Positions 1-64,000 of a DNA stretch of 64,000 nucleotides are shown piece by piece. The position numbers were made by a program, and so were the translations under genes. Numbering within the stretch: the stretch's first letter is position 1; each line of letters begins with the position of its first letter. The stretch comes from Streptomyces sp. SPB162. Lineage in GTDB: Bacteria; Actinomycetota; Actinomycetes; Streptomycetales; Streptomycetaceae. The stretch spans positions 372,001-436,000 of the forward strand of contig NZ_JAQFII010000001.1 in NCBI RefSeq assembly GCF_029504575.1, given 5' to 3'. Under the pieces are notes generated by a model that was not told where the DNA came from, made no database searches, and saw only the letters and a list, made by a program, of their open reading frames with translations.

Positions 1-1
1 C

Positions 2-535
2 TACTTGCTGCTGACGGGCGGGGCCACCCCGCAGACCACCACGTCGAACTTCACCCTGTCGCTCCTGGTGATGGTGGTCCTGGGCGGCTCCGGCTCACGC
101 TGGGGACCGCTCGTCGGCGGGGTCCTGTACACCTGGGCCGACCACCGCCTCGGCGACCTGGCCGGGTCCGGCGCGGTCACCCTGTCGCTCCTGGTGATGG
201 TGGTCCTGGGCGGCTCCGGCTCACGCTGGGGACCGCTCGTCGGCGGGGTCCTGTACACCTACACCACGGCGACGAAGACCGGGCCGTGGGCCGACCACCG
301 CCTCGGCGACCTGGCCGGGTCCGGCGCGGTGGCCGGACTGCCCGCGGTGCTGCGCGTACCGCTCTCCCAGCCCCTGTTCCTGCTCGGCACCGTCTTCGTC
401 GCCGTGGTGTACCTGCTGCCCGGCGGAGTGGTGCGGCTGCCGGAACGGATCCGCGCCACCCGGACCCCGAGAGCCACCGGCCGCACCATGACCGACGCCG
501 AGCCCACCGAACGGAAAGAGATCCCCGCGCCATGA
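2..535 (+). CDS. Branched-chain amino acid-type ABC transporter permease (LivM-like), 3' part only
   Basis: The reading frame is open at the left edge and encodes the last 177 residues of a hydrophobic inner-membrane permease of the LivM family, which carries branched-chain amino acids or similar small acids. The glycine-rich segment LVMVVLGGSGSRWGPLVGG is the family's conserved cytoplasmic loop region, and it appears twice here. The C-terminus has one more membrane segment (about residues 128-145) and a polar tail. The duplication and a 9-residue insert disturb the loop, so transport function is doubtful unless this is an assembly error. The stop overlaps the next start by ATGA, so the downstream hydrolase is co-translated. 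The family call is clear; the substrate is not known. Confidence 0.8.
   Translation, partial: YLLLTGGATPQTTTSNFTLSLLVMVVLGGSGSRWGPLVGGVLYTWADHRLGDLAGSGAVTLSLLVMVVLGGSGSRWGPLVGGVLYTYTTATKTGPWADHRLGDLAGSGAVAGLPAVLRVPLSQPLFLLGTVFVAVVYLLPGGVVRLPERIRATRTPRATGRTMTDAEPTERKEIPAP
51..329 (+). repeat. In-frame 126-bp tandem duplication with a 27-bp inverted-copy insert
   Basis: Bases 51-176 are repeated exactly from 177. The second copy is interrupted at 260-286 by 27 extra bases. Of these, 260-279 are the perfect reverse complement of 392-411 further downstream, and the remaining seven match the inverted 385-391 at five positions. Both changes keep the reading frame. Confidence 0.9.
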
Positions 536-1449
536 CGCAGACGCCCACCCCCGCCGTCGAACCCGCGGCGTTCGAGGAGTTCACCGTTCCCGTCGAGGGC
601 GGGGACCTCGCCGTGCTGCGCTGGCCCGCGACCGTGCCGGACGCGCCGGTGGCGCTGGCACTGCACGGCATCACCGGCAACGCCCTGTCCTGGGCACGCG
701 TCGCCCACCACCTGGCGGGCCGCGTCACACTGATCGCCCCCGATCTGCGTGGGCGGGCGGGCAGTTCCGCGCTGCCGGGACCGTACGGGATCGCGCGCCA
801 CGCCGACGACGCGGCGGCCCTGGCGGCGGTGGTCGGGGCGCGGCGCGTGCTGCTGGCCGGGCACTCCATGGGCGCGTTCACGGCGTCCCTGGCCGCGGTG
901 CGCCACCCGGACCGGTTCTCCTCCCTGCTGCTGGTGGACGGCGCCGTCGGATTTCCGGCCCCGCTGGAGCTGGCACCCGACGAGCTGATCACGGCGGTGA
1001 TCGGGCCGGCCATGAGCCGCCTGTCGATGACGTTCCCCGACCGCGCCGGCTACCGGTCCTTCTGGCAGGCGCACCCGGCCTTCGGCTCGTCCTGGGGGCC
1101 TTGGGTGGACGACTACGTCCAGCGCGACCTGGTGGGGCAGGAGCCGGAACTGCGCTCCTCCTGCCGGATCGAGGCCGTCCGCACCGACGGCGTCGACTTG
1201 TTCTCCGAGGACGTGCTGGCCGCCGTCCACCACCTGCCCTGTCCCGCCCGGCTGCTGTGGGCCGAGCGGGGGCTGATGGACGAGCCGCAGGGGCTGTACG
1301 ACGAGGAACGCCTGGCCGCGGCCGGCCTGGACCGTCGTGTCGTCACCCCGCTGATGCTGGCGGGCACCAACCACTACACCATCCTCATCGGGGACGACGG
1401 CGCCCGCGAGGTGGCCCGGCACCTCATGGAAACGGCAGGCTCGTCATGA
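532..1449 (+). CDS. Alpha/beta-fold hydrolase
   Basis: This 305-residue cytoplasmic hydrolase has the oxyanion motif HG at residues 45-46, the nucleophile elbow GHSMG at 110-114 (Ser112) and a late histidine in TNHYT (His281); Asp250 is a possible acid. The family covers esterases, C-C bond hydrolases and haloperoxidase-like enzymes, so the substrate cannot be named. Start ATG at 532 overlaps the stop of the permease gene by ATGA, and its own stop overlaps the start of the next gene by ATGA, so the three are probably one translationally coupled unit. Link to a transporter suggests it opens or de-esterifies an imported compound, which is inference. Confidence 0.85.
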   Translation: MTQTPTPAVEPAAFEEFTVPVEGGDLAVLRWPATVPDAPVALALHGITGNALSWARVAHHLAGRVTLIAPDLRGRAGSSALPGPYGIARHADDAAALAAVVGARRVLLAGHSMGAFTASLAAVRHPDRFSSLLLVDGAVGFPAPLELAPDELITAVIGPAMSRLSMTFPDRAGYRSFWQAHPAFGSSWGPWVDDYVQRDLVGQEPELRSSCRIEAVRTDGVDLFSEDVLAAVHHLPCPARLLWAERGLMDEPQGLYDEERLAAAGLDRRVVTPLMLAGTNHYTILIGDDGAREVARHLMETAGSS

Positions 1450-2900
1450 CCGCATCCATCCTGCGCGGCCTCTTCCGGCGCCTCAACGTGATCGTCGTCC
1501 TCGGGCTCCTCGCCGCAGGACTGGTGAGCGGGCCGGCCGCCGCGGCGGGCGGCACCTACCAGCAGGTCACCGGCTTCGGTTCCAATCCGGGCAACCTGAC
1601 GATGTACCAGTACACGCCGGCGAACCTTCCCGTCGGCGCCCCGCTGGTCCTCGCGCTGCACGGATGTACGCAGACCGCGAACGACTACCACACGCACTCG
1701 GGCTGGCAGAAGTTCGCCGACCTGTGGGGCTTCGCCGTGGTCTACCCGCAGACCAGCGCGGTCAACAACAGTCTGTCGTGCTTCAGTTGGTTCGACGCGA
1801 CGAAGGACACCCGAGGGCGCGGCGAGGCGGCCTCGGTGCTGCAGATGGTGGACCACGCCCAGGCCCAGCTCGGTTCGGACCGCCACCGGATCTTCGTCAC
1901 GGGCCTGTCCGCGGGCGGCGGCCTGGCGGCCGACCTGCTCGCCGACTACCCCGACGTGTTCGCCGGCGGATCAATCGACTCCGGGCTGCCCGCCCAGTGC
2001 GCGACCACCCAGAACGCCGCCTCCTCCTGCCAGAACGGCACCCGGAACCTGACCCCCGCGCAGTGGGGCGACACGGTCCGCGGCTCCTTCCCCGGATACA
2101 CCGGACCGTGGCCGCGGGTGGCGATCTGGCAGGGCACGTCCGACACCACCGTCAAACCGGTCAACGCCACCGAGCTGCGCGACCAGTGGACCAACGTGCA
2201 GGGCATCGGTCAGACCGCGTCCAGCACGCGGAGCCTGCCCGGCAACACCACCGTCAGCACCTACGCCGACAGCGCGGGCCGTCCCGTCGTCGCGCTGTAC
2301 TCGATATCCGGCATGGGCCACGGGCTGGCCGTGGACCCCGGTTCCGGCGACGACCAGTGCGGCACCGCCGGCGCCTACTTCCTCGACACCGTCTGCTCCA
2401 GTTACCACACCGCCACGTTCTGGGGTCTGGACGGCTCCCCCACCGCGCCCGGCCCCCTTCCCGCGCCCACCGGCCTGCGGGTCACCGCGACCACCGGCAG
2501 CACCGTCTCCCTGACGTGGAACGCGGTCGACGGCGCCGTCTCGTACTCCGTTCGGCGCAACGGCACCGCCGCGGGATCCACCGCCTCGACGTCGTACACC
2601 GACACCGGGCTGGCCCCCGAGGCGGCCTACGGCTACACCGTCGCCGCGGTCGACTCCTCCGGCGCCACCGGTTCCGTCTCGGCGACGGTCACGGCGACGA
2701 CAACCGGGGCCGCACCCCGGTGCTTCACCGCCGGTAACTACAGCCATGTGGCGGCCGGGCGCGCGCACCAGAGCGGCGGTTACGCCTACGCCAACGGCTC
2801 GAACCAGAACATGGGCCTGGACAACGTCTTCACCACCCACACCCTCCAGGAGGCCCCGAACGGCTACTTCGTCATCGCCGACGGCGGCTGCCCCGCCTGA
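1446..2900 (+). CDS. Secreted PHB-depolymerase-like esterase with a fibronectin type III domain
   Basis: The 484-residue product starts with an arginine-containing n-region and a hydrophobic signal sequence ending near AAAAGG (about residue 35). The catalytic domain of extracellular short-chain PHA depolymerases and related feruloyl/acetylxylan esterases follows: oxyanion HGC at 72-74, lipase box GLSAG at 153-157 with Ser155, and likely Asp233 and His292. A fibronectin type III module occupies about 340-425, and a short Cys-containing C-terminal region ends in GGCPA. It would hydrolyse polyester or acylated polysaccharide outside the cell. It overlaps the upstream hydrolase gene by ATGA. Polymer specificity cannot be told from sequence. 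Confidence 0.85.
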   Translation: MTASILRGLFRRLNVIVVLGLLAAGLVSGPAAAAGGTYQQVTGFGSNPGNLTMYQYTPANLPVGAPLVLALHGCTQTANDYHTHSGWQKFADLWGFAVVYPQTSAVNNSLSCFSWFDATKDTRGRGEAASVLQMVDHAQAQLGSDRHRIFVTGLSAGGGLAADLLADYPDVFAGGSIDSGLPAQCATTQNAASSCQNGTRNLTPAQWGDTVRGSFPGYTGPWPRVAIWQGTSDTTVKPVNATELRDQWTNVQGIGQTASSTRSLPGNTTVSTYADSAGRPVVALYSISGMGHGLAVDPGSGDDQCGTAGAYFLDTVCSSYHTATFWGLDGSPTAPGPLPAPTGLRVTATTGSTVSLTWNAVDGAVSYSVRRNGTAAGSTASTSYTDTGLAPEAAYGYTVAAVDSSGATGSVSATVTATTTGAAPRCFTAGNYSHVAAGRAHQSGGYAYANGSNQNMGLDNVFTTHTLQEAPNGYFVIADGGCPA

Positions 2901-2986
2901 CGCCGCTCGGGGCACCCGCGCCGGACCGACCACGCGCGCACCGCGCACAGGGGTGATATCAGTCCACTGTGGAAGAACATCGTGAT

Positions 2987-3145
2987 GTGAACGGACCGGA
3001 CCGGATGTCCCGGCAGCCGCGGCTGCTCTCGACCTCCTGCGGCGACTGCGCGTGCTGCGGGGAGGGGGCCTGCGTCAGAGGACCGGACAACGGCTGCCCG
3101 GTGGACCTGGAGAGCGTGACGTCCTGCCCCTGCCTCCTGACCTGA
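2987..3145 (+). CDS. Small cysteine-rich protein, about 52 aa
   Basis: A short ORF encodes eight cysteines in its last 41 residues, spaced C-x2-C-x-C-C-x4-C-x7-C-x9-C-x-C, a density that is hard to explain by chance. The frame is closed by a stop at 2954-2956. Possible starts are GTG 2969, GTG 2987 (GGAAG ten or so bases upstream) and ATG 3005; I chose 2987. There is no signal peptide. The spacing would suit zinc or iron-sulfur binding. It lies between the esterase and the convergent 2H phosphoesterase and resembles no family I recognise. Whether it is translated is unproven. Confidence 0.45.
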   Translation: MNGPDRMSRQPRLLSTSCGDCACCGEGACVRGPDNGCPVDLESVTSCPCLLT

Positions 3146-3183
3146 CCCGCACGGCCCGGCAGTGGGATCCGGGGTCGGGAGGT

Positions 3184-3723
3184 TCAGCCGCGCAGCGGGA
3201 ACGTCCGCCCGTCGTGCCAGCGCTCGCCGTCCCAGACCACGAGCTGGACCGCCGTGACGCGACCGGTGAAGGGGAGCCCGCCCGTCAGCTCGGTTTCGAT
3301 CGTGTCCAACACGCTCGGATCCGGGCTGTAGGCGACGGTCAGGTGCGGGACCACGTCGGCATGGCGGCCACCGTACGGCGGCGCCTCCGGCCAGCGGTCG
3401 ACGACGCCGGCGGTGAGCGCGCGAAGGGGGCCGTCCGGCTCCGGGGCGAGATAGAGCATGCCGGGGAATCGTCCGCAGCGGCGGAAGCGCGTCTCGAACG
3501 GCGGGTGCGCGGCCAGCGTCGTCTCCAGGGCCTCGATGACGCCGTCGTCGATCCGCGCGTGGTCCAGGAACGGGTAGAGCACCGACACGTGCGCCGGGAC
3601 CCCGGTCGCGGCCGCGGGGTCGAACCGCCCCCGCCACGGGCCAACGAGCTGTTCCGCCTCCGGAATCTTGATGACCAACGCCGTCCGGCCCGCCGGATAC
3701 CTCGCGCTGTCCTCTGACGCCAT
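3184..3723 (-). CDS. 2'-5' RNA ligase-like 2H phosphoesterase
   Basis: This 179-residue protein carries the two motifs that define the 2H phosphoesterase superfamily, HVS at residues 45-47 and HLT at 127-129, in the usual two-lobe layout. Family members act on 2',5'- or cyclic-phosphate nucleotide or RNA ends; bacterial members are often of unknown biological role. The ATG at 3723 is preceded on the minus strand by the region shared with the chitinase promoter, so the two genes are divergent. The length is normal for the family. Confidence 0.8.
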   Translation of the reverse strand: MASEDSARYPAGRTALVIKIPEAEQLVGPWRGRFDPAAATGVPAHVSVLYPFLDHARIDDGVIEALETTLAAHPPFETRFRRCGRFPGMLYLAPEPDGPLRALTAGVVDRWPEAPPYGGRHADVVPHLTVAYSPDPSVLDTIETELTGGLPFTGRVTAVQLVVWDGERWHDGRTFPLRG

Positions 3724-3839
3724 CGTTCCGTACCGGTCCCGTCCGTCGCTCAGCGGTCGCCGTTCGGCAGGCTATCGCAGGCGTCGTCGACGGCTTCACC
3801 GCGCCTCCCCCACCGAACGGCCGCCACCTCGGGGAATGT

Positions 3840-3880
3840 TGGTCCAGACCTTGACAGGTCCAGACCAATCCGATTAAGTG
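3840..3880 (+). promoter_or_regulatory. Chitinase promoter with two DasR-like direct repeats
   Basis: Two near-identical 12-mers, TGGTCCAGACCT (3840-3851) and AGGTCCAGACCA (3856-3867), are set 16 bases apart and flank a perfect -35 box TTGACA at 3851-3856; a plausible -10 is TAAGTG near 3875. Paired repeats of this kind overlapping the -35 are established in Streptomyces chitinase promoters, and they resemble the DasR-responsive element around TGGTCTAGACCA. They predict repression by DasR or a similar regulator relieved by amino sugars. Confidence 0.8.
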
Positions 3881-3921
3881 CAGGACGATCCTCCACTCAA
3901 CCCCCCACTAGGAGTGGCCCC

Positions 3922-5007
3922 GTGTCCAAACAACGCATCATGGCGTTTCTCACCGCTCTGATCGTCGCGGTCGGACTGGCGGTCCTCGTACCGCTGGCGT
4001 CCACCGCTTCCGCCGCGCAGTGTACGACCGCGTGGAACTCCTCGACCGTGTACACCGGCGGGCTGTCGGCGTCCTACAACGGTCACAACTGGTCCGCGAA
4101 GTGGTGGACCCAGAACGAGACCCCCGGCACCGCGGCCGTCTGGGCCGACCAGGGCGCCTGCGGCAGCACGGGCGGTGGCACCGGTGGTACCGGCGGCACC
4201 GGATCGTGCGACTACCCCGCGTGGGTCGCGGGCCGGGCGTACGTCACCGGTGACATCGTCAAGTACACCGACGGCAAGGCGTACCAGGCCGAGCACGACA
4301 ATCCCGGCTACGACCCGGTCATCAGCACCTGGTACTGGGAGCCCTACACCTGCGGCGGCTCGTCGACCACGCCGCCGCCCAGCCAGGGCGGCTTCCCGGT
4401 CACCGAGGCGCAGTTCAACCAGATGTTCCCGAGCCGCAACTCGTTCTACTCCTACAGCGGCCTGACCGCGGCCCTGAGCGCCTACCCCGGATTCGCCAAC
4501 ACCGGGAGCGACACCGTCAAGCGCCAGGAAGCCGCCGCGTTCCTGGCCAACGTCAACCACGAGACCGGCGGACTCGTCTACATCGTCGAGCAGAACACCG
4601 CCAACTACCCGCACTACTGCGACGCGAGCCAGTCCTACGGCTGCCCCGCCGGCCAGTCCGCGTACTACGGACGCGGTCCGATCCAGCTGAGCTGGAACTT
4701 CAACTACAAGGCGGCCGGCGACGCGCTCGGCATCGACCTGCTGCACAACCCCTCCCTCGTGCAGACCGACTCGGCCGTCGCCTGGAAGACCGGCCTGTGG
4801 TACTGGAACACCCAGAGCGGACCGGGCACCATGACCCCGCACAACGCCATGGTCAACGGCGCCGGCTTCGGTGAGACCATCCGCAGCATCAACGGAAGCA
4901 TCGAGTGCAACGGCGGCAACCCCGCCCAGGTCCAGAGCCGGATCGACGCGTACCAGCGCTTCGTCCAGATCCTCGGAGTCCCGGCGGGCAACAACCTCGG
5001 CTGCTGA
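3922..5007 (+). CDS. Secreted family 19 chitinase with two chitin-binding modules
   Basis: The 361-residue product has a signal peptide (about 1-32, ending STASAA), a CBM5/12-like module with WSAKWW (33-81), a Gly-rich linker, a second CBM5/12-like module with STWYWEPYTCG (96-146), and a GH19 catalytic domain from about 158 to the end. GH19 hallmarks are NHETGG with general-acid Glu214, a second acid at Glu223, and YYGRGPIQLSWNFNY at 248-262. It cleaves beta-1,4 linkages of chitin outside the cell. Start GTG 3922 is fixed by the Shine-Dalgarno AGGAG at 3910-3914. It is monocistronic, with its own regulated promoter and a strong terminator. Confidence 0.95.
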   Translation: MSKQRIMAFLTALIVAVGLAVLVPLASTASAAQCTTAWNSSTVYTGGLSASYNGHNWSAKWWTQNETPGTAAVWADQGACGSTGGGTGGTGGTGSCDYPAWVAGRAYVTGDIVKYTDGKAYQAEHDNPGYDPVISTWYWEPYTCGGSSTTPPPSQGGFPVTEAQFNQMFPSRNSFYSYSGLTAALSAYPGFANTGSDTVKRQEAAAFLANVNHETGGLVYIVEQNTANYPHYCDASQSYGCPAGQSAYYGRGPIQLSWNFNYKAAGDALGIDLLHNPSLVQTDSAVAWKTGLWYWNTQSGPGTMTPHNAMVNGAGFGETIRSINGSIECNGGNPAQVQSRIDAYQRFVQILGVPAGNNLGC

Positions 5008-5035
5008 TACCCACTCCCGACCCCATGCCCCACGA

Positions 5036-5079
5036 ACGGCTCACGGACCAGGCGACCTGCTGCCCGGTCCGTGAGCCGT
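5036..5079. terminator. Chitinase terminator hairpin
   Basis: A perfect 14-bp stem, ACGGCTCACGGACC (5036-5049) with GGTCCGTGAGCCGT (5066-5079), lies 29 bases after the chitinase stop. There is no T-run, as is usual for Streptomyces terminators. Confidence 0.85.
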
Positions 5080-5387
5080 CGGCGCGTCGGAACCATTCCA
5101 GGTCACCGAAGAACCGATTGTTTTCGGAAGCAATGGCTCATTCAGGCAGTCGGCGCAGCTGTCAATAGCCCTATCCGGAATATCTCATTCATGTCTCCCC
5201 ATGTGGGTTACCGTGATGTAAGCTTCGGCGCGGGTCCAAATGAACCATAGAAGGCCACACGTCGGACAACCCGCACGTAGGCCTTCTTCCGCTGTGCGCC
5301 CGTTTCCCGTCCGCGCGGAATGTTTTTGGATCGCTTTACTCCCTGAGGAAGTGCGCTGTGCCGACCAGCGGGAAAACTGACCTCGTT
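5080..5387. other. Gene-free AT-richer stretch upstream of the LuxR-type regulator
   Basis: About 300 bases with lower GC than the surroundings separate the chitinase terminator from the regulator leader. A possible minus-strand ORF of 74 codons here has no ribosome binding site or recognisable motif. I see no gene; promoter elements for the regulator are likely but were not located with confidence. Confidence 0.5.
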
Positions 5388-5428
5388 GCCGCGTCCTCCC
5401 CCTGACCATGGGGAGACGCGGCTTGTTT
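5388..5428 (+). promoter_or_regulatory. Hairpin plus T-rich tract in the leader of the LuxR-type regulator
   Basis: GCCGCGTCCTCCCC (5388-5401) pairs with GGGGAGACGCGGC (5410-5422) with one bulged base, and the stem is followed by TTGTTT. It looks like an intrinsic terminator or attenuator about 100 bases before the regulator start. Whether it attenuates transcription depends on where the promoter lies. Confidence 0.45.
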
Positions 5429-5528
5429 GCGGTCGGTTCTCCGACTTTATTCGATCTTGTGGTCGTCAGACACGGCTCTCCACAAGAGGACCGCAGACGG
5501 CCATACGGGGGAAGGCAGGACGCCGCAC

Positions 5529-6167
5529 ATGGCTCAGATACAACTGCTGATCGCCGATGACCAGGTCGTGACCCGATCCGGTCTCATGGCGATGACCAGG
5601 GAAGCTCCAGGACTGGACGTGGTCGCGGTGGCCCATGACGAGGCCGGCGTCCTGACCGCGGTGGACCGCGCGGATCCCGACGTCGTCCTGCTCAATCTCC
5701 GCACCCTGACAGCCGAGCGGTTCCGACATCTCGTCCGACTGGTCGGCGCGCATACCTCGATCATCGTCCTGTGGTGCCACGACTCCCTCGTCACGATCCA
5801 GGACGCCCTGCGGGCCAAGGTCGCCGGCTTCATGGACCTGGAGATCCTGCAGGAGGACTTCGCCAGCGTGATCTCCCTGGTCAATCGCGGCTGTGCGGTA
5901 TATCTCCTGCCCCATGAACGGCTCTCCGATATCAGCACCGAATATCCGGTGTCGTCCGACCCGGTCGCGATATCAAGTCTCACCTCGCGGGAGAACGACG
6001 TACTCCTGCTGCTGGCCGACGGGATGACGAACAAACAGATCGGCTCGACCCTGCATATCGCCGAGAACACCGTCAAGAAACACGTCCACCGCGCGATGAT
6101 CAAGTTATCGGCCTCCAACCGGGTGGAAGCGGCGCTGCTCGTCTCCCAACTCGGCCCCAAGCGGTGA
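5529..6167 (+). CDS. Orphan LuxR/NarL-type regulator with a degenerate receiver domain
   Basis: The 212-residue protein has a receiver-like domain (about 3-120) and a LuxR helix-turn-helix (about 148-208, with SRENDVLLLLADGMTNKQIG and ENTVKKHV). The acidic pair near the N-terminus is kept (Asp10-Asp11). The phosphoacceptor position reads VVLLNLR, giving Asn56 in place of Asp, and the conserved lysine near the end of the domain is missing (AGFMDLE). It therefore cannot be phosphorylated in the normal way and may respond to a ligand or act constitutively. ATG 5529 follows GGCAGGA by eight bases. No histidine kinase is adjacent. The target is unknown; the diiron gene set downstream is one candidate. 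Confidence 0.85.
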   Translation: MAQIQLLIADDQVVTRSGLMAMTREAPGLDVVAVAHDEAGVLTAVDRADPDVVLLNLRTLTAERFRHLVRLVGAHTSIIVLWCHDSLVTIQDALRAKVAGFMDLEILQEDFASVISLVNRGCAVYLLPHERLSDISTEYPVSSDPVAISSLTSRENDVLLLLADGMTNKQIGSTLHIAENTVKKHVHRAMIKLSASNRVEAALLVSQLGPKR

Positions 6168-6195
6168 GGGGCGATGCCCGGCGCGACCGCTCCGA

Positions 6196-6810
6196 TCACT
6201 TCAGGAGGGACGTGAGCAGCACGTCGTACGTCCGTCCCGTGCCAGTGACCGCCGCGACGCCCTTCATGGCGACCTCGTGCCCGAGGTAGGTCAGCGCGCC
6301 CAGCAGCGCGAGCGCGAGTTGCCGGGACGTCTCGGCGCCGTCGAGGCCGGGGTCACCGGAGTTGCCACCGGGTCCGGTGGTGGGACGGGCCCGCTCCACC
6401 AGTCGGATCGTCGCCGACAGCCACCACTGCTCGTCGATCCGTCGCCATCGCTCGTACCCGAGCACCGCCGGCGCGTCGAGCAGCAGCAGCCGGGCCACGG
6501 CAGGATCGGCGCACAGGGCGAGGAACTCCTGCCCGGAGCGGAGCAGCCGCGCGACGGGTTCGTCCTCGACATCGAGTGCCTGGATCCGTAGCGCCAGTTC
6601 ACGGTGGATGTCGTGCACGACATCCACCAACAGCGCCTCCTTGCCCGCCCAGTGGTGGTACAGCGCACCGGTCGTCACCCCGGAACTCCTCGCGATCTCC
6701 GCGATGGTCGTCGCGGAGTAACCGCGCTCGCTGAACAACTGCCGGGCTTGACGGGTCAGTTGGGCGCGGGTGCGCTGGGTTCGCTCCACGTTGGATCTGC
6801 GCGTCGACAT
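6196..6810 (-). CDS. TetR-family regulator
   Basis: A 204-residue repressor-type protein with a TetR helix-turn-helix at about residues 10-56 (FSERGYSATTIAEIARSSGV followed by TGALYHHWAGKEAL) and a helical ligand domain. The start ATG at 6810 lies only 24 bases from the divergent thioesterase start, so both genes probably have leaderless or near-leaderless transcripts from one small regulatory region. It most likely controls the neighbouring thioesterase and perhaps the diiron genes beyond; that is inference from position. Confidence 0.85.
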   Translation of the reverse strand: MSTRRSNVERTQRTRAQLTRQARQLFSERGYSATTIAEIARSSGVTTGALYHHWAGKEALLVDVVHDIHRELALRIQALDVEDEPVARLLRSGQEFLALCADPAVARLLLLDAPAVLGYERWRRIDEQWWLSATIRLVERARPTTGPGGNSGDPGLDGAETSRQLALALLGALTYLGHEVAMKGVAAVTGTGRTYDVLLTSLLK

Positions 6811-6834
6811 ACCGAACGATGCTATGTTATTGCG

Positions 6835-7248
6835 ATGATGGATGTCGATGCAGCTCAGGCCGTTCTCGATGACAGCCCCTTCGGGCCCTGGTGGGGATTC
6901 CGCGTGAAAGCCGTCGGCAAGGGACAGGCCAAGGTCTCGCTGCCGCAGCGCCCGGAACTCTTCCGCCCGGGTGGTGTCCTGCAGGGCGGCTGCGCGATGA
7001 CGCTCGCCGACGTCGCCTGCTGGATCGCGATCATGTCGCTGTTCGGCGAGGACGATCCTTCCGTCACCCAGCAGATGACGACGAGTTTCCTCGGCCCGGC
7101 GCGCACCGATCTGGTCTGCGAGGCGACGATCGTCCGGCCCGGCCGCCTGATCGTCTACGGCACCGCCGCCACGACCGACACCGCCGGCAAGCTCGTCTCC
7201 CACCACACCCTGACCTACATCCGGCCACCGGAGCGCAACGCGGTCTGA
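6835..7248 (+). CDS. PaaI-type hotdog-fold thioesterase
   Basis: The 137-residue product matches the PaaI/4HBT hotdog thioesterases: PFGPWWGFRV at the N-terminus, the central helix signature RPGGVLQGGCAMTLADVA with Asp59, and the beta strand SVTQQMTTSFLGPA. These enzymes hydrolyse acyl-CoA thioesters, often of aromatic acids. Two in-frame ATGs (6835, 6838) are possible. It is divergent from a TetR regulator and precedes the PaaA-like diiron gene by about 195 bases, so a role in the same pathway is likely but not shown. Confidence 0.8.
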   Translation: MMDVDAAQAVLDDSPFGPWWGFRVKAVGKGQAKVSLPQRPELFRPGGVLQGGCAMTLADVACWIAIMSLFGEDDPSVTQQMTTSFLGPARTDLVCEATIVRPGRLIVYGTAATTDTAGKLVSHHTLTYIRPPERNAV

Positions 7249-7442
7249 GACCTCCAGCCGTCCCCCGGTCGCAGCCGGCACCGCCGGCTCGGAAGGTACT
7301 CCGCGAGCACCCCCTGGATACCCCGTAAGTGCCACCGGCATACTCCCTTCGTTCCCCGCCGATAGGGCCCCATCGTGGCCTACCGACGCCGTGAACCCCC
7401 CGGATAGGCTGAATTTCATCAGCTACCCGGAGGAGAATTCGT

Positions 7443-8180
7443 ATGGCGACCGTCTTTTCGGAGACCGTGGATTTGGAAAGCGTCGGGGAACTTCCGGAAG
7501 AATACCGGGAGGTGCTGACGCATCAGATGCTCGCCAACGGTGAAGGCGAGTTGAGCGCGGGCGACACCTACGTCGACTCGTTCTATCCGCTGGCTCCCAA
7601 TGCCGACGAGCGCTATATGTGCCTCAAGTTCGGCATGGAAGAGGTGGACCACTTCCGGCGCTTCGCCAAGCTGCTCACCCCACTCGGCGTCGACACGTCG
7701 CACATGGTGAATCAGGCGGTCGCGGACCGGCGTTACTTCCCGGCCGAGAGCATGACCACGCAATTCACCGTCTGGGAGGAGCGCGCCGCGTTCAGCTTCC
7801 TGTGCGAGCTCGAAGGGCATTTCCAGATCAAGGAGATGACCACGAGCACCTACGGGCCGCTGCGGGTCGAGGCCGACGCGATCCTCAAGGAAGAGGCCCG
7901 GCACTTCGGTTACGGCAAGCGCCTGATGCAGGAGTCCTACGACGCCGGCGCGCCGTCGCGGGACCGGGCCCAGAAGGCGCTCGACAAGTTCTATCCGATG
8001 GCGCTGGACATGTTCGGCCGGCCCGACTCCCGCCGCGGGCGGCTCGCCGTCCGGTGGGGCCTGCGCAAGAACGACAACGGTGAGTTGCGCGAGCTGTACA
8101 AGGCCGCGATCGCCGAGCACATCGAGAAGATCGGGTTCTCCGTCCCCAAGGTCGACCCCTCGCAGCTGCAGTTCGCCTGA
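7443..8180 (+). CDS. PaaA/PaaC-like ferritin-fold diiron protein
   Basis: A 245-residue, largely helical protein with two E-x2-H iron motifs, EVDH (Glu67, His70) and EARH (Glu151, His154), plus candidate glutamates in the GEGEL helix (33-37) and in CELEGH (122-124). This is the pattern of the PaaA/PaaC branch of ferritin-like oxygenases, which includes the phenylacetyl-CoA epoxidase subunits. It stands alone here: no PaaB/PaaD/PaaE partners are present. GGAGGAG lies seven bases before ATG 7443. It would activate oxygen on an unknown substrate, with an unknown electron donor. It starts a plus-strand run of four enzyme genes ending at 10865. Confidence 0.75.
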   Translation: MATVFSETVDLESVGELPEEYREVLTHQMLANGEGELSAGDTYVDSFYPLAPNADERYMCLKFGMEEVDHFRRFAKLLTPLGVDTSHMVNQAVADRRYFPAESMTTQFTVWEERAAFSFLCELEGHFQIKEMTTSTYGPLRVEADAILKEEARHFGYGKRLMQESYDAGAPSRDRAQKALDKFYPMALDMFGRPDSRRGRLAVRWGLRKNDNGELRELYKAAIAEHIEKIGFSVPKVDPSQLQFA

Positions 8181-8268
8181 GCGCCGCGCCGCCGGCCCGC
8201 CCTGCCGGCCCGCCCTCCCCGCCCGATCCACCTCCCCGGAACCATCCACCTCACCGGAGTAGGAATCG

Positions 8269-9063
8269 ATGACGACGACCGACATGCTGATCGACCGGAT
8301 CAAGACGCACCGCGTCTTCGACCACCCGCTCTACGAGCACTGGGCCGCGGCGCCCCCGTCCGCCGAGGTCTCGGGCGCCCTCTTCCACCAGGTGCAGTCG
8401 TTCTGTGCCTCCACCCGCCCCGGTGGCGACTTCCCCACCGCCCTGCGCGGTCTGGGCTGGGAGGAGCAGGCGGTCCTCATCGAGGAGATCGTCGACAGCG
8501 AGTCCGGGCACGGCCCGGAGCTGGCGACGATGGCGGGCCACATCGTCAACCGCACCGGCGCCCAGGTCTTCGACGACGTCTATGACACCGAGCGCGTCGA
8601 GGAATGGCTCAAGAGCTCGTCGGACCGGCTGCTGGCCGGACTGCCGGGGTACGACCTCGCGACGGGCCTGACGCCCCAGGCGGCGGCCGCCATCGAGGTG
8701 TTCCGGCGCCGGTTCTCCTCCGACGCGGACACCACCGTCCGCAACCTCGGTACGGCGCTCGCGCTGGAGATCATCTCCAATCAGTCCCTGATCCCGGGCG
8801 AGAAGCGCGCGCTCATCGACTCCGGTCACTACAAGGCCGACATCGACGAGCCGGAGATGCACTACATGGCGGAGCACTGGGGTGACGCCGGTGCCGAGCA
8901 GCAGCACGAGGCGAACGTGATCCTGGCCGTCTCCTCCGTCATGGACTCCTCGAACAGCGCGCGGATCGAGGAGGGCGTGGAGGACTTCCTCGAGTCCCTG
9001 TGCGCGCTGTGGGACGTCCTGGACGCGGCGCTGCTCGCGTCCGGGCTGCGACCGGCCGCATAA
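8269..9063 (+). CDS. Iron-containing redox enzyme of the haem-oxygenase-like diiron oxidase type
   Basis: This 264-residue helical protein has the features of the TenA/PqqC-fold diiron oxidases (UndA, BesC, SznF relatives): an E-x2-H step at Glu78/His81 in a helix reading DSESGHGPE, a mid-protein glutamate (Glu167 in ALALEIISNQ), and a metal-ligand-rich helix from His198 to His213 (HYMAEHWGD then AGAEQQH). The last motif differs by register from the usual H-x3-D-x2-H, so metal occupancy should be tested. Known members fragment, desaturate or N-oxygenate amino or fatty acids. It lies 88 bases after the PaaA-like gene and before an amino acid dehydrogenase, which fits an amino-acid-derived substrate. 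Confidence 0.7.
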   Translation: MTTTDMLIDRIKTHRVFDHPLYEHWAAAPPSAEVSGALFHQVQSFCASTRPGGDFPTALRGLGWEEQAVLIEEIVDSESGHGPELATMAGHIVNRTGAQVFDDVYDTERVEEWLKSSSDRLLAGLPGYDLATGLTPQAAAAIEVFRRRFSSDADTTVRNLGTALALEIISNQSLIPGEKRALIDSGHYKADIDEPEMHYMAEHWGDAGAEQQHEANVILAVSSVMDSSNSARIEEGVEDFLESLCALWDVLDAALLASGLRPAA

Positions 9064-9145
9064 CTCTCTGCCGGACGGGCCGGCGGTTCACGCCCGCGGG
9101 CGGAGCCGCCGGCCCGGCTGTCACCGACGGACCCAGGGGTGGACC

Positions 9146-10222
9146 ATGAGCGTGTTCAAGCAGATGGACGGCCACGAACAGGTGCTGCTCAGTTCGGGCC
9201 CCGGTGGGCTCCGCTGCGTCATCGCCATCCATTCGACCTTGCTGGGCCCCGCGCTCGGCGGCGTCCGCTTCCTTCCGTACCGCGACGACGACCAGGCCAT
9301 CGACGACGCGTTGCGCCTCTCGCGCGCGATGACGTACAAGGCCGCCTGCGCGGGTCTCGACATCGGCGGCGGAAAGGCCGTCATCTTCGGAAGCCCCGGC
9401 GTCGAGAAGTCCGAGACGCTGCTCCGCGCGTTCGGGCAGGCGGTCGAGAGTCTGTCCGGGCGCTTCATCGCCGCCTGCGACATGGGCATCACCACCGCCG
9501 ACCTGCGGGTGATGCGCAAGGAGTCGCAGTGGATCCGCGGCCTGGACGTCGAGGAGGGCGGCTCGGGTGAGTCGGGTGCCATGACCGCCTACGGGGTGAG
9601 CCTCGGCATCCGGGCGTGCCTGGAGTTCCTCTACGGCAGCGACAGCCTGGACGGCCGCCACATCGCCCTCGACGGGGTCGGCAAGGTGGGTGCCCGGCTG
9701 GCGGCCCATCTGGCCGACGCCGGCGCGCAACTGACGGTGGCCGACATCGACCAGGACAAGGCCGAGCAGGTGGCCGACGCGTGCGGGGCGGAGGTCGTCA
9801 GCCGGGAGCAGCTCTACCTGCTCGACGTGGACGTGCTGAGCCCGAACGCGGTCGGCAACGTCATCGATACCGGTCTGGTGGACAAGCTCCGCTGCCGGAT
9901 CGTCGCGGGCGGGGCCAACAACCAGCTCACCGCACCGGCGGTCGCCGACCGGCTGGCGGCCCGCGGCATCCTGTACGCACCGGACTTCGTCATCAACGCG
10001 CTCGGCCTGATCCAGGTGGTCGACGAACTGCACCCGGCGGGGCACGACATGGCCCGGGTCAGGCAGCGCGCGCAACTGATCCCGGAGCGGCTCGTCGAGA
10101 TCTTCACCCGGGCGAAGAACCTGAACATCAGCACGGCCGCCGCCGCGACCGGCATGGCACGGGACCGCCTCGCGGCGGTGCGGGGGGTGCGGTCGTTCTG
10201 GCTGCCGCCGCGGTGCACGTGA
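9146..10222 (+). CDS. Leu/Val/Phe-type amino acid dehydrogenase
   Basis: The 358-residue protein belongs to the Glu/Leu/Phe/Val dehydrogenase superfamily. Substrate and catalytic lysines sit in MTYKAA (Lys65) and GGGKAV (Lys77), the catalytic aspartate in ACDMG (Asp112), and an NAD-binding Rossmann motif GVGKVG at 177-182. The enzymes reversibly deaminate branched-chain or aromatic amino acids to 2-oxo acids. AGGGGTGG ends a few bases before ATG 9146. It is probably co-transcribed with the diiron genes upstream. Streptomyces normally has a catabolic valine dehydrogenase elsewhere; this copy's context argues for a pathway-specific role, which is inference. Confidence 0.85.
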   Translation: MSVFKQMDGHEQVLLSSGPGGLRCVIAIHSTLLGPALGGVRFLPYRDDDQAIDDALRLSRAMTYKAACAGLDIGGGKAVIFGSPGVEKSETLLRAFGQAVESLSGRFIAACDMGITTADLRVMRKESQWIRGLDVEEGGSGESGAMTAYGVSLGIRACLEFLYGSDSLDGRHIALDGVGKVGARLAAHLADAGAQLTVADIDQDKAEQVADACGAEVVSREQLYLLDVDVLSPNAVGNVIDTGLVDKLRCRIVAGGANNQLTAPAVADRLAARGILYAPDFVINALGLIQVVDELHPAGHDMARVRQRAQLIPERLVEIFTRAKNLNISTAAAATGMARDRLAAVRGVRSFWLPPRCT

Positions 10223-10256
10223 GCCGGCCGCACGGCGCGAGGGGGAGCGTCCGCTG

Positions 10257-10865
10257 ATGGAACTGGAAGCCGCCGTCCGCACCCGCCGCAGCGAGCACCG
10301 GCTGCTCGATCCCGCCCCGAGCGACGAGGAGTTCACCGACCTGCTCGGCTGGGCGGCGACCGCGCCCGACCACGGCCATCTGCGTCCCTGGCGGTGGATC
10401 CTCGTGCGCGGCGAGAGCCGGGCGGCGCTGGGCGCGTCCTTCGCGTCCGGCGCCACCGACGCGGAGACCGTCCGGCGCGAGACGCGGAAACCGCTGCGCG
10501 CCCCGCTCCTCGCGACCCTGGTCTTCGTGCCGCGACGCAGTCACCGGGTGCCGCACTGGGAGCAGCTCGCCGCGAGCGGCGCCATGGTCAACTCCCTGAT
10601 GCTCCTGCTGCACGACCGCGGGTTCGGCAGCATCTGGCGCACCGGCTCGTCCGTCGACTCCGTCGGGACCCGGACGCTGCTGGGCCTGGCCCCGCACGAA
10701 GGACTCATCGGCTGGCTGTACGTCGGCACCCCCGACCCCACCCGGCGGTCGGTCCCGCGCTCCCCGGTACCGGTCGCCGACCGGGTCTCCCGGCTCGCTC
10801 CCCCGCCCTGCCCCGCGTCCGCCGGCCCAGGGGACGGACGGGCGGTCACTACGAGCACGCGCTGA
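10257..10865 (+). CDS. Nitroreductase-family FMN enzyme
   Basis: A 202-residue member of the YdjA-like nitroreductases: RRSEHRL near the N-terminus contacts FMN phosphate, DHGHLRPWRWI is the conserved loop-strand, and AMVNSLMLLLHDRGFGSIWRTG is the dimer-interface helix and FMN-binding stretch. The C-terminal 25 residues are a Pro/Ala-rich tail not typical of the core. GAGGGGGAG precedes ATG 10257. It lies 34 bases after the dehydrogenase gene and ends the apparent operon, overlapping the tail of the convergent ArsR remnant by 17 bases. It could reduce nitro, nitroso or enoyl groups. Confidence 0.85.
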   Translation: MELEAAVRTRRSEHRLLDPAPSDEEFTDLLGWAATAPDHGHLRPWRWILVRGESRAALGASFASGATDAETVRRETRKPLRAPLLATLVFVPRRSHRVPHWEQLAASGAMVNSLMLLLHDRGFGSIWRTGSSVDSVGTRTLLGLAPHEGLIGWLYVGTPDPTRRSVPRSPVPVADRVSRLAPPPCPASAGPGDGRAVTTSTR

Positions 10866-11085
10866 ACGGGCCCCGCGGGAGCGGGGCGTCGGCCAGGTCC
10901 GGCGCTCCCCCGCCGAGCAGCCGCAGGCCCAGCGGGGTCGCCGCGTGCAGGACGTACTTGCCGTCGCGGCGGCTGTCCACGAGCCCGCCGTCCCGCAGGA
11001 CCCCGATCTGGTAGCTGACGCCGGGCAGAGTGACGCCCACCGCCTCGGCCACCTCGGAGGTGGTGCGGGCGCTCCGGCCGGCCAC
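10849..11085 (-). pseudogene. ArsR-type winged-helix regulator remnant
   Basis: The 78-codon frame encodes TSEVAEAVGVTLPGVSYQIG and GLVDSRRDGKYVLHAATPLG, a clear ArsR-type helix-turn-helix and wing. It lacks the first helices and any N-terminal domain. Reading the same frame upstream to about 11,150 gives only a short ALAAVAG-like extension and no credible start or ribosome site. It looks like the 3' end of a longer regulator whose 5' part was lost. The overlap with the nitroreductase 3' end is tail to tail. Confidence 0.6.
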
Positions 11086-11357
11086 CGCGGCCAGTGCTCT
11101 GGCTGGAAAGGGAACACCTTCGTGAGCTTCGTGAACACGTGCTGATCCTCCTGGGACGGGCGCCGAAGCCCGCTGAGGAGGTAAGACTCTCCCGGGCCGC
11201 CACCCCCGGTCTGGCCATATCCGGTCACGAGCGCCGCCCTCGTGGAGGGGGTGTCAGGGGTCACCGTCCGCGTATACCCAAAATTTAGCGACTTGTCAGT
11301 GGGGCCTGACAGGATCAGCGTGCTCGGTCCACGAGCGCTACGGGGGACGTACGGGGG

Positions 11358-11639
11358 ATGGGGAACGGCATGACGGAATTCCTATGGCCACGGGGGGCGG
11401 ACGCGGAGGACACCGCCGCGCTCGAGGCCTGGCTGGACGCGCGCGGATGGGAGATCGACCCGACCATCTTCATGGCCGGCGTCGGGGGTCCGGCGGTCCA
11501 GGTACGCCGTATCGGCGAGACATGGCAGGACGGGGACGACGGCCTGCTGATACTGCCGGGCGAGTCCGTGACGTTCGACGCCTGGCGGATGAGCGTCGTC
11601 CGGACGACCGGCAGGGGAATGCTCTGCCGCAGCGCGTAG
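11358..11639 (+). CDS. Hypothetical small protein, 93 aa
   Basis: I do not recognise this protein. It is acidic at its N-terminal half (EDTAALEAWLDARGWEID), Gly-rich in the middle, and has no membrane segment, signal or metal motif. ATG 11358 and ATG 11370 are both possible starts. An inverted repeat TGTCAG (11294-11299) / CTGACA (11306-11311) lies about 50 bases upstream and could be an operator. It is followed by the MITE at 11756. Confidence 0.5.
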   Translation: MGNGMTEFLWPRGADAEDTAALEAWLDARGWEIDPTIFMAGVGGPAVQVRRIGETWQDGDDGLLILPGESVTFDAWRMSVVRTTGRGMLCRSA

Positions 11640-11755
11640 AACGGCTCGCCCGGCCGCCGCGATGGACGAGCGGCGGCCGGGCGAGGCCCGCCGGCGGGCC
11701 CGAGGGGGATTCCAGTGCCGCGCGAGGGGGCGGTGACAGGCTTGGAGGGACCGCT

Positions 11756-11959
11756 TAGGCCGTGTCTGACACATCCCGCCTGGCCCGGGACGCCTGGCAC
11801 ACGCGCTCTCCCCCAGCTACCGCTGGGAGGGGCCCCCAGTTGTCGGGCCCGCCCCGGTACGTCCAGTACAGGGGCGACCCTCCGCCGTGCGATCGCACGC
11901 ACCAGACGCCCCGGGCCCCGCCCTCCGGGCGGACGCCGGTATGTGTCAGACACGGCCTA
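11756..11959. mobile_element. MITE-like element 1 (204 bp)
   Basis: The element is bounded by perfect 19-bp terminal inverted repeats TAGGCCGTGTCTGACACAT (11756-11774) and its reverse complement (11941-11959). TA at both outer ends fits the TA target duplication of IS630/Tc1-type transposases. It encodes no transposase and contains an internal hairpin around CCCCCAGC/GCTGGGAGGGG (about 11812-11838). Its core (CCTCCGCCGTGCG at 11879-11891, GACGCC at 11905-11910) recurs in the other two elements of the window. Confidence 0.85.
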
Positions 11960-12005
11960 GCGTCGCGATTCCGCGAACCCTCCGGCCACACACCCAAGGA
12001 TCTCC

Positions 12006-12497
12006 GTGCTCGACATGAATGCCCTCCAGCGGGGCGATGTACTGCTCCAGGCCGCCGTCGCCGAAGCCGCTCTCGGCGAGTCGGCCACGGCCCGCGGCAG
12101 GATCGACCTGCTGCTCGAACTCGACGACGAAACGCTCTACACCCTCACCAAAGCCGCGGTGACCTACCTCATGCGGATCCATCGGGCCGAGGGCGGGGAA
12201 TGGACCCCCGGCCCGGACGCCGGGGCCGGTGAGAGCCACGCCTCCGCGGGCCGGAGTTACACCGTCGCGCTGCTCGACGCCTGGTCCGCGCGCGAGGGTG
12301 GCACCTTCAAGTCGCTCTTCGCCGCCGCGGCCGCCGATCCGCGACACCGTGCCGAGATCCTGCGCGACCCGTTCGACTTCGCCGTCGAAAGGGCGCTGGA
12401 ACTGGCCGCCAAGCACGTCGGCCCGCACACCCTCGTCCGGCAGTTGTGCAAGTCCATCGCCCGGGAGGACCGCTCGATGTCCCAGGACTGGCCCTGA
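12006..12497 (+). CDS. Hypothetical protein, 163 aa
   Basis: Unrecognised. The product is mostly helical and acidic, with LDLNALQRG-like and RIDLLLELDDETLYTLTKAA segments and no signal peptide or membrane span. AAGGA at 11996-12000 points to GTG 12006 rather than ATG 12015. The MITE ends only 46 bases upstream, so the promoter may lie inside or have been displaced by the element. It is convergent with the histidine kinase gene. Confidence 0.6.
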   Translation: MLDMNALQRGDVLLQAAVAEAALGESATARGRIDLLLELDDETLYTLTKAAVTYLMRIHRAEGGEWTPGPDAGAGESHASAGRSYTVALLDAWSAREGGTFKSLFAAAAADPRHRAEILRDPFDFAVERALELAAKHVGPHTLVRQLCKSIAREDRSMSQDWP

Positions 12498-12534
12498 GCC
12501 CGCCGGGTGGGAACGCACGCCGCGGGAGCCCGCG

Positions 12535-14034
12535 CTACCGCGGCCCCGCGGCCTGATCCGCTCCGTCCGGCGCGTCGCCGTCCGCATCACCCTGGGGCAG
12601 CCGCACGGTGAACTCGCTGCGTCCCGGCCTGCTGCGGGCGGTGACCGTACCGCCGTGCGCCTCGACCACGGCGGCGACGATGGCCAGCCCCAGGCCCGCG
12701 CCGCTGCCCGCGCCGGCTCGCCGCCGGTCGGCCCGCGCGAAACGTTCGAAGAGCGTCGCGCGGACCGCCTCCGGCACCCCGGGGCCGTTGTCCGCGACTC
12801 GCACTTCGACCGTTCCGGCCGTCCCGTCGCCCGCCGGAACGGTCCGCAGCCGCAGCGCGACCTCGGTCCCGTCCGGGGTGTGGACCCGCGCGTTGGCCAG
12901 CAGGTTGGTCACCACCTGCTGCAACCCATGGGCGTCGCCGGGGACGGTGACGGGCTCCTCGGGCAGTTCGAGCACCCACCGGTGCCCGGGTCCCGCGGCC
13001 CGCGCGTCGTCCACCGCGTCCAGCACCAGCCGGGTCAGGTCCACCGGCCGGCGCTCCAGCGGCCGGCCCGCGTCCAACCGGGCGAGCAGCAGCAGGTCGT
13101 CGACCATCTCGCCCATCCGCGCGGACTCCGCCGCCACCCGCTCCAGCGAGCGCCGTACCTCGGCCGGAACCGGTCCCGGGTGGCGCAGCGCGAGTTCCGC
13201 GTGGCCGCGCACCGAGGCGACGGGGGTACGCAGCTCATGACTGGCGTCGGCCGCGAACCGGCGCAGCCGTTCCTCGCTCGTGTGCCGCTTGGACAGGGCG
13301 TCCCCCACGTGGCCGAGCATGAGATTGAAGGCGGTGGCGACCTGGCCCGCCTCGCTGCGCGGATCCGCGTCCGGAACGCGCAGCGGCAGCGCGACCTCGC
13401 CGCTGTCCAGTGGCAGCCGCGTCACGGCCGTGGCGGTCGCGGCGACCCTGCGCAGCGGCCGCAGCGACCAGCGCACCCACAGTGCCCCGGCCACACCGGT
13501 CACCACCAGGGCCCCGCCGAAGACCGCCGCCTCGACCAGCTCGAGGCGCTCCACGGTCTCCTCGACACCGTGCAGGGGCAGACCGGTGATCAGTAGGTCC
13601 TGGTCGTTGCCGGCCACGGCCTTCACCCGGTAGCCGCGCAGCGCCGACAGTTCGATGTCGTGGGCCCGGCCGTCGACCGGGACGGCCGCCAGGGCCGCCT
13701 TGTCGGCGGCGGTCAGTTCCACCGTGGTGTCGGTGCCTGAGCGCACCACCGCGGCGTCGGTGACCACTCCCGCGAGGAGCCGCGCGCCGAAGGTGCCGGG
13801 TGACTGGCGACGGGTGTCAGCGTGCTTCTCCCCGCCGGGTCCGCCGCGCTCCCCCGCGTGCTCCAGGCTCGCCGGGAACTTCCCGCCCGCGTCGCCGAGC
13901 TGCTGGTCGAGACGCTCGGTGAGGAAGCCCCGCAGCGCGAGCACCGCGGCGATGCCGACGGCCGCGCAGCTGACCGCGAGGAGCACCACCAGTCCGCAGG
14001 TCAGCCGGGCGCGCAGGGAACGCGGGCCGATCAC
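12535..14034 (-). CDS. Sensor histidine kinase (flavin-operon two-component system)
   Basis: A 499-residue membrane kinase with a first membrane helix at about 11-33, an extracytoplasmic loop of about 130 residues, a second membrane helix near 170-190, HAMP, a phosphoacceptor helix with DASHELRTP, and an ATPase domain with N-box NLLANARVHT, DNGPGVPE and GLGLAIVAAVVEAHGG. Start GTG 14034 overlaps the regulator stop (GTGA), so the pair is co-translated. Signal unknown; the divergent flavin electron-transfer operon suggests redox or metal sensing. Confidence 0.9.
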   Translation of the reverse strand: MIGPRSLRARLTCGLVVLLAVSCAAVGIAAVLALRGFLTERLDQQLGDAGGKFPASLEHAGERGGPGGEKHADTRRQSPGTFGARLLAGVVTDAAVVRSGTDTTVELTAADKAALAAVPVDGRAHDIELSALRGYRVKAVAGNDQDLLITGLPLHGVEETVERLELVEAAVFGGALVVTGVAGALWVRWSLRPLRRVAATATAVTRLPLDSGEVALPLRVPDADPRSEAGQVATAFNLMLGHVGDALSKRHTSEERLRRFAADASHELRTPVASVRGHAELALRHPGPVPAEVRRSLERVAAESARMGEMVDDLLLLARLDAGRPLERRPVDLTRLVLDAVDDARAAGPGHRWVLELPEEPVTVPGDAHGLQQVVTNLLANARVHTPDGTEVALRLRTVPAGDGTAGTVEVRVADNGPGVPEAVRATLFERFARADRRRAGAGSGAGLGLAIVAAVVEAHGGTVTARSRPGRSEFTVRLPQGDADGDAPDGADQAAGPR

Positions 14035-14777
14035 GCGGTAGCCGGCTTGAGGACGTATCCGGCGCCCCGCACCGTGTGGATCATCGGCACCCGTCCGGCG
14101 TCGATCTTCTTGCGCAGATAGCTGATGTAGAGCTCCACGATGTGGGCCTGGCCGCCGAAGTCGTACGACCAGACGCTGTCCAGGATCTGCGCCTTGCTCA
14201 GTACCCGGCGGGGGTTGCGCAGCAGGTACCGCAGCAGCTCGAACTCGGTCGGCGACAGCTCGATGGTCAGCCCGCCCCGGGTCACCTCGCGCGCCTCCTC
14301 GTCCATGACCAGGTCGCCGACGGACAGCAGCGCCCCCTCGGACCGCTGCCCGCTCATGCCGGCGCGCCGCAGCAGACCGCGCAGCCGGGCCAGCACCTCC
14401 TCGAGGCTGAACGGTTTGGTGACGTAGTCGTCACCGCCCGCCGTGAGGCCGGCGATCCGGTCCTCGACGGCGTCGCGGGCGGTCAGGAACAGCACACAGA
14501 TCCCGGGCTGCCGGTCCCGCAGCCCGCGCAGCACGGACAGTCCGTCGAAGTCCGGCAGCATGATGTCGAGGACGACGGCGTCGGGCTCGAAGTCGCGGGC
14601 CGTGGTGAGCGCCGAGGCCCCGTCGGCGGCGGTACGCACCTGCCAGCCCTCGTAGTGCAGAACGCCGGCGAGGACCTCGAGCAGGTCCGGCTCGTCGTCC
14701 ACGACGAGGACCCGGACCGGGGTGCCGTCCGGGCGGGTCAGGGAGGGTGGCGGGGGCGCCGCGGGAGGGATGTCCAT
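14031..14777 (-). CDS. OmpR-family response regulator
   Basis: This 248-residue regulator has a complete receiver (acidic pair VVDDEPD, phosphoacceptor in VVLDIMLPD, Lys in VTKPFS) and a C-terminal OmpR winged helix (SPTEFELLRYLLRNPRRVLSK, then a wing ending MIHTVRGAGYVLK). The first 20 residues are a Pro-rich extension. It is transcribed away from the ferric-reductase-like operon, and tandem TTCAGAG repeats between them are its likely binding site. Confidence 0.9.
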   Translation of the reverse strand: MDIPPAAPPPPSLTRPDGTPVRVLVVDDEPDLLEVLAGVLHYEGWQVRTAADGASALTTARDFEPDAVVLDIMLPDFDGLSVLRGLRDRQPGICVLFLTARDAVEDRIAGLTAGGDDYVTKPFSLEEVLARLRGLLRRAGMSGQRSEGALLSVGDLVMDEEAREVTRGGLTIELSPTEFELLRYLLRNPRRVLSKAQILDSVWSYDFGGQAHIVELYISYLRKKIDAGRVPMIHTVRGAGYVLKPATA

Positions 14778-14802
14778 GGTCGGTCCAGCATGCCGCCCCC
14801 AC

Positions 14803-14857
14803 CTCTGAGTTTCCCATGAGACCCGCCCCTGACATCCCTTTCAGAGCTGATTCAGAG
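14803..14857. promoter_or_regulatory. Probable OmpR-type binding site between regulator and flavin operon
   Basis: TTCAGAG occurs at 14840-14846 and 14851-14857, exactly 11 bases apart, the spacing at which OmpR/PhoB-type regulators bind as tandem dimers. An inverted related copy, CTCTGAG, is at 14803-14809 near the regulator start. The site lies about 50 bases before the GTG of the reductase gene. Confidence 0.6.
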
Positions 14858-14903
14858 GTTGCGGCGACACAGTGGGCGGTCAGCCGACGAAAGGGGACAT
14901 CTC

Positions 14904-16295
14904 GTGGCGACGACCTACGGTCATCAGGCGGGCCGGCAGGGTTCCGCGCCGGCCGGCCACGGCAGACCGCCCGCTCCACGCGGCCGGCGCTCACCGGCCG
15001 GACCGGTGCTCGCCCTGGCGGGGGCCGGAGCGGTCGCGGTGCTCGCCCTGTGGTGGCACGACACCGCCGCGGTCGTCGGACCGGCGGGGTGGTTGATCGG
15101 CGCGGGCCGGATCGCCGGCCTCCTCACGGGCTACGGCTGCGCTGTCCTGGTCGCCCTCATGGCCCGGGTGCCCGCCCTGGAACGCGGGGTGGGAAGCGAC
15201 CGGGTGGCCCGCTGGCACGCGATGGCCGGGCGCTACACCATCTGCCTGCTGCCGGCCCACATCGTCCTGATCGTCTGGGGCTACGCGGTCCAGGCCCACA
15301 CCGGCCTGGTGCACGAGACCACGACCGTGGTGTTCGACTACCCGGAGATGCTCAAGGGGACGATCGCCGGGCTGATCCTCCTCGCCACCGGCGTCCTCTC
15401 CGCGCGGGCCGTGCGCCGCCGGGTCAGCTACGAGACCTGGTATTACCTGCATGTCCTGACCTACCTCGCGCTCTTCCTCGCTTTCGGCCACCAACTCGCC
15501 CTCGGCGCCGACTTCGCCGGGAACGCGGCGGCCCAGAACGCCTGGTACGTGCTGTACCTCGGCGTCGCGGCCCTGGTGGTGTGGTTCCGCGTGCTGGCCC
15601 CCGTACGGTTGAACCTCCGCCACCGGTTGCGGGTCGCCGCCACCGTGCGCGAGGCGCCCGGCGTCGTCTCCGTCATCATCCGGGGCCGCCGGCTGGCTGA
15701 ACTGCACGCCGAGCCGGGCCAGTTCCTGCGCTGGCGGTTCCTCGCCGACGGGCTGTGGTGGACCTCCACCCCGTACTCGCTGTCGGCCGCCCCAGGCCCG
15801 GACCAGCTGCGCATCACCGTCAAGGCGCTCGGCGACCACAGTGCGGCGCTGGCCCTGCTCCGGCCCGGCACCCGCGTCTGGGCGGAGGGACCCTACGGGG
15901 CGCTGACCTCCGCCCGCCGGACCCGGTCCAAGGTGCTGCTGCTCGCCGGCGGCGTGGGGGTCACCCCGCTGCGCGCCCTGTTCGAGACGCTCCCCGCCCG
16001 CCCCGGCGACCTGACGCTGCTGTACCGGGGCCGCACGGCCGACGACCTGGCGCTGCGCGCGGAACTGGAGGCGATAGCGCGTTCCCGCGGGGCCCGCCTG
16101 TACTACGCCGTCAACGCGGCGGACGGCACCCGTGCCGCCATCACCACCACCGGCCTGCGGACGATACTGCCCGACATCGGACAGCACGACGTGTACCTGT
16201 GCGGGCCGGACGGCATGGCGCTTGAGTCGTACGACGCCCTGCGCGCGGCCGGGGTGCCCGCCGCCCACATCCACCACGAATCCTTCGAGCTGTGA
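14904..16295 (+). CDS. Ferric-reductase-like transmembrane flavocytochrome oxidoreductase
   Basis: The 463-residue protein has an N-terminal block of about six membrane helices with histidines suited to haem binding (RWHAMAGRYT, LLPAHIVL, YYLHVLTYLAL, FGHQLALG) and a C-terminal ferredoxin-NADP-reductase module: FAD-binding RWRFLADG and TPYSLSAAPG, and NAD(P)-binding LLLAGGVGVTPLRAL and YLCGPDGMA. It should pass electrons from cytosolic NAD(P)H across the membrane. GTG 14904 is preferred because AAAGGGGA lies seven bases upstream. The stop overlaps the next start by GTGA. The partner genes encode a covalent-FMN acceptor and its maturase. Confidence 0.9.
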   Translation: MATTYGHQAGRQGSAPAGHGRPPAPRGRRSPAGPVLALAGAGAVAVLALWWHDTAAVVGPAGWLIGAGRIAGLLTGYGCAVLVALMARVPALERGVGSDRVARWHAMAGRYTICLLPAHIVLIVWGYAVQAHTGLVHETTTVVFDYPEMLKGTIAGLILLATGVLSARAVRRRVSYETWYYLHVLTYLALFLAFGHQLALGADFAGNAAAQNAWYVLYLGVAALVVWFRVLAPVRLNLRHRLRVAATVREAPGVVSVIIRGRRLAELHAEPGQFLRWRFLADGLWWTSTPYSLSAAPGPDQLRITVKALGDHSAALALLRPGTRVWAEGPYGALTSARRTRSKVLLLAGGVGVTPLRALFETLPARPGDLTLLYRGRTADDLALRAELEAIARSRGARLYYAVNAADGTRAAITTTGLRTILPDIGQHDVYLCGPDGMALESYDALRAAGVPAAHIHHESFEL

Positions 16296-16768
16296 GCGCC
16301 ATGCGAACCCATCCCCTGCGCCGCGTCGTGCTGAGCGCCGCCGCCACCGTGACCGGCGTCGTCCTCCTGCTGTCCCTGAAGCCGCACGCGCAGCAGCAGT
16401 CGGTGGCACGGGCCGGCACGGACTCCGGCTCCTCCACGCCCACCGCGACGGGCTCCGCCCCGGCGCCGTCCACGGGCTCGGCCTCCGGCGCGGCCCGCAC
16501 CGTCGACGGGGACACCGTCCAGACGCGGTTCGGGCCCGTGCAGGTGCGGGTCACCCTGAGCGGTGCGAAGATCACCGCGGTCACCGTGCTCCAGGTACCG
16601 GACGAGAACGGCCGCGACCAGGAGATCACCGACTTCTCCGTCCCGCAGCTGACACAGGAGGCGCTCGACGCGCAGAGCGCGGACATCGACACCGTCTCCG
16701 GGGCGACCTACACCAGCGAGGGGTACATCAGCTCCCTGCAGAGCGCCCTGGACAGGTCCCATGGCTGA
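16292..16768 (+). CDS. Membrane-anchored FMN-binding protein
   Basis: A 158-residue protein with an N-terminal membrane anchor (about 10-29), a Ser/Thr/Pro-rich linker (40-68) and an FMN_bind domain. The motif DTVSGATYTSEGY (about 133-145) is the ApbE recognition sequence; Thr139 should carry the phosphoester-linked FMN. It is the probable extracytoplasmic electron carrier for the upstream reductase. Starts GTG 16292 (overlapping GTGA) or ATG 16301 are both possible. Its stop overlaps the apbE start by eight bases. Confidence 0.9.
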   Translation: MSAMRTHPLRRVVLSAAATVTGVVLLLSLKPHAQQQSVARAGTDSGSSTPTATGSAPAPSTGSASGAARTVDGDTVQTRFGPVQVRVTLSGAKITAVTVLQVPDENGRDQEITDFSVPQLTQEALDAQSADIDTVSGATYTSEGYISSLQSALDRSHG

Positions 16769-17564
16769 CTCCGCGCAGCGACTGCGGCACGTCGAGCACG
16801 TGATGGGCACCGTGTTCTCGTTCGACGTCCGGGGAGACACCGGTCCGCGCACCCGCACCGCGCTGGCCGCCGCCACGGCCTGGCTGCACCACGTGGACGA
16901 GGAGTTCTCGCCCTACCGGCCCGGCAGCCAGGTCAGCCGGCTGGCCCGCGGCGAACTCACCGCCGACGGGTGCTCGCCGGAGGTACGCGAGGTGCTGCGG
17001 CTGTGCGCCGACGCCGAACACCGCAGCGGCGGCTGGTTCAGCGCCCGCTACGCGGGAGGGCTCGACCCGACCGGACTCGTCAAGGGCTGGGCCGTGGAGC
17101 GGGTGGCCGCGATGCTGCACTCCGCGGGCGCGCCCGACGTCTGCGTCAACGGCGGCGGAGACGTGCAACTGCACGGCGGACCCTGGCGGGTGGGGGTCGC
17201 GGACCCGCTGCGGCCCGGTGCCGTCGTGACCGTCGTCGAGACCCGGCAGACGCTGGCCGTGGCCACCTCGGGACCCGCCGAACGGGGCTGCCACATCCTC
17301 GACCCGCACACGGGCGCGCCCCCGGCCGATCCCCTCGCCTCGGTCACGGTGGTCTGCCGCGCCCTGGGCGACGCCGACGCGTGGGCCACCGCCGCCTGCG
17401 CGATGGGCGCCGAGCGGGCTCACGGGTGGCTGGAGGGCCTGCCGGGGGTGGATGCCTTCACGGTCACGCCCGACGGCGGCACCTGGCAGACCGCCGGCTT
17501 CGCCCGGCTCAAGGGCAGATACATCTCACTCTGTGGCAGCGGGGACAGACGACGCGTCTACTGA
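16761..17564 (+). CDS. apbE: FAD:protein FMN transferase
   Basis: The 267-residue product is an ApbE-type flavin transferase, with MGTVFSF at the N-terminus, GLVKGWAVERVA in the FAD-binding region, NGGGDVQLHG, and the metal-binding HILDPHTGAPP and ADAWATAACAMG stretches. It transfers FMN from FAD to a Thr of the adjacent FMN-binding protein. No signal peptide is obvious, so it may act in the cytosol or be exported with help. The coupling of reductase, carrier and maturase in one operon makes the assignment secure. The C-terminal residues after YISL are not conserved. Confidence 0.92.
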   Translation: MADSAQRLRHVEHVMGTVFSFDVRGDTGPRTRTALAAATAWLHHVDEEFSPYRPGSQVSRLARGELTADGCSPEVREVLRLCADAEHRSGGWFSARYAGGLDPTGLVKGWAVERVAAMLHSAGAPDVCVNGGGDVQLHGGPWRVGVADPLRPGAVVTVVETRQTLAVATSGPAERGCHILDPHTGAPPADPLASVTVVCRALGDADAWATAACAMGAERAHGWLEGLPGVDAFTVTPDGGTWQTAGFARLKGRYISLCGSGDRRRVY

Positions 17565-17792
17565 CGTCAACGACCGGCTCCGGGTCCATTACGCGCTCCT
17601 GACTCTCCAGCACCCGCCACGGCTGTGCCCGGCGGGCTCGTTGTGCTCGCTCCTTTAGACGCTTGAGCCGCAGTTTGGGTTCGCCTTTGACGCAACTTCG
17701 TGACAGCGCACGGCCCGACGGCGCTCGTACGCCCCCTCTTGGTGCTCCGCGTCCGAGTTGTACCCGGACTCAGGTTTCACACAGTGAAGGCC

Positions 17793-17825
17793 CGGTGGCC
17801 GCCGGTGGTCCACCGGCGGCCACCG
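17793..17825. terminator. Bidirectional terminator hairpin
   Basis: A perfect 15-bp stem, CGGTGGCCGCCGGTG (17793-17807) and its complement (17811-17825), with a three-base loop. It sits between the convergent apbE and TolB-like genes. The 230 bases between apbE and this hairpin hold no gene that I can see. Confidence 0.85.
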
Positions 17826-17846
17826 TGTGTGCCCGGAACCCTTCCG

Positions 17847-18848
17847 TCAGCGACTTGGTGACGCTGCGTCGACAATGAGTTCACGGGGCCGACCCGTCCC
17901 GTCGGCCGGGACCGCCCAGACGTCGGACCCGCCCTTGCCCCGGGACTTGGCGTACATGACGGTGTTCCCGTCGAACCACGCGGCCTGGTCGTCCACGCTC
18001 GCCGTCTCGGCGAGCGGGGTCTCCCGCATCGTCGACAGGTCGAGCACGTGCAGCCGCCAGGGCCGCGCCGCGTCGGCGGAGACCCGCTTCTTGAACACCA
18101 CCCGGGTGCCGTCCGGCGACAGGGAGGGGCATTCGGCGTTCTCCCGCAGGGTGTGCGCCTGCCACGTGCCGTAGTCGCCCTGGACGAGGTACGTCTTGCC
18201 CTTGGTCGTCACCGTCGCGTAGAAGCGGTTGTCGTCCGCCGCGAAGGTCACCCCCCAGAAGTTGACGTCCGACGCCCGGTAGCGGCGGCCGTCGATGAAC
18301 AGCGGGATGTCCTCGATGTTCAGCACCGCGTAACCCGTGCGCGTGTCGAGGATCCCGGTCCAGGTGGAGAAGCCGCCCCGATTGTAGGAGTCCCCCTGCA
18401 CGAACACCGTCCAGGAGACCATGCGCCCACTGGGTGAGACCCGGGCGCGGTTGGGGATGCCCGACAGCTTCACCCGGCGGACCTCGCGCAGTTGGCGGTC
18501 GACGATCAGCGCGTACGTCTTGGGCAGGGCGCCGGTGCCGGTGACGAGGCAGACGCCGGTGCCCGCCGCGCTGTAGAACCGCTCACAGCCCAGCCCGCCG
18601 ACCGTGCGGGGAGCGCCGGGTCCGCCGGCCGGCACCGCCGCGACGTTGCCGTGACCGGCCCCGGGAGCGGTGTCCCGGAAGAGCAGTTGTCCGGGCCGCC
18701 CGGTGTCGATCGGTTCGCCGTGGAAGGCGGGAACCGCTTCGCGCCGGGCGGCGTGCACGCTGTAGCCGACCCCCAGCCCGGCCAGCACCAGCAGGGCGAG
18801 CACCGGGGCGAGCAGCCGGACATGAGCGTGCCGGCGGATGTCGATCAT
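17847..18848 (-). CDS. Membrane-anchored TolB-like beta-propeller protein
   Basis: The 333-residue protein has one N-terminal membrane helix (about 10-28: RLLAPVLALLVLAGLGVGY) and an outside domain with repeated TolB/WD40-like blades such as SLSPDGTRVVFKKRV, RVSPSGRMVSW and DDQAAWFDGNTVMYAK. Such proteins usually scaffold or sense; no catalytic motif is seen. ATG 18848 overlaps the MFS stop (ATGA). It is the last gene of the phosphatase operon. Confidence 0.75.
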   Translation of the reverse strand: MIDIRRHAHVRLLAPVLALLVLAGLGVGYSVHAARREAVPAFHGEPIDTGRPGQLLFRDTAPGAGHGNVAAVPAGGPGAPRTVGGLGCERFYSAAGTGVCLVTGTGALPKTYALIVDRQLREVRRVKLSGIPNRARVSPSGRMVSWTVFVQGDSYNRGGFSTWTGILDTRTGYAVLNIEDIPLFIDGRRYRASDVNFWGVTFAADDNRFYATVTTKGKTYLVQGDYGTWQAHTLRENAECPSLSPDGTRVVFKKRVSADAARPWRLHVLDLSTMRETPLAETASVDDQAAWFDGNTVMYAKSRGKGGSDVWAVPADGTGRPRELIVDAASPSR

Positions 18849-20161
18849 GCGCTGGTCTCCTGGTGGTGCGAGAGGACATCGGGAGGTGCGTCGGGGCCGC
18901 CGGTCCCGGCGGCGTCCGCCGGGAAGCCGAACCGGGCCACCAGCAGGCACACCGCCAGCCCCGCCGCCATCACCGCGAGCCCGGTGCGCGGCCCCCACGC
19001 CGTCCAGGCCGCGCCGAGGATGATCGAGGAGACCACCCGGGCGCCCGCCTGGCCGGTCTGCAGCAGGGCCATGCCGCTGGTCCGCAGCCCGGCGGGGAGC
19101 AGCGGGCCGGCCGCGGCCATCAGCACGCCGTCGGTCGCGGCGTAGAACACCCCGTGCAGCAGCAGCGACGGGATCAGGACGAGCAGCCCGCCCGCGGGTC
19201 CGAGCAGCATCGCGTACGCGCCGAGCAGCGCCACATGGCCGGCGAGGAACATCCTGAACCTGCCGGTGCGGTCCGCCATCCGTCCCAGCGGCACGGCGAG
19301 CAACAGGTAGGCGCCGGTGGTGCCGAGCGGCAGCAGCGGGAAGTACTCCGGGGCGATCCCCAGCCGCCGCTGCAGCAACAGGTAGACGAAGGAGTCGCTG
19401 ACCGTGACGAGACCCAGTGCGGCGGTCAGCAGGCAGGTGCGGCGGAACGCGGCCGCGCGCAGCAGTCCGAACGCGGCGCGCAGCGCGGGCTCCCGCCGGT
19501 CCGGGGACGGATCCTGCCGGTCCCGCACGAGTGAGACGAGCAGCACCACCCCGAGGGCGGCGACGCAGAAGCTGACGACGAACACCGCGTCGTAGGCGGT
19601 GCCGGTCGCGGCCAGGACCGCGAACGCCGCGAGTGGGCCGATGAAAGCGCCGACGGTGTCCATCGCCCGGTGCACGCCGAAGGCGAGCCCGAGGATCTGC
19701 GGCGGTGTGCTGAGGGAGATCAGCGCGTCCCGCGGTGCGGTGCGCAGGCCCTTGCCGGCCCGGTCGGCGGCCACCACGGCGCCCAGCGCACCCACCGAGC
19801 TCCCCGCGGCCAGCAGGCCGAGTTTGCACACCGCCGACAGCCCGTAGCCGATCCCGGCGACCAGTTTGCGGCGCCGGCGGCGGTCGGCGAGATGGCCGCC
19901 GACGAGCCGCACCAGGACGGAGGCACCGGTGTACAGGCTGTCGAACATGCCGAACGCCAGTGGACTGAGGCCCAGTTGCAGGACGAGGTAGAGCGGGAGC
20001 ACCGCGCTGACCATCTCCGAGGAGACGTCGGTGACCATGCTGACGGCGCCGAGCGCGACCACGTTGGCGGGGACCGAGCGCAGCAGTCCGGCCCGGCGCC
20101 CCGGGCGGAGGCCCGGGGCGCCGTCGGCGGCACTGGTGGTGCTGCTCGCCGAGATGTACAT
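18845..20161 (-). CDS. Major facilitator superfamily transporter
   Basis: A 438-residue, 12-helix MFS protein. The first-loop motif reads RLVGGHLADRRRRRKLV, and the TDVSSEM and DRAGKGLRTAPRDAL motifs are typical of the subgroup often annotated as drug or organophosphate exporters. It starts three bases after the PhoX-like gene and overlaps the TolB-like gene, so it is embedded in the phosphatase operon. Uptake of a phosphatase product or export of an inhibitor are both possible. Confidence 0.85.
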   Translation of the reverse strand: MYISASSTTSAADGAPGLRPGRRAGLLRSVPANVVALGAVSMVTDVSSEMVSAVLPLYLVLQLGLSPLAFGMFDSLYTGASVLVRLVGGHLADRRRRRKLVAGIGYGLSAVCKLGLLAAGSSVGALGAVVAADRAGKGLRTAPRDALISLSTPPQILGLAFGVHRAMDTVGAFIGPLAAFAVLAATGTAYDAVFVVSFCVAALGVVLLVSLVRDRQDPSPDRREPALRAAFGLLRAAAFRRTCLLTAALGLVTVSDSFVYLLLQRRLGIAPEYFPLLPLGTTGAYLLLAVPLGRMADRTGRFRMFLAGHVALLGAYAMLLGPAGGLLVLIPSLLLHGVFYAATDGVLMAAAGPLLPAGLRTSGMALLQTGQAGARVVSSIILGAAWTAWGPRTGLAVMAAGLAVCLLVARFGFPADAAGTGGPDAPPDVLSHHQETSA

Positions 20162-20164
20162 CGG

Positions 20165-21577
20165 CTACTTCCACCCGCTGATGTCGAGCAGTACGCCGTG
20201 TCCGGTGACGTTGTACTGGACGATCACGTACAGATGGCGCCCGGACGCGTCGAAGACGCCCCCGGTGAACGAGCCCATCGGGTCGTTGACGGTCGCCACC
20301 CGGACACAGCCGTCGCTCTGCAGGTCGGGGTCCGAGCCGTCCGGCAGGCAGCTCCACAGGTCGTTGCCGTGGAAGCCCTGCAGATCGCTCTCGGTGTCAC
20401 CGTCCTCGTGCACGACCCAGGTGCCGCGGCCGGGCCGGAAGGCCATGTTGTCGGGCATGTTGACCGCCGGACTGCCCGGAACGAACAGCTGGAGCTGCGG
20501 GATCGCCGCGTTGGTCACGGCGGTGGCCACCGTCCCGTCGGTCAGGCACACCGACTGGCCCCAGTTCTGCGCCTCGTCCTCGTCCCCCGTCTCGTTGACG
20601 CAGGCGCGCACCTGCCCCGCGGCGAGCGCGGTTCCGTCCAGGTCCATGTCCTCCGGCCGGTACAGGCCGGTCAGATGGAGCGCCTCGGTGGCCCCGGTCA
20701 GGTCGGGGTCGGTGCGGTCGGGGACGGGGATCCAGGCGCCCTGTCCGGTCTGGGTGCCCTGGCCGTAGTCCCGGCCACCCTCGTAACGGCCCAGCCGCAG
20801 CCCGTAGACCCGGCCGGAGGCGAGCGGCGACTCGCTCAGCCGGTGGACGGCGCCGGCGCCCGCCGCACGCGGCTTGTCCGGCACGAACTTGAACAGCGCG
20901 CCGCCGGGCGCGCCCTTGTCGGGGCGGTTCTCGTCGGCGTAGTAGAGCAGGCCGTTGGGCAGCACCGAGATGCCTTCGTAGGACATCCGTCCGATGCCGG
21001 GCCTGACGGTCAGGTTCGCCGCCCCGGTGCCACCGCTGAAGCGGCCGGTGGAGCGGTCGAGCGTCACGCCCGTGGTGTGCAGCGGGTCGATCAGTTCGTA
21101 GAGCCGGCCGCCCTCCGGCCCGCCACCGGTCTCCTCGCCGATGACGATGGTTCCCCAGGCGGTGCGCCGGACGGGGTCGCAGGCCTCGGCACCGGTCAAA
21201 ATCGTCTGGGACCTCCCGGTCGCCAGTTCCGTGCGCAGCAGTCCCGGCTGGTCCGGGTCGCTCTCGTTACAACTGATGAGCCACCGCGGGTCGGAGTCGC
21301 TGGGCCACAGGGCGCCCTGATCGGTCGTCAGCGGCAGTCGCGCGGTGACGACCCGCACCTTGAGGCTCTTGGCGAGGGTGACCAGTCGTTCCGGGTGCGC
21401 CAATGCCTCCGCCTTGCCGATCGGCCGGGTCGAGGAGTGCGCCAGGTCGCCGGTGACGCCGTGCGGGTTGCCGCGGTCGGCGGCGTCGGCCCGGCCGGGC
21501 GCGGCGCCGGCGAAGATCGCACCGGCTCCGGCCGCCAGGGCCACCATGGCGGCGAACGCCGTCAGGTGTCGTTTCAC
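20165..21577 (-). CDS. Secreted PhoX-like phosphatase (DUF839 family)
   Basis: The 470-residue exported protein has a signal peptide (about 1-33, AAMVALAAGAGAIFAGAAP) and PhoX/DUF839 hallmarks: GEETGGGPEGG, MSYEGISVLPNGLLYYADEN and GLYRPEDMDLDG, which in PhoX bind Ca/Fe ions and phosphate. There is no twin-arginine motif (MKRHLT), unlike classical PhoX, so it may use Sec. It would release phosphate from organic esters, or be a propeller-fold relative with another role. It follows the metallophosphoesterase gene by 46 bases. Confidence 0.75.
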   Translation of the reverse strand: MKRHLTAFAAMVALAAGAGAIFAGAAPGRADAADRGNPHGVTGDLAHSSTRPIGKAEALAHPERLVTLAKSLKVRVVTARLPLTTDQGALWPSDSDPRWLISCNESDPDQPGLLRTELATGRSQTILTGAEACDPVRRTAWGTIVIGEETGGGPEGGRLYELIDPLHTTGVTLDRSTGRFSGGTGAANLTVRPGIGRMSYEGISVLPNGLLYYADENRPDKGAPGGALFKFVPDKPRAAGAGAVHRLSESPLASGRVYGLRLGRYEGGRDYGQGTQTGQGAWIPVPDRTDPDLTGATEALHLTGLYRPEDMDLDGTALAAGQVRACVNETGDEDEAQNWGQSVCLTDGTVATAVTNAAIPQLQLFVPGSPAVNMPDNMAFRPGRGTWVVHEDGDTESDLQGFHGNDLWSCLPDGSDPDLQSDGCVRVATVNDPMGSFTGGVFDASGRHLYVIVQYNVTGHGVLLDISGWK

Positions 21578-21623
21578 GTGTTCTCTCCTTGTTCCACGGC
21601 GTGGGCCGCGGGTCGCGCGTGGG

Positions 21624-23213
21624 TCAGTGGCAGGTGACGGGACCGAAGGTGTCGAGCACCGAGCCGTTGTCCTGGACCAGCTGTCCCGCGTACGTGGTCG
21701 GGGTGAGGGTCAGCTTCAGGACGGCCTTGACGTCGGTGATCCGCTTCTGGCTGTTCGGCTGCGCGCTCTCGAAGCCGTAGCTGTCGGCGCCGCCGGTGCC
21801 CACGAGCAGTTCGCGGACGCCCGCCGGGTCGGCGCCGCCGGTCGCGTTCTGTGGGGCGTAGCGCTCGTAGAGGTGGTCGTGGCCGTTCAGGATCAGGTCG
21901 GCGCCGTGGGCCCGCAGGATCTGCCACATGGGCTTGCTGACCATGTCGGCCTGCGGTCCGGAGCTGTACAGCGGCCGGTGCCAGTACGCGGCGACGCAGC
22001 CGTTGGTGTTCCTGGTCAGGTCCGCCTCCAGCCACTTGCCCTGCGCGGAGGTCGCGGACATGGAGATCTCGGTGTCGAGTGCGACGAAGTGCCAGCCGCC
22101 GCGGTCCCAGCTGTAGTACGTCTTGCCGTCGGGGGTGGCGCGGGCGCCGAAGTACGACTTGTAGCCGGCCGCCGGGGTGCTGTCGTCGTACTCGTGGTTG
22201 CCGGTCGACGGGTGGGTCTTGTTCAGGAACCGGCCCCAGGTCGTGCCGTAGTACTTCTTGAAGTCACTGAGGCTGCCGGTGTCGTACTGGTTGTCGCCGA
22301 GGGTGAGGACCTCGTCGGGGTTGATGGCCTCGACGCGCTTGGCGGTGTTCTCCGCCCCGCAGTCCTTGCCCGCGGAGCAGCCGGGGTCGGCGATGTCACC
22401 GGCGGCGACGACCGTGAAGGAGGCCGCGCTCTGACCGGGTGTGCCGATCACCGGCGCGCTCGCGGCGGAGAGGTTGCCGGCCGCGTCCTGGGCCCTGACG
22501 GTGTAGGTGTACGCCGTCCCCTGGGTGCGGCCCGGATCGGTGAACGTGGTGCCGGTCGCGGTGGCGACGACCGCGCCGTCCCGCGACACCTGGTATCCGG
22601 TCACGCCGGTGTCGTCGGTGGACGCGTCCCAGGCGAGGGTGACGGACGTGGTGGTGGTGCCGGTCACCCGCGGGTTCCCGGGCGCGGTCGGCGCGGTGGT
22701 GTCCGGGCCACCGGCCGGGCCGTACACCTCGAACTCGTTGAGGGAGTAGCCGTAGGCGGTGCCCCGGGCGGTGCCGTACACGCGGACGTACCGGCCGGAG
22801 GTGCCGGACGGGACGGTCACCTCGTCGATGCCGCCGTCACCGGTGGTCGTCGAGTACGCCTTGGTCCAGGCGGAGCCGTCGGACGACACCTCGACGCGGT
22901 ACCCCTTGCCGTAGGCGGCCTCCCAGTCGAGGTGCACGCGGGTGAGGGTGCGAGGGGTGCCGAGGTCGACGCGGATCCACTGCGGGTCGAGCCCTTCCTC
23001 ACTGGCCCAGCGGGTGGTGGTGCTGCCGTCCACCGCCTTGGCCGCGTTGTAGGAGGAGCTCTCGTCGGACGACGACAGGGCCGGCTTGCCGCGGGACAGC
23101 AGCACGTCGCCGGCGGCGTGTCCGGACGACGTGGCCGACAGGCCGATGAGCAGGGCGAGGGCCGCCACCAGGCCGTACAGGCGGCGATGGCGGGCGGACA
23201 GGGATGGGGACAA
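21624..23213 (-). CDS. Secreted modular metallophosphoesterase (discoidin - FnIII - phosphatase)
   Basis: Starting at TTG 23213 (GGAGG six bases upstream), the 529-residue product has a signal peptide (about 1-35), an F5/8 type C discoidin domain (38-166, with AAKAVDGSTTTRWASEEG and LNEFEVYG), a fibronectin type III domain (172-258), and a calcineurin-like phosphoesterase domain (265-529) with GDI, GDNQYDTG, GNHEYDD, YWHRPLYSSG and NGHDHLYER. It would hydrolyse phosphate esters while attached to polysaccharide or the cell surface. An upstream in-frame ATG (23312) would add 33 residues ahead of the signal peptide and lacks a ribosome site. It heads the four-gene phosphatase operon. Confidence 0.85.
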   Translation of the reverse strand: MSPSLSARHRRLYGLVAALALLIGLSATSSGHAAGDVLLSRGKPALSSSDESSSYNAAKAVDGSTTTRWASEEGLDPQWIRVDLGTPRTLTRVHLDWEAAYGKGYRVEVSSDGSAWTKAYSTTTGDGGIDEVTVPSGTSGRYVRVYGTARGTAYGYSLNEFEVYGPAGGPDTTAPTAPGNPRVTGTTTTSVTLAWDASTDDTGVTGYQVSRDGAVVATATGTTFTDPGRTQGTAYTYTVRAQDAAGNLSAASAPVIGTPGQSAASFTVVAAGDIADPGCSAGKDCGAENTAKRVEAINPDEVLTLGDNQYDTGSLSDFKKYYGTTWGRFLNKTHPSTGNHEYDDSTPAAGYKSYFGARATPDGKTYYSWDRGGWHFVALDTEISMSATSAQGKWLEADLTRNTNGCVAAYWHRPLYSSGPQADMVSKPMWQILRAHGADLILNGHDHLYERYAPQNATGGADPAGVRELLVGTGGADSYGFESAQPNSQKRITDVKAVLKLTLTPTTYAGQLVQDNGSVLDTFGPVTCH

Positions 23214-23379
23214 CGTCTGCCTCCGGGCGTGGGAGATCCAACCGCGGCGCCCGGATGTGCCGGGACGTCGCGAGGCCCACGGCCGGGACAGATCTCTCAC
23301 TGAGCGCGTCACATCCGGGGATGCCGCGCCAAGCCGCGTGCAGCGAGAGTGACAAAGGTCCTGAGAGCCGTCAAGAGGA

Positions 23380-23398
23380 GTTAGTAAAGTTTCCTAAC
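23380..23398. promoter_or_regulatory. Palindromic operator in the phosphatase/cas3 divergent region
   Basis: GTTAGTAAAGTTTCCTAAC is an almost perfect palindrome (8 of 9 positions per arm around a central G), in an AT-rich patch of an otherwise GC-rich region. It lies about 170 bases upstream of the secreted phosphatase start and 120 bases upstream of cas3. Similar GAAA/TTTC palindromes are used by ROK-family regulators of secreted hydrolases in Streptomyces, as far as I recall. Confidence 0.6.
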
Positions 23399-23519
23399 TT
23401 GTCATGCGGATCAGTCCTCCGTTCACGCGGTGCCCGCCCCGTCCGGCGGCCGGGTCATCCTTCACAAGTCCGGGTGCGGCCTGGGAAACTGGGGCCGACA
23501 CCCAGGAGGAGTCCACCCC

Positions 23520-26390
23520 ATGCTGGAACGCGAACTGGAACCGGGCGACTTCACCGCCTTCTGCCGCGAGACGCACGGACACGAGCCCTTTCCGTGGCAG
23601 ACGGCGCTGGTGGACCGGGTGGTGAAGGACGGCTGGCCGCAGGCCGTCACGGTGCCGACCGGGCTCGGAAAGACCTGGGTCCTGAACGTCGCGGTGTTCA
23701 CCGCCGCCCTCCGGCGCGGCCGGCCCGGAGCCGCCCCGCGGACACCCCTGCGGATCTTCTACGCCGTCGACCGGCGGTTGGTCGCCGACGAGGCCTACGA
23801 GCACGCGGCGCGGCTCGCCCAGGTGCTGCGTGAGGCACTGGCGGATCCGTACGCGGGCCGGCCGGTGCCTCCGGTGGGCACGGTCACCGGACGCGTCGCG
23901 CGGGCGCTGTGGCGCGAGGGCGACAAGGACGTGCTGGAGGCGACCCGGATGCGGGGCGGGGTGACCTGGTCGCCGAACTGGCTGGAACGCCCGGACCGAC
24001 TCTCCCTGGTGACCGGCACGGTCGACCAGGTGGGCAGTCGCCTGCTCTTCCGCGGCTCCGGCACGGGCACCCGGCGCCGGTCGATCGAGGCCGCCCTGAC
24101 CGGCACCGAATCGCTGATCATCGTCGACGAGGCGCACGGCGCCGAGGAGTTCGCAGCCGCGGTACGCGCCGCCTTCGCGCTGGACGGGACGCCCGAGGAC
24201 CTGCACCCCGTCCTGATGACCATGTCCGCCGTCACCGGACGCGGCAGCGCCGACGCGCACGGCATCACCGATGACGACGAACGTCACCCGGTGGCGGGCA
24301 CGCGCCTGCGGTCGGCCAAGCGGCTGCATCCCGTCGAGGTCGGAACGGACCCGGCCGATGCCGACCGGCAGCTGCCCGTCTCGCTCGCGGCGTGGGCCCG
24401 GCAACTCGGCGAAGGCGGCCGCGTCGTCGGGGTCGTGTGCAACACCCTCGGGCGGGCCCGAGCCGTCCTGGAACTGCTGCCCGGGGAGAAGGTACTGCTG
24501 ACCGGGCGCAGCCGGGCCGTGGACCGGGAGTACCTGCGCTGCGGGTGGTACGACCGGACGAAGTCCGGTCGGGAGACCCGCCACGACGGCCCGTTCTACG
24601 TGGTGACCACCCAGAGCGTCGAGGTTGGCACCGACCTCGACTTCGACGCGCTGGTCACCGAGGCGGCCCCGCTCCCCGCACTGGTCCAGCGGCTGGGCCG
24701 GCTCAACCGCGTCGGGCGGCACACCGCCGCGCGGGCCGTCGTGGTCCACGGTGCGGCCGAGCCGGGTGGGAGCGGCGGCGCCGCGCGCGACGCCACCTGG
24801 CGCCGACTGACCGCACTGTGCCCGCCCACCGTCACCCACCCCGGCGGGACTCCCGAACTCACCGGCCCGGGTCTGGACGCCTCCCCCACCGCCTTGCGCC
24901 GACTGGCAGCCGAGGTCGATGCGGAGGAGTGGGAGGCGATGCGGGGCGCCCGGCCGGCCGGTACCCCCGTGCGTGCGGCGGACCTGGACGCCTGGGTGCG
25001 CACCGAGCCGGCACCGGACCCGGATACGCCGGTCGCCCCGTATCTGCACGGCATCGACGCGGGCGCCCGGCCCCGCGTCCACGTCGTCTGGCGGACCCGC
25101 GAGACGGGCCGGACGGCCGAGGAGTGGCGCGAGACGGTGAACCTGTTCCCGCCGGCCGCCGAGGAGAGCGTCGAACTGCCGCTGCACGCCGTACGGCGGT
25201 GGTTGACCGGCAGACCGAACGCCGCCGCCGTCTCCGACGACGACGCGTTCCCCGGGCCGGGCGAGGAGCCTGCGGACGGCCCGCCCGGCGGCGGGGCCGC
25301 AGTGGAGATCCTCCGGTACCGGTTCGACGCGCCCACCGCGATCGTCACACCCGACGACCTCGAGCCCGACGACCTCGTCGTACTGCCGACGGCTTTCGGG
25401 GGGTGCGACGCGTACGGCTGGAACCCCGGCTCCACGGACCCGGTCCTCGACGTGGCGGACCTGGTGGGAGGCGGCGACGAGCGGGCCGTCGTCAGGATCG
25501 GACCGGGCCTGGCCACCGCCGTGCGCGTCTGCGACCCCGCGCTCGCCTCCCCCGTGGACCGGCTGGTCACGGAGATCGCCAGCGACAGCGCGCCCCTCAC
25601 CGCCGAACGCGAAGCCCGCTACCGCGGCCGTTTCGCCGAATTGGCCGGCAGCGCGCCCGATGACCTTCCGCACCTCAGGGTCTTCCGGGCGCTGGCCCGC
25701 GGCGGCCGGCTCCTCACCGTCGGCGGCCCGCCGCTGTTCGTCGCCGGCCGCGCGAGCCTCGACGGGCCGTCCACGGCGGGCCTGCCGCAGACCCTCGCCG
25801 AACACCAGGCCGAAGTGTCCGCGGCGGCCGAGTGCTACGCCCGCAACCTGCGCCTGGACGACCGAACGGTCGCCGCCGTCGCCCTCGCGGCCGCCCTGCA
25901 CGACGAGGGCAAACGGGACCCTCGCTTCCAGACGATGCTGCACGGCGGATACGAGGAAGCAGCTCTCGCCGCACCCGAGCCGCTCGCCAAGTCCGGTACG
26001 GACCCGGCCGACCGGGCCGGGTCCGGAACGGCCCGGCGAGCCTCCGGCTATCCGCAGGGGATGCGCCATGAAGCGCTGTCGGCCCGCATCGCCGCGCTGC
26101 ACACGGCCGCCCGCGACGACCTCGACGCCGAGTTGGTCATCCATCTGGTCGCGTCCCACCACGGTTTCGCCCGGCCGCTGCTGCCGCCGGTCGTCGACCC
26201 GGACCCCCGCTCCCTGCACCTGACCATCGCCGGCCGGGAGGTGACCGTGGGCACCGCGCAGACGGTGGACCCGGCGGGCCCGGCACGGTTCGAATCGCTC
26301 AACCGCCGGTACGGACGGTGGGGGCTGGCCCGGCTGGAGGCGATGGTGCGGCTCGCCGACGTGTACTGCTCCATCCAGCGGGAGACCTGA
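23520..26390 (+). CDS. cas3: Solitary Cas3-type helicase-nuclease with C-terminal HD domain
   Basis: The 956-residue protein is a superfamily 2 helicase with Walker A VPTGLGKT (45-52), DEAH (203-206), SAV (about 235-237), QSVEVGTDLDFD and motif VI QRLGRLNRVGR (390-400). An HD-type nuclease domain follows at the C-terminus: His762 in LAEHQAEV, His794-Asp795 in ALHDEGK, and His880-His881 in SHHGF. Helicase-then-HD order is the arrangement of subtype I-G (formerly I-U) Cas3; most subtypes have HD first. AGGAGG precedes ATG 23520. No other cas gene or repeat array is within 20 kb on either side, so it is either a remnant of a lost locus, acts in trans, or has been reused. Confidence 0.85.
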   Translation: MLERELEPGDFTAFCRETHGHEPFPWQTALVDRVVKDGWPQAVTVPTGLGKTWVLNVAVFTAALRRGRPGAAPRTPLRIFYAVDRRLVADEAYEHAARLAQVLREALADPYAGRPVPPVGTVTGRVARALWREGDKDVLEATRMRGGVTWSPNWLERPDRLSLVTGTVDQVGSRLLFRGSGTGTRRRSIEAALTGTESLIIVDEAHGAEEFAAAVRAAFALDGTPEDLHPVLMTMSAVTGRGSADAHGITDDDERHPVAGTRLRSAKRLHPVEVGTDPADADRQLPVSLAAWARQLGEGGRVVGVVCNTLGRARAVLELLPGEKVLLTGRSRAVDREYLRCGWYDRTKSGRETRHDGPFYVVTTQSVEVGTDLDFDALVTEAAPLPALVQRLGRLNRVGRHTAARAVVVHGAAEPGGSGGAARDATWRRLTALCPPTVTHPGGTPELTGPGLDASPTALRRLAAEVDAEEWEAMRGARPAGTPVRAADLDAWVRTEPAPDPDTPVAPYLHGIDAGARPRVHVVWRTRETGRTAEEWRETVNLFPPAAEESVELPLHAVRRWLTGRPNAAAVSDDDAFPGPGEEPADGPPGGGAAVEILRYRFDAPTAIVTPDDLEPDDLVVLPTAFGGCDAYGWNPGSTDPVLDVADLVGGGDERAVVRIGPGLATAVRVCDPALASPVDRLVTEIASDSAPLTAEREARYRGRFAELAGSAPDDLPHLRVFRALARGGRLLTVGGPPLFVAGRASLDGPSTAGLPQTLAEHQAEVSAAAECYARNLRLDDRTVAAVALAAALHDEGKRDPRFQTMLHGGYEEAALAAPEPLAKSGTDPADRAGSGTARRASGYPQGMRHEALSARIAALHTAARDDLDAELVIHLVASHHGFARPLLPPVVDPDPRSLHLTIAGREVTVGTAQTVDPAGPARFESLNRRYGRWGLARLEAMVRLADVYCSIQRET

Positions 26391-26418
26391 CGGAGTCGGG
26401 CGGGATCCATCCGGCCTG

Positions 26419-26580
26419 GTGCTCTGGCCGGAAAGGTTCACCGGTTCGCGACGCCCGGCACGGCACTTCGCTGCGTTGTCGCAGTCGTCCGAATACGCCC
26501 GGTACGAGGACGATCCTCCGCCGTGCGACGCACCGCGCCGGACGCCGCGAACCAGGCAAACCCTTCCGGCCAGAGCACTA
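26419..26580. mobile_element. MITE-like element 2 (about 160 bp)
   Basis: The ends are GTGCTCTGGCCGGAAAGG (26419-26436) and CCTTCCGGCCAGAGCAC (26562-26578), inverted with one extra A; weaker pairing extends to about 40 bases. The right end is followed by TA (26579-26580), the left preceded by TG, so a TA target duplication may have decayed. No transposase is encoded. The core CCTCCGCCGTGCG (26515-26527) and GACGCC (26541-26546) are shared with elements 1 and 3. Confidence 0.8.
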
Positions 26581-27039
26581 GAAGAGCTTCTGGCCGGTGG
26601 ACCGCCACCGCTCGCCGTGCGGTTCGGCCAGGCCGTCCTGGGCCAGCACCTTGAGGTGCTTGAGGATGGTGCGGGACTGGTAGCCGACGGCCGTGCACAG
26701 CTCGTCCACCGTGATGCCGCCGTCCCCGGCGGACCGCACCTCCTGCCAGGTACGCACTGCGTGGTGGCCGAGTCCGCCGTCCGGCGCCGCTTCGGAGGAT
26801 CTGGCGGCGTCCGGCGACACCGGCTGCGCCGCCGCCGGCGTCCGCGGGGTGGTCCGCGCGTTCTGCGGGGTGGTCTGCGGTGTGGGCGCGCCGCCCCGCT
26901 CGTCGTCGAGGACGGCCCTTGCAGCGGCCGGAGCCGACGCGGCCGGGGTCCGGGGCGCGGCCGGCGGCCGCGCGGGGCCGGCCGGACGGGGGTTGCGGTT
27001 GACCGTCCGGTGCCTACGGCCCTTCTGGTGCTTGCTCAT
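26578..27039 (-). CDS. Winged-helix DNA-binding protein with disordered N-terminus
   Basis: A 153-residue protein: basic N-terminus (MSKHQKGRRHRTVNRN), a long Ala/Pro/Thr-rich disordered stretch to about 90, then a helix-turn-helix domain (GGITVDELCTAVGYQSRTIL, KHLKVLAQDGLAEPHGERW). It may be a small regulator or nucleoid-associated protein. The stop codon TAG is formed by the TA next to MITE 2 and the element's outermost base, so the element either abuts the natural end or has cut off a short tail. Confidence 0.65.
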   Translation of the reverse strand: MSKHQKGRRHRTVNRNPRPAGPARPPAAPRTPAASAPAAARAVLDDERGGAPTPQTTPQNARTTPRTPAAAQPVSPDAARSSEAAPDGGLGHHAVRTWQEVRSAGDGGITVDELCTAVGYQSRTILKHLKVLAQDGLAEPHGERWRSTGQKLF

Positions 27040-27281
27040 CGTGTCGTCCTGTTCCGCGGCGTCTGCCGCCGCCTGAGGGATACCACTGGCCCGGAAAGGT
27101 GGTGCGGGCCTCTCACCTCAGGAAACGATCACAACGACAGCAGGTCACCCACCGGCCTTCTGCGATGCCGCCCCCGCGCGTCCCGCCGTGATCGCACTCG
27201 GTAACAGCTCGGCCACTTCGCCCCGGCCGCCTCCGCGTCCCTGCCACGCTGCATCTCCAACCGATCTGGGGGACGACCACC

Positions 27282-27995
27282 ATGCACCGCATCCTTACCG
27301 CCGCGTGTCTCGCGGCGGCCGCGACACTCACGTTGACGGCCTGCGACCCGGCGGCCGACGACAGCAAGTCCATACCTCCGGCGGTCACCACGACCGCCGG
27401 CGCACCGACCACCGCGCCCACCACCCCCTCCGCCGGCACGCTGCCTTCACTGATCGGCAGGCCGCTCACCGCCGCACGGGAAACCGCTCGCACCGCGGGC
27501 TTCACCACGGTGAACGCCCACGACGCCACCGGCGCGATGAGGGCGCAGACCACCGAGTCCGACTGGAAGGTCTGCTTCCAGCGGCCGGGCCCCGGCCCCG
27601 CGGACCTCGCGACCCCCGTCGCCCTGGCCGTCGCGTTGACCGCCGAGACCTGTCCGACCGCCGACGGCAGGCCCGCCCCGACGCCGACACCGACCCCGAA
27701 ACCGACCCCGACGCCGACCCCTGCCCCCAGCACCTCGAAGCCGAAGCCGAAAGCGACCACCACGCACTCGGGCAACGGCACCAGCGGCGGAAGTACCAGC
27801 GGCGGTAGCAGCACCTCGGGAGGCGGCTCGGGAGGCGGCTCAGGAGGCAGTGGTGGCGGTAGCGGCCACACCGAACCGCCCGTCGACGACCACGGCGGCG
27901 CCACCGCCCTGTGCAACGACGGCACCCTCTCCTTCGCCGCGCACCACCAGGGCGCCTGCTCCCACCACCACGGCGTCGCGGTCTTCTACAAGTAG
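27282..27995 (+). CDS. Lipoprotein with PASTA-like segment and DUF3761-like C-terminus
   Basis: The 237-residue product has a lipoprotein signal ending at the lipobox LTAC (Cys21), a Thr/Pro linker, a PASTA-like segment (LPSLIGRPLTAARETARTAG, about 54-105), a Thr/Pro repeat, a Gly/Ser repeat (about 165-195), and a C-terminal GATALCNDGTLSFAAHHQGA motif typical of DUF3761. It should be tethered to the outer face of the membrane and reach into the wall. GGGGGA precedes ATG 27282. Function unknown. Confidence 0.75.
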   Translation: MHRILTAACLAAAATLTLTACDPAADDSKSIPPAVTTTAGAPTTAPTTPSAGTLPSLIGRPLTAARETARTAGFTTVNAHDATGAMRAQTTESDWKVCFQRPGPGPADLATPVALAVALTAETCPTADGRPAPTPTPTPKPTPTPTPAPSTSKPKPKATTTHSGNGTSGGSTSGGSSTSGGGSGGGSGGSGGGSGHTEPPVDDHGGATALCNDGTLSFAAHHQGACSHHHGVAVFYK

Positions 27996-28306
27996 TCGCC
28001 GTGCGCGGAGGACCCGTTCCGGGCCGACCCGCACGTCGCCGCGCTCGCCGACGAACCGACCGTCACCGCGGGGAGGCCTTCGCCGGGCGGATGGGGAGCC
28101 TGCCGGGCCTCCCCCGGTCCCACGGCGTCGAACGGCTGGTCCACCCCGGAGCGGGCGAACTGCGCCTGGCCTACGAGTCGCTCGAGTTGGCCGCCGACGA
28201 CGACCAGCGGCTCGTCGTCCACCTTCCCGCGGACGACGCCACCTCCGCCGCGCTCGACCGCCTCACCGGCCGCCGGCCCGGCGCCCTGCGCGCGGTGGCC
28301 GGCTGA
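27996..28306 (+). pseudogene. XRE/MmyB-type regulator C-terminal remnant
   Basis: The last 60 codons before the stop at 28304 encode RLVHPGAGELRLAYESLEL and DDQRLVVHLPADDATSAALD, characteristic of the ligand-binding C-terminus of XRE-family MmyB-type regulators. The preceding part (FRADPHVAALADE) is in another frame, and no helix-turn-helix is present; the frame upstream runs into the DUF3761 lipoprotein gene. It reads as a truncated, frameshifted relic. Confidence 0.55.
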
Positions 28307-28328
28307 GGACCGCGCCGAGGGCCGGCCG

Positions 28329-28721
28329 TCAGCCGGACACCCGTGCGGAGTCGTTCTCCTCGACCACCTTGTAACCGGCGACGGAGGGCCAGCGGACGGT
28401 CAGCACGACCGACTCCTCCTCCGCGTACCAGGAGTGGTCGACGCCCCGGCCCCACACGACGTAGTCGCCCTGCTCGGCCAGGAGAACGCTGCGTCCGGGG
28501 AGCTCCACCCGGAAACGGCCCTTGATGAGGACCAGCAGAGCGGTCCGTTCCTCCGCGGTGACCCAGACGGCCCGCTCGTCACCCGGCGGGTGGACGCCCC
28601 ACTTGATCTCGACGTCCTCGCTGTGCCGGGGGTCGGATTCGTCCTTGAAGTGACCGAGCAACCAGCCCCGGTCCAGTGCGGCGTCGACGCCCGCGTTGCC
28701 CACATACACGCTGTCGTTCAT
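28329..28721 (-). CDS. Cupin-like protein
   Basis: A 130-residue single-domain protein with beta-strand-rich cupin features: IKWGVHPPGDERAVWVTAEE, ALLVLIKGRFRVELPG, LLAEQGDYVVWGRGVDHSW. Cupins of this size bind small ligands or metals; proteins of this type are often labelled signal peptidase I, but there is no membrane segment or Ser-Lys dyad. It starts at ATG 28721 and is probably monocistronic. Confidence 0.7.
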   Translation of the reverse strand: MNDSVYVGNAGVDAALDRGWLLGHFKDESDPRHSEDVEIKWGVHPPGDERAVWVTAEERTALLVLIKGRFRVELPGRSVLLAEQGDYVVWGRGVDHSWYAEEESVVLTVRWPSVAGYKVVEENDSARVSG

Positions 28722-28856
28722 GATTCCCGACGGTAGCAGCCGGCCTTCGCGGCGCCGACGCGGCCCGATGGAAGCCCGATAGCGGGGCCGGGTGACGATC
28801 CGGTTGCGGTGGCGCCGGGCGCGTATCCCGTCCCGGGCCGGTTCGTTGGCGTTGAC

Positions 28857-29069
28857 ATGCAGCACGTCGACAACAAGGACCGGACCCCGCTCGTCGTCCG
28901 GTGGCTGAGCATGTACGGCCCGGAGGGCATGGCGCACGAGCCACCGCGGGGCGGCCGCCGCGGTGGACCCCCGCCGCGGGTGGATCCGGCCCGGCGGGCG
29001 CGCGGGGCGATGCTCGGCTTCGCCGTCGTCACGATCGCGGCGGCGGTGGCGGCGGTGCTCCTCGGCTGA
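28857..29069 (+). CDS. Small membrane protein candidate, 70 aa
   Basis: A short ORF with a soluble basic half (PPRGGRRGGPPPRVDPARRAR) and a clear C-terminal hydrophobic helix (AMLGFAVVTIAAAVAAVLLG), like a tail-anchored protein. ATG 28857 has no ribosome site, so the start is uncertain. It is convergent with the histidine kinase gene. I recognise no family. Confidence 0.4.
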   Translation: MQHVDNKDRTPLVVRWLSMYGPEGMAHEPPRGGRRGGPPPRVDPARRARGAMLGFAVVTIAAAVAAVLLG

Positions 29070-29105
29070 GCACCCGCACGACCGACCGCGCGCGACAGGA
29101 CGGGC

Positions 29106-30533
29106 TCATGACCGGGCCCACCAGCGCGACCGCGCACCCCGTGCGGCCGCGGTACGCCGGCGGCGCTTGCTGCGGCCGCCGCTGCCCTGTGCGGCGGCGA
29201 GCCCGAAGGTCACCTCGATCCGGGCGCCGCCCAGCCGGCCCCGGGTGATCTCCACCGCTCCGCGGGTCACGGCGGCGGCCCGGTGCGCGATGTCCAGTCC
29301 GAGGCCGGTGGAGACCGTACTGACCCCTCGTCCCACGGCACCGTCCGGATCGGGGATCCCGAGACCGGCGTCCTCGACCGTGAGCACCACACTCTGCGCG
29401 CCGCGCTCCAGGCGCACCGAGAAGGCGGTGCCGGGAGCGGTGTGCCGGAAGACATTGCCGACCAGGGCGTCGAACACGGCCGCGAGGTCGTCCTCGGGCA
29501 GGTCGATCAGGGCTTCCTCGGCGGTGACGTCCACCTGGAACGGCCGGTGCTGCTGCTCGGCCAGGACGGCCCAGAACGCGGCTTTGCGCCGGATCACCGC
29601 GGCCGCCGCGCAGCCCTCCGCGGGCGCGCCCGCGCCCCCCGGCCGGCCGGCGGTCGCGACCCCGGACAGCGGCCGCAGACCCCGGCCCATCGGCCCCACG
29701 GCGAGCGGCGTGCGGGCGGCGGTGATGATGGAGTGCAGCTCGGCGTCGAGGTGGTGGATCGCGGCGGCGATGCGTTCCGCGTCGGCGGTCGGCCCCATCC
29801 GGTCGGCGGTCAGGCGCAGCGCGGTCAGCGGCGTGCGCAGCCGGTGGGAGAGGTCGGCGACGAGTTCGCGTTCGACGGCGAGCAGCTCCAGCATGCGGTC
29901 GGCCATCGCGTTGAAGGCCAGGCCCGCCTCGTACAGCTCGGGCGGTCCCATCGGGTCCACCCGGACGTCGAGGTCCCCCCGGCCCAGGGCGTAGGTGGCG
30001 CGGGACAGGTTGTGTGAGGAGCGCACGACGCGGGCCGCGAGCCGGTCGGCGACGAGCGTGGAGCCGGCCACCAGCGCCACCGCGAGCAGTGTGATGGCCC
30101 CCCAGGAGGCGGCCACCCCCCGGTTGAGCCGCTCCTTCGGGACGAATTCCTCGATCACCGCCACCCGTCCGGGTCCGAGGACGACCGGCTGGAGGTAGAC
30201 CCAGCCGCCCGGCCGGTTCTGGGCGATGGCCTCGCCGTCGCGGGCGGCGCGCCGCAGCAGGGCGGCCGGCGCGTGCGTCGGTCCGACGACCTGGCCGGTC
30301 GGCAGGTGGACGCTCAGGTCCTCGCCGGGGGCCAGCACCGAGATGGCCTGGCGCAGGTCGGGTATGTCGTCGGTCAGGGCCAGTACGGGGGCGAGCGCGG
30401 CGGCCTGCTGTTCCGCGGCGGTGATCGCCTGGTTGCGGGCCTCGGAACGCACCAGCAGGGCGAGGGGTATCAGGAAGGACAGGGCCACCATGGAGGTGAC
30501 CGCCAGTGCCACCCCTGCCAGCGTGCGTCTCAT
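29106..30533 (-). CDS. Sensor histidine kinase (second two-component system)
   Basis: A 475-residue kinase with membrane helices near 8-28 and 145-165, a short extracytoplasmic domain (about 115 residues), HAMP, a phosphoacceptor helix with DLSHRLRTPL, and an ATPase domain with VFDALVGNVFRHT, DAGLGIPD and STGLGLDIAH. The G2 region is followed by a basic 25-residue tail. It overlaps the regulator gene stop by ATGA. Signal unknown. Confidence 0.88.
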   Translation of the reverse strand: MRRTLAGVALAVTSMVALSFLIPLALLVRSEARNQAITAAEQQAAALAPVLALTDDIPDLRQAISVLAPGEDLSVHLPTGQVVGPTHAPAALLRRAARDGEAIAQNRPGGWVYLQPVVLGPGRVAVIEEFVPKERLNRGVAASWGAITLLAVALVAGSTLVADRLAARVVRSSHNLSRATYALGRGDLDVRVDPMGPPELYEAGLAFNAMADRMLELLAVERELVADLSHRLRTPLTALRLTADRMGPTADAERIAAAIHHLDAELHSIITAARTPLAVGPMGRGLRPLSGVATAGRPGGAGAPAEGCAAAAVIRRKAAFWAVLAEQQHRPFQVDVTAEEALIDLPEDDLAAVFDALVGNVFRHTAPGTAFSVRLERGAQSVVLTVEDAGLGIPDPDGAVGRGVSTVSTGLGLDIAHRAAAVTRGAVEITRGRLGGARIEVTFGLAAAQGSGGRSKRRRRTAAARGARSRWWARS

Positions 30534-31246
30534 GGCGGCGTCACCAGCTTGATGCCGACGCCCCGCACCGTGTGCAGGTACCGCGGACGGATCGCGCGCT
30601 CACCGAGTTTGCGTCGCAAGGCGGACAGATGCACATCGATCGTTGCATCGTCGACATACGACTCGCGCCACACCTCGGTCAGGATCTTGCGCTTGGAGAC
30701 GACGCGGCCGGCGTTGCCCGCCAGAAAGGCGAGGAGGTCGAACTCGCGCCGGGTCAGCTGCAGCTCCCGGCCGCCCAGGTGCGCGGTGCGGGCCATGGCG
30801 TCCACCCGCAGCTCACCCACGACCATGGGGCCCTGCGTCGCGGTCGGGCCCTCGTGCAGACCGCCGGGGACCGAGGCGACGGCGCGGCCGACGCGTCGCA
30901 GCACCGCGGTCAGCCGGGCGGTCAACTGCCCGCTGGAGAAGGGCTTGACGAGGTAGTCGTCGGCGCCCGCGTTGAGCAGCCGGACGATCTCGGCGTCGTC
31001 GTCCCTGGCGGTGACCACGAGCACCGGCACCTGCGAGATGCCACGGATCATGCGCAGCGCGTCACTTCCATCCAGATCGGGCAGCCCCAGGTCCAGGATC
31101 ACGGCGTCGAGGGGCCCTTGTGTCACCTCTCTCAGTCCGCTGAAACCATCGGCGGCACTGCGCACCACATGCCCGTCACCGGTCAGGATCTCGATCAGTG
31201 CCGCGCGTATGGCGGGGTCGTCTTCCACGACAAGGACGCTGGCCAT
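30530..31246 (-). CDS. OmpR-family response regulator (second system)
   Basis: A 238-residue regulator with a complete receiver (VVEDDP, phosphoacceptor VILDLGLPD, Lys in LVKPFS) and OmpR-type winged helix (TRREFDLLAFLAGNAGRVVSK, ending RYLHTVRGVGIKL). I start it at ATG 31246; the frame is open three codons further. It is divergent from a secreted Thr/Pro-rich protein gene, a likely target. Confidence 0.88.
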   Translation of the reverse strand: MASVLVVEDDPAIRAALIEILTGDGHVVRSAADGFSGLREVTQGPLDAVILDLGLPDLDGSDALRMIRGISQVPVLVVTARDDDAEIVRLLNAGADDYLVKPFSSGQLTARLTAVLRRVGRAVASVPGGLHEGPTATQGPMVVGELRVDAMARTAHLGGRELQLTRREFDLLAFLAGNAGRVVSKRKILTEVWRESYVDDATIDVHLSALRRKLGERAIRPRYLHTVRGVGIKLVTPP

Positions 31247-31281
31247 GCGGCACACCGTAACGGATCAGCCATGATGGTGCC

Positions 31282-31833
31282 GTGCCCCGTCCGCTGCGCT
31301 ACCTCATGATCTGGCTGTGCTGCACGGCTCTGACCGTGACCGCCGCCTTCCTGGCCGTGCGCTTCGTGGTGCATTCGACCTCACCGCTGCCGCCGACCGC
31401 CCGTGCGCTGCCGACGGTCTTCAGCACGCCGACCTCCCCGCCGGGCCCGCTGGTCCCCGCCACCTCGGCGCCGCGGACCCCGCCCACTCCCACCCCCCGC
31501 AGGACACCGACGGCGACGCCGTCCACCCGGACGCCCACCACGCGGCCTCCGACGACGGCCGCGACCACCGGCGGGCACACCGCGTCGAGCGACTGCCGGG
31601 GCGGCGCGGGGGTGCACAGCATGCAGTCGGTGGGCGGCCGGGTGACGTTCAACATGGGGGCCGACGCGATCTGCCTGGTCTCCGCGGTGCCGGCGCAGGG
31701 CTTCACCACCAGTACGAAACAGGACACACCGGATACTTTGACCGTGACGTTCCTCAGTGCCACCCACCGCTCGGAGACCACGGGGACCGTCCGCCCGCAG
31801 CCGCAGGCGGTCACCCGCGAAGTCTCCTGGTAG
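31282..31833 (+). CDS. Membrane-anchored Thr/Pro-rich hypothetical protein
   Basis: The 183-residue product has an N-terminal membrane anchor or signal (LMIWLCCTALTVTAAFLAV), a long Thr/Pro/Arg linker (about 35-100) and a small C-terminal domain with two cysteines (Cys in SSDCRGG and ADAICLV) that could form a disulfide. It starts 35 bases from the divergent response regulator, at GTG 31282. I do not recognise the C-terminal domain. Confidence 0.65.
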   Translation: MPRPLRYLMIWLCCTALTVTAAFLAVRFVVHSTSPLPPTARALPTVFSTPTSPPGPLVPATSAPRTPPTPTPRRTPTATPSTRTPTTRPPTTAATTGGHTASSDCRGGAGVHSMQSVGGRVTFNMGADAICLVSAVPAQGFTTSTKQDTPDTLTVTFLSATHRSETTGTVRPQPQAVTREVSW

Positions 31834-31875
31834 CCGCGGCCGTTGTCCGCGCGGGCTCCAGGGGCCCCGAACCGA

Positions 31876-31913
31876 GCGGAACCTGTGGAGAACCTTAGGA
31901 GAACCTAAGGTTC
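31876..31913 (+). promoter_or_regulatory. Three tandem 11-bp repeats with an overlapping palindrome
   Basis: GCGGAACCTGT (31876-31886), GGAGAACCTTA (31887-31897) and GGAGAACCTAA (31898-31908) follow one another directly. The last two also form the 24-base palindrome 31890-31913 (10-bp arms, loop AGAA). Head-to-tail 11-mers are how OmpR-type regulators read DNA. The site is about 160 bases upstream of the CAP-domain gene, near two OmpR systems. Confidence 0.65.
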
Positions 31914-32072
31914 CCGTCGCGGTGTGGGACGGGGCCCGGAAAGCCTCTAAGTTCGATTTCGGCCGGTCACCGAAGCAGCACCCCTCCGACCGGCCGTGTC
32001 ACCTTCCGGCGCGGGGCACCCCCCTGTGCTCCGCGCCGGCCCCCACCTCCGATCCCCCGAGGTCTTCCCCAC

Positions 32073-32879
32073 ATGAGCTCGCACCGCCGCGCCGATCTGC
32101 CCAGCGCCCCCTCGCCGCAGCACCGCGCACCGCGGCAGCCCCGACTGCGCAAAGCCGTCCTGGGCGCGGCCGTCATCGCCGCGCTGGGTGGCGGGACGGC
32201 CTTCGCCTGCATAGGCGGCGGCTCCGGCCGCGCCCCAGGACAGCCCACCGCTGCGTCCCCCACCGCAGCGGTGGGCACCCACGACCCGGCACCCACCACC
32301 CTGCCCGCCTCCCCGGTGACGCACCCCGCCCGGCCGACGGCGAAGCCCACCCGCACTCCCCCGCGCCACACCACGCCGCCGCCCCGGCCGACGCCGACCG
32401 CGACCACGGCGAAGCCCGCCCCCACCACGTCCGCCCCGTCGGATCCGCCGGTCTCCGGCGACGCGGTGCAGCAGGTGCTGGCCAAGGTCAACCAGGCCAG
32501 GGCGGCCCAGGGCCTGCCGGCCTACACCCTCCTCGACGGTCTGAACCGCAGTGCGGCAGCGCACAACAAGGTGATGTCCGCCGGTTGCGGACTGTCCCAC
32601 CAGTGCCCCGGTGAACCCGCGTTCGGCGACCGCGAGCGGGCGCAGGGCGTGCAGTGGATGTCGGCGGGAGAGAACATCGGCGAGGGCGGACCGGTCGCGA
32701 ACACCGAGCAGGCCATCGCCAAGATGGCACTCGGACTCACCCAGAGCATGCTCGACGAGCGGCCGCCCAACGACGGACACCGCCGCAACATGCTGAGCTC
32801 CTCCTTCACCCACATCGGGATCGCGGTGTTCCGGGACGGTTCCGGAACCGTCTGGCTCACCCAGGACTTCTCCAACTGA
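32073..32879 (+). CDS. Exported CAP/SCP-domain protein (YkwD-like)
   Basis: A 268-residue protein with an N-terminal membrane or signal helix (AVLGAAVIAALGGGTAFA, about 29-46), a long Thr/Pro linker (55-125), and a CAP domain (about 130-268) with NQARAAQGLPAY, LNRSAAAHNK, GENIGEG, HRRNMLSSSFTHIGIAV and TQDF. Bacterial CAP proteins are extracellular with mostly unknown activity. The CAP histidines and acidic residue are present. It is likely controlled through the 11-bp repeats upstream. Confidence 0.88.
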   Translation: MSSHRRADLPSAPSPQHRAPRQPRLRKAVLGAAVIAALGGGTAFACIGGGSGRAPGQPTAASPTAAVGTHDPAPTTLPASPVTHPARPTAKPTRTPPRHTTPPPRPTPTATTAKPAPTTSAPSDPPVSGDAVQQVLAKVNQARAAQGLPAYTLLDGLNRSAAAHNKVMSAGCGLSHQCPGEPAFGDRERAQGVQWMSAGENIGEGGPVANTEQAIAKMALGLTQSMLDERPPNDGHRRNMLSSSFTHIGIAVFRDGSGTVWLTQDFSN

Positions 32880-33102
32880 GCCTCCGCACCGCGCTCCGCG
32901 CCGGGGAAGACGACGCGATGGCGGATATGCGCCGCCGCCGCGCACGCCTCCCCGCCGCGGCGGAACCGCACAGCGGCCGCCACCTCGGTGGCGGCCGCTG
33001 TCGCGGCTGTTCCGGCGGCAGGGCCCGTTGCGGCCGGTACGCGTGACGCGGCGGCGGACCCTGACAACTTCCTAAAAAGTGTCGGCAACACTGACCGGCA
33101 TG

Positions 33103-33375
33103 ATGAGTGCGCTGAAGCGATCGATACCGGCTCGGCCGCGGAGGTGGCGGTCCGTGGCACTCGCCACCACCGTCCTCGCGGCCCTGACGGCGGTGACCGG
33201 TTGCGCGGGTTCCGGAGCCGGCGGCGTCAGGGCGTCACGGGTGGTGCTGGCACCCGACGTACCCGACACGGCCGGCGCACCCGCCAGATCAGTGACCGCG
33301 GTGACGATCACGCGGGCGGTTCCCCCGGAAACGGCCGCGTGGCTCGGCGGCGTCGCCAGGTACCCGTCCCGCTGA
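33103..33375 (+). CDS. Small putative lipoprotein, 90 aa
   Basis: The ORF encodes a basic n-region, a hydrophobic stretch (SVALATTVLAALTAV) and a lipobox ending TGCAGS, then 55 residues of low complexity. ATG 33103 or 33100 has no strong ribosome site. The 3' end overlaps the tail of the convergent histidine kinase gene by 87 bases, so one of the two C-termini may be wrong. Confidence 0.45.
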   Translation: MSALKRSIPARPRRWRSVALATTVLAALTAVTGCAGSGAGGVRASRVVLAPDVPDTAGAPARSVTAVTITRAVPPETAAWLGGVARYPSR

Positions 33376-35208
33376 TGCCGGGCCGGTGGCCGTACCGTCC
33401 GGGGCCTCGGTCGCGGGACGCGCCGGCAGCCGCAGGGTGAAGACGGTGGACTCGCCCAGGACGCTGCGGGCGCTCACCGTGCCACCGTGGGCCTGCGCGA
33501 GCTGGCGGACGATGGCCAGCCCCAGTCCGCTGCCGCCGGTGCGGCGGCTGCGGGACCGCTCCGCCCGCCAGAACCGGTCGAAGACGTTGGGCAGATCCTC
33601 GGGCGCGATCCCCGAACCGGTGTCGGCGACCTCGATCACGACCATCTCGCCGCTCCCGTGGGCGTGCAGGCGGACGGTGCCGCCGGACGGGGTGTGCCGC
33701 AGCGCGTTGGACACCAGGTTGCCGAGCGCCTGGCGCAGCCGGACGGGGTCCGCACTCAGCTGGGGATCCCCTCGCACCTCGCACTCGATCCTCACACCGG
33801 CCACCTGCGCGTGGGCGAGGTTGGCGTCGGCGACCTGGTGCAACAGGTCGCGCAGTCGCACCGGTTCGGGGTGCAGTCGCAGGGTGCCGGCATCGGCGGA
33901 CGCGAGGTCCTGCAGGTCGTCGATGATGTGCTGCAGGAGCAGCGCTTCGTCGTGGAGCGACGACAGCAGCCGCTGGTCGGGCACGACGATGCCGTCCTTG
34001 GCGACCTCCAGCCAGCCGCGGATGTTGGTCAGCGGGGTGCGCAGTTCATGGGCGATGTCGCTGACCATGGCCTTGCGCTGCGTCTCGGTGCGCTCCCGGC
34101 GTTCCGACAGGTCGTTGAAGGCCTTGGCGAGGAAGCCGGTCTCGTCGCTGGTGGTGACCGGGACGCGGGTGTGCCGTTCGGTGGGCTCCTGGGCGGCGTC
34201 GGTCAGGGCACGCAGCGGCCGGACCAGGCGGGTGGCGATCAGGGCCGTCACGATGACGGTGAGCAGCAGGACGAGTCCGGTCACGCCCGCAATGCGGGTG
34301 GTGTTGGCCCGGGACAGGTCGAAGCGTGGCGAGCTGGCGGCGGTGTCGCTGACGAACAGCTGCGCGGCCGGGGCGACGAAGGTGCGCAGTTGCTCCCGGC
34401 GGCTGGCGTCGATGCACTCCTGCAGCACCTGGAAGTCCGGCGCCGCCTTGCGCCCCTTCTCCCAGGTGAAGTCGGCCGACAGGGCCACATAGCCCGCGAT
34501 GACGGACCCCTGACGGGTCAGGCAGGCGTTGACCAGGGTGTCGAGGCCGGACAGGGCGCGCCGCTCGGTGGCGGTGGGCCGGGTCATCTCCACCAGACCG
34601 CAGTCGTCGAAACCGTAGGCGTCCGGCGTCGTCCGACCTTCGCGGGCCACCTGCACGGTGGGCCGCCCGCTGGGGCCGTCGACCACCTTCCCCACCCAGC
34701 CCTCGTCGCGCAGGCACGCCAGCACCTTGCCGGCGACCAGCGCCAGCTCCGCGCGCTCGGCGGCGGGCAGCAGGTACGGTCCGACGGCGCGCGGATCGAT
34801 GCGCGAGGCCGCCTGGGTCGCGCTCTGCCCCTGCAGGGGGGTATCGGTCCGCAGGGCGTCGATGACGGCGAACGCCCGCGGCGGCAGCCCGGGGCCCTCG
34901 GGCGCGGAGTCGGCGAGCACATGGCGTTCCTGGTCGGTGAGCGCGACGCGGCGGCCCGTCACCCGGGCCAGCCGCTCGATCGTCGGCCGGACTCCGCTCC
35001 AGGCCCGGTGTCCCGCGGCGTAGCCGGTCAGGGTGTCGTGGATCATCGCGTCGTCGGACAGGATCTGGCCCTGTTCCTGCTGGATGGCCCGGGTGGTGGT
35101 CTGCACGGCGAGCCACGCGGTCGCGACGATCGAGCAGAGCGCGATCAGCATCGAGGTGACCAGCAGCCGGGCCAGCAGGCTCTTGCGCAGCGGGACGTTA
35201 CGGCCCAC
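33289..35208 (-). CDS. Sensor histidine kinase with large extracytoplasmic domain (third system)
   Basis: A 639-residue kinase: first membrane helix about 14-35, an extracytoplasmic region of roughly 260 residues containing several cysteines (for example ACLRDEG, DDCGLVEM, NACLTRQG, LQECIDASR), second helix about 310-330, HAMP, DIAHELRTPL, and an ATPase domain with NLVSNALRHT, DTGSGIAPE and GGSGLGLAIV. The cysteine-bearing sensor suggests a folded, possibly disulfide-bonded ligand domain. It overlaps the regulator gene by about ten bases. Confidence 0.9.
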   Translation of the reverse strand: MGRNVPLRKSLLARLLVTSMLIALCSIVATAWLAVQTTTRAIQQEQGQILSDDAMIHDTLTGYAAGHRAWSGVRPTIERLARVTGRRVALTDQERHVLADSAPEGPGLPPRAFAVIDALRTDTPLQGQSATQAASRIDPRAVGPYLLPAAERAELALVAGKVLACLRDEGWVGKVVDGPSGRPTVQVAREGRTTPDAYGFDDCGLVEMTRPTATERRALSGLDTLVNACLTRQGSVIAGYVALSADFTWEKGRKAAPDFQVLQECIDASRREQLRTFVAPAAQLFVSDTAASSPRFDLSRANTTRIAGVTGLVLLLTVIVTALIATRLVRPLRALTDAAQEPTERHTRVPVTTSDETGFLAKAFNDLSERRERTETQRKAMVSDIAHELRTPLTNIRGWLEVAKDGIVVPDQRLLSSLHDEALLLQHIIDDLQDLASADAGTLRLHPEPVRLRDLLHQVADANLAHAQVAGVRIECEVRGDPQLSADPVRLRQALGNLVSNALRHTPSGGTVRLHAHGSGEMVVIEVADTGSGIAPEDLPNVFDRFWRAERSRSRRTGGSGLGLAIVRQLAQAHGGTVSARSVLGESTVFTLRLPARPATEAPDGTATGPASAGRVPGDAAEPRGRFRGNRPRDRHRGH

Positions 35209-35896
35209 GGCGGCCTCCGGTGAGTTTGTACCCGACGCCGAACACCGTCAGCAGGCGCGCCGGCTTGCGCGGATCGAGCTCGATCTTCTTGCGCAGGTTG
35301 AGGATGTGAACGTCGATGGCGCGCTCGGAGATGGCGCGCTCGTATCCCCTGACACACTCCAGCAACTGACCGCGGGTGAAGACCCGGTCCGGTTCGGCCG
35401 CCAGCACCCGCAGGATCTCGAACTCCCCCGGTGTGCAGACCACCGGATCCCCCGCACAGGTCACCGCCCGCCGGGCGGGGTCCACCGCCAGGGTGTCCAC
35501 CCACAGGACACCGTCGGCGGCCACCGGCGGTCGCTGGACGCGGCGCAGCAGGGCGTGAATGCGGGCCATCAGCTCGCGCGGGCTGTAGGGCTTGGTCATG
35601 TAGTCGTCCGCGCCCAGTTCCAGGCCGAGCAGCAGGTCGTCCTCGTGCGAGCGGGCCGTGAGCATCAGCACCGGCAGGTCGCTGCCGGGCCGCAGGATCC
35701 GGCACACGCCCAGGCCGTCGATCTCCGGCAGCATCACGTCCAGGACGAGCAGGTCGGGCCGGCTGCGTCGCACCTCGTCGACGGCGGACCGGCCGTCATG
35801 GACGACGGTCGCGGTGTGGCCGTGCGCTTCCACGCACCGGCGCACCAGTTCGGCCTGCATTTCGTCGTCTTCCGCGACCAATATATGTGCGCACAC
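35198..35896 (-). CDS. OmpR-family response regulator (third system)
   Basis: A 232-residue regulator from GTG 35896, chosen because receivers begin just before LVAEDDE; an ATG at 35977 would add 27 residues. The phosphoacceptor is in LVLDVMLPE, the lysine in MTKPYS, and the winged helix has TPGEFEILRVLAAEPDRVFT and ends LLTVFGVGYKL. It is co-transcribed with the kinase. Target unknown. Confidence 0.85.
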   Translation of the reverse strand: MCAHILVAEDDEMQAELVRRCVEAHGHTATVVHDGRSAVDEVRRSRPDLLVLDVMLPEIDGLGVCRILRPGSDLPVLMLTARSHEDDLLLGLELGADDYMTKPYSPRELMARIHALLRRVQRPPVAADGVLWVDTLAVDPARRAVTCAGDPVVCTPGEFEILRVLAAEPDRVFTRGQLLECVRGYERAISERAIDVHILNLRKKIELDPRKPARLLTVFGVGYKLTGGRRGP

Positions 35897-36004
35897 CCTC
35901 GCGATGTTAAACGCACAAGTGTTCAGGAATGCCGGCGTGAGAGGTTTCCCGCACCCTGACACTTTCCTCATATCCACCCGCGAGAATCCGCCGGCGGAAA
36001 CGGC

Positions 36005-36742
36005 TCAGGTGCGCCGGGCCACCACCAGGCGGCAGTGCGGGCTGCCGTCGGGGCGCCGGCCGAACTCCTCCAACGGCACCAGTTCGACCCGGAACCCGGC
36101 CCGAACCAGGTCGTCGCGGACCCCCCGCAGCGGGAAGGTCCGGTAGTACATGACGAACGGCGGACGCCACAGCGCGTTGCGGACGCGCATGACGGCGTCG
36201 AATCCCCACAACCCCCAGTACAACGGGGAGCGGACGGGCAACGGCGCGGCGAGCGGGAAGGCGAACACACCGCCCGGCCGCAGCGAGCGGTGGACCTCGG
36301 CGAACAGCCCCGGGCGCTCGGCGGGCAGGAAGTGCCCGAACGCTCCGAAGCTGACGGCCAGGTCGAACGCCGCTGTGAACGGCAGCGCCCGCACGTCCGC
36401 CCGCACCCAGTTCACCGCGGGCCCGCCCTTCGCGGCGACCTCCCCCGCGGCGGCCTCCCCCGCGGCGGCCAGCATTCCGGCGCTGAAGTCGACTCCGGTG
36501 ACCCGCTCCCCGCACAGCTCCCGCAGCACCCCGACCCCCGCGCCCGTACCGCAGCAGACGTCGAGTCCCGTTCCGAACGGCCCGAGCGGCCGCAGCGCGC
36601 CGGTCACCGCGTCCAGGAAGCGGTCGGGCGTACGGAAGGGCGTGTGGTCGAACTTCGGCGCCAGCAGGTCGTAGCCCTGCTCGATCGAGGAGAGCGCCTG
36701 CACCGTCAGTTCGCGGAAGGTGGGTCCTTGGGAGGTGAACAC
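36005..36742 (-). CDS. Class I SAM-dependent methyltransferase
   Basis: A 245-residue methyltransferase with motif I LDVCCGTGAGVGVL, an acidic residue after VTGVDFSAGM, and post-motif II FDLAVSFGAFGHF. The Ala-rich segment between (AAAGEAAAGEVAAKGG) is an expanded loop. Start GTG 36742 gives an N-terminus (FTSQGPTFRELTVQALSS) consistent with the family. It lies 68 bases after the ClpX-like gene on the same strand, separated by a hairpin. Substrate unknown. Confidence 0.8.
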   Translation of the reverse strand: MFTSQGPTFRELTVQALSSIEQGYDLLAPKFDHTPFRTPDRFLDAVTGALRPLGPFGTGLDVCCGTGAGVGVLRELCGERVTGVDFSAGMLAAAGEAAAGEVAAKGGPAVNWVRADVRALPFTAAFDLAVSFGAFGHFLPAERPGLFAEVHRSLRPGGVFAFPLAAPLPVRSPLYWGLWGFDAVMRVRNALWRPPFVMYYRTFPLRGVRDDLVRAGFRVELVPLEEFGRRPDGSPHCRLVVARRT

Positions 36743-36755
36743 CGCACCCAGCCTA

Positions 36756-36807
36756 AAGGGTGTGGTGAAAGTAGCGCCGGACCAGGCGGGACTTTCGCAA
36801 CACCCTT
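36756..36807. promoter_or_regulatory. Inverted repeat between clpX-like and methyltransferase genes
   Basis: AAGGGTGTGGTGAAAGT (36756-36772) and ACTTTCGCAACACCCTT (36791-36807) pair at 14 of 17 positions around an 18-base loop. It begins four bases after the clpX-like stop codon and ends 13 bases before the methyltransferase start. It could be a terminator or the operator of the methyltransferase promoter. Confidence 0.5.
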
Positions 36808-36810
36808 GCG

Positions 36811-38112
36811 TCAGGCGGTGCGTTCGCCGGGTTCCGGCGCGGGGGCGGGGCGGTCGCGCGGGATCAGCGTCGGGTTGACGTTGTCGAGCACCGTGTCGCG
36901 GTCGACGACAACGCGGGCCACGTCGTTCCGGCTCGGCACCTCGTACATCACGTTGAGGAGCACCTCTTCGAGGATCGTGCGGGCCGCCCGGGCGCCGGTG
37001 CGGCGCAGCAGGGCCTGCTCGGCCACCGCCGCGATGGCGTCCTCGGTGAACTCCAGCTCGACGCCGTCGAGTTCGAAGAGCTTCTGGTACTGCCTGACGA
37101 GCGCGTTGCGGGGCTCGGTCAGGATCCGGGTCAGGGCCGCGCGGTCCAGGGGCTGCACGGTCGTCACCACGGGCAGCCGGCCGACAATCTCCGGGATGAG
37201 CCCGAACTTCACGAGGTCCGCGGGCATCACATCGGCGAAGGCGTCCTCGTCCCGCTTGCGCCGCTGTTCCGTGCCGCGCACCTCCCCACCGAATCCGATG
37301 CCCGCGCGGCTCGCGCGCCGCTCGATGATCCGCTCCAGCCCGGCGAACGCACCGCCGACGATGAACAGAACGTTGCTGGTGTCGATCTGGAGGAACTCCT
37401 GGCGCGGCTGCTTGCGGCCGCCCTGCGGCGGCACGCTCGCGACCGTGCCTTCCAGGAGCTTCAGCAGCGCCTGCTGGACACCTTCGCCGGAGACGTCGCG
37501 GGTGATCGACGGCCCGTCGCTCTTTCGGGCGATCTTGTCGATCTCGTCGATGTAGATGATGCCTCGCTCGGCCTTGCCGATGTCGTGGTCGGCGGCCTGG
37601 ATCAGCTTGAGCAGGATGTTCTCGACGTCCTCCCCGACGTAGCCGGCCTCGGTGAGGGCGGTGGCGTCCGCGATCGCGAACGGGACGTCGAGCATCCGGG
37701 CGAGGGTCTGGACGAGGTACGTCTTGCCGCAACCGGTCGGCCCCATCAGCAGGATGTTGGACTTGCCGAGCTCGACGCCGTCGCCCTTCGCGCCGCGCTG
37801 CCCGCTCCCGGCGATCGGCGGGCGCACCCGCTTGTAGTGGTTGTAGACCGCCACCGACAGCGCCTTCTTGGCACTGTCCTGCCCGATGACGTATCCGTCG
37901 AGGAACGCGTGGATCTCGCGCGGGGTCGGCAGCGCGGGTGACGCGGCTCCGAGGGGTTCGCCGGTCTCCTCCACGAGGAGTTCGTTGCAGAGCTCGACGC
38001 ACTCGTCGCAGATGCAGATGTCGGCGGGTCCCGCGATGAGCTTGTTGACCTGCTTCTGGTTCTTCCCGCAGAACGTACATTTCAACAGGTCACCGCCGTC
38101 ACCGATGCGTGC
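36811..38112 (-). CDS. clpX: ClpX-type AAA+ unfoldase, divergent paralogue
   Basis: From GTG 38112 (GAGGGGA upstream) the 433-residue product is full-length ClpX: zinc-binding Cys13, Cys16, Cys35 and Cys38, Walker A GPTGCGKT (125-132), Walker B IIYIDEID, pore loop GYVG (158-161), and the ClpP-binding IGF loop (273-275). The substrate-recognition RKH loop reads RKQ (234-236), and the 270-300 and C-terminal regions diverge from the housekeeping enzyme. No clpP or tig gene is adjacent, unlike the usual clpX locus, and it is divergent from a TetR gene, so this is probably a regulated second ClpX. Confidence 0.85.
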
Positions 38113-38211
38113 CACGCGGAAATGTCCCCTCAAACGGTCGTACCGGTCGGGTGGCCCCGTTGAAACCCCGTTGGAAATGATCTCGCTATCGGGAAACCCA
38201 CTCGAATGCTG

Positions 38212-38242
38212 TGACCATATGACGTCACCATTTGAATGGTCA
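38212..38242. promoter_or_regulatory. Nested palindromes in the clpX-like/TetR divergent promoter
   Basis: An outer inverted repeat TGACCAT (38212-38218) / ATGGTCA (38236-38242) encloses the shorter perfect palindrome ACCATTTGAATGGT (38227-38240). The AT-rich region lies midway between the two starts (38112 and 38291) and is the obvious operator for the adjacent TetR protein. Confidence 0.6.
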
Positions 38243-38290
38243 AGGTATCTTGAGCCGCGACGGACGCAACGCGGAAGCGCGAAGGCAAGA

Positions 38291-39391
38291 GTGAGGGCGA
38301 TGGGCCGGCCCAGCAGGGTGGAGCTTCAGGAGCGCAACCGCGCCAAGGTCCTGGCCGCGGCCCGGGACGAGTTCGCCGAACACGGCTTCCGCGACGCGAA
38401 GGTGGACCGTATCGCCGGACGCGCCGGCCTGACCCGCGGCGCCGTCTACTCCAACTTCCCCAGCAAGCGCGCACTGTACTTCGCCATCCTGGCCGCGCTC
38501 GCCGAGCACGCCCCCGAACCGCCGCACCCCGAGCCGGGGCACACCGCCTCGGACGCGCTCGGTGCGCTCGCCCGCGCCTGGGTCGCGCGGCTCCCGCTCG
38601 CGGACACCGACGAGCCGCACGGCACCTCCCGGCTGGGGATGTACGTGATGCCCGAGATCCTCGCCGAGGAGCGCATCCGGCGGCCGTTCGCCCAGCTGAT
38701 GAAATTGGACGCGCTGCTGCTCGGCCTGGCCCTGGAGGGCCTTCGGGCGCCGGGAGCGCCCTCCGGCAGCCTGGTGCGCGTCGCGGAAGCCGTCCTGACG
38801 ACCCTGCACGGCGCCGCGCAGATGGCGGCGGTCGCGCCCGGCTTCGTCGAGCCGTTCAACGTCGTCAGTGCCTGTGCGCGGCTGGCCGGCCTGGACCTCA
38901 ACGGCTGGTGGCCGCCCCCGCATGTGATCACCCAGGCGTGGCCGACCGACGAACCGTGGGCCCCGCCGCCCACGGTCGACGCGGTGCACGGCGGACCCGC
39001 GCGGCTCGTGGACGACGGCGTGGTGGCCGTGCTCGGACTGCACCGACTCGAAGCGGTGGAGGAGGCGGTCCGGGCGGCGGCGCCCGGAGCGACGGTCACC
39101 GCCGTCGTGGTCACCGGGGACCCCGACGAGTTGGCGCCGCTGGCGCGGCTGGCCGTCGCGGACCTCTGCGGCTGCCTGCGGCGGGCCTTCCCGCCGTCGG
39201 CCTGGCCGCGCCTGCAAGTGGTCTTCGACGAGTCGGGCGCCCTCGCCGCGGCGGCCGGCGTGCCGTCCGTCAGCGACGGGACCGAGGTCGCCGTCCGCAT
39301 CCGGGGCGGCCGGATCACCGCCCGCGCCGACGGCCGCGGCGCCTGCCACGCGACCGCGTCGTCCCCCGACCCACGACCCGGCGGGCGCTGA
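38291..39391 (+). CDS. TetR-family regulator fused to a thioredoxin-like C-terminal domain
   Basis: At 366 residues it is far longer than a normal TetR protein (about 200). The helix-turn-helix is at about 15-62 ([32 protein letters not shown]) and the ligand domain runs to about 210. A further 120 residues follow (about 230-355), with strands [15 protein letters not shown] and [15 protein letters not shown] and the end [17 protein letters not shown], which resembles a thioredoxin or peroxiredoxin fold. Only a DLCGC cysteine pair is present, not a classical CxxC. GAAGG precedes GTG 38291. It probably controls itself and the divergent clpX-like gene, perhaps in response to redox state. Confidence 0.75.
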
Positions 39392-39439
39392 CGCACCCGC
39401 TGCCCGAACTCCGCCCGACAGCCGAGATGAGGACCCGTC

Positions 39440-39946
39440 ATGGCCACCGAACGCATCGGCCCGCCCACGGTCGCCGATGAGCGCGAGATGCTGCGCGCCT
39501 TCCTCGACTACCACCGCGCCACGCTCGCCATGAAGTGCGACGGACTCTCGGACGAGGACCTGCGCCGCCAGTCGATGCCGCCCTCCACGCTCTCGCTGCT
39601 CGGGCTGGTGCGGCACATGGCCGAGGTGGAGCGGGCCTGGTTCCGCCGGATCATCGACGGACAGGACATACCGCTCGTCTGGTCCGACGAGCGCGACTTC
39701 CAGGCGGCGTACGACGCGCGTTCCGCCACCCGGACCGAGGCGTTCGACGCCTGGCGGACGGAGGTCGAGCACGCACGCCGGATCGAACAGGAGGCGACGT
39801 CGCTCGATGTGACCGTCCACGAGCCCAAGGGGGACGAACACGTGTCGCTCCGGCTGGTGATGCTCCACGTGACGCTCGAGTACGCCCGCCACAACGGCCA
39901 CGCCGACCTCCTGCGGGAGGGCGTCGACGGGACCGTCGGGGCCTGA
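39440..39946 (+). CDS. DinB-superfamily (DUF664) protein
   Basis: A 168-residue four-helix-bundle protein with the DinB/mycothiol-transferase pattern: histidines in LVRHMAEVERAW and EYARHNGHADLLRE likely form a three-His metal site with one earlier residue. Actinobacterial members include mycothiol- or bacillithiol-dependent transferases; the exact reaction is not known. ATG 39440 lies 48 bases after the TetR fusion gene, possibly in the same transcript. Confidence 0.8.
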   Translation: MATERIGPPTVADEREMLRAFLDYHRATLAMKCDGLSDEDLRRQSMPPSTLSLLGLVRHMAEVERAWFRRIIDGQDIPLVWSDERDFQAAYDARSATRTEAFDAWRTEVEHARRIEQEATSLDVTVHEPKGDEHVSLRLVMLHVTLEYARHNGHADLLREGVDGTVGA

Positions 39947-39957
39947 GAACGCGGCCG

Positions 39958-40398
39958 TCAGGAGTGCTCGCTCGTGAAGCGGCGGACGTAGCGCCGCTGC
40001 CAGGGCGTCTCCACCGCGTGGGCGTCGTAGTGGCGGCGGACGAACGCCACCGCCTCGCCCGGCGGGACGCCGTCGAGGACGGCCAGGCACGCGAGGGCGG
40101 TACCGGTCCGCCCCCGTCCGCCGCCGCAGGCGAGTTCCACACGTTCGTCCGCGGCCCGCTCCAGCGCCTCGGCGAGGACGGATCGGGCCTGTGCGTCGTC
40201 GCTCGGCAGCCGGAAGTCGGGCCAGCGCAGCCAGCGCGCTTCCCACGGCACCTCGGGCGGCCGCTTGCCGAGCAGGTGGACCGCGAAGTCGGGCACCGGC
40301 CCCGCCGGAAGCGGCCTGCGCAGCGCCCGACCACGCACCAGACGTCCGGAAGGGAGCCGGACGACTCCGGCGTCGGTGGCACTCCAGGCATGCGTCAC
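39958..40398 (-). CDS. Protein tyrosine/dual-specificity phosphatase-like protein
   Basis: A 146-residue protein with the cysteine-phosphatase signature C-x5-R-T (Cys91 to Arg97, ELACGGGRGRTGT) at the end of a beta strand. The usual histidine before the catalytic cysteine is replaced (ELAC for HxxC). An aspartate in WPDFRLP (Asp61) may be the general acid. I use GTG 40398 as start, giving THAWSATDAGV; longer frames lack a ribosome site. It is convergent with the DinB gene. Confidence 0.75.
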   Translation of the reverse strand: MTHAWSATDAGVVRLPSGRLVRGRALRRPLPAGPVPDFAVHLLGKRPPEVPWEARWLRWPDFRLPSDDAQARSVLAEALERAADERVELACGGGRGRTGTALACLAVLDGVPPGEAVAFVRRHYDAHAVETPWQRRYVRRFTSEHS

Positions 40399-40551
40399 CC
40401 GCCCACCGTAACCGCCGTGCCACGCGGGGCGTTGGAGTTCCCCGCACCGGCGCACGGCGCCGGGAGGACCGTCCTCGGCCGTGTTCCGGTGCGCTCGGCG
40501 CAGTGCCCCGCGCGGCCGAAGGCGCCGCCTCCGCATCCATCCGCGGGCGAC

Positions 40552-42114
40552 TTACGCGCCGAGAGCCGCGTCGGACCGTTCCAGCGCCGGTCCCGGCACC
40601 GGGGACAGCGGCTCCGGGCGGGAGCGCAGCAGGAGGAAGACGGCCACGGCGGTGACGGCCATGACCGCCGCCCCGCACCGGACGGCGAGGTGCAGGGCGT
40701 CCACGAAGGACGCGTCCATCGTGCGGTGCAGCGCCGGGGGCAGCCCGGAGCCCCGGACGAGCCCGCCCGCGCCGTCGCCCGTGACCGAGGCGACGATGTC
40801 GCGACGCGCCTGCGGCGGGGTGCCGGCGGATTCCAGCCGGTGGGCCAGGCCGGCGGCCAGCCGACTGGTCAGCACCGCGCCCAGGACGGCCACGCCGACG
40901 ACACCGCCGAGTTCCCGGACGGTGTTGAGCGCCGCGGAGGCCATGCCCGCGGCGGACGGTTTCACCCGGCGCAGCACCGCGATGGAGGCGGGGGCGAAGC
41001 TCAGGCCCATGCCGAAGCCCATCAGCGGCAGGACCCACAGGTACTGCGGATACCGGGCGGCCGACCCGTAGAGGGAGAGCCCCGCCAGCGCCACGGCGCA
41101 CAGCGACAGACCGGCGACCAGCGGGGGGCGCACGCCGTACCGCAGAGCGAGCCTGCCGGACAGCGGCGACGCGATCATGATCATGGCGGTGCACGGCAGC
41201 GCCGCCACTCCCGAGCCGGTGGGCGCCCACCCCAGCACGTTCTGCATGTACAGCGGCAGGAAGAACATGACGCCGAACATGCCGAAGCTGACGGTGAACG
41301 CGGCCAGCGCCGCCCCCGCCAGGACCCGGTCCGCGAAGAACCGCAGGTCCATCATGGGGTCGGTGGTCCGCAGTTCCACGACGACGAACAGCAGCAGCGC
41401 CACCACCCCGCCCAGCGCGGCGGCCTGCGTGACGGGATCGGTCCAGCCGCGGCTGGGGCCCTCGACCAGCGCGTAGACCAGTCCGCCCAGTCCGGCGGCC
41501 GCGAGCAGCTGTCCCGGCAGGTCGAGCCGGGCGGTGCGGGAGAAGTACTCCGGCAGCACGCGGGAGCCCAGGAGCAGCGCGGCGCCGCCGATCGGGACGT
41601 TGATCCAGAAGACGCTGGCCCAGCCGAAGGCGTCGACCATCGGGCCGCCGATGACCGGTCCCAGGGCGAGTCCGATGGCGGAGATGCCGGACCACAGGCC
41701 GATGGCACGGGCGCGTTCACGCTCGTCCTCGAACGTGTGGCGCAGGATCGACAGGCTGCCCGGGGTGAGCAGTGCCGCGCCCAGACCCTGCGTCATGCGT
41801 GCGGCGATGAGCAGTCCGGTGGTTCCGGAGAGCGCGGCGAACGCCGATCCGGCGGTGAACAGGGCGAGGCCGGCGAGGTAGATCCGGCGCCGCCCGTAGC
41901 GGTCGCCGAGGGTGCCGCCGGTGAGCAGCAGGGCGGCAAAGACGAGGCTGTACCCCTCCACGACCCACTGCAGGCCGCTCACTCCGGCGTGCAGCTCCTG
42001 CCCGATCCGGGGCAGGGCGGTGTTCACCACGACGTTGTCGAGCATGGCCATGAACATCGTGGCGCACAGTGTCGCGAGCACCAGGTTCTTACGTCGGGAG
42101 CTGAGCTCCGCCAT
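40552..42114 (-). CDS. DHA2-family (EmrB/QacA-type) multidrug efflux MFS transporter
   Basis: A 520-residue, 14-helix exporter. MLDNVVVNTALPRIGQEL is the DHA2 helix-1 signature, GDRYGRRR the loop motif, and ALGPVIGGPMVD the motif C of exporters. It should expel hydrophobic drugs or antibiotics using the proton gradient. It is divergent from a TetR gene, and two perfect operators lie between them, so it is almost certainly TetR-repressed and drug-induced. Confidence 0.92.
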   Translation of the reverse strand: MAELSSRRKNLVLATLCATMFMAMLDNVVVNTALPRIGQELHAGVSGLQWVVEGYSLVFAALLLTGGTLGDRYGRRRIYLAGLALFTAGSAFAALSGTTGLLIAARMTQGLGAALLTPGSLSILRHTFEDERERARAIGLWSGISAIGLALGPVIGGPMVDAFGWASVFWINVPIGGAALLLGSRVLPEYFSRTARLDLPGQLLAAAGLGGLVYALVEGPSRGWTDPVTQAAALGGVVALLLFVVVELRTTDPMMDLRFFADRVLAGAALAAFTVSFGMFGVMFFLPLYMQNVLGWAPTGSGVAALPCTAMIMIASPLSGRLALRYGVRPPLVAGLSLCAVALAGLSLYGSAARYPQYLWVLPLMGFGMGLSFAPASIAVLRRVKPSAAGMASAALNTVRELGGVVGVAVLGAVLTSRLAAGLAHRLESAGTPPQARRDIVASVTGDGAGGLVRGSGLPPALHRTMDASFVDALHLAVRCGAAVMAVTAVAVFLLLRSRPEPLSPVPGPALERSDAALGA

Positions 42115-42142
42115 GAGGTCCCCTTACAGTGTTAGTCGATTC

Positions 42143-42177
42143 TCTAACACCGTTAGATTGCCTCTAACGGTGTTAGA
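42143..42177. promoter_or_regulatory. Two perfect TetR operators in inverted orientation
   Basis: TCTAACACCGTTAGA (42143-42157) and TCTAACGGTGTTAGA (42163-42177) each are 6-bp inverted repeats around three bases, and the second is the exact reverse complement of the first. Centres are 20 bases apart, about two helix turns. A further GTTAG half-site is at 42131-42135. Confidence 0.85.
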
Positions 42178-42223
42178 TGGCAAGGGGATGCCGACGGCGA
42201 CAGTGAGGACGAGGTGGCGACCG

Positions 42224-42922
42224 ATGAGGACAGACCGCGCGAAGGCGCCCAACCAACAGCCGCCGCTGACGCAGGAAGCGCTGGTGGCGGCGGCCCTGCT
42301 GGTGCTGGAGCGGGACGGCCTCGACGCGCTGTCCATGCGCAAGGTGGCGGCCGAGCTGGGGGTACAGGCGCCCTCGCTCTACTGGCACGTCCGTAACAAG
42401 GAGCAGCTGCTGGACTTGCTGGCCGACGCCCTGGTCGCCGACGCCGAGCCCCCGCCGCGGGTGGGCGACTGGCGCGAGCAGCTGCGCGCGTACTGCCATC
42501 TGCACCGCCGGCACCTGCACGGCAAGCGCGACGCCGCCCGGGTCGTCGCCGGGCGCTTCAACCTCGGCCCCAGTCTCCTCGTCATCCTGGAGGACCAGCT
42601 GGACCGGCTCCAGGAAGCCGGGTTCCCGGCCGCGGAAGCCGCCCTGACCAGCTACCTCCTCGGCAACTATGTGACCGGCTTCGTGCTCCAGGAGCAGTCC
42701 CCCCTCTCGGCCGCCGAGGCCGTGGGGCACGCCACCCGCACCGAGGTCGTCAACGCCGCCCGCGACCACCTCCAGCAGCTCCCCGCCGACCGGTTCCCGC
42801 ACCTGGTGGCCCTCGCCGTGCCGCTGTCGGAGCCGAACATGGAAGACCGTTTCGCCTTCGGACTGGAACGCATCCTCGACGGGCTGGCCACCCTGCTCGA
42901 GCCGGAGCGCGGCACGCGGTGA
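42224..42922 (+). CDS. TetR-family repressor of the divergent efflux gene
   Basis: A 232-residue regulator of the classical TetR type, with the helix-turn-helix at about 17-60 (RDGLDALSMRKVAAELGVQA, PSLYWHVRNKEQLLDLL) and a TetR_C ligand domain. ATG 42224 is chosen for GAGGTGG six bases upstream; ATG 42188 sits in the operator-adjacent leader. It lies next to the paired operators and the DHA2 exporter. Confidence 0.9.
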   Translation: MRTDRAKAPNQQPPLTQEALVAAALLVLERDGLDALSMRKVAAELGVQAPSLYWHVRNKEQLLDLLADALVADAEPPPRVGDWREQLRAYCHLHRRHLHGKRDAARVVAGRFNLGPSLLVILEDQLDRLQEAGFPAAEAALTSYLLGNYVTGFVLQEQSPLSAAEAVGHATRTEVVNAARDHLQQLPADRFPHLVALAVPLSEPNMEDRFAFGLERILDGLATLLEPERGTR

Positions 42923-43022
42923 CGACGGCGGACCGCGCACCGGATGACACCCGGGCCGGGGCTCCGGCAGCATGGTGCCTCCGCGCCCCCTCCGACACCT
43001 CGACCAGAGATGCGAGACACCG

Positions 43023-43943
43023 ATGCCCAAGGCGTATGTGTTCACCCGGTTCGGCGGTCCCGAGACCGAGGCCTTCGCCGACGTGCCGAGGCCGGTGCCC
43101 GGCGCGGGCCAACTCCTGGTGGCGGTCAGGGCGGCCGGGGTCAATCCGGTCGACTGGAAGCGCCGGACGGGATACGTCCAGGCCAACGCGCCGGCGGTGG
43201 AGCTGCCCGCGGTGATGGGCGGTGAGGTCTCCGGTGTGGTGGAGCAGGTGGGCGAGGGCGTCGAGGGGTACGCGGTGGGGGACGCCGTGTTCGGCAACCC
43301 CCTCACCGGCGGGTACGCCGAGTACACCCTGCTGCCGGCGGCGAGCACCGCGCACAAGCCCGCCGGAGTGTCCTGGGCCGACGCGGCGACGCTGCCGGTC
43401 GCCGTGGCCACCGCCTACGACGGCATCCAGCAGCTCGATCTGCCGGCCGGAGCGACGCTCCTGGTCAACGGTGTCGGCGGCGGAGTGGGCAGCGCCGCCG
43501 CACAGATCGCGACACATCGCGGTCTGCGGGTCGTCGGCACCGCGAGCGCGGCGAAGAAGGGATTCGCCGAGTCCTTGGGCGTGGTGCACGTTGAGTCGGG
43601 TCCCGGCGTGGCGGACCGGGTCCGCGCGGCGGCGCCCGAAGGCGTCGACGCGGTCTTCGACCTGGTCGGCGGCGCTTCCCTGGAGGAGGTGGCCGCGCTG
43701 CTCGCGGACCCGGCGGGACTGATCAGCGGGCCCGACAAGGTCAACGTCGTCAAGCTCGGCGGATCGACGGTGGCGCGGAAACGGAACACCGAAGTGCTCG
43801 ACGCCGTCGCGCGGTTGGTCGCCGAGGGCGTCCTCGACCCGTTCGTGACGCGGACCTTCCCCTTCGAGCAGGCCGGTCAGGCGCTGCGTACCGTGGAGGA
43901 GGGCCACACCCGCGGCAAGGTCGTGATCGAGGTCGCGCGGTAG
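43023..43943 (+). CDS. NADPH:quinone-type oxidoreductase (zinc-independent MDR family)
   Basis: A 306-residue medium-chain dehydrogenase: GroES-like half (GGPETEAFADVPRPVPGAGQ, AAGVNPVDWKRR, GGEVSGVVEQVGEGV) and Rossmann half (LLVNGVGGGVGSAAAQIA). Zinc ligands are absent, as in quinone oxidoreductases and enoyl reductases. ATG 43023 lies 100 bases after the TetR gene; it could be in the same transcript. Substrate unknown. Confidence 0.88.
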   Translation: MPKAYVFTRFGGPETEAFADVPRPVPGAGQLLVAVRAAGVNPVDWKRRTGYVQANAPAVELPAVMGGEVSGVVEQVGEGVEGYAVGDAVFGNPLTGGYAEYTLLPAASTAHKPAGVSWADAATLPVAVATAYDGIQQLDLPAGATLLVNGVGGGVGSAAAQIATHRGLRVVGTASAAKKGFAESLGVVHVESGPGVADRVRAAAPEGVDAVFDLVGGASLEEVAALLADPAGLISGPDKVNVVKLGGSTVARKRNTEVLDAVARLVAEGVLDPFVTRTFPFEQAGQALRTVEEGHTRGKVVIEVAR

Positions 43944-44067
43944 GTCGAGGCCTCGCGGTGGTCCGGCACGGGCGGCCGACGGCCATTGCGCCGGACGATC
44001 CCGGCGGGATAGCGTCGATACGAGGTGCCGAGGCCACCGGCCGTTCGAACCGGAAGAGGTGATGACG

Positions 44068-44190
44068 ATGCGGACAGCACAGGATCGTGTCGTCGTCGGC
44101 ACTCTCGTCCCCCGCGGACCCGTCGTCCACCTGTACGGCCGCCAGCACATCGATCTGCAACGGGTCGCCGGCTCCCTCTGTTGTCACTGA
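44068..44190 (+). CDS. Cysteine-codon leader peptide, 40 aa
   Basis: The peptide ends HIDLQRVAGSLCCH, matching the actinobacterial leader peptides with R-x-H-x-DL-x-RV-(A/S)-S and terminal cysteines found upstream of sulfur-assimilation genes. Two adjacent Cys codons come one codon before the stop, so ribosomes would stall when Cys-tRNA is short. GAAGAGG is nine bases before ATG 44068. It lies 76 bases before the first LLM monooxygenase gene. Confidence 0.8.
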   Translation: MRTAQDRVVVGTLVPRGPVVHLYGRQHIDLQRVAGSLCCH

Positions 44191-44204
44191 TCTGACTCCC
44201 TGCC

Positions 44205-44233
44205 GACGCACCACGCCTCCGGGGCGGTGCGTC
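44205..44233 (+). promoter_or_regulatory. Attenuator-type hairpin after the Cys leader peptide
   Basis: GACGCACC (44205-44212) pairs perfectly with GGTGCGTC (44226-44233), with GCC/GGC pairing inside the loop. It starts 15 bases after the leader stop codon and ends 17 bases before the GGAAGG ribosome site of the next gene, positioned to respond to ribosome stalling. Confidence 0.6.
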
Positions 44234-44266
44234 CTCATCCGGTCACATCAGGAAGGCAACCGCGCC

Positions 44267-45506
44267 ATGTCCGCATCCCTGAACCCGTTGCACCTCGCCG
44301 TCGCACTCGACGACGCCGGCTGGCATCCGGCCGCCTGGCGGGAGCCCGGGGCCCGTCCCCGGGAGCTGTTCACCGCCGGCTACTGGGCCGACGCCGTCCT
44401 CGAAGCCGAGCGCGGGTTGCTGGACTTCGTCACGTTCGAGGACTCCCTCACCCTCCAGTCCGCCGACCGCACCGGGCCCGACGAGCGCACCGACCAGGTA
44501 CGCGGCCGGCTGGACGCGGTGCTCGTCGCCGCCCGGGTCGCCCCGCTGACCACGCACATCGGGCTGGTACCGACGGCGGTCGCCACCCATACCGAACCGT
44601 TCCACCTCTCGAAGGCGATCGCCACCCTCGACTACGTCAGCTCCGGCCGCGCCGGAGTACGCGTCCGGGTCTCGGCACGGCCTGACGAGGCGGCGCACTT
44701 CGGCCGCCGCACCTTCCCGCCGCTGCTCGGTACCGCGGACTCCGGCCGGTCGCACTCGCCGGACGTGGTCACCGAGTTGTTCGACGAGGCGGCCGAGTAC
44801 GTCGAGGCGGTGCGTCGGCTGTGGGACAGCTGGGAGGACGACGCGGAGATCCGGGACGTGGCCTCCGGCCGGTTCATCGACCGGAGCAAGCTGCACTACG
44901 CCGACTTCCGCGGCCGGCACTTCGACGTGAAAGGGCCCTCGATCACGCCGCGGCCGCCGCAGGGACAGCCCGTCGTGACCGCTCTCGCCCACTCGGCGGG
45001 GCCGTATCAACTGGTGGGCCGGGCGGCCGACGTCGGCTACGTCACCCCGCACGACACCGACGAGGCCCCGCACGATCGTCGCCGCGGTCCACGCCGAACA
45101 GCAGGCCGCGGGACGGGGCGACGAGACCCTGCACGTCTTCGGCGACCTGGTGGTCTTCCTCGACGAGCGGCCGGGAGTGGCGCGGTCGCGCCGGGACCGG
45201 CTCGACGCCCTGTCCGGCGAAGCCTGGACGAGCGACGCCGAGGTGTTCACCGGAACACCGTCGGAACTGGCCGATCTGCTCCTGGACCGGCGGCGGTCCG
45301 GACTCACCGGCTTCCGGCTGCGCCCCGCCACCCTCAGCCGGGACCTGCCGGCGATCACGCGCGCACTGGTACCCGAACTCCAGGCCCGCGGCGCCTTCCG
45401 CCGTTCCTACGAGGCCGGCACGCTGCGCGGCCTGCTCGGCCTCCCGCGCCCCGCCAACCGCTTCGCCGCCGGTGTCGGCGGCGCCGCCGACACCGTCAGT
45501 GCCTGA
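44267..45506 (+). pseudogene. LLM-class flavin monooxygenase, frameshifted
   Basis: The 5' frame encodes a normal luciferase-like monooxygenase (LHLAVALDDAGWHPAAWREP, LLDFVTFEDSLTLQS, DYVSSGRAGVRVRVS) up to about codon 267. It then leaves frame at a run of four C's (45066-45069); the correct continuation (TIVAAVHAEQQAAG to ETLHVFGDLVVFLDE and beyond) is in the +1 frame to the stop at 45504. Removing one C restores a 412-codon gene. With the two following genes it forms a family of alkanesulfonate/DszA/NtaA-like enzymes. It may be a recent mutation or a sequencing error. Confidence 0.85.
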
Positions 45507-45527
45507 GCCGGAGGGATCCGACCGACC

Positions 45528-46922
45528 ATGAGCAAGCCCCTCAAGCAGATCCATCTCGCGGCGCACTTCCCCGGCGTCAACAACACCACCGTGTGGAGCG
45601 ACCCGGAAGCGGGCAGCCACATCGAGTTCAGCTCGTTCGCGCACTTCGCCCGCACCGCCGAGCGCGCCAAGTTCGACTTCCTGTTCCTCGCCGAGGGCCT
45701 GCGACTGCGCGAGCAGGGCGGCGAGATCTACGACCTCGACGTCGTGGGCCGCCCCGACACGTTCACCGTGCTCGCCGCGCTGGCAGCGGTCACCGAACAC
45801 ATCGGCCTGACCGGCACGATCAACTCCACCTTCAACGAGCCCTACGAGGTCGCCCGCCAGTTCGCCAGCCTCGACCACCTCTCCGACGGACGCGCCGCCT
45901 GGAACGTCGTCACCTCCTGGGACGCCTTCACCGGAGAGAACTTCCGGCGCGGCGGCTTCCTCGCCCAGGACGACCGCTACTCGCGCGCCGAGCAGTTCCT
46001 GCGCACCGCGTGGGAGCTGTTCGACTCCTGGCAGGACGATGAGATCATCGCCGACGCGGAGTCCGGCCGCTTCCTCCGTGACGCGGAAGCGGGGGCGTTC
46101 CGCCACCGCGACCAGCACTTCGACATCTCCGGTCGGTTCAACGTCCCGCGCAGCCCGCAGGGCCGCCCCGTCATCTTCCAGGCCGGTGACTCCGAGGAGG
46201 GACGCGAGTTCGCGGCGGCCACCGCCGACGCGATCTTCAGCCGGCACAGCACCCTGGACGCCGGGCGGGCGTTCTACACCGACGTCAAGGACCGCCTCGC
46301 GCGCCATCACCGCAACCGCGACGAGCTGCTGATCCTGCCCGCCGCGACGTTCGTGCTCGGCGACACCGACGCCGAGGCGCGCGACCACGCGCGCGACGTG
46401 CGCAGGGCGCAGGTCAGCGGGCAGACCGCGATCAAGTACCTGGAACAGCTGTGGAACCGCGACCTGTCGGGTTACGACCCGGACGGTCCGCTGCCTGACA
46501 TCGACCCCGACCCGGGCGAACACACGGTCGCACGGGGCCGGGCCAGCGTGCGGATGTTCCGGGACCCGTTGGCCACCGCGAAGGAGTGGCGGCAGAAGGC
46601 CGAGGCCGGCGGGTTGTCGATCCGCGAACTCGTGATCGAGACCACCGGCCGCCAAACCTTCGTCGGTTCCCCCTCCACCATCGCCACCACCATCGACGAG
46701 TTCGTCCAGACCGACGCGAGCGACGGCTTCATCCTCGTCCCGCACGTCACCCCCGGCGGCCTGGACGCGTTCGCCGACACGGTCGTCCCGCTGCTCCAGG
46801 AACGGGGCGTCTTCCGGCACGAGTACGAGGGCAGCACACTGCGCGACCACCTCGGCCTGGACCGGCCGGCGGCCGGGAACAGCACACGAAGCAACGACAG
46901 CACGAAGAAGGCGGCGTCGTGA
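45528..46922 (+). CDS. LLM-class FMN-dependent monooxygenase (NtaA/SnaA/DszA type)
   Basis: A 464-residue TIM-barrel monooxygenase with family motifs [70 protein letters not shown] and a C-terminal [15 protein letters not shown]. Relatives use FMNH2 and O2 to open or desulfurise nitrilotriacetate, dibenzothiophene sulfone or alkyl sulfones. It lies 21 bases after the frameshifted paralogue, and its stop overlaps the next start by GTGA. The upstream Cys leader points to a sulfur-scavenging role. Confidence 0.88.
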
Positions 46923-48127
46923 CGGAACCCCACTCGGACCACGGTCGGCCCGTACCGCTGTCCGTCCTGGACCTGGCCCCCATCAGCTCCGGCTCCACCG
47001 CGGCCCAGGCACTGCGCAACACCGTCGACCTGGCGCAGCGCGCCGAGGCCGCCGGATACCACCGGTACTGGCTGGCCGAACACCACCTCACCACCGGCGT
47101 CGCCGGGGTGTCCCCGGCGCTGCTGATCCAGCTCGTGGCGGCCGCGACCGAGCGGATCCGGGTCGGCGCCGGCGCGGTGCAACTGGGCCACCGCACCCCG
47201 CTGTCGGTGGTGGAGGAGTTCGGACTGCTCGACGCGCTGCACCCGGGCCGGATCGACCTCGGCCTGGGCCGCTCGGGGTTCCGCAAGCCGGGCGGCACCG
47301 CGGCAGCCGCGCCGCGACCGGCCGTCACGCCGCCGTCCGCCGGGCCCCGCTCCACCCCCGAGGGGCTGCTGATCCCCGCGCCCTACGACATCAGCCGGCT
47401 CATCGGCTCCCCGCTGCTCGCCCGCTACACCGAGCTCGTGCAGTTCCCCGGCGCCGAACTCCCCGACTACCGGGACCAGGTGGAGCAGATCCTGGCCCTG
47501 ATACGCGGCGATCACCGCACCGAAGGCGGTCTCGAGGCCCACGCCGTTCCCGGGGAGGGAGCCGACCTGCAGGTGTGGATCCTCGGCAGCAGCGCCGGGG
47601 CCAGCGCCCGCGCCGCCGCTGCGCTGGGGCTGCCCTTCGCGGCGAACTACCACGTCAGCCCGGCCGCGGTGCTGGAGGCCGTGAACGCCTATCGGGAGGC
47701 GTTCACGCCCTCGACGGTGCTGGACCGGCCGCACGTACTGGTCTCCGCCGATGTGGTGGTGGCCGAGGACGACGACACCGCGCGCCGTCTCGCGAGCCCG
47801 TACGCCCTGTGGGTGCACAGCATCCGCTCGGGCCGGGGCGCGATCCCGTTCCCCAGCCCGGAAGAGGCTGCCGCGCACGTGTGGACCGAGGAGGAGCGGG
47901 CCCTGATCGACGACCGGGTGCGCACGCAGTTCACCGGCTCGCCGGGGACTGTCGTCGAGAAACTGCGCATCCTGCAACGGGCCACCGGTGCGGACGAGTT
48001 GCTGGTCACCACCATCACCCATGACCACCAGGACCGCGTCCGCTCCTTCGACCTGCTGGCACCCGCCTGGCACGCCGCGCAGGCAACCCGTCCCCAGCAG
48101 ACGGGTCGTGACTCCTCCGCGGCCTGA
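46919..48127 (+). CDS. LLM-class flavin-dependent oxidoreductase (LuxA-like)
   Basis: A 402-residue member of the luciferase-like superfamily ([84 protein letters not shown]). The Pro/Ala-rich insert at about 128-145 is not conserved. Start GTG 46919 overlaps the preceding stop, so it is co-translated with the NtaA-type enzyme. A separate flavin reductase is not present in this operon. Confidence 0.88.
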
Positions 48128-48193
48128 GAGCCTATGAGCTGCGGTCACAGGATGTTCGCCTGTCTGGCTGGGCGTCGCGCGGTGGCACACGAT

Positions 48194-48221
48194 GGTGGGG
48201 CCGGACGGCCCCGTCCCCACC
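48194..48221 (+). terminator. Possible terminator of the LLM operon
   Basis: GGTGGGG (48194-48200) and CCCCACC (48215-48221) form a GC-rich stem with further pairing in the loop, 67 bases after the LLM stop. The remaining stretch to the MFS start at 48323 shows no gene. Confidence 0.4.
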
Positions 48222-48322
48222 GGAGCCGAACCCCGCCGTCCCGCCCCGTCCCCGCCCCGCCGCAGAGCGCGGCGGGAGCGGGCTCGGGTTCCCCCGGCTC
48301 CGGACCCACGCTCGCAAAGGCT

Positions 48323-49573
48323 GTGATCCCCTTGAGCCGCACTCCCGGCGCACCCGCTGAGCCGGCCGCCGCGCCCGAGACCTACGACTGGCTGCGCTAT
48401 GCCGGCGTGTTCGCCCTGCTGTTCCTGTTCGGGACCGAGACGTTCCTGGTCTCCCCCCTGCTTCCGACCATCGCGGGGGACATCGGCGTCAGCGAGACGG
48501 CCGCCGCTTCCAGCGTCACGGCCTACGTACTGGTCTACGCCGTCTGCGCGCCGTTCCTCGGCCTGCTCAGCGACCGGATCGGCCGCCGGCAGACGCTGCT
48601 CGCCGGCACCGCGCTGTTCATCGCGTCCAACGCGGCAGCCGCGCTCTCGACCGGACTGGCGCCGCTCGTGCTCTCCCGGGCGGTCGCCGGGCTGGCCGCG
48701 GCGGCGGCCGGGCCCGCGATCTGGGCGCACATCGCCGAGACGGCCCCCGACCGCTTCCGCGGCCGGGCGCTCGGGCTCGGCATGGCGCTGTTCTCCTGCG
48801 GGCAGGTCGTCGGCGTGCCGCTGGGCAGCGCGCTGGCCGGGATCGCCGGATGGCGCTCGGCCTTCGTGGCGCTGGCCGTCGGCACCGCCGCCGCGCTGCC
48901 GCTGCTCCTGCGGCAGGTCGCGGCGACCCCGCACACCGCGGCCCCGATCGGCGCCGCCAAGGCCATCCTGGCCGGCTGGACCGACCCGGCGCTGCGCCGG
49001 GCGCTGGTCGTCAACACGGTCTTCCACGCGGCCAACCTCGGGGCGTACACCTTCCTCGGCGCCCTGCTGGTCCACCGCTTCGCCCTCTCGGTGGCCCAAC
49101 TCGGACTGGTCGGCGTCCTGGTCGGCGCGGGCAGCGTGACCGGCTCGCTCGTCGCCGGCCGCCTCGGCGACCGGGCCCGTGCGGTCGGCCGCTCCCATCT
49201 GCCGCTGCTCGGAGTGTGGGGCGTGCTGCTCGCCACGGGCGTCGCCCTCACCGCCGGCGGTCCCGGCCTGATCGTGGCGCTCGTCGGGGTGACGGTGTGG
49301 TTCGTGGCCAGCGGCGGCTTCGTGACCGATCAGCAGACTCTGGCGGGCACGGTCGCACCGGAGTTGCGTGCCACCTCCAGCGCCTGGCTGACCTCGACGA
49401 TGTACGCCGGAACGGGCGTGGGAGCCTGGGCCGTCGGGGCCTTCGGGAACGTCTCGACGGGCACGCTGGTCATCGGGGTGAGCCTCGCGCTGCTCGGCGC
49501 CCTGGGAGGCCTGGCGGTCAGCCGCGGGCTGCGCACGCCGGCGGCTCCCGTCGAGGCCGCCGAAAGCGTCTGA
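48323..49573 (+). CDS. MFS transporter (DHA1-like)
   Basis: A 416-residue, 12-helix transporter with helix-1 FGTETFLVSPLLPTIAGDIG, loop motif GLLSDRIGRRQTLL and exporter motif GQVVGVPLGSALAG. GTG 48323 or TTG 48332 are possible starts, both in frame with a short N-terminal polar stretch. It follows the sulfur-linked LLM genes by about 195 bases and may export a by-product, or be independent. It ends at a very strong terminator. Confidence 0.85.
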   Translation: MIPLSRTPGAPAEPAAAPETYDWLRYAGVFALLFLFGTETFLVSPLLPTIAGDIGVSETAAASSVTAYVLVYAVCAPFLGLLSDRIGRRQTLLAGTALFIASNAAAALSTGLAPLVLSRAVAGLAAAAAGPAIWAHIAETAPDRFRGRALGLGMALFSCGQVVGVPLGSALAGIAGWRSAFVALAVGTAAALPLLLRQVAATPHTAAPIGAAKAILAGWTDPALRRALVVNTVFHAANLGAYTFLGALLVHRFALSVAQLGLVGVLVGAGSVTGSLVAGRLGDRARAVGRSHLPLLGVWGVLLATGVALTAGGPGLIVALVGVTVWFVASGGFVTDQQTLAGTVAPELRATSSAWLTSTMYAGTGVGAWAVGAFGNVSTGTLVIGVSLALLGALGGLAVSRGLRTPAAPVEAAESV

Positions 49574-49582
49574 CCGCGAACA

Positions 49583-49620
49583 CGGGTGAGGGCCGCGGCA
49601 TATGCCGCGGCCCTCACCCG
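49583..49620. terminator. Bidirectional terminator, 38-base perfect palindrome
   Basis: CGGGTGAGGGCCGCGGCAT is followed directly by its exact reverse complement (49583-49601, 49602-49620), ten bases after the MFS stop and 16 bases before the stop of the convergent XRE regulator. Confidence 0.9.
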
Positions 49621-49636
49621 TACGATCCGTGGCCGC

Positions 49637-50509
49637 TCAGCCGACGTGGCGTTCGGGCAGTCCGGTGACCGCGCGCAGCGGATGTTCGGTCAGCGCCGAC
49701 ATGCGGGAGTGGTCCTCGGCGGTGCGCGGGGTGAACAGCAGGACGAGCGCCGAGGGGTCGTCCACCGGGTGGAACGAGGACAGCGCCAGTTCGATCCGGC
49801 CGATGCCCGGGGGTTCGACGACCACGGCGCGCGCGGTCAGTTCCGCCACCGAGTGGCAGCCCCACCAGTGGCGCAGTTGCGGGGCGTCCTCGTCCAGACG
49901 GCGGTAGACCTCACCGGTCCTGGGGTCGGACAGGGAGGTACCGGCCTGGGCGCGGAAGTGCTGGAAGACGTTCATCGCCAGCGGCTCCCAGTCGTGCAGC
50001 ACCGCGCGCAGCTGTCGGCCCGCCACCATCAGCCACATCAGGTTGCGGCGGTCCGCCGGCACCGCCTCGGGCGCTCCCCACAGCGCACTCCACGCCGTGT
50101 TCCACCCGAGCAGGTCGAAGTGCCGGTCCAACAGGACGGCCGGGCTGGTGGGCCAGGAGTCCAGCACCGGCTGCACGGTCGACGCGAGGGCCCCGGACCG
50201 GTCGGTGTCCAGCGGACCGGTCGGCTCGTGGTGCCCCGCCAGCCGCATGGCGTGCCGCAGCCCCGCCGGATCCAGCCGCAGGGCCCGCGCGACCGCCTCC
50301 AGCACCTGCCGGGAAGCGGTCACGCGGCCCTGTTCCAGCCAGGTGTACCAGGCCAGTCCGACTCCGGACAGCGACGCGACCTCCTCGCGCCGCAAACCGG
50401 GCGTGCGGCGGCGGGAGTTGGCGGGCAGCCCCACGTCCGCCGGTTGGAGCAGTTCGCGGTGGGCTCGCAGGAAGGCGCCGAGTTCCTGGCTGGGGAGGGG
50501 GGTGGACAT
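49637..50509 (-). CDS. XRE-family regulator with MmyB-like ligand-binding domain
   Basis: A 290-residue regulator with an N-terminal helix-turn-helix (about 32-85: RTPGLRREEVASLSGVGLAW, YTWLEQGR) and the C-terminal MmyB/PAS-like domain (RNLMWLMV, AGTSLSDPRTGEVYRRLDED). Such proteins commonly control an adjacent short-chain dehydrogenase or MFS gene in Streptomyces. Here the convergent MFS gene and the downstream biosynthetic operon are the nearest candidates. MITE 3 sits 49 bases upstream of its start and may affect its promoter. Confidence 0.9.
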   Translation of the reverse strand: MSTPLPSQELGAFLRAHRELLQPADVGLPANSRRRTPGLRREEVASLSGVGLAWYTWLEQGRVTASRQVLEAVARALRLDPAGLRHAMRLAGHHEPTGPLDTDRSGALASTVQPVLDSWPTSPAVLLDRHFDLLGWNTAWSALWGAPEAVPADRRNLMWLMVAGRQLRAVLHDWEPLAMNVFQHFRAQAGTSLSDPRTGEVYRRLDEDAPQLRHWWGCHSVAELTARAVVVEPPGIGRIELALSSFHPVDDPSALVLLFTPRTAEDHSRMSALTEHPLRAVTGLPERHVG

Positions 50510-50558
50510 CGGAGGTGACTCCTCGGCCGGCGGGGTCGGTACGGGACTTCCAGACTAA

Positions 50559-50720
50559 GGGCTGTCCCGCAATCCCTGGTGGAGCAGCGCGCGGCGTCAG
50601 ATGCGGTGCACCGCACGGCGGAGGGGCACCCGCATACTGGATGTATTCGGGCGTTCCGACAACGCGGCGAGGTGCCCGTAGCTGTCGTCGGGCGCCCGCC
50701 AGGGATTACGGGACAGCCCT
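50559..50720. mobile_element. MITE-like element 3 (162 bp)
   Basis: The ends AGGGCTGTCCCGCAATCCC (50559-50577) and the inverted GGGATTACGGGACAGCCCT (50702-50720) match at 21 of 22 positions when extended by CTGG. Flanks TAA and TGA suggest an imperfect TNA target duplication, as for IS5-type elements. No transposase is encoded. Its core, in reverse orientation (CGCACGGCGGAGG at 50612-50624, GGCGTC at 50593-50598), is shared with elements 1 and 2. Confidence 0.8.
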
Positions 50721-50726
50721 GAGGGG

Positions 50727-51590
50727 TCAATCACGTTGCCGGAGTTTCCACAGTCGTACGGGCATGTTGCTGACCCAGCCGCGTTCACCCTGCCGCCGCC
50801 AGGCGGCGTCTCCGACCGCGCGGAAGAACTCCTCGCGCCGTTCGGGCGGGACGAGGCGGCTGTAGTAGTCGCCGAAGGTGGCGGCGTGGAAGTGGCTGTA
50901 CTGGGCCGCGTCCTCGACGTGCACCACCGCGTCGCGGTCGAGGACCGACTCGACCTGGAAGTACTCCTCCAGGAGCCCGGCCAGGTCCTCGACGGTCCGG
51001 GTACGGGTGGCGATGGGAAGCACCACGCCGTCCGCATCCCCCTCCCCCGCCGCGAACACGCCGGGCACCGAGTCCCGTTCGGCGCCCAGCGCCACCAGGG
51101 CGTCGCGGACGAGGTCGTCCTCACCGCCGAGGCCGTGCGCGTCGCGCGCCGGGTGGTAGGTGGTCAGCAGGAAGCGTCCGCCGGGTGCGAGGTGGTCGGC
51201 GACCCAGGCCAGGATCCGGTCCTCGTCGGGGTACAGCCAGTGCAGCACCGACGTCATGGTGACCACGTCCGGCCGGTACTCCAGCGGCGCCGGCACCGTC
51301 AGATCGGCCTGGTGCAGCGCGACCCGGTCGCCGTACGGTCGCAGCCGCTGCGCCGCCTCGGCGATGCGGTGTTCCGAGCGTTCCAGGCCGACCGCCAGCC
51401 GCAGCGACGGGTGGCGGTCGAGGGCGGAGCGCAGCAACTGGCCGATGCCGCTGCCGAGGTCGAGCAGCACCTCGGGTTCGCCCGGCACCTGGTCGAGCAC
51501 CCAGTCACGGTCGTGAACCTGCCGGAGCCTGCTGGCGTCCGCGTACCCGGACAGGGTCCGGGCCTGGATCTCGACGGCTGACGCGGTCAC
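50727..51590 (-). CDS. Class I SAM-dependent methyltransferase (trans-aconitate methyltransferase-like)
   Basis: A 287-residue methyltransferase: motif I LLDLGSGIGQLLRSAL, acidic residue in VGLERSEHRI, motif II-like VVTMTSVLHWLYPDED and LAPGGRFLLTTYHP. It is the last gene of the coupled operon, overlapping the HpaB-type gene by ATGA, so it probably O- or N-methylates a product of the same pathway. MITE 3 lies six bases after its stop. Confidence 0.85.
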   Translation of the reverse strand: MTASAVEIQARTLSGYADASRLRQVHDRDWVLDQVPGEPEVLLDLGSGIGQLLRSALDRHPSLRLAVGLERSEHRIAEAAQRLRPYGDRVALHQADLTVPAPLEYRPDVVTMTSVLHWLYPDEDRILAWVADHLAPGGRFLLTTYHPARDAHGLGGEDDLVRDALVALGAERDSVPGVFAAGEGDADGVVLPIATRTRTVEDLAGLLEEYFQVESVLDRDAVVHVEDAAQYSHFHAATFGDYYSRLVPPERREEFFRAVGDAAWRRQGERGWVSNMPVRLWKLRQRD

Positions 51591-53128
51591 GGCTGGACCT
51601 CCGGGGATGTGGGGTGCTGGACAGCTTCCGGGGCTTCCGGAGCTGCGGTTTCAGCGGGGTCGGCGGGGTCGGCGGGGTCGGCGATCAGACGCTGCAACCG
51701 CTCACGCACGCTGCTCTGGTCGTAGCGCCGGTACAGGTTGATGCGGTTGCGGGCCAGGTCGCCTCGGTGCACGAACTCGTAGAGGTCCTGACGCTGCCCG
51801 AAGCCGTCACCGGTCAGTTCCCAGGCGAGCCGGAACAGCCGGGACTTGTGTTCGGCGTCGATGCCGCGCCCGCGCATGTAGCGGTCCAGGTGCGGCCGCA
51901 ACCGCGGGTTGGCCAGGTCGTTCGCCGTCGGCTGCATCAACAGCCCGGAGGCACCGATGCCGCGGACGATCTCGACCGCCTTGCCCGCCACCTCCGCGGA
52001 CCACACCCGGCTGGCCGCGGTGTCGCCCGGCGCCAGCAGACCGCTGTCGGTGACGGTGGCACGGGCCTCGGCGGCGTCCAGGAAGTACTCGGTGAGTTCG
52101 GCGTATCCGGCGAGCGTTCCCAGGTCCTCCTGGATGTTGCGGAAGCCGTCCACCCCGATGCTCTCGGCCACGAGGGTCGCGGTGGCCAGCAGGGTCCGCA
52201 GCCGTTCGCGGTAGCGGACGTGGCCGATGTAGGCGCTCCAGGCGTTGATCCGGCCCAGCCCGGTCCTGGCCAGTTCGCTCTCGCGCAGCAGGAAGACGCG
52301 GTCCCAGGGCACCAGGACGTCGTCGAAGAAGAGCATGGCGTCCTGCTCGTCGAACCGGGCGCCGAGCGGATGGGCGTGCCCCCACGGACTGCTGCCGAGC
52401 GGTTCGCGGCACAACGTCACCAGGCCCGGCGTGTTCAGCGGCAGGGCGAACCAGACGACGAACTGCTCACCGCGGCGCTGGGCGAACGACGCCGACAGGT
52501 AGACCAGCACCTCGTGCGCCAGCGGCGCCAGGGTGGTCAGCTGCTTGGCACCGCGCACGACGATGCCGCGCTCGTTCTCCGACAGCACGCGCAGCGCGAG
52601 ATCGGGGTCGTCCACCGGGTCGGTGGAGCGGTCGATCTGCGGGTCACCCAGCGCGTGCGAGAGCACCAGGTCGTTGCGGGAGGTGTGGTGGTACCAGGCC
52701 TCGGCGTTGGTGCCGAAGCCGGTGCGGGCCCGTTCCAGCTGGTGGCGGAAGTCGTAGAGGCCGACCGCGATGGAGGCCATGAAGGCGGGTGAGCGCCCGT
52801 GCTGGCCGAGGGATTCGGCGTGCCAGAACTCGGCGCTGCGCCGCTGCACGCGCAGCTCCTCCACCGTGCGCGGCGGCTGGTAGGCGCGGGCCAGCCGCTG
52901 ACCGGTGGCCGGGTCCTCCCAGGTGAGCAGGGACCGGTGGTCGGGGTGGTGCTGGAGGTCGAGGAGCCGGCCTATCTCGTCGGCGGCGGGCTTGAACGCC
53001 GGATGGCCGGCCGGGTCGGTGACGCGCTTCCCGTCGAGGTACAGCTCGCGGCCGTCGTCGAGTTCGGCCCGGTACCGGTCGGCGGTGAGCAGCCCCCGTC
53101 CGGTGTCGGTGGTGTCCAGCAGGGTCAT
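51587..53128 (-). CDS. HpaB/PvcC-type FADH2-dependent monooxygenase
   Basis: A 513-residue enzyme of the 4-hydroxyphenylacetate 3-hydroxylase family (acyl-CoA dehydrogenase fold), with SAEFWHAESLGQHGRSPAFM, SENERGIVVRGAKQLTTLAP, FFDDVLVPWDRVFL, and MQPTANDLANPRL. It uses free FADH2 from a partner reductase to hydroxylate phenols or amines; relatives act on tyrosine derivatives in antibiotic pathways. The C-terminal ADPADPADPAE tail is low-complexity. It overlaps the flavin reductase gene by ATGA, confirming the two-component pair. Confidence 0.9.
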   Translation of the reverse strand: MTLLDTTDTGRGLLTADRYRAELDDGRELYLDGKRVTDPAGHPAFKPAADEIGRLLDLQHHPDHRSLLTWEDPATGQRLARAYQPPRTVEELRVQRRSAEFWHAESLGQHGRSPAFMASIAVGLYDFRHQLERARTGFGTNAEAWYHHTSRNDLVLSHALGDPQIDRSTDPVDDPDLALRVLSENERGIVVRGAKQLTTLAPLAHEVLVYLSASFAQRRGEQFVVWFALPLNTPGLVTLCREPLGSSPWGHAHPLGARFDEQDAMLFFDDVLVPWDRVFLLRESELARTGLGRINAWSAYIGHVRYRERLRTLLATATLVAESIGVDGFRNIQEDLGTLAGYAELTEYFLDAAEARATVTDSGLLAPGDTAASRVWSAEVAGKAVEIVRGIGASGLLMQPTANDLANPRLRPHLDRYMRGRGIDAEHKSRLFRLAWELTGDGFGQRQDLYEFVHRGDLARNRINLYRRYDQSSVRERLQRLIADPADPADPAETAAPEAPEAVQHPTSPEVQP

Positions 53129-53706
53129 GCGTGCACTCCAGTCGGGGTGGTCGGTTGGCGGTCGAGGGAGCGGTACCGTCCGTCGTGGTAGAGCAGCGGT
53201 TCGCCGTCGCCGGTGCTCGCGGCGACGGCCTGCCCGACGAGGATCGCGTGGTCGCCGCCGGGCAGGACGCTGTGCAGCCGGCAGTCGAACCAGGCCAGGC
53301 AGTGCTCCAGGACGGGTGCGCCGGTGGTCTCCGCGCGCATCGGCGCGGTGGTGAAGAAGCCCAGGGCGCGGCCGGCGCCCGGAGCGGCGAACCGCCGGGC
53401 GATGGACTCCTGTTCGCGGCTCAGCGCGCTCACGGCGAAGCGGCCGCTGCCGCGGACCGCGTCCACCAGCGGGCTGCGCCGGTCCACCGCGACGCTGACC
53501 AGCAGCGGGTCCAGGGACAGCGGGCTCAGCGAGGAGACGGTCTTGGCGAACACCTCCTCGCCGTGCCGGGTGGTCAGGACGGCGACCCCGGTGGTCCAGT
53601 GCCGGGCCGCGGCGCGGAAGGCGTCCGCTCCCAGGGCCGGATCGGCCCGCGGGCGGCCGGACGACGCGGTCTGCGTACGGGCGGCGGACCGCGCGCCGGG
53701 CGTCAT
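53125..53706 (-). CDS. Flavin reductase, partner of the HpaB-type monooxygenase
   Basis: A 193-residue flavin reductase-like split-barrel protein (HWTTGVAVLTTRHG, AKTVSSLSPLSLDPLLVSV, SGRFAVSALSREQE, HCLAWFDCRLHSVLPGGDH). It supplies FADH2 or FMNH2. Start ATG 53706 overlaps the asnB-like stop by ATGA. It is the small component of the two-component monooxygenase. Confidence 0.9.
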   Translation of the reverse strand: MTPGARSAARTQTASSGRPRADPALGADAFRAAARHWTTGVAVLTTRHGEEVFAKTVSSLSPLSLDPLLVSVAVDRRSPLVDAVRGSGRFAVSALSREQESIARRFAAPGAGRALGFFTTAPMRAETTGAPVLEHCLAWFDCRLHSVLPGGDHAILVGQAVAASTGDGEPLLYHDGRYRSLDRQPTTPTGVHA

Positions 53707-55532
53707 CGCAGCCCCACCCGGTAGGCGCGCAACCACTCGTCGACCTGCACCAGGTGGTCGAGGCCGCCGACGGGGTTGGGAGCCGTTCGCGGACTGGGCA
53801 GCGGACGTCCCTCGGTGAACGCCCGCCGCACCACGTCCCGGTCCACCAGGTCGAAGACCGGCGCCCGCGGGTCGGCCAGCAGTTCGTGCGCGCGGGCGGT
53901 GAGCACCTCGGTGTAGCGGACCGCGGGCGTCGACGGGTACCCGCTCTTCGGCCGGTCCGTCACCTGCGGTGGCAACAGGTCGCGGACGGCGTCACGGAGC
54001 AGGCCCTTGGAGCGACCGCCGGGGGACTTGAGGTCCCACGGCACGTTCCACAGGTACTCCACCAGCCGGTGGTCGCAGAACGGCACCCGCACCTCCAGAC
54101 CCACCGACATGCTCACCCGGTCCACCCGGTCCAGCAGCGGCGGGAGCCAGCGGGTCAGCGCCAGATGGAACACCTCCCGCAGCCGCCGGTCCGCTCCGGT
54201 CTCGCCGTCCAGCCGCGGCACCGCGGCCAGCGACCGCCGGTACGCCTCGGCGGTGTACTCGTCGGGGCGCACCTCGGCGCGGACCTCGGGGCGCAGCAGG
54301 GCGGCCGGGGTGGTGCGGCCGTGCAGCCACGGGAAGGTGTCGGCGGCGAGAGCCTGCCGGTCGTGGAAGTAGGGGTAACCGCCGAAGATCTCGTCGGCGG
54401 CCTCGCCGGAGAGCGCCACCGTCGAGTGCCGCCGCACCTCACGGAAGAGCAGGTGCAGTGAGGCGTCCATCTCGCCCCAGCCGGGGCGGTCGCGGGCGCG
54501 CAGGACCGCGTCGCGGGCGTCGAGCAGGTCGTCGTCGGGGACCAGCACGGAGGTGTGCCGGGTGCCGATGTGCTCGGCGGCGGCCTGGACGTACGGGGCG
54601 TCCAGGGTGGTGCGCCAGGCGTCCGGGGTGCGTTCCGCGCTGCCGGGGAAGTCCACCGAGAAACTGGTCACCTTGCCGTGGCCGGCCCGTTCGCGGGCGG
54701 CCGCGGCCAGCGCGGTGATGGCGCTGGAGTCCACTCCGCCCGACAGCAGGGTGCACAGCGGCACGTCGCTGAGCAGTTGGCGCTCGACGCTGTCGGCAAG
54801 GAGCGCGCGGACCGTCTCGCGGGTGGTCACCGCGTCGTCGGTGTGCGGCCGGGACTCCAGCGCCCAGTACGTCGACTGCCGGGTCGCAGACCTGGCGACC
54901 GTCACCACGGTGCCGGGGCGCACTTCGTGCAGACCGCGGAAGAGCCCGTGGCCCGCTGTCGGCGCGGCCGGCAGGGCGAAAAGTTCGGCGATGCCCTCGG
55001 CGTCCAGTTCGGGCCGGAAGAGCGGGTTGGCCAGGACGGCCTTGGGTTCGGAGCCGAACAGCACCCCGGTGGAGTGGGCGTGCCAGTACAGCGGCTTGAT
55101 CCCCAGGTGGTCGCGGACCAGCAACAGTTCCTCGCGGCGGGTGTCCCACAGCGCGTACGCGAAGATGCCGTTGAACCTGCGGGGTGCCCGGTCGCCCCAC
55201 TGCACGTGAGCCCGCAGCACGACCTCGGTGTCCGAAGCGGTGCGGAACTCGTGTCCCAGTGCCCGCAACTCGGTGCGCAGCTCGCGGTAGTTGTAGAGCT
55301 CGCCGTTGTAGCTGAGCACGGCGCGCGGAAGGGGGAGGTCGCGCAGCGGCTGCACACCGCCGTCGAGGTCGATCACCGAGAGCCTGCGGTGTCCGAGTGC
55401 GGCGTACTTGGAGAGCCAGACACCGTCGGCGTCCGGTCCCCGGCACGCCAGGGTCTCGGTCATGGACCGCACGGTCTGTTCCCGGGTGCGCAGGTCGGTG
55501 TCCCAGTCGACCCAACCGGTGATGCCGCACAT
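53703..55532 (-). CDS. asnB: Glutamine-dependent asparagine synthetase-type amidotransferase
   Basis: A 609-residue AsnB: Cys2 nucleophile (MCGITGWVDW), glutaminase motifs RGPDADGVW, LGHRRLSVIDL and LSYNGELYNYRELR, then a synthetase domain with PP-loop LLSGGVDSSAI. Because both domains are intact it is a true glutamine-using amidotransferase, unlike lasso-peptide cyclases that lose Cys2. In this biosynthetic operon it likely amidates a pathway carboxylate rather than making asparagine. Start ATG 55532 shares one base with the preceding stop (TGATG). Confidence 0.9.
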   Translation of the reverse strand: MCGITGWVDWDTDLRTREQTVRSMTETLACRGPDADGVWLSKYAALGHRRLSVIDLDGGVQPLRDLPLPRAVLSYNGELYNYRELRTELRALGHEFRTASDTEVVLRAHVQWGDRAPRRFNGIFAYALWDTRREELLLVRDHLGIKPLYWHAHSTGVLFGSEPKAVLANPLFRPELDAEGIAELFALPAAPTAGHGLFRGLHEVRPGTVVTVARSATRQSTYWALESRPHTDDAVTTRETVRALLADSVERQLLSDVPLCTLLSGGVDSSAITALAAAARERAGHGKVTSFSVDFPGSAERTPDAWRTTLDAPYVQAAAEHIGTRHTSVLVPDDDLLDARDAVLRARDRPGWGEMDASLHLLFREVRRHSTVALSGEAADEIFGGYPYFHDRQALAADTFPWLHGRTTPAALLRPEVRAEVRPDEYTAEAYRRSLAAVPRLDGETGADRRLREVFHLALTRWLPPLLDRVDRVSMSVGLEVRVPFCDHRLVEYLWNVPWDLKSPGGRSKGLLRDAVRDLLPPQVTDRPKSGYPSTPAVRYTEVLTARAHELLADPRAPVFDLVDRDVVRRAFTEGRPLPSPRTAPNPVGGLDHLVQVDEWLRAYRVGLR

Positions 55533-56383
55533 CACGCCTCCCGCGGGGTGGTGGGGAGGGTGGCGCCGGCGGCCGGGGCGTCGGCCTCCCAGCGGCAGCC
55601 GTGCCCGGTGGGTCCGCTGCGCAGCCGGTGCGCGGGGCGGTAGCCCTTGGCTCGGATGTTGGCGGACAGCGCCTGCGTGCAGTAGGTGCACGGCGAGGCG
55701 AGCGTGATGGCCACTCCGCTGCGGCGGGCCTTCTCGCGGTAGTCCCAGATGGCGCAGTGGGTGATGGTCAGCGCGGCGTGGTCGGGACCTTCGGGTTCGT
55801 CGGAGTCGAACTCGTAGTCGGAGCCGTAGAGTTCGGCCTGCCGGGCGATCCGGTGGATCGGGTCGGCGGCGCCCCGCCCGTGGTCGGGCTCGACCGTGCG
55901 GTACACCTCGGCGTTGGCGCCGGCCCACCCGGCGAGCGCCTCCTCGCCGTAGCGGGAGACGAGGAAGCGCTCCATCAGGGCCTGGCCGCGGAAGAACACC
56001 CGCTGCCAGGCGACCGAGTCGGCGTCCCGCGCGTCCGGCAGGTCGGCGAAGAGTTCGGCCTGCAGCGCGAACCAGTCGGTCAGGTGCAGGTGGTCGCCCC
56101 GCGCGACCAGGAACGAGGTGAGCCCGGCCTCGGCCTCGTGCAGCCGTTGGCGCCACAGGGCCGAGCGCTCGTCGTCGGGCATCGACCGGTACGCGGGGCG
56201 GTACGGGGCCGGGTAGGGCAGGTCGTACGGGACGCCGGACGACGGGAGCGCCGCGCCGTCCCCGGAGCGCGGCTCCCCCAGCACCGCGGTGCGCGGTCCT
56301 GGGACGGTCCCGGCGCCCGCGCCGTGTGGAGGGGGTTCCTGGGGTCCGGTCCGTGCGATGGCTGCCTCGGGCACATCGCTCAT
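55532..56383 (-). CDS. Unrecognised protein with four conserved-looking cysteines
   Basis: The 283-residue protein starts with a disordered Pro/Gly/Ala-rich stretch (1-50), then a helical region (70-200), and a C-terminal cysteine-rich motif: ITHC (Cys210), SPCTYC (Cys232, Cys235), GHGC (Cys263). C-x21-C-x2-C-x27-C spacing suits a [4Fe-4S] cluster or zinc. I do not recognise the family; BchJ/4VR-like or ATC-hydrolase-like folds are weak possibilities. It is the first gene of the operon and is translationally coupled to the asnB-like gene, so it probably takes part in an early step. Confidence 0.6.
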   Translation of the reverse strand: MSDVPEAAIARTGPQEPPPHGAGAGTVPGPRTAVLGEPRSGDGAALPSSGVPYDLPYPAPYRPAYRSMPDDERSALWRQRLHEAEAGLTSFLVARGDHLHLTDWFALQAELFADLPDARDADSVAWQRVFFRGQALMERFLVSRYGEEALAGWAGANAEVYRTVEPDHGRGAADPIHRIARQAELYGSDYEFDSDEPEGPDHAALTITHCAIWDYREKARRSGVAITLASPCTYCTQALSANIRAKGYRPAHRLRSGPTGHGCRWEADAPAAGATLPTTPREA

Positions 56384-56510
56384 CAGGGTCTCCTTCTACA
56401 GGTTCGCAACGGGGGGGCGGGTCGTGCGGGACCGCGGGCCCCGGGCGGTGCGGCCGCCGCGCGACCCCGGTCCGGGTGTCGGCCGCGGCGGTCTCGGTCG
56501 TCGGCAACGC

Positions 56511-56572
56511 TACGGAGCGGCGCCCCGTGGCCAGAAGCCCCGAACGGAGCGGGCCCGGGCGACCTACGGAGC
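56511..56572. promoter_or_regulatory. Helically phased triple repeat upstream of the asnB-like operon
   Basis: TACGGAGC (56511), AACGGAGC (56543) and TACGGAGC (56565) are spaced 32 and 22 bases apart, about three and two helix turns, placing them on one DNA face. They lie 128-189 bases upstream of the operon start at 56383. The 310-base region 56384-56692 otherwise holds only the terminator at 56632. Confidence 0.4.
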
Positions 56573-56631
56573 CCGCGGCTGCTCCTAACGTCGCCCCGTC
56601 CTTGGCCCCGTCCGGCCGAACCCGGACACGC

Positions 56632-56666
56632 CGGAGGCGGGCACCCCCTACGGGTGCCCGCCTCCG
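56632..56666 (-). terminator. Terminator of the LuxR-type gene
   Basis: CGGAGGCGGGCACCC (56632-56646) and GGGTGCCCGCCTCCG (56652-56666) form a perfect 15-bp stem with a five-base loop, 26 bases after the LuxR stop. Confidence 0.85.
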
Positions 56667-56692
56667 ACCAAAAGTCCCCTGGGGGGCCGCTC

Positions 56693-57619
56693 TCAGCCCG
56701 CCAGACCGTGCCGGTGGGCGTAGAGCGCGGCACGCAGCCGGTCGGACTGGCCGATCTTGCGCATCGCCTGGGTCAGGTGTTTCTTGACGGTGGCCTCGGC
56801 CAGCGCGAGTTCGCGCCCGATCTCCGCATTGCCCAGGCCCCGGGCGAGCTGGGAGAGCACGTCGCGCTCCCGGTCCGTCAGTCCGCAGTGCTGCGGCGGT
56901 GACTCCGCCGCGTGCCCGGCCAGGCTCGCCAGGTGTACCCGGGCCGACGGCGGAGCCGGCAGGAAGACGGCCCCGCCCGCGGCGGCGGTCGCCACCGCGC
57001 TGATGATGCGGTCCTCCGGCAGGTCCAGCGGGAAGCACCCGTTCGCCCCGGTCAGCAGCATCCGGCTGGCCTCCGCCGTACTCTCCGCCCGGCGCAGCAG
57101 CAGCACCCGCGCGTCGGGCGCCCCGTCGGGGCCGCGCAGTTCGACCACGGCGGCGAGGTCGTCGGCGAGCGTCGCGCCACCACCCAGCAGGATGACGTCG
57201 GGCTGTACCCGCCGCACACCCTCCACGGCGCGCAGCGGGTCACCGGTGCTGCTGCCCACCACGGTCATCCCCGGCACGCTGGCCAGCACACTGCGCAGTC
57301 CGGCGCTGGCCACCGGGTGCCGTTCCACCAGGAACACCCGGGTGGTATCGGTCGCCCGGTCGGCGGCCACGGTGCACAGCGGGTGCCCACAGGAGCAGGC
57401 CGGTTCGGCGGCGGGGCGGCGTGCGGGGCCGCTTCCGGCGGAGAACGCGTCCGGCTCGACCAGCAGTTGGTGCCCCGCGATGAGGTCCAGCGGGTTGTCG
57501 ATCTCGATGTGCAGCGCGTTCGCCGTGTCCGGCCGGGGCGGGGCGGACGCTCCCCGCCGCCCGGACTGACGCCGGTTGCGTCCGGAGCACGGGTCGGCCA
57601 GTTCGGTCAGCGTTCCCAT
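56693..57619 (-). CDS. LuxR-family regulator with a degenerate receiver and Cys-motif N-terminus
   Basis: The 308-residue protein has an N-terminal extension of about 92 residues containing ACSCGHPLC (Cys75, Cys77, Cys82), a receiver-like domain (about 93-215) and a LuxR helix-turn-helix (about 237-300: LTDRERDVLSQLARGLGNAE, ATVKKHLTQAM). The receiver cannot be phosphorylated: the acidic pair is replaced (VERHPVAS) and the phosphoacceptor position reads VILLGGGA. The extra Cys cluster may bind metal. ATG 57619 follows GGGGG. It is transcribed in the same direction as the asnB-like operon and is its probable pathway-specific activator. Confidence 0.85.
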   Translation of the reverse strand: MGTLTELADPCSGRNRRQSGRRGASAPPRPDTANALHIEIDNPLDLIAGHQLLVEPDAFSAGSGPARRPAAEPACSCGHPLCTVAADRATDTTRVFLVERHPVASAGLRSVLASVPGMTVVGSSTGDPLRAVEGVRRVQPDVILLGGGATLADDLAAVVELRGPDGAPDARVLLLRRAESTAEASRMLLTGANGCFPLDLPEDRIISAVATAAAGGAVFLPAPPSARVHLASLAGHAAESPPQHCGLTDRERDVLSQLARGLGNAEIGRELALAEATVKKHLTQAMRKIGQSDRLRAALYAHRHGLAG

Positions 57620-57717
57620 CGGGAACCCCCGGACCGGAAGGGCGGGTTGACGGTGCGGGCGGGCTGTCCGGCCCGGCCGGCTGGTCGACGGGTCAGGTCG
57701 CGGATGTCGTGCGGCAT
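57607..57717 (-). CDS. Small upstream ORF overlapping the LuxR gene, 36 aa
   Basis: ATG 57717 lies three bases after a strong GAGGGG, and the stop falls inside the first codons of the LuxR gene. The peptide is Arg/Pro-rich (MPHDIRDLTRRPAGRAG). The arrangement would couple translation of LuxR to this ORF. There is no homology signal, so it may be only a leader. Confidence 0.35.
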   Translation of the reverse strand: MPHDIRDLTRRPAGRAGQPARTVNPPFRSGGSRWER

Positions 57718-57901
57718 GGCGGTGCGGTCCCCTCGGAGGTGACGGAGCCGGTCCCTGGCGGGACGGGGGCGGCGATGCGGCGCGGACGCCACCCACGTCC
57801 CCGACGGTTCCGTGGTCGGGGAACGTCACTGACGGATCATCAGGAGGGCGGCCGGCCGCTACTGGAGGAGGGGCGCTGCCGGGCAGCCAGGGGCTGGGCG
57901 G

Positions 57902-58000
57902 TCAGCGCGGGGCGCCGGGGCGACAGGTTTCGTCGAAGCACCTGCGGTGCCACGAGCCGCAGATGCCGACCAAGGTGAAGTCGGTGCGCCGGATAGCCAT
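57902..58000 (-). CDS. Small Cys-containing ORF, 32 aa, possibly leaderless
   Basis: ATG 58000 opens a 32-codon frame with three cysteines (GICGSWHRRCFDETCRP). There is no Shine-Dalgarno. On the minus strand a TTGACC is followed by a perfect palindrome and AATTACC, then the ATG after about ten bases, which suits a leaderless transcript. It is divergent from the ABC importer operon. It could be a leader peptide or a regulatory small protein. Confidence 0.4.
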   Translation of the reverse strand: MAIRRTDFTLVGICGSWHRRCFDETCRPGAPR

Positions 58001-58015
58001 GCGCGCAGGGTAATT

Positions 58016-58031
58016 CCGTACTCGAGTACGG
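58016..58031. promoter_or_regulatory. Perfect 16-bp palindrome CCGTACTCGAGTACGG
   Basis: A fully symmetric 16-mer in the divergent region between the small Cys ORF and the ABC importer operon. It overlaps the putative promoter of the small ORF and is therefore a probable operator. No regulator gene is immediately adjacent. Confidence 0.6.
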
Positions 58032-58196
58032 GTCAAGGTCGGTCCACGACCGCCGTTGCGGGGCAGCGCGCTGATCCGCACCGCCGATCCTATGACCTCA
58101 GGTAACAGCATGAACGCCTGACTGGCTGTCGCCCCGCCCGCTGAGCCACCTTCAATCCCATCGGCCGGAGTGACCGGCCCTGGAAGGACCACGCTC

Positions 58197-58265
58197 ATGC
58201 CTGCCGCTGCCCGCCTCTCCGCCGCCCGTCCGCCGGGCGCCCCTGTCCGGCCGGTGCCCGCATGA
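58197..58265 (+). CDS. Tiny ORF coupled to the ABC permease gene, 22 aa
   Basis: GGAAGG (58182-58187) precedes ATG 58197 by nine bases, and the stop overlaps the permease ATG as ATGA. The peptide (MPAAARLSAARPPGAPVRP and three more residues) has no motif. The strong ribosome site and coupling suggest it is translated, perhaps only to load ribosomes onto the permease gene. Confidence 0.4.
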   Translation: MPAAARLSAARPPGAPVRPVPA

Positions 58266-59212
58266 GACGGTTCCTGATCCGCCGGCTGCTGCTCGCAGTG
58301 CCGACCCTCGTCGGGGTGACGCTCGTGGTCTTCGCCACCGTGGCCCTGGTGCCCGGTGACCCCGTCAGCGCGTTCCTGGGCCCCGGGGCACCGCCCGAGG
58401 CGCGCCGGGCGCTGACGGAGCGCCTCGGTCTCGACCGGTCGCTGCCCGTGCGGTACACCGACTGGCTGACGCACGCCCTGCACGGCGACCTCGGAACCTC
58501 GATCGCCGGCCAGCGCCCCGTCGACCAGCTGCTGCTGCCGGCGCTCGGCCAGACGCTGCTCCTGTCGGCCGCTGCGTTCACGCTGGTCCTCGTCGGCGGG
58601 ATCGTCCTCGGCGCCGTCGGCGCCCTGCGGCCCCGCGGGCCGCTCGGCAGACTGTCCGGCGCGCTGAGCACGGTGTCGGTCTCCGCCCCGCAGTACTCGG
58701 TGGCGCTGCTGCTGATCGCCGTCTTCGCGGTGCGGCTGCGCTGGCTGCCGGCCGGCGGTACGCATGACGTCTTCGGCGACGGCGGCTTCCAGGACCTGCT
58801 GCGCCACCTGGTCCTGCCCGCCGTCGCGGCGGCCCTGGTCCCGCTCGGGCTCACCGCCAAGGTGTTCCGGGCCGCCCTCGGATCGGTGCTCGCGGGCGAT
58901 CTCGCCGACAGCCTGCGGGCGCGGGGCCTGAGCCGGGCGGCGGTGCTGCGGCACTGCGTGCACAACGCCTCCCCCGCACTGCTCACGATCGGCGGGCTCC
59001 AACTGGCCTACCTGCTGGAGGGGGTGGTCTTCGTGGAGACGCTCTTCGCCTGGCCCGGCCTCGGACATCTGCTCTACGACGCGCTCAGCGCCCGCGACCT
59101 GCCCCTCATCCAGGGCGGCGTCCTGGTGGTCGCGGTGGCCTTCGTCGGCGTCAACATCCTGGTCGACACCGCGCACGCCTGGATCGACCCGCGGGTCCGG
59201 AGCCCGCGATGA
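58262..59212 (+). CDS. ABC transporter permease, DppB/OppB family
   Basis: A 316-residue, six-helix permease: MRRFLIRRLLLAVPTLVGVT and LVPGDPVSAFLGPGAP at the N-terminus, and the cytoplasmic loop DLADSLRARGLSRAAVLRHCVHN that contacts the ATPases. Dpp/Opp-type importers carry peptides, nickel chelates, glutathione or other small organics. All five genes of the importer overlap or nearly overlap. The LLM oxidoreductase downstream suggests an organosulfur or organonitrogen substrate. Confidence 0.9.
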   Translation: MRRFLIRRLLLAVPTLVGVTLVVFATVALVPGDPVSAFLGPGAPPEARRALTERLGLDRSLPVRYTDWLTHALHGDLGTSIAGQRPVDQLLLPALGQTLLLSAAAFTLVLVGGIVLGAVGALRPRGPLGRLSGALSTVSVSAPQYSVALLLIAVFAVRLRWLPAGGTHDVFGDGGFQDLLRHLVLPAVAAALVPLGLTAKVFRAALGSVLAGDLADSLRARGLSRAAVLRHCVHNASPALLTIGGLQLAYLLEGVVFVETLFAWPGLGHLLYDALSARDLPLIQGGVLVVAVAFVGVNILVDTAHAWIDPRVRSPR

Positions 59213-60111
59213 CCGTGCTGCGTACCGAAGCCCCCGCGCGCGGGCGGCTCTCGCTCCGGGCCCTGCGGGCCGGAGCCGCGCTGCGCCGCGACGTGGGGCT
59301 GCTGCTACCCGCCGCGCTCGCCGGGCTGCTGCTCCTGCTGGCCGTCGCGGCGCCCCTGCTCGCCCCGTACGACCCGGTGGCCGGATCCCTGCAGGCGCGC
59401 CTGCTCGACGTCGGCAGCCCCGGGCACGTCCTGGGTACCGACGGGCAGGGCCGCGACGTGCTCAGCCGGCTCATCTGGGGCGCCCGGCCCTCCCTGATCG
59501 GCGGATTCGTCCCGGTGGCGATCGCCGCGACGGCCGGGACCGCGCTGGGCATCGCCGCCGGGCTCGGCAGCCGGGTCACCGAACAGGCGCTGCTGCGCTC
59601 CCTCGACGTGCTGTACGCCTTCCCCGGCATCCTGCTGGCGATGACCATCGCCACCGTGCTGCCGGCGGGGCTCGGCGCGACCGTGTTCTCGCTGTCGGTC
59701 GTCCTCACCCCGGCGGTGGCGAGGGTCGCCCACACCGAGGTCGCGCGGATCCGCACCGCCGAATACCTCGAGGCCGCCAGGGTCAGCGGCGCCGGGCGGA
59801 CGACGGTCGCCGTGCGCCAGGTCGTGCCGGTCATCGCTCCCGTGATCCTGGCCTACGCCTCGTCCCTGATCGGGCTGTCCGTGGTGTACGCGGCGGGGCT
59901 CTCCTTCCTCGGGCTCGGGGTGCCACCGCCCACCGCCGAATGGGGGGCGATGCTCGACGAGCTACGCCCCAGCCTGCTCACCCACCCCGGCACCGCCGTC
60001 CTTCCCGCTGTCACCATCCTCCTCGTCTCGGTGGTCTTCAACACCCTCGGCGAGGCCCTGCGTCGCCGCATCGGCGACTCGCGCGACCTCGCACCGGAGG
60101 CTGTCCGATGA
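59209..60111 (+). CDS. ABC transporter permease, DppC/OppC family
   Basis: A 300-residue permease partner: N-terminal membrane helix (LLLPAALAGLLLLLAVAAPL), LGTDGQGRDVLSRLIWGARP, and the coupling loop VRIRTAEYLEAARVSGAGRT. It overlaps the DppB-type gene by ATGA and the following ATPase gene by ATGA. It forms the membrane pore with the DppB-type subunit. Confidence 0.92.
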   Translation: MTVLRTEAPARGRLSLRALRAGAALRRDVGLLLPAALAGLLLLLAVAAPLLAPYDPVAGSLQARLLDVGSPGHVLGTDGQGRDVLSRLIWGARPSLIGGFVPVAIAATAGTALGIAAGLGSRVTEQALLRSLDVLYAFPGILLAMTIATVLPAGLGATVFSLSVVLTPAVARVAHTEVARIRTAEYLEAARVSGAGRTTVAVRQVVPVIAPVILAYASSLIGLSVVYAAGLSFLGLGVPPPTAEWGAMLDELRPSLLTHPGTAVLPAVTILLVSVVFNTLGEALRRRIGDSRDLAPEAVR

Positions 60112-60926
60112 CCCCGCGCGAACGGCCGCCGACCGGTCGGCCGGCGCTGTACGTGGAGGAGTTGTCCGTCCGGTACCCGGGCCGGGAATCCGCCGTGCAC
60201 GCCGTGGACACCGTGTCGCTCTCCGTCGAGCCCGGCGGCGCCCTGGTGCTGCTCGGCGAGTCGGGCAGCGGCAAGACCACACTCGCCAGGACCGTGCTCG
60301 GGCTGCCCGGCCGCAACGCCCGGGTCACCGGCCGAGTTCACCTGGGCCCGACCGACCTGCGCGCGCTGCCGGAACGGGAGTTCTCCCGGGTGCGGGGCAG
60401 CCGGATCGGCTACGTGCCGCAGGACCCCACCGGGTCGCTCGACCCGCTGCGCCGCATCGGCCCGCAGATCACTGAAGTCCTACGCCGCCACCGTGTGGCC
60501 ACCACCCGCCGCGCGGCCCGCGACGCCGTGCCCGGACTGCTGACCGCGGCCGGGATCCCGGAGCCGGAGCGCATCGCGCGCAGCTTTCCGCACGAACTCT
60601 CCGGCGGGCTGCGCCAGCGTGCGGCGATCGCCCTCGCGGTCGCCTGCGAGCCCGAACTGCTGATCGCCGACGAACCCACCACGGCGCTCGACGCCCTGGT
60701 CAGAGCTGAGATCCTGGACCTGTTCGGCAGTCTGCGCACCCGACTCGGCCTCGCGGTGCTGCTCGTCACCCATGACCTCACGGTGGCCCGCAGGGTCGGC
60801 GGACAGGTGGCGGTGATGCGCGCCGGGCGCATCGTCGAGTCCGGTTCCACCGATCAGGTGCTCTCCCGGCCGGCCCACTCCTTCACCGCCGAACTCGTGG
60901 CGGCCCGGACGGCGGTACGCCGATGA
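60108..60926 (+). CDS. ABC transporter ATP-binding protein, DppD/OppD type
   Basis: A 272-residue ATPase with Walker A GESGSGKTT, Q-loop VPQDPTGSLDPL, signature LSGGLRQRAAIA, Walker B LLIADEPTTALD and switch histidine in LLVTHDLTVA. Dpp/Opp importers use two such ATPases. It overlaps both neighbours by ATGA. The C-terminal cluster for iron-sulfur seen in some DppD proteins is absent. Confidence 0.93.
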   Translation: MTPRERPPTGRPALYVEELSVRYPGRESAVHAVDTVSLSVEPGGALVLLGESGSGKTTLARTVLGLPGRNARVTGRVHLGPTDLRALPEREFSRVRGSRIGYVPQDPTGSLDPLRRIGPQITEVLRRHRVATTRRAARDAVPGLLTAAGIPEPERIARSFPHELSGGLRQRAAIALAVACEPELLIADEPTTALDALVRAEILDLFGSLRTRLGLAVLLVTHDLTVARRVGGQVAVMRAGRIVESGSTDQVLSRPAHSFTAELVAARTAVRR

Positions 60927-61705
60927 TCGGGCCGGCGGGCACCCCCCTGCTCCACCTCGACCGGGTCACCAAGCGCTACCCCGGCGGCCGGCTCGCCCTG
61001 GACGGGGTCAGCCTGGGCCTCGGCCGCGGTGAGACGGTCGGCCTGGTCGGCGAGTCCGGCTCCGGCAAGTCCACCCTCGCCCGGCTGGCGCTGGGACTGC
61101 TCGCGCCCGACACCGGTTCGGTCCGCTTCGCCGGCCACGACCCCCACCGGCTCCGCGGCCGCGGAGCGCGGGCGGTACGCGGACGGCTGCAGTTCGTCCC
61201 GCAGAACCCCGGCGGCTCGCTCAACCCCGCCCTGCGGGTCGGGGACGCGGTGGCGTTCGCGCTGCGCCTGCACGGCACCGCCCGGCGGGATCGGCCGCAG
61301 GCGGTGGCCGCGCTCTTCCAGCAGGTCGGGCTCGACCCTGCGCTGGCCCGGCGGTACCCGCGCGAGCTGTCCGGCGGACAGTTGCAGCGCGTGGCCATCG
61401 CGCGCGCCCTGGCCCCCGGCCCCGAGCTGCTGGTCTGCGACGAACCCACCTCCGCACTGGACCGCACCGTCCAGGCGCAGGTGCTGGACCTGCTCGTGGA
61501 GCTCCAGGACCGCACCGGCGTCGGGTGTCTGTTCATCTCCCACGACCTCGCGGTCGTCCGGCATCTCGCCGACCGGGTGCTGGTCCTGCGGCACGGACTC
61601 GTGGTGGAGGAAGGACCGACCGCCGACGTGTGGCGGGCACCTCGTCACCCGTACACCCGCGCCCTGCTCGCCGCGGCCGGCGATGAACCGGCCGACCTCG
61701 TCTGA
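60923..61705 (+). CDS. ABC transporter ATP-binding protein, DppF/OppF type
   Basis: A 260-residue second ATPase: Walker A GESGSGKST, Q-loop VPQNPGGSLNP, signature LSGGQLQRVAIA, Walker B LLVCDEPTSALD, and LFISHDLAVV. It pairs with the DppD-type ATPase to energise the permease pair. Confidence 0.93.
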   Translation: MIGPAGTPLLHLDRVTKRYPGGRLALDGVSLGLGRGETVGLVGESGSGKSTLARLALGLLAPDTGSVRFAGHDPHRLRGRGARAVRGRLQFVPQNPGGSLNPALRVGDAVAFALRLHGTARRDRPQAVAALFQQVGLDPALARRYPRELSGGQLQRVAIARALAPGPELLVCDEPTSALDRTVQAQVLDLLVELQDRTGVGCLFISHDLAVVRHLADRVLVLRHGLVVEEGPTADVWRAPRHPYTRALLAAAGDEPADLV

Positions 61706-61767
61706 CCGTTCGGGCCGCCCTGTGCCCGTCCGCCGCACCCATCTCCCAGCCAACCCGAGGACTCACG

Positions 61768-63402
61768 ATGACGCACCACCACGCCACCCCCCGCCTCCGG
61801 CGCAGAACCGGGGCCCTGTTGACCGCGGGAGTGCTGCTCGCGGCGGCCGGCTGCGGATCGGCGGCCTCCACGACGGGCGCCGACGGCACGGGCGCCTCCG
61901 ACGCCACCGGCCGGGGCGGCACCCTGGTGATCGGCGCGACCGGCAAGCTGCCCAACCCCGACACCGTCATCGGCGGCGCCGGATTCGAGGGCAAGCGCCT
62001 GGTCAGCTTCCAGCTGTACGAGGGGCTCACCCGCTACGACCTGTCCAGGACCGACGCGCCCCCGGAGATCACCGGCGCGCTCGCGGAGTCCTGGAAGGTC
62101 GCGGCCGACGCCAAGACCTGGACGTTCACCCTGCGCAGGAACGTGAAGTTCCAGGACGGCACCCCCTTCGACGCCGACGCGGTCGTCTTCAACCTCGACC
62201 GCTACCTGGACAAGCACAGCGCGCAGTACACCGACGCACTCGGTGCGGCGGCGCAGGAGTACGCCGGGGACATCGCCACCTACCGCAAGGTCGACGCCGA
62301 GCACGTCGAACTGGTCACCACCGCGCCGAACGGGCACTTCGCCGAAGACCTCGCCCATGTCCTGATCGCGAGCCCCACCGCCGTCCGCAAGTACGGGGCG
62401 GCCGACTTCGGGCAGCACCCGGTCGGCACCGGGCCCTTCGCCTTCAGCTCCCAGACCGCCGGGCAGGAGATCACCCTGGTCGCCAACAAGGGGTACTGGC
62501 GGGGCGTGCCCAAGCTCGACAAGCTGGTGGTCAAGTCGCTGCCGGACGTCGCCGCCCGCACCGCCGCGCTGCGCTCCGGCGGCGTCAACTGGATCGAGTA
62601 TCCGAACCCCGACGACATCGACAGCCTCAAGGCCGACGGGGTGCAGCTCGTCACCAACAGCTATGACCACCTGTGGTACTGGATCCTGGACACGTCCAAG
62701 GCGCCGTGGAACGACCCGCGGGTCCGGCAGGCGGCCAACTTCGCCATCGACCGCAAGGCGATCGCCGAGAAGCTGCTGCACGGCACCGCCGACCCGGCCT
62801 ACCAGGCCGCGCCCCGCGCCACCTTCGCGTTCGACCCGGCGGGCGACGCCTACTCCTACGACCCGGCCAAGGCGAAGCGACTGCTGGCCGAGGCGGGGAA
62901 GACGGGCGGTTTCAGCACCACGGTCACCGTGCCGACCGGCGGCTCGGGGAACCTGCTCCCGGTCCCGATCAGCGAGGCGATCCAGCGCGACCTCGCCGCC
63001 GTCGGCATCAAGGTGCAGCTCCGCACCACCGACTGGTCGACGCTGATCAGCGCGGAGGCCAAGGGCCAGGTCGCCCTCGGTTCCGACGCTATCGCGCAGT
63101 CCACCACCCTGTTCCAGTCCGAGGCGCTGCTGCCGCTCTTCATCGGCAGCAAGAGCCCCTTCTGGACCGGCCACTACACCAACCCGCGGGTGGACTCCCT
63201 GCTCGCTTCCGCGTCGGCCTCGACGGACCAGACCAAGCGGCGGGCCGACTACCGGCAGGCGCTGGATCTGGTGAGCAAGGACGCGCCGTGGCTCTTCGTG
63301 GTCAACGACCGCAATCCGCGGGCGCTGTCGCCCAAGGTGCGCGGCCTGGTGCAGCCGCAGTCCTGGTTCCTGGACCTGACGACGGTCTGGGTCCGCTCGT
63401 AG
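61768..63402 (+). CDS. Extracellular solute-binding lipoprotein, family 5
   Basis: A 544-residue lipoprotein: signal with lipobox AAAGC (Cys29), Ser/Thr/Gly linker, then a family 5 solute-binding fold with GGTLVIGATGKLPNPDTV, LYEGLTRYD, AESWKVAADAKTWTFTLR, VKFQDGTPFDADAVVFNLDR, GTGPFAF and DDPRVRQAANFAIDR-like WNDPRVRQA. It determines importer specificity. GAGGA precedes ATG 61768. It is placed last of the importer genes, 62 bases after the ATPase, before the LLM gene. Confidence 0.93.
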   Translation: MTHHHATPRLRRRTGALLTAGVLLAAAGCGSAASTTGADGTGASDATGRGGTLVIGATGKLPNPDTVIGGAGFEGKRLVSFQLYEGLTRYDLSRTDAPPEITGALAESWKVAADAKTWTFTLRRNVKFQDGTPFDADAVVFNLDRYLDKHSAQYTDALGAAAQEYAGDIATYRKVDAEHVELVTTAPNGHFAEDLAHVLIASPTAVRKYGAADFGQHPVGTGPFAFSSQTAGQEITLVANKGYWRGVPKLDKLVVKSLPDVAARTAALRSGGVNWIEYPNPDDIDSLKADGVQLVTNSYDHLWYWILDTSKAPWNDPRVRQAANFAIDRKAIAEKLLHGTADPAYQAAPRATFAFDPAGDAYSYDPAKAKRLLAEAGKTGGFSTTVTVPTGGSGNLLPVPISEAIQRDLAAVGIKVQLRTTDWSTLISAEAKGQVALGSDAIAQSTTLFQSEALLPLFIGSKSPFWTGHYTNPRVDSLLASASASTDQTKRRADYRQALDLVSKDAPWLFVVNDRNPRALSPKVRGLVQPQSWFLDLTTVWVRS

Positions 63403-63462
63403 GTCCCGGCGTCAGGCTGCGCCTTCCCACCGCTCACCCGCCACGAGAGGACCCGTCGTCCC

Positions 63463-64000
63463 ATGACCGCCCCGCACGAACCGCCCGCACGAACCGCGGC
63501 GGCCCCACCGCGGTGGGGTATCACCCTGCCGCTGCCGGGGCTCACCATCGACCGGCACCGTTTCATCGTCGAACGGCTCCCCGACCTCGGGTACACCGAT
63601 ATCTGGAGCGCCGAGGGCGGCGGCACCGACGCCTTCACCCCGCTGGCGGCCGCGGCCGCCTGGTCCTCGTCGCTGCGCATCGGCACCGGCATCGTCCCGG
63701 TGCACACCCGTGGTCCGGCGGTGCTCGCCCAGACCGCCGCGACCCTCGCGCAACTCGCCCCCGGGCGGGTGCTGCTGGGAATCGGCGCCTCGGTGCCCGC
63801 CCATGTGACCGACATCAACGGCATCCCGTTCGACGAGCCGTTCAAACGCACCCGGGACGTCCTGCGGTTCACCACCCGGGCGTTGCGCGGCGAGCACGTC
63901 TCCGGGGACTTCGACACCTTCTCGATCACCGGCTTCCAGCTGCCGCATCCGCCCGCCGCACCGGTCAAGGTCATTCTCGGCGCGCTGCGTCCCGGCATGC
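63463..64000 (+). CDS. LLM-class (F420- or FMN-dependent) oxidoreductase, 5' part
   Basis: The frame from ATG 63463 (GAGAGG upstream) is open to the right edge: 179 residues of a luciferase-like TIM barrel, with RWGITLPLPG, LGYTDIWSAEGGGTDAF, LRIGTGIVPVHTRGPAVLAQ, APGRVLLGIGAS and PFKRTRDVLRF. It follows the solute-binding protein gene by 60 bases and is probably co-transcribed, acting on the imported compound. The C-terminus is outside the window. Confidence 0.85.
   Translation, partial: MTAPHEPPARTAAAPPRWGITLPLPGLTIDRHRFIVERLPDLGYTDIWSAEGGGTDAFTPLAAAAAWSSSLRIGTGIVPVHTRGPAVLAQTAATLAQLAPGRVLLGIGASVPAHVTDINGIPFDEPFKRTRDVLRFTTRALRGEHVSGDFDTFSITGFQLPHPPAAPVKVILGALRPGM

Follow-up and report, generated by a model that had tools for sequence, protein, structure and literature searches.

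Two predicted diiron scaffolds in a conserved Streptomyces gene set that likely oxidises an amino acid

In this study, a compact set of two regulator genes and five enzyme genes was examined in a 64,000-nucleotide stretch of Streptomyces sp. SPB162 (the window), and the set was found in seven Streptomyces-type genomes in three unrelated chromosomal settings. Besides this gene content and its conservation, we observed predicted folds with conserved ligand residues for two diiron proteins, a palindrome beside the enzyme genes and a D-to-N change in one of the regulators. Its likely role is the oxidation of an amino acid, for example valine, in which case it would represent an undescribed pathway. 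The best explanation as a whole, to which we give a probability of about 0.38, is that a haem-oxygenase-like diiron oxidase/oxygenase (HDO) leads the oxidation of a free aliphatic amino acid, with the PaaA-like protein and the thioesterase acting on a derived acyl thioester, a dehydrogenase linking amino and keto acid, and a TetR regulator in control. The first-pass annotation had placed five enzyme genes on the + strand at 6835-10865 beside a divergent TetR gene, and the identities that it gave them were borne out by Pfam and NCBIfam matches and by the HDO model (Table 1); its gene list lacked the LuxR-type gene, which nevertheless recurs with the set in 7/7 loci. Its proposal that an amino-acid-derived metabolite is oxidised stands as the likeliest reading, with N-oxygenation, C-C cleavage or desaturation as candidate chemistries, the overall interpretation being partly supported. 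Its statement that no described pathway has such a set agrees with our literature searches combining these families, in which no pathway uniting them was found, subscription journals lying mostly outside the coverage of the searched literature.

Table 1. Features of the conserved set and its intergenic elements (positions in the window)
Feature	Position	Strand	Basis or remark
LuxR-type orphan response regulator	5529-6167	+	leads the conserved set; Asn at the receiver phospho-acceptor Asp position
TetR-family regulator	6196-6810	-	divergent from the enzyme genes
Candidate TetR operator, inverted repeat	6807-6827	.	covers the tetR start codon, just 5' of the thioesterase start
PaaI/4HBT-type hotdog thioesterase	6835-7248	+	PF03061, TIGR00369
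Intergenic region with conserved block 5' of the PaaA-like start	7249-7442	.	alignment of 7 loci
Lone PaaA-like ferritin-fold diiron protein (predicted)	7443-8180	+	PF05138, Foldseek, ligand columns
Haem-oxygenase-like diiron oxidase/oxygenase (HDO, predicted)	8269-9063	+	fold of the model, candidate ligands
Val/Leu-dehydrogenase-like amino acid dehydrogenase	9146-10222	+	ELFV domains, match to leucine dehydrogenase 6acf
FMN-type nitroreductase, YdjA kind	10257-10865	+	PF00881, PRK10828

The first-pass annotation had proposed a search for conserved co-occurrence of the five enzyme genes, and it was found in these seven genomes, with one copy (L005) lacking the nitroreductase, for which the best match was no better than E 0.49; two copies (L004 and L006) carry an additional ORF between the LuxR-type gene and tetR. 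Since the set is kept in seven genomes with three kinds of flanks, and since its genes are under purifying selection according to dN/dS between loci, it is not a chance arrangement. In the family sample of 394 genomes, HDO matches were noticed in seven, comprising three near copies, three relatives of 58-59% identity and one that is probably false. Only the window's own genome out of the 396 of the phylum sample gave an HDO at E 1e-20, where six of its 29 candidates were scored, and likewise six in the other listed genomes having more. A weak match in G128 (E 1e-4) was dropped, as its translation resembles an unrelated protein. Neither the HDO nor the PaaA-like family had a relative in the viral contigs searched; the plasmids searched gave no HDO, and their PaaA-like relatives all fall below 60% identity, 39% being the best among the matches listed. 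Matches on equal-sized contigs suggest that the trio of PaaA-like protein, HDO and dehydrogenase occurs in other lineages also. By name, both a PaaA-like protein (P0142, P0146, P0151) and an HDO (P0115) appear in Chromobacterium.

The HDO gave no Pfam match up to E 0.1, its own genome gave no Haem_oxygenas_2 match at E 0.01, and its relatives, among those listed, are labelled hypothetical protein by NCBI. Its model (pLDDT 93.3) displays a haem-oxygenase-like fold, with structural Z scores of 20-21.5 to HrmI, CADD and BesC, 18.8 to PolF and 17.9 to UndA. Other true HDOs, namely FlcD (16.4), HamA (16.1) and RohS (14.8), score no better than the best TenA homologue (16.9) or PqqC (16.7), and therefore the fold alone does not fix the function. 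The candidate ligands E78, H81, E167, H203, E210 and H213 are present in 120/120 sequences, and the fold together with this E-H-X-H-D/E-H order on three core helices points to membership of the HDO superfamily, with metal binding and O2 activation predicted. According to the accessible text of PMC11363339, the E-H-X-H-E-H order or its Asp form is found in about 85% of the HDO groups analysed, with variable spacing. The assignment of H203 follows from the ligand order and the spacing and is tentative, since an HMMER alignment of very low significance (E 0.32) places D/E206 instead opposite a BesC His. An amino acid substrate is suggested because the model is nearest to HrmI, CADD, BesC and PolF, of which HrmI (crystallised with N6-hydroxy-Lys, as its structure-entry title states), BesC (4-Cl-Lys; PMC13108848, accessible part) and PolF (Ile/Val; PMC12614342, accessible part) are tied to amino acids. 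HDO relatives of 57-58% identity in three loci (L016, L017 and L068) lie beside a chlorinating enzyme, an A domain and a thioesterase, a further hint of an amino acid substrate; no specificity was readable by eye from the A domain of L016.

The second diiron scaffold, the PaaA-like protein, matches PF05138 (PaaA_PaaC) with 67.9 bits against a cut-off of 28.5, and five of its candidate ligands (E36, E67, H70, E151 and H154) are invariant in 44/44 sequences, position 122 being Glu or Asp. Score and ligand set together place it in the ferritin-like diiron PF05138 superfamily. The first-pass annotation had recognised two unrelated diiron scaffolds and had named the loss of iron ligands as evidence against its proposal; no loss was observed in the 120 HDO or the 44 PaaA-like sequences. 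The protein resembles PaaA in ferritin fold and ligand pattern (Foldseek TM 0.85 by query length), but it reaches only 53.5 bits on the PaaA equivalog TIGR02156 (cut-off 280), and none of PaaB, C, D or E is found among the seven genes. The columns of PaaA Lys68 and Glu49, mapped through a sequence alignment with numbering taken in part from a structure-entry title, hold F/I/T (column 63) and V/I/L (column 44) in 44/44 sequences. Phenylacetate catabolism was rejected as the role, because these PaaA features are lacking and a separate PaaA/PaaC-type pair sits elsewhere in the genome (C1:4038134-4040018). The closest solved relative by sequence is SSO1313 of Sulfolobus solfataricus (4mud; E 6e-10, TM 0.85 by target length), at an identity of only 21-22% and with an entry title that names no tested function. 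We found no known reaction for this subfamily of lone PaaA-like proteins; the solved PaaA structures bind acyl-CoAs, according to their entry titles.

The hotdog thioesterase (PF03061 41.7 bits, TIGR00369 41.5 bits) is 90-95% identical between loci and carries the motif LQGGCAMTLAD in 7/7. Its Gln occupies the site where PaaI-type enzymes usually carry the His of HGG, and therefore the protein may not be an ordinary thioesterase. Among 16 Streptomyces-type loci of a second PaaA-like kind (relatives at 35-40% identity), genes matching the window's thioesterase also lie nearby in six at E 1e-3, and the remaining 10 gave no thioesterase match at that threshold; in L020 an annotated PaaI thioesterase neighbours the PaaA-like relative. 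The dehydrogenase exceeds the cut-off for both ELFV (Glu/Leu/Phe/Val) domains (81.4 and 56.7 bits), matches leucine dehydrogenase 6acf with 298 bits and has a paralogue of 46% identity elsewhere in the genome. All seven copies retain MTYK and GGGK, presumably the functional lysine motifs, and all seven carry a pocket Leu for Gly (NALG for NAGG) that is absent from the other aligned relatives, so the enzyme may act on something other than Val or Leu. The label of tryptophan dehydrogenase ScyB was rejected (327.1 bits, equivalog cut-off 600).

As regards electron supply, the nitroreductase (PF00881 77.6 bits; PRK10828 110 bits, below the cut-off of 183) is found in 6/7 loci, two genes downstream of the HDO in each, and is the least constrained enzyme of the set (omega 0.2-0.4). 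A related nitroreductase adjoins the HDO in L015, an ETF-like fusion does so in L016, L017 and L068, and altogether a flavoprotein gene shares the run of the HDO in 10/11 loci examined. SznF, UndA and BesC depend on an externally supplied reductant, and a dedicated partner serves MboA (accessible parts of PMC13185094 and PMC11363339). This recurrence and this need of other HDOs argue for a flavoprotein as reductant, and the nitroreductase is possibly the redox partner.

Both regulators are conserved throughout. The TetR protein (TetR_N 64.3 bits, TetR_C_41 34.6 bits; Pfam) is encoded in 7/7 loci with omega 0.21-0.35. The 21 bp palindrome ACATACC-GAACGAT-GCTATGT is the single match in the window at up to three mismatches (0.00 expected) and is kept in 7/7 loci with one base varying; judged from sequence, it is likely the TetR operator. 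The conserved block ahead of the PaaA-like start may possibly be a promoter. A dyad between the thioesterase and PaaA-like genes was discarded as an operator, as its spacing differs among loci. The best NCBIfam match of TetR is the ScbR receptor family (66.1 bits against a cut-off of 150, N-terminal part only); the label of ScbR-type butyrolactone receptor was set aside on account of that score, the C-terminal part matching TetR_C_41 instead. The LuxR-type regulator gives 65.5 bits for GerE and 25.2 bits for Response_reg, below its Pfam cut-off of 30.2, and Asn replaces the phospho-acceptor Asp (LLNL) in 7/7 orthologues, which departs from a canonical response regulator.

Under our preferred reading, the HDO would oxidise a free amino acid with a branched or similar aliphatic side chain and would probably be re-reduced by the flavin nitroreductase, and the Val/Leu-dehydrogenase-like enzyme would interconvert amino acid and keto acid. 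Once converted to a branched acyl-CoA, the keto acid could join primary metabolism; the PaaA-like protein would act on this acyl-CoA, and the hotdog thioesterase would free the acid. By binding the palindrome that spans the tetR start codon, TetR would keep the enzymes off until a ligand comes, and the LuxR-type regulator, in which the usual phospho-acceptor is missing, would likely respond to a ligand or to a partner protein. The substrate class, the sequence of steps, the electron donor and the regulation are the parts of this explanation that we infer. Points against it are the absence of any CoA ligase, carrier protein or transporter from the set and the lack of the nitroreductase in L005.

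Other readings share much of this evidence. The HDO may instead hydroxylate the amino group, as HrmI does on lysine, giving an oxime, nitro or N-N product with the nitroreductase acting on an N-oxidised intermediate, which we regard as rather unlikely. It is likewise doubtful that the set is a catabolic or detoxification operon whose TetR senses an environmental amino-acid-like or acyl compound for the five enzymes to degrade: the divergent TetR gene with its likely operator, the lack of any CoA ligase, carrier protein or transporter among the seven genes, and the pair of nitroreductase and HDO heading a glyoxylate-carboligase run in L015 agree with it, but the patchy occurrence (7/394 family genomes including the probably false one, 1/396 in the phylum), the presence of two regulators, one without a phospho-acceptor, and the HDO relatives in halogenase and A-domain clusters speak against it.

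With two of the seven genes encoding regulators, the set might also make a diffusible signal sensed by TetR or by the atypical regulator. The Pvf cluster, which encodes a diiron N-oxygenase, yields autoinducers (PMC10194917, accessible text), and the ScbR family is the best match of TetR; given the sub-threshold score, the TetR_C_41 part and the lack of a butyrolactone synthase among the seven genes, we hold this to be improbable. Still less probable is a route like that of UndA, which converts fatty acids to 1-alkenes (PMC13108848, accessible part), although it assigns a step to four of the five enzymes and accords with the acyl-CoAs in PaaA structures: the PaaA-like protein would oxidise a branched acyl-CoA derived from the keto acid, the thioesterase would free the acid, and decarboxylation by the HDO would give a short alkene or ketone. 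A bolder proposal, also unlikely, is that the set is a mobile Streptomyces cassette of a new class. The HDO and the PaaA-like enzyme would then act one after the other on a single branched-chain amino acid, with neither carrier protein nor NRPS, and yield a new signalling or bioactive small molecule to which the cassette's TetR and non-phosphorylatable LuxR-type regulator respond.

The HDO superfamily is fast-growing: it counts more than 10,000 sequences, of which about a dozen have a validated function (PMC13108848, accessible part). Here, an HDO family that carries the name hypothetical protein, among the entries listed, is linked through conserved gene order with a solitary PaaA-like diiron protein. 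The five enzymes and the sharply bounded likely operator are small enough for expression of the whole set, by which one could learn directly what the set converts, what it makes and how the two diiron scaffolds share the work. Compared with PolF, BesC and HrmI, the HDO of the window shows 9-22% identity in structural alignments and has no haem-oxygenase-like Pfam match, and we know of no PaaA-like protein in the pathways of those three. The nearest working analogues are the compact Ham and Pvf pathways, with an N-oxygenase presumably of the AurF kind; since they put two oxygenases on valine, the pair of diiron enzymes that the first-pass annotation had stressed is predicted here but is not unique to this set. 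Ham (fragin/valdiazen) has the HDO HamA and the N-oxygenase HamC, the latter assigned valine hydroxylation (PMC11705231, accessible text), and Pvf makes signals with a diiron N-oxygenase and an NRPS (PMC10194917, accessible text). In contrast, the seven genes include no NRPS or AurF-like N-oxygenase, have a PaaA-like protein as the second diiron candidate, and encode a Val/Leu-dehydrogenase-like enzyme. MboA of the mangotoxin pathway resembles the HDO in having its redox partner within the operon, but it works on a tripeptide and its partner MboB is a flavin/Fe2S2 reductase (PMC13185094, accessible text), whereas the candidate partner in the window is a nitroreductase.

The set is real and discrete. 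The five same-direction enzyme genes beside a TetR gene, described in the first-pass annotation, were borne out by the gene positions and Pfam scores tabulated here for the window, which covers C1:372001-436000 in a genome of 7.2 Mb with high G+C.

Coordinates and domain matches of the gene set in the window
Feature	Position	Strand	Remarks
LuxR-type response regulator	5529-6167		added to the first-pass gene list
TetR gene	6196-6810		divergent from the enzymes
Five enzyme genes	6835-10865	+	order: thioesterase, PaaA-like, HDO, dehydrogenase, nitroreductase
4HBT hotdog thioesterase	within 6835-10865	+	PF03061, 41.7 bits
PaaA_PaaC protein (PaaA-like)	within 6835-10865	+	PF05138, 67.9 bits
Haem-oxygenase-like diiron oxidase/oxygenase (HDO)	within 6835-10865	+	no Pfam match
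Glu/Leu/Phe/Val dehydrogenase	within 6835-10865	+	two domains, 81.4 and 56.7 bits
Nitroreductase	within 6835-10865	+	PF00881, 77.6 bits

Searching genome contigs with the HDO disclosed five loci of 88-95% identity, all in records named Streptomyces, and a further locus (L045) was found by the PaaA-like search, giving seven distinct loci with the window included; L009 and L010/L019, which share the coordinates of L003 and L004, were left out of this count. The regulator, TetR, thioesterase, PaaA-like, HDO and dehydrogenase genes keep an identical order in all seven, with an additional ORF separating the LuxR-type gene from tetR in L004 and L006. The nitroreductase is missing from L005, so that the five enzymes occur together in six of the seven loci and four of them in L005. 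Flanking genes were common within three groups (window and L003; L004, L005 and L006; L007 and L045) and none was common between them (>45% identity, half length, in the stretches compared around the loci), and judging from these flanks the set has changed place. A secreted-looking protein at 3922-5007 of the window, by eye like a carbohydrate-binding chitinase, has a 97% match in L003, the only one among L003-L007. Pairwise dN/dS against the window was 0.06-0.10 for the PaaA-like protein, which also has the highest identity to the window among the set's proteins (93-97%), 0.06-0.15 for the thioesterase, 0.14-0.22 for the HDO, 0.09-0.24 for the dehydrogenase, 0.2-0.4 for the nitroreductase, 0.14-0.33 for the LuxR-type regulator and 0.21-0.35 for TetR.

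The set is rare. HDO matches were detected in 7 of 394 family genomes (three near copies including the window, three relatives at 58-59% and one weak, probably false match), in 2 of 35 genomes of the genus, in 4 of 377 genomes of a second Streptomyces sample, three of these already met in other searches, and in 1 of 396 phylum genomes, the window's own. The protein search yielded 46 PaaA-like and 317 HDO relatives, and comparisons by row cover the best 120 of the latter. A manual comparison showed that the longest contig equals in size one in the best 120 of 317 HDO rows for 10 of 46 PaaA-like rows; in eight cases this contig measured 3-15 kb. Dehydrogenase rows (best 120 of 7927) matched both others at contigs of 14,769, 4,956 and 7,915,503 bases. 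These equal sizes across the three protein tables point to the trio occurring together in other lineages at 60-74% identity, bearing in mind that equal-sized contigs may differ.

The PaaA-like model (pLDDT 95.0) aligned to PaaA and SSO1313 with TM 0.85 by query and target length, respectively. Loss of candidate iron ligands, raised in the first-pass annotation, was not seen in the family alignment: E36, E67, H70, E151 and H154 are invariant in 44/44 sequences (the window and the 43 of 46 matches longer than 230 residues), and position 122 is E or D. Identity with PaaA itself was rejected because the equivalog score is 53.5 vs 280, the Lys68 and Glu49 positions are altered in 44/44, the set has no partner subunits, and a distinct PaaA/PaaC-type pair lies elsewhere in the genome.

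PaaA-like relatives at 35-40% identity are another kind. PaaA-like matches occurred in 18 of 392 Streptomyces-type genomes, two of which have the window's set; in the remaining 16 loci (L046-L061) the gene always adjoins a radical SAM gene, and neither the HDO nor the dehydrogenase was matched within the 12.6-19.9 kb examined per locus. The window thioesterase was matched in six of the 16 (E 1e-3), and by eye carrier-protein, ketosynthase and reductase-like ORFs follow the pair in three (L046, L049, L055). The pair is also found on plasmids of Burkholderia stagnalis, Alteromonas and Tistrella, a PaaI thioesterase being annotated in L020 and a MaoC gene in L021. The B. stagnalis plasmid (L020:1076-10822) harbors PaaA-like, radical SAM, PaaI thioesterase and cupin genes, with a chlorinating enzyme (56% identical to that of L016, a locus of a more distant HDO relative), an A domain and an AHL synthase nearby. 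The Tistrella plasmid (L022:3842-10001) displays, besides the pair, hotdog-like, Rieske-oxygenase-like and 371-aa AurF-like ORFs by eye, the last with no NCBIfam match at E 1e-5. No function was found for this subfamily.

The closest solved relatives of the dehydrogenase are leucine dehydrogenases (298 bits), and the genome holds a second copy at 46% identity. All seven set dehydrogenases carry NALGLIQV where the other aligned relatives, including the trio-associated rows P0172, P0173 and P0178, carry NAGG, a site within the substrate pocket. A 21-bp inverted repeat spans the tetR start and stops short of where the thioesterase gene begins. The 64-kb window has a single copy, against an expectation of none, and the repeat is kept in 7/7 loci with one variable base. 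The phospho-acceptor position of the LuxR-type regulator is Asn in 7/7 and Ser in the L016 regulator. The set's regulators may act by ligand release and ligand sensing.

Among more distant HDO relatives, those of 57-58% identity in L016, L017 and L068 share their clusters with a chlorinating enzyme (426.7 bits to TIGR01762 in L016), a thioesterase and an adenylation domain, and an ETF-like fusion lies directly beside each HDO. L016 and L068 also contain a degenerate LuxR-type regulator, and inspection by eye showed a carrier-protein-like ORF in both L017 and L068. A chlorinated amino acid pathway is possible for these clusters. The L007 strain, Streptomyces sp. NRRL B-1347, encodes another HDO (P0096) of 57% identity, and therefore both kinds can share one genome. 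In L015:5564-10701, a nitroreductase gene and the HDO gene, which share a few bases, open a run that goes on to hydroxypyruvate isomerase, tartronate-semialdehyde reductase and glyoxylate carboligase. A flavoprotein gene lies in the HDO's run in 10 of 11 loci, two genes off in the window's set. According to PMC11363339, SznF, UndA and BesC cannot turn over more than once unless a reducing agent is supplied, and PMC13185094 describes MboA's own partner; from this reductant need and the flavoprotein linkage, we propose that the nitroreductase feeds the HDO.

The structural neighbours of the HDO include PolF, acting on Ile/Val (PMC12614342), HrmI, tied to a Lys derivative, and BesC, acting on a Lys derivative (PMC13108848). 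These neighbours, the Val/Leu-type dehydrogenase and the halogenase clusters suggest that the HDO would take a free aliphatic amino acid, and the presence of the PaaA-like protein and thioesterase suggests an acyl thioester as their substrate, most simply a branched acyl-CoA arising from the keto acid via primary metabolism. We give this pairing of a free aliphatic amino acid and its derived acyl thioester a tentative probability of about 0.4.

The earlier view that no described pathway has this set agrees with our literature searches for these families together, which found no pathway that has the set. Two oxygenases of differing kinds in one small pathway are not new: PMC11705231 assigns HamA (an HDO) and HamC (an N-oxygenase) to the route from valine to fragin/valdiazen, and Pvf has a diiron N-oxygenase according to PMC10194917. 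Compared with Ham and Pvf, the set here has a PaaA-like partner and an amino acid dehydrogenase, and consists of seven genes without a carrier protein or NRPS.
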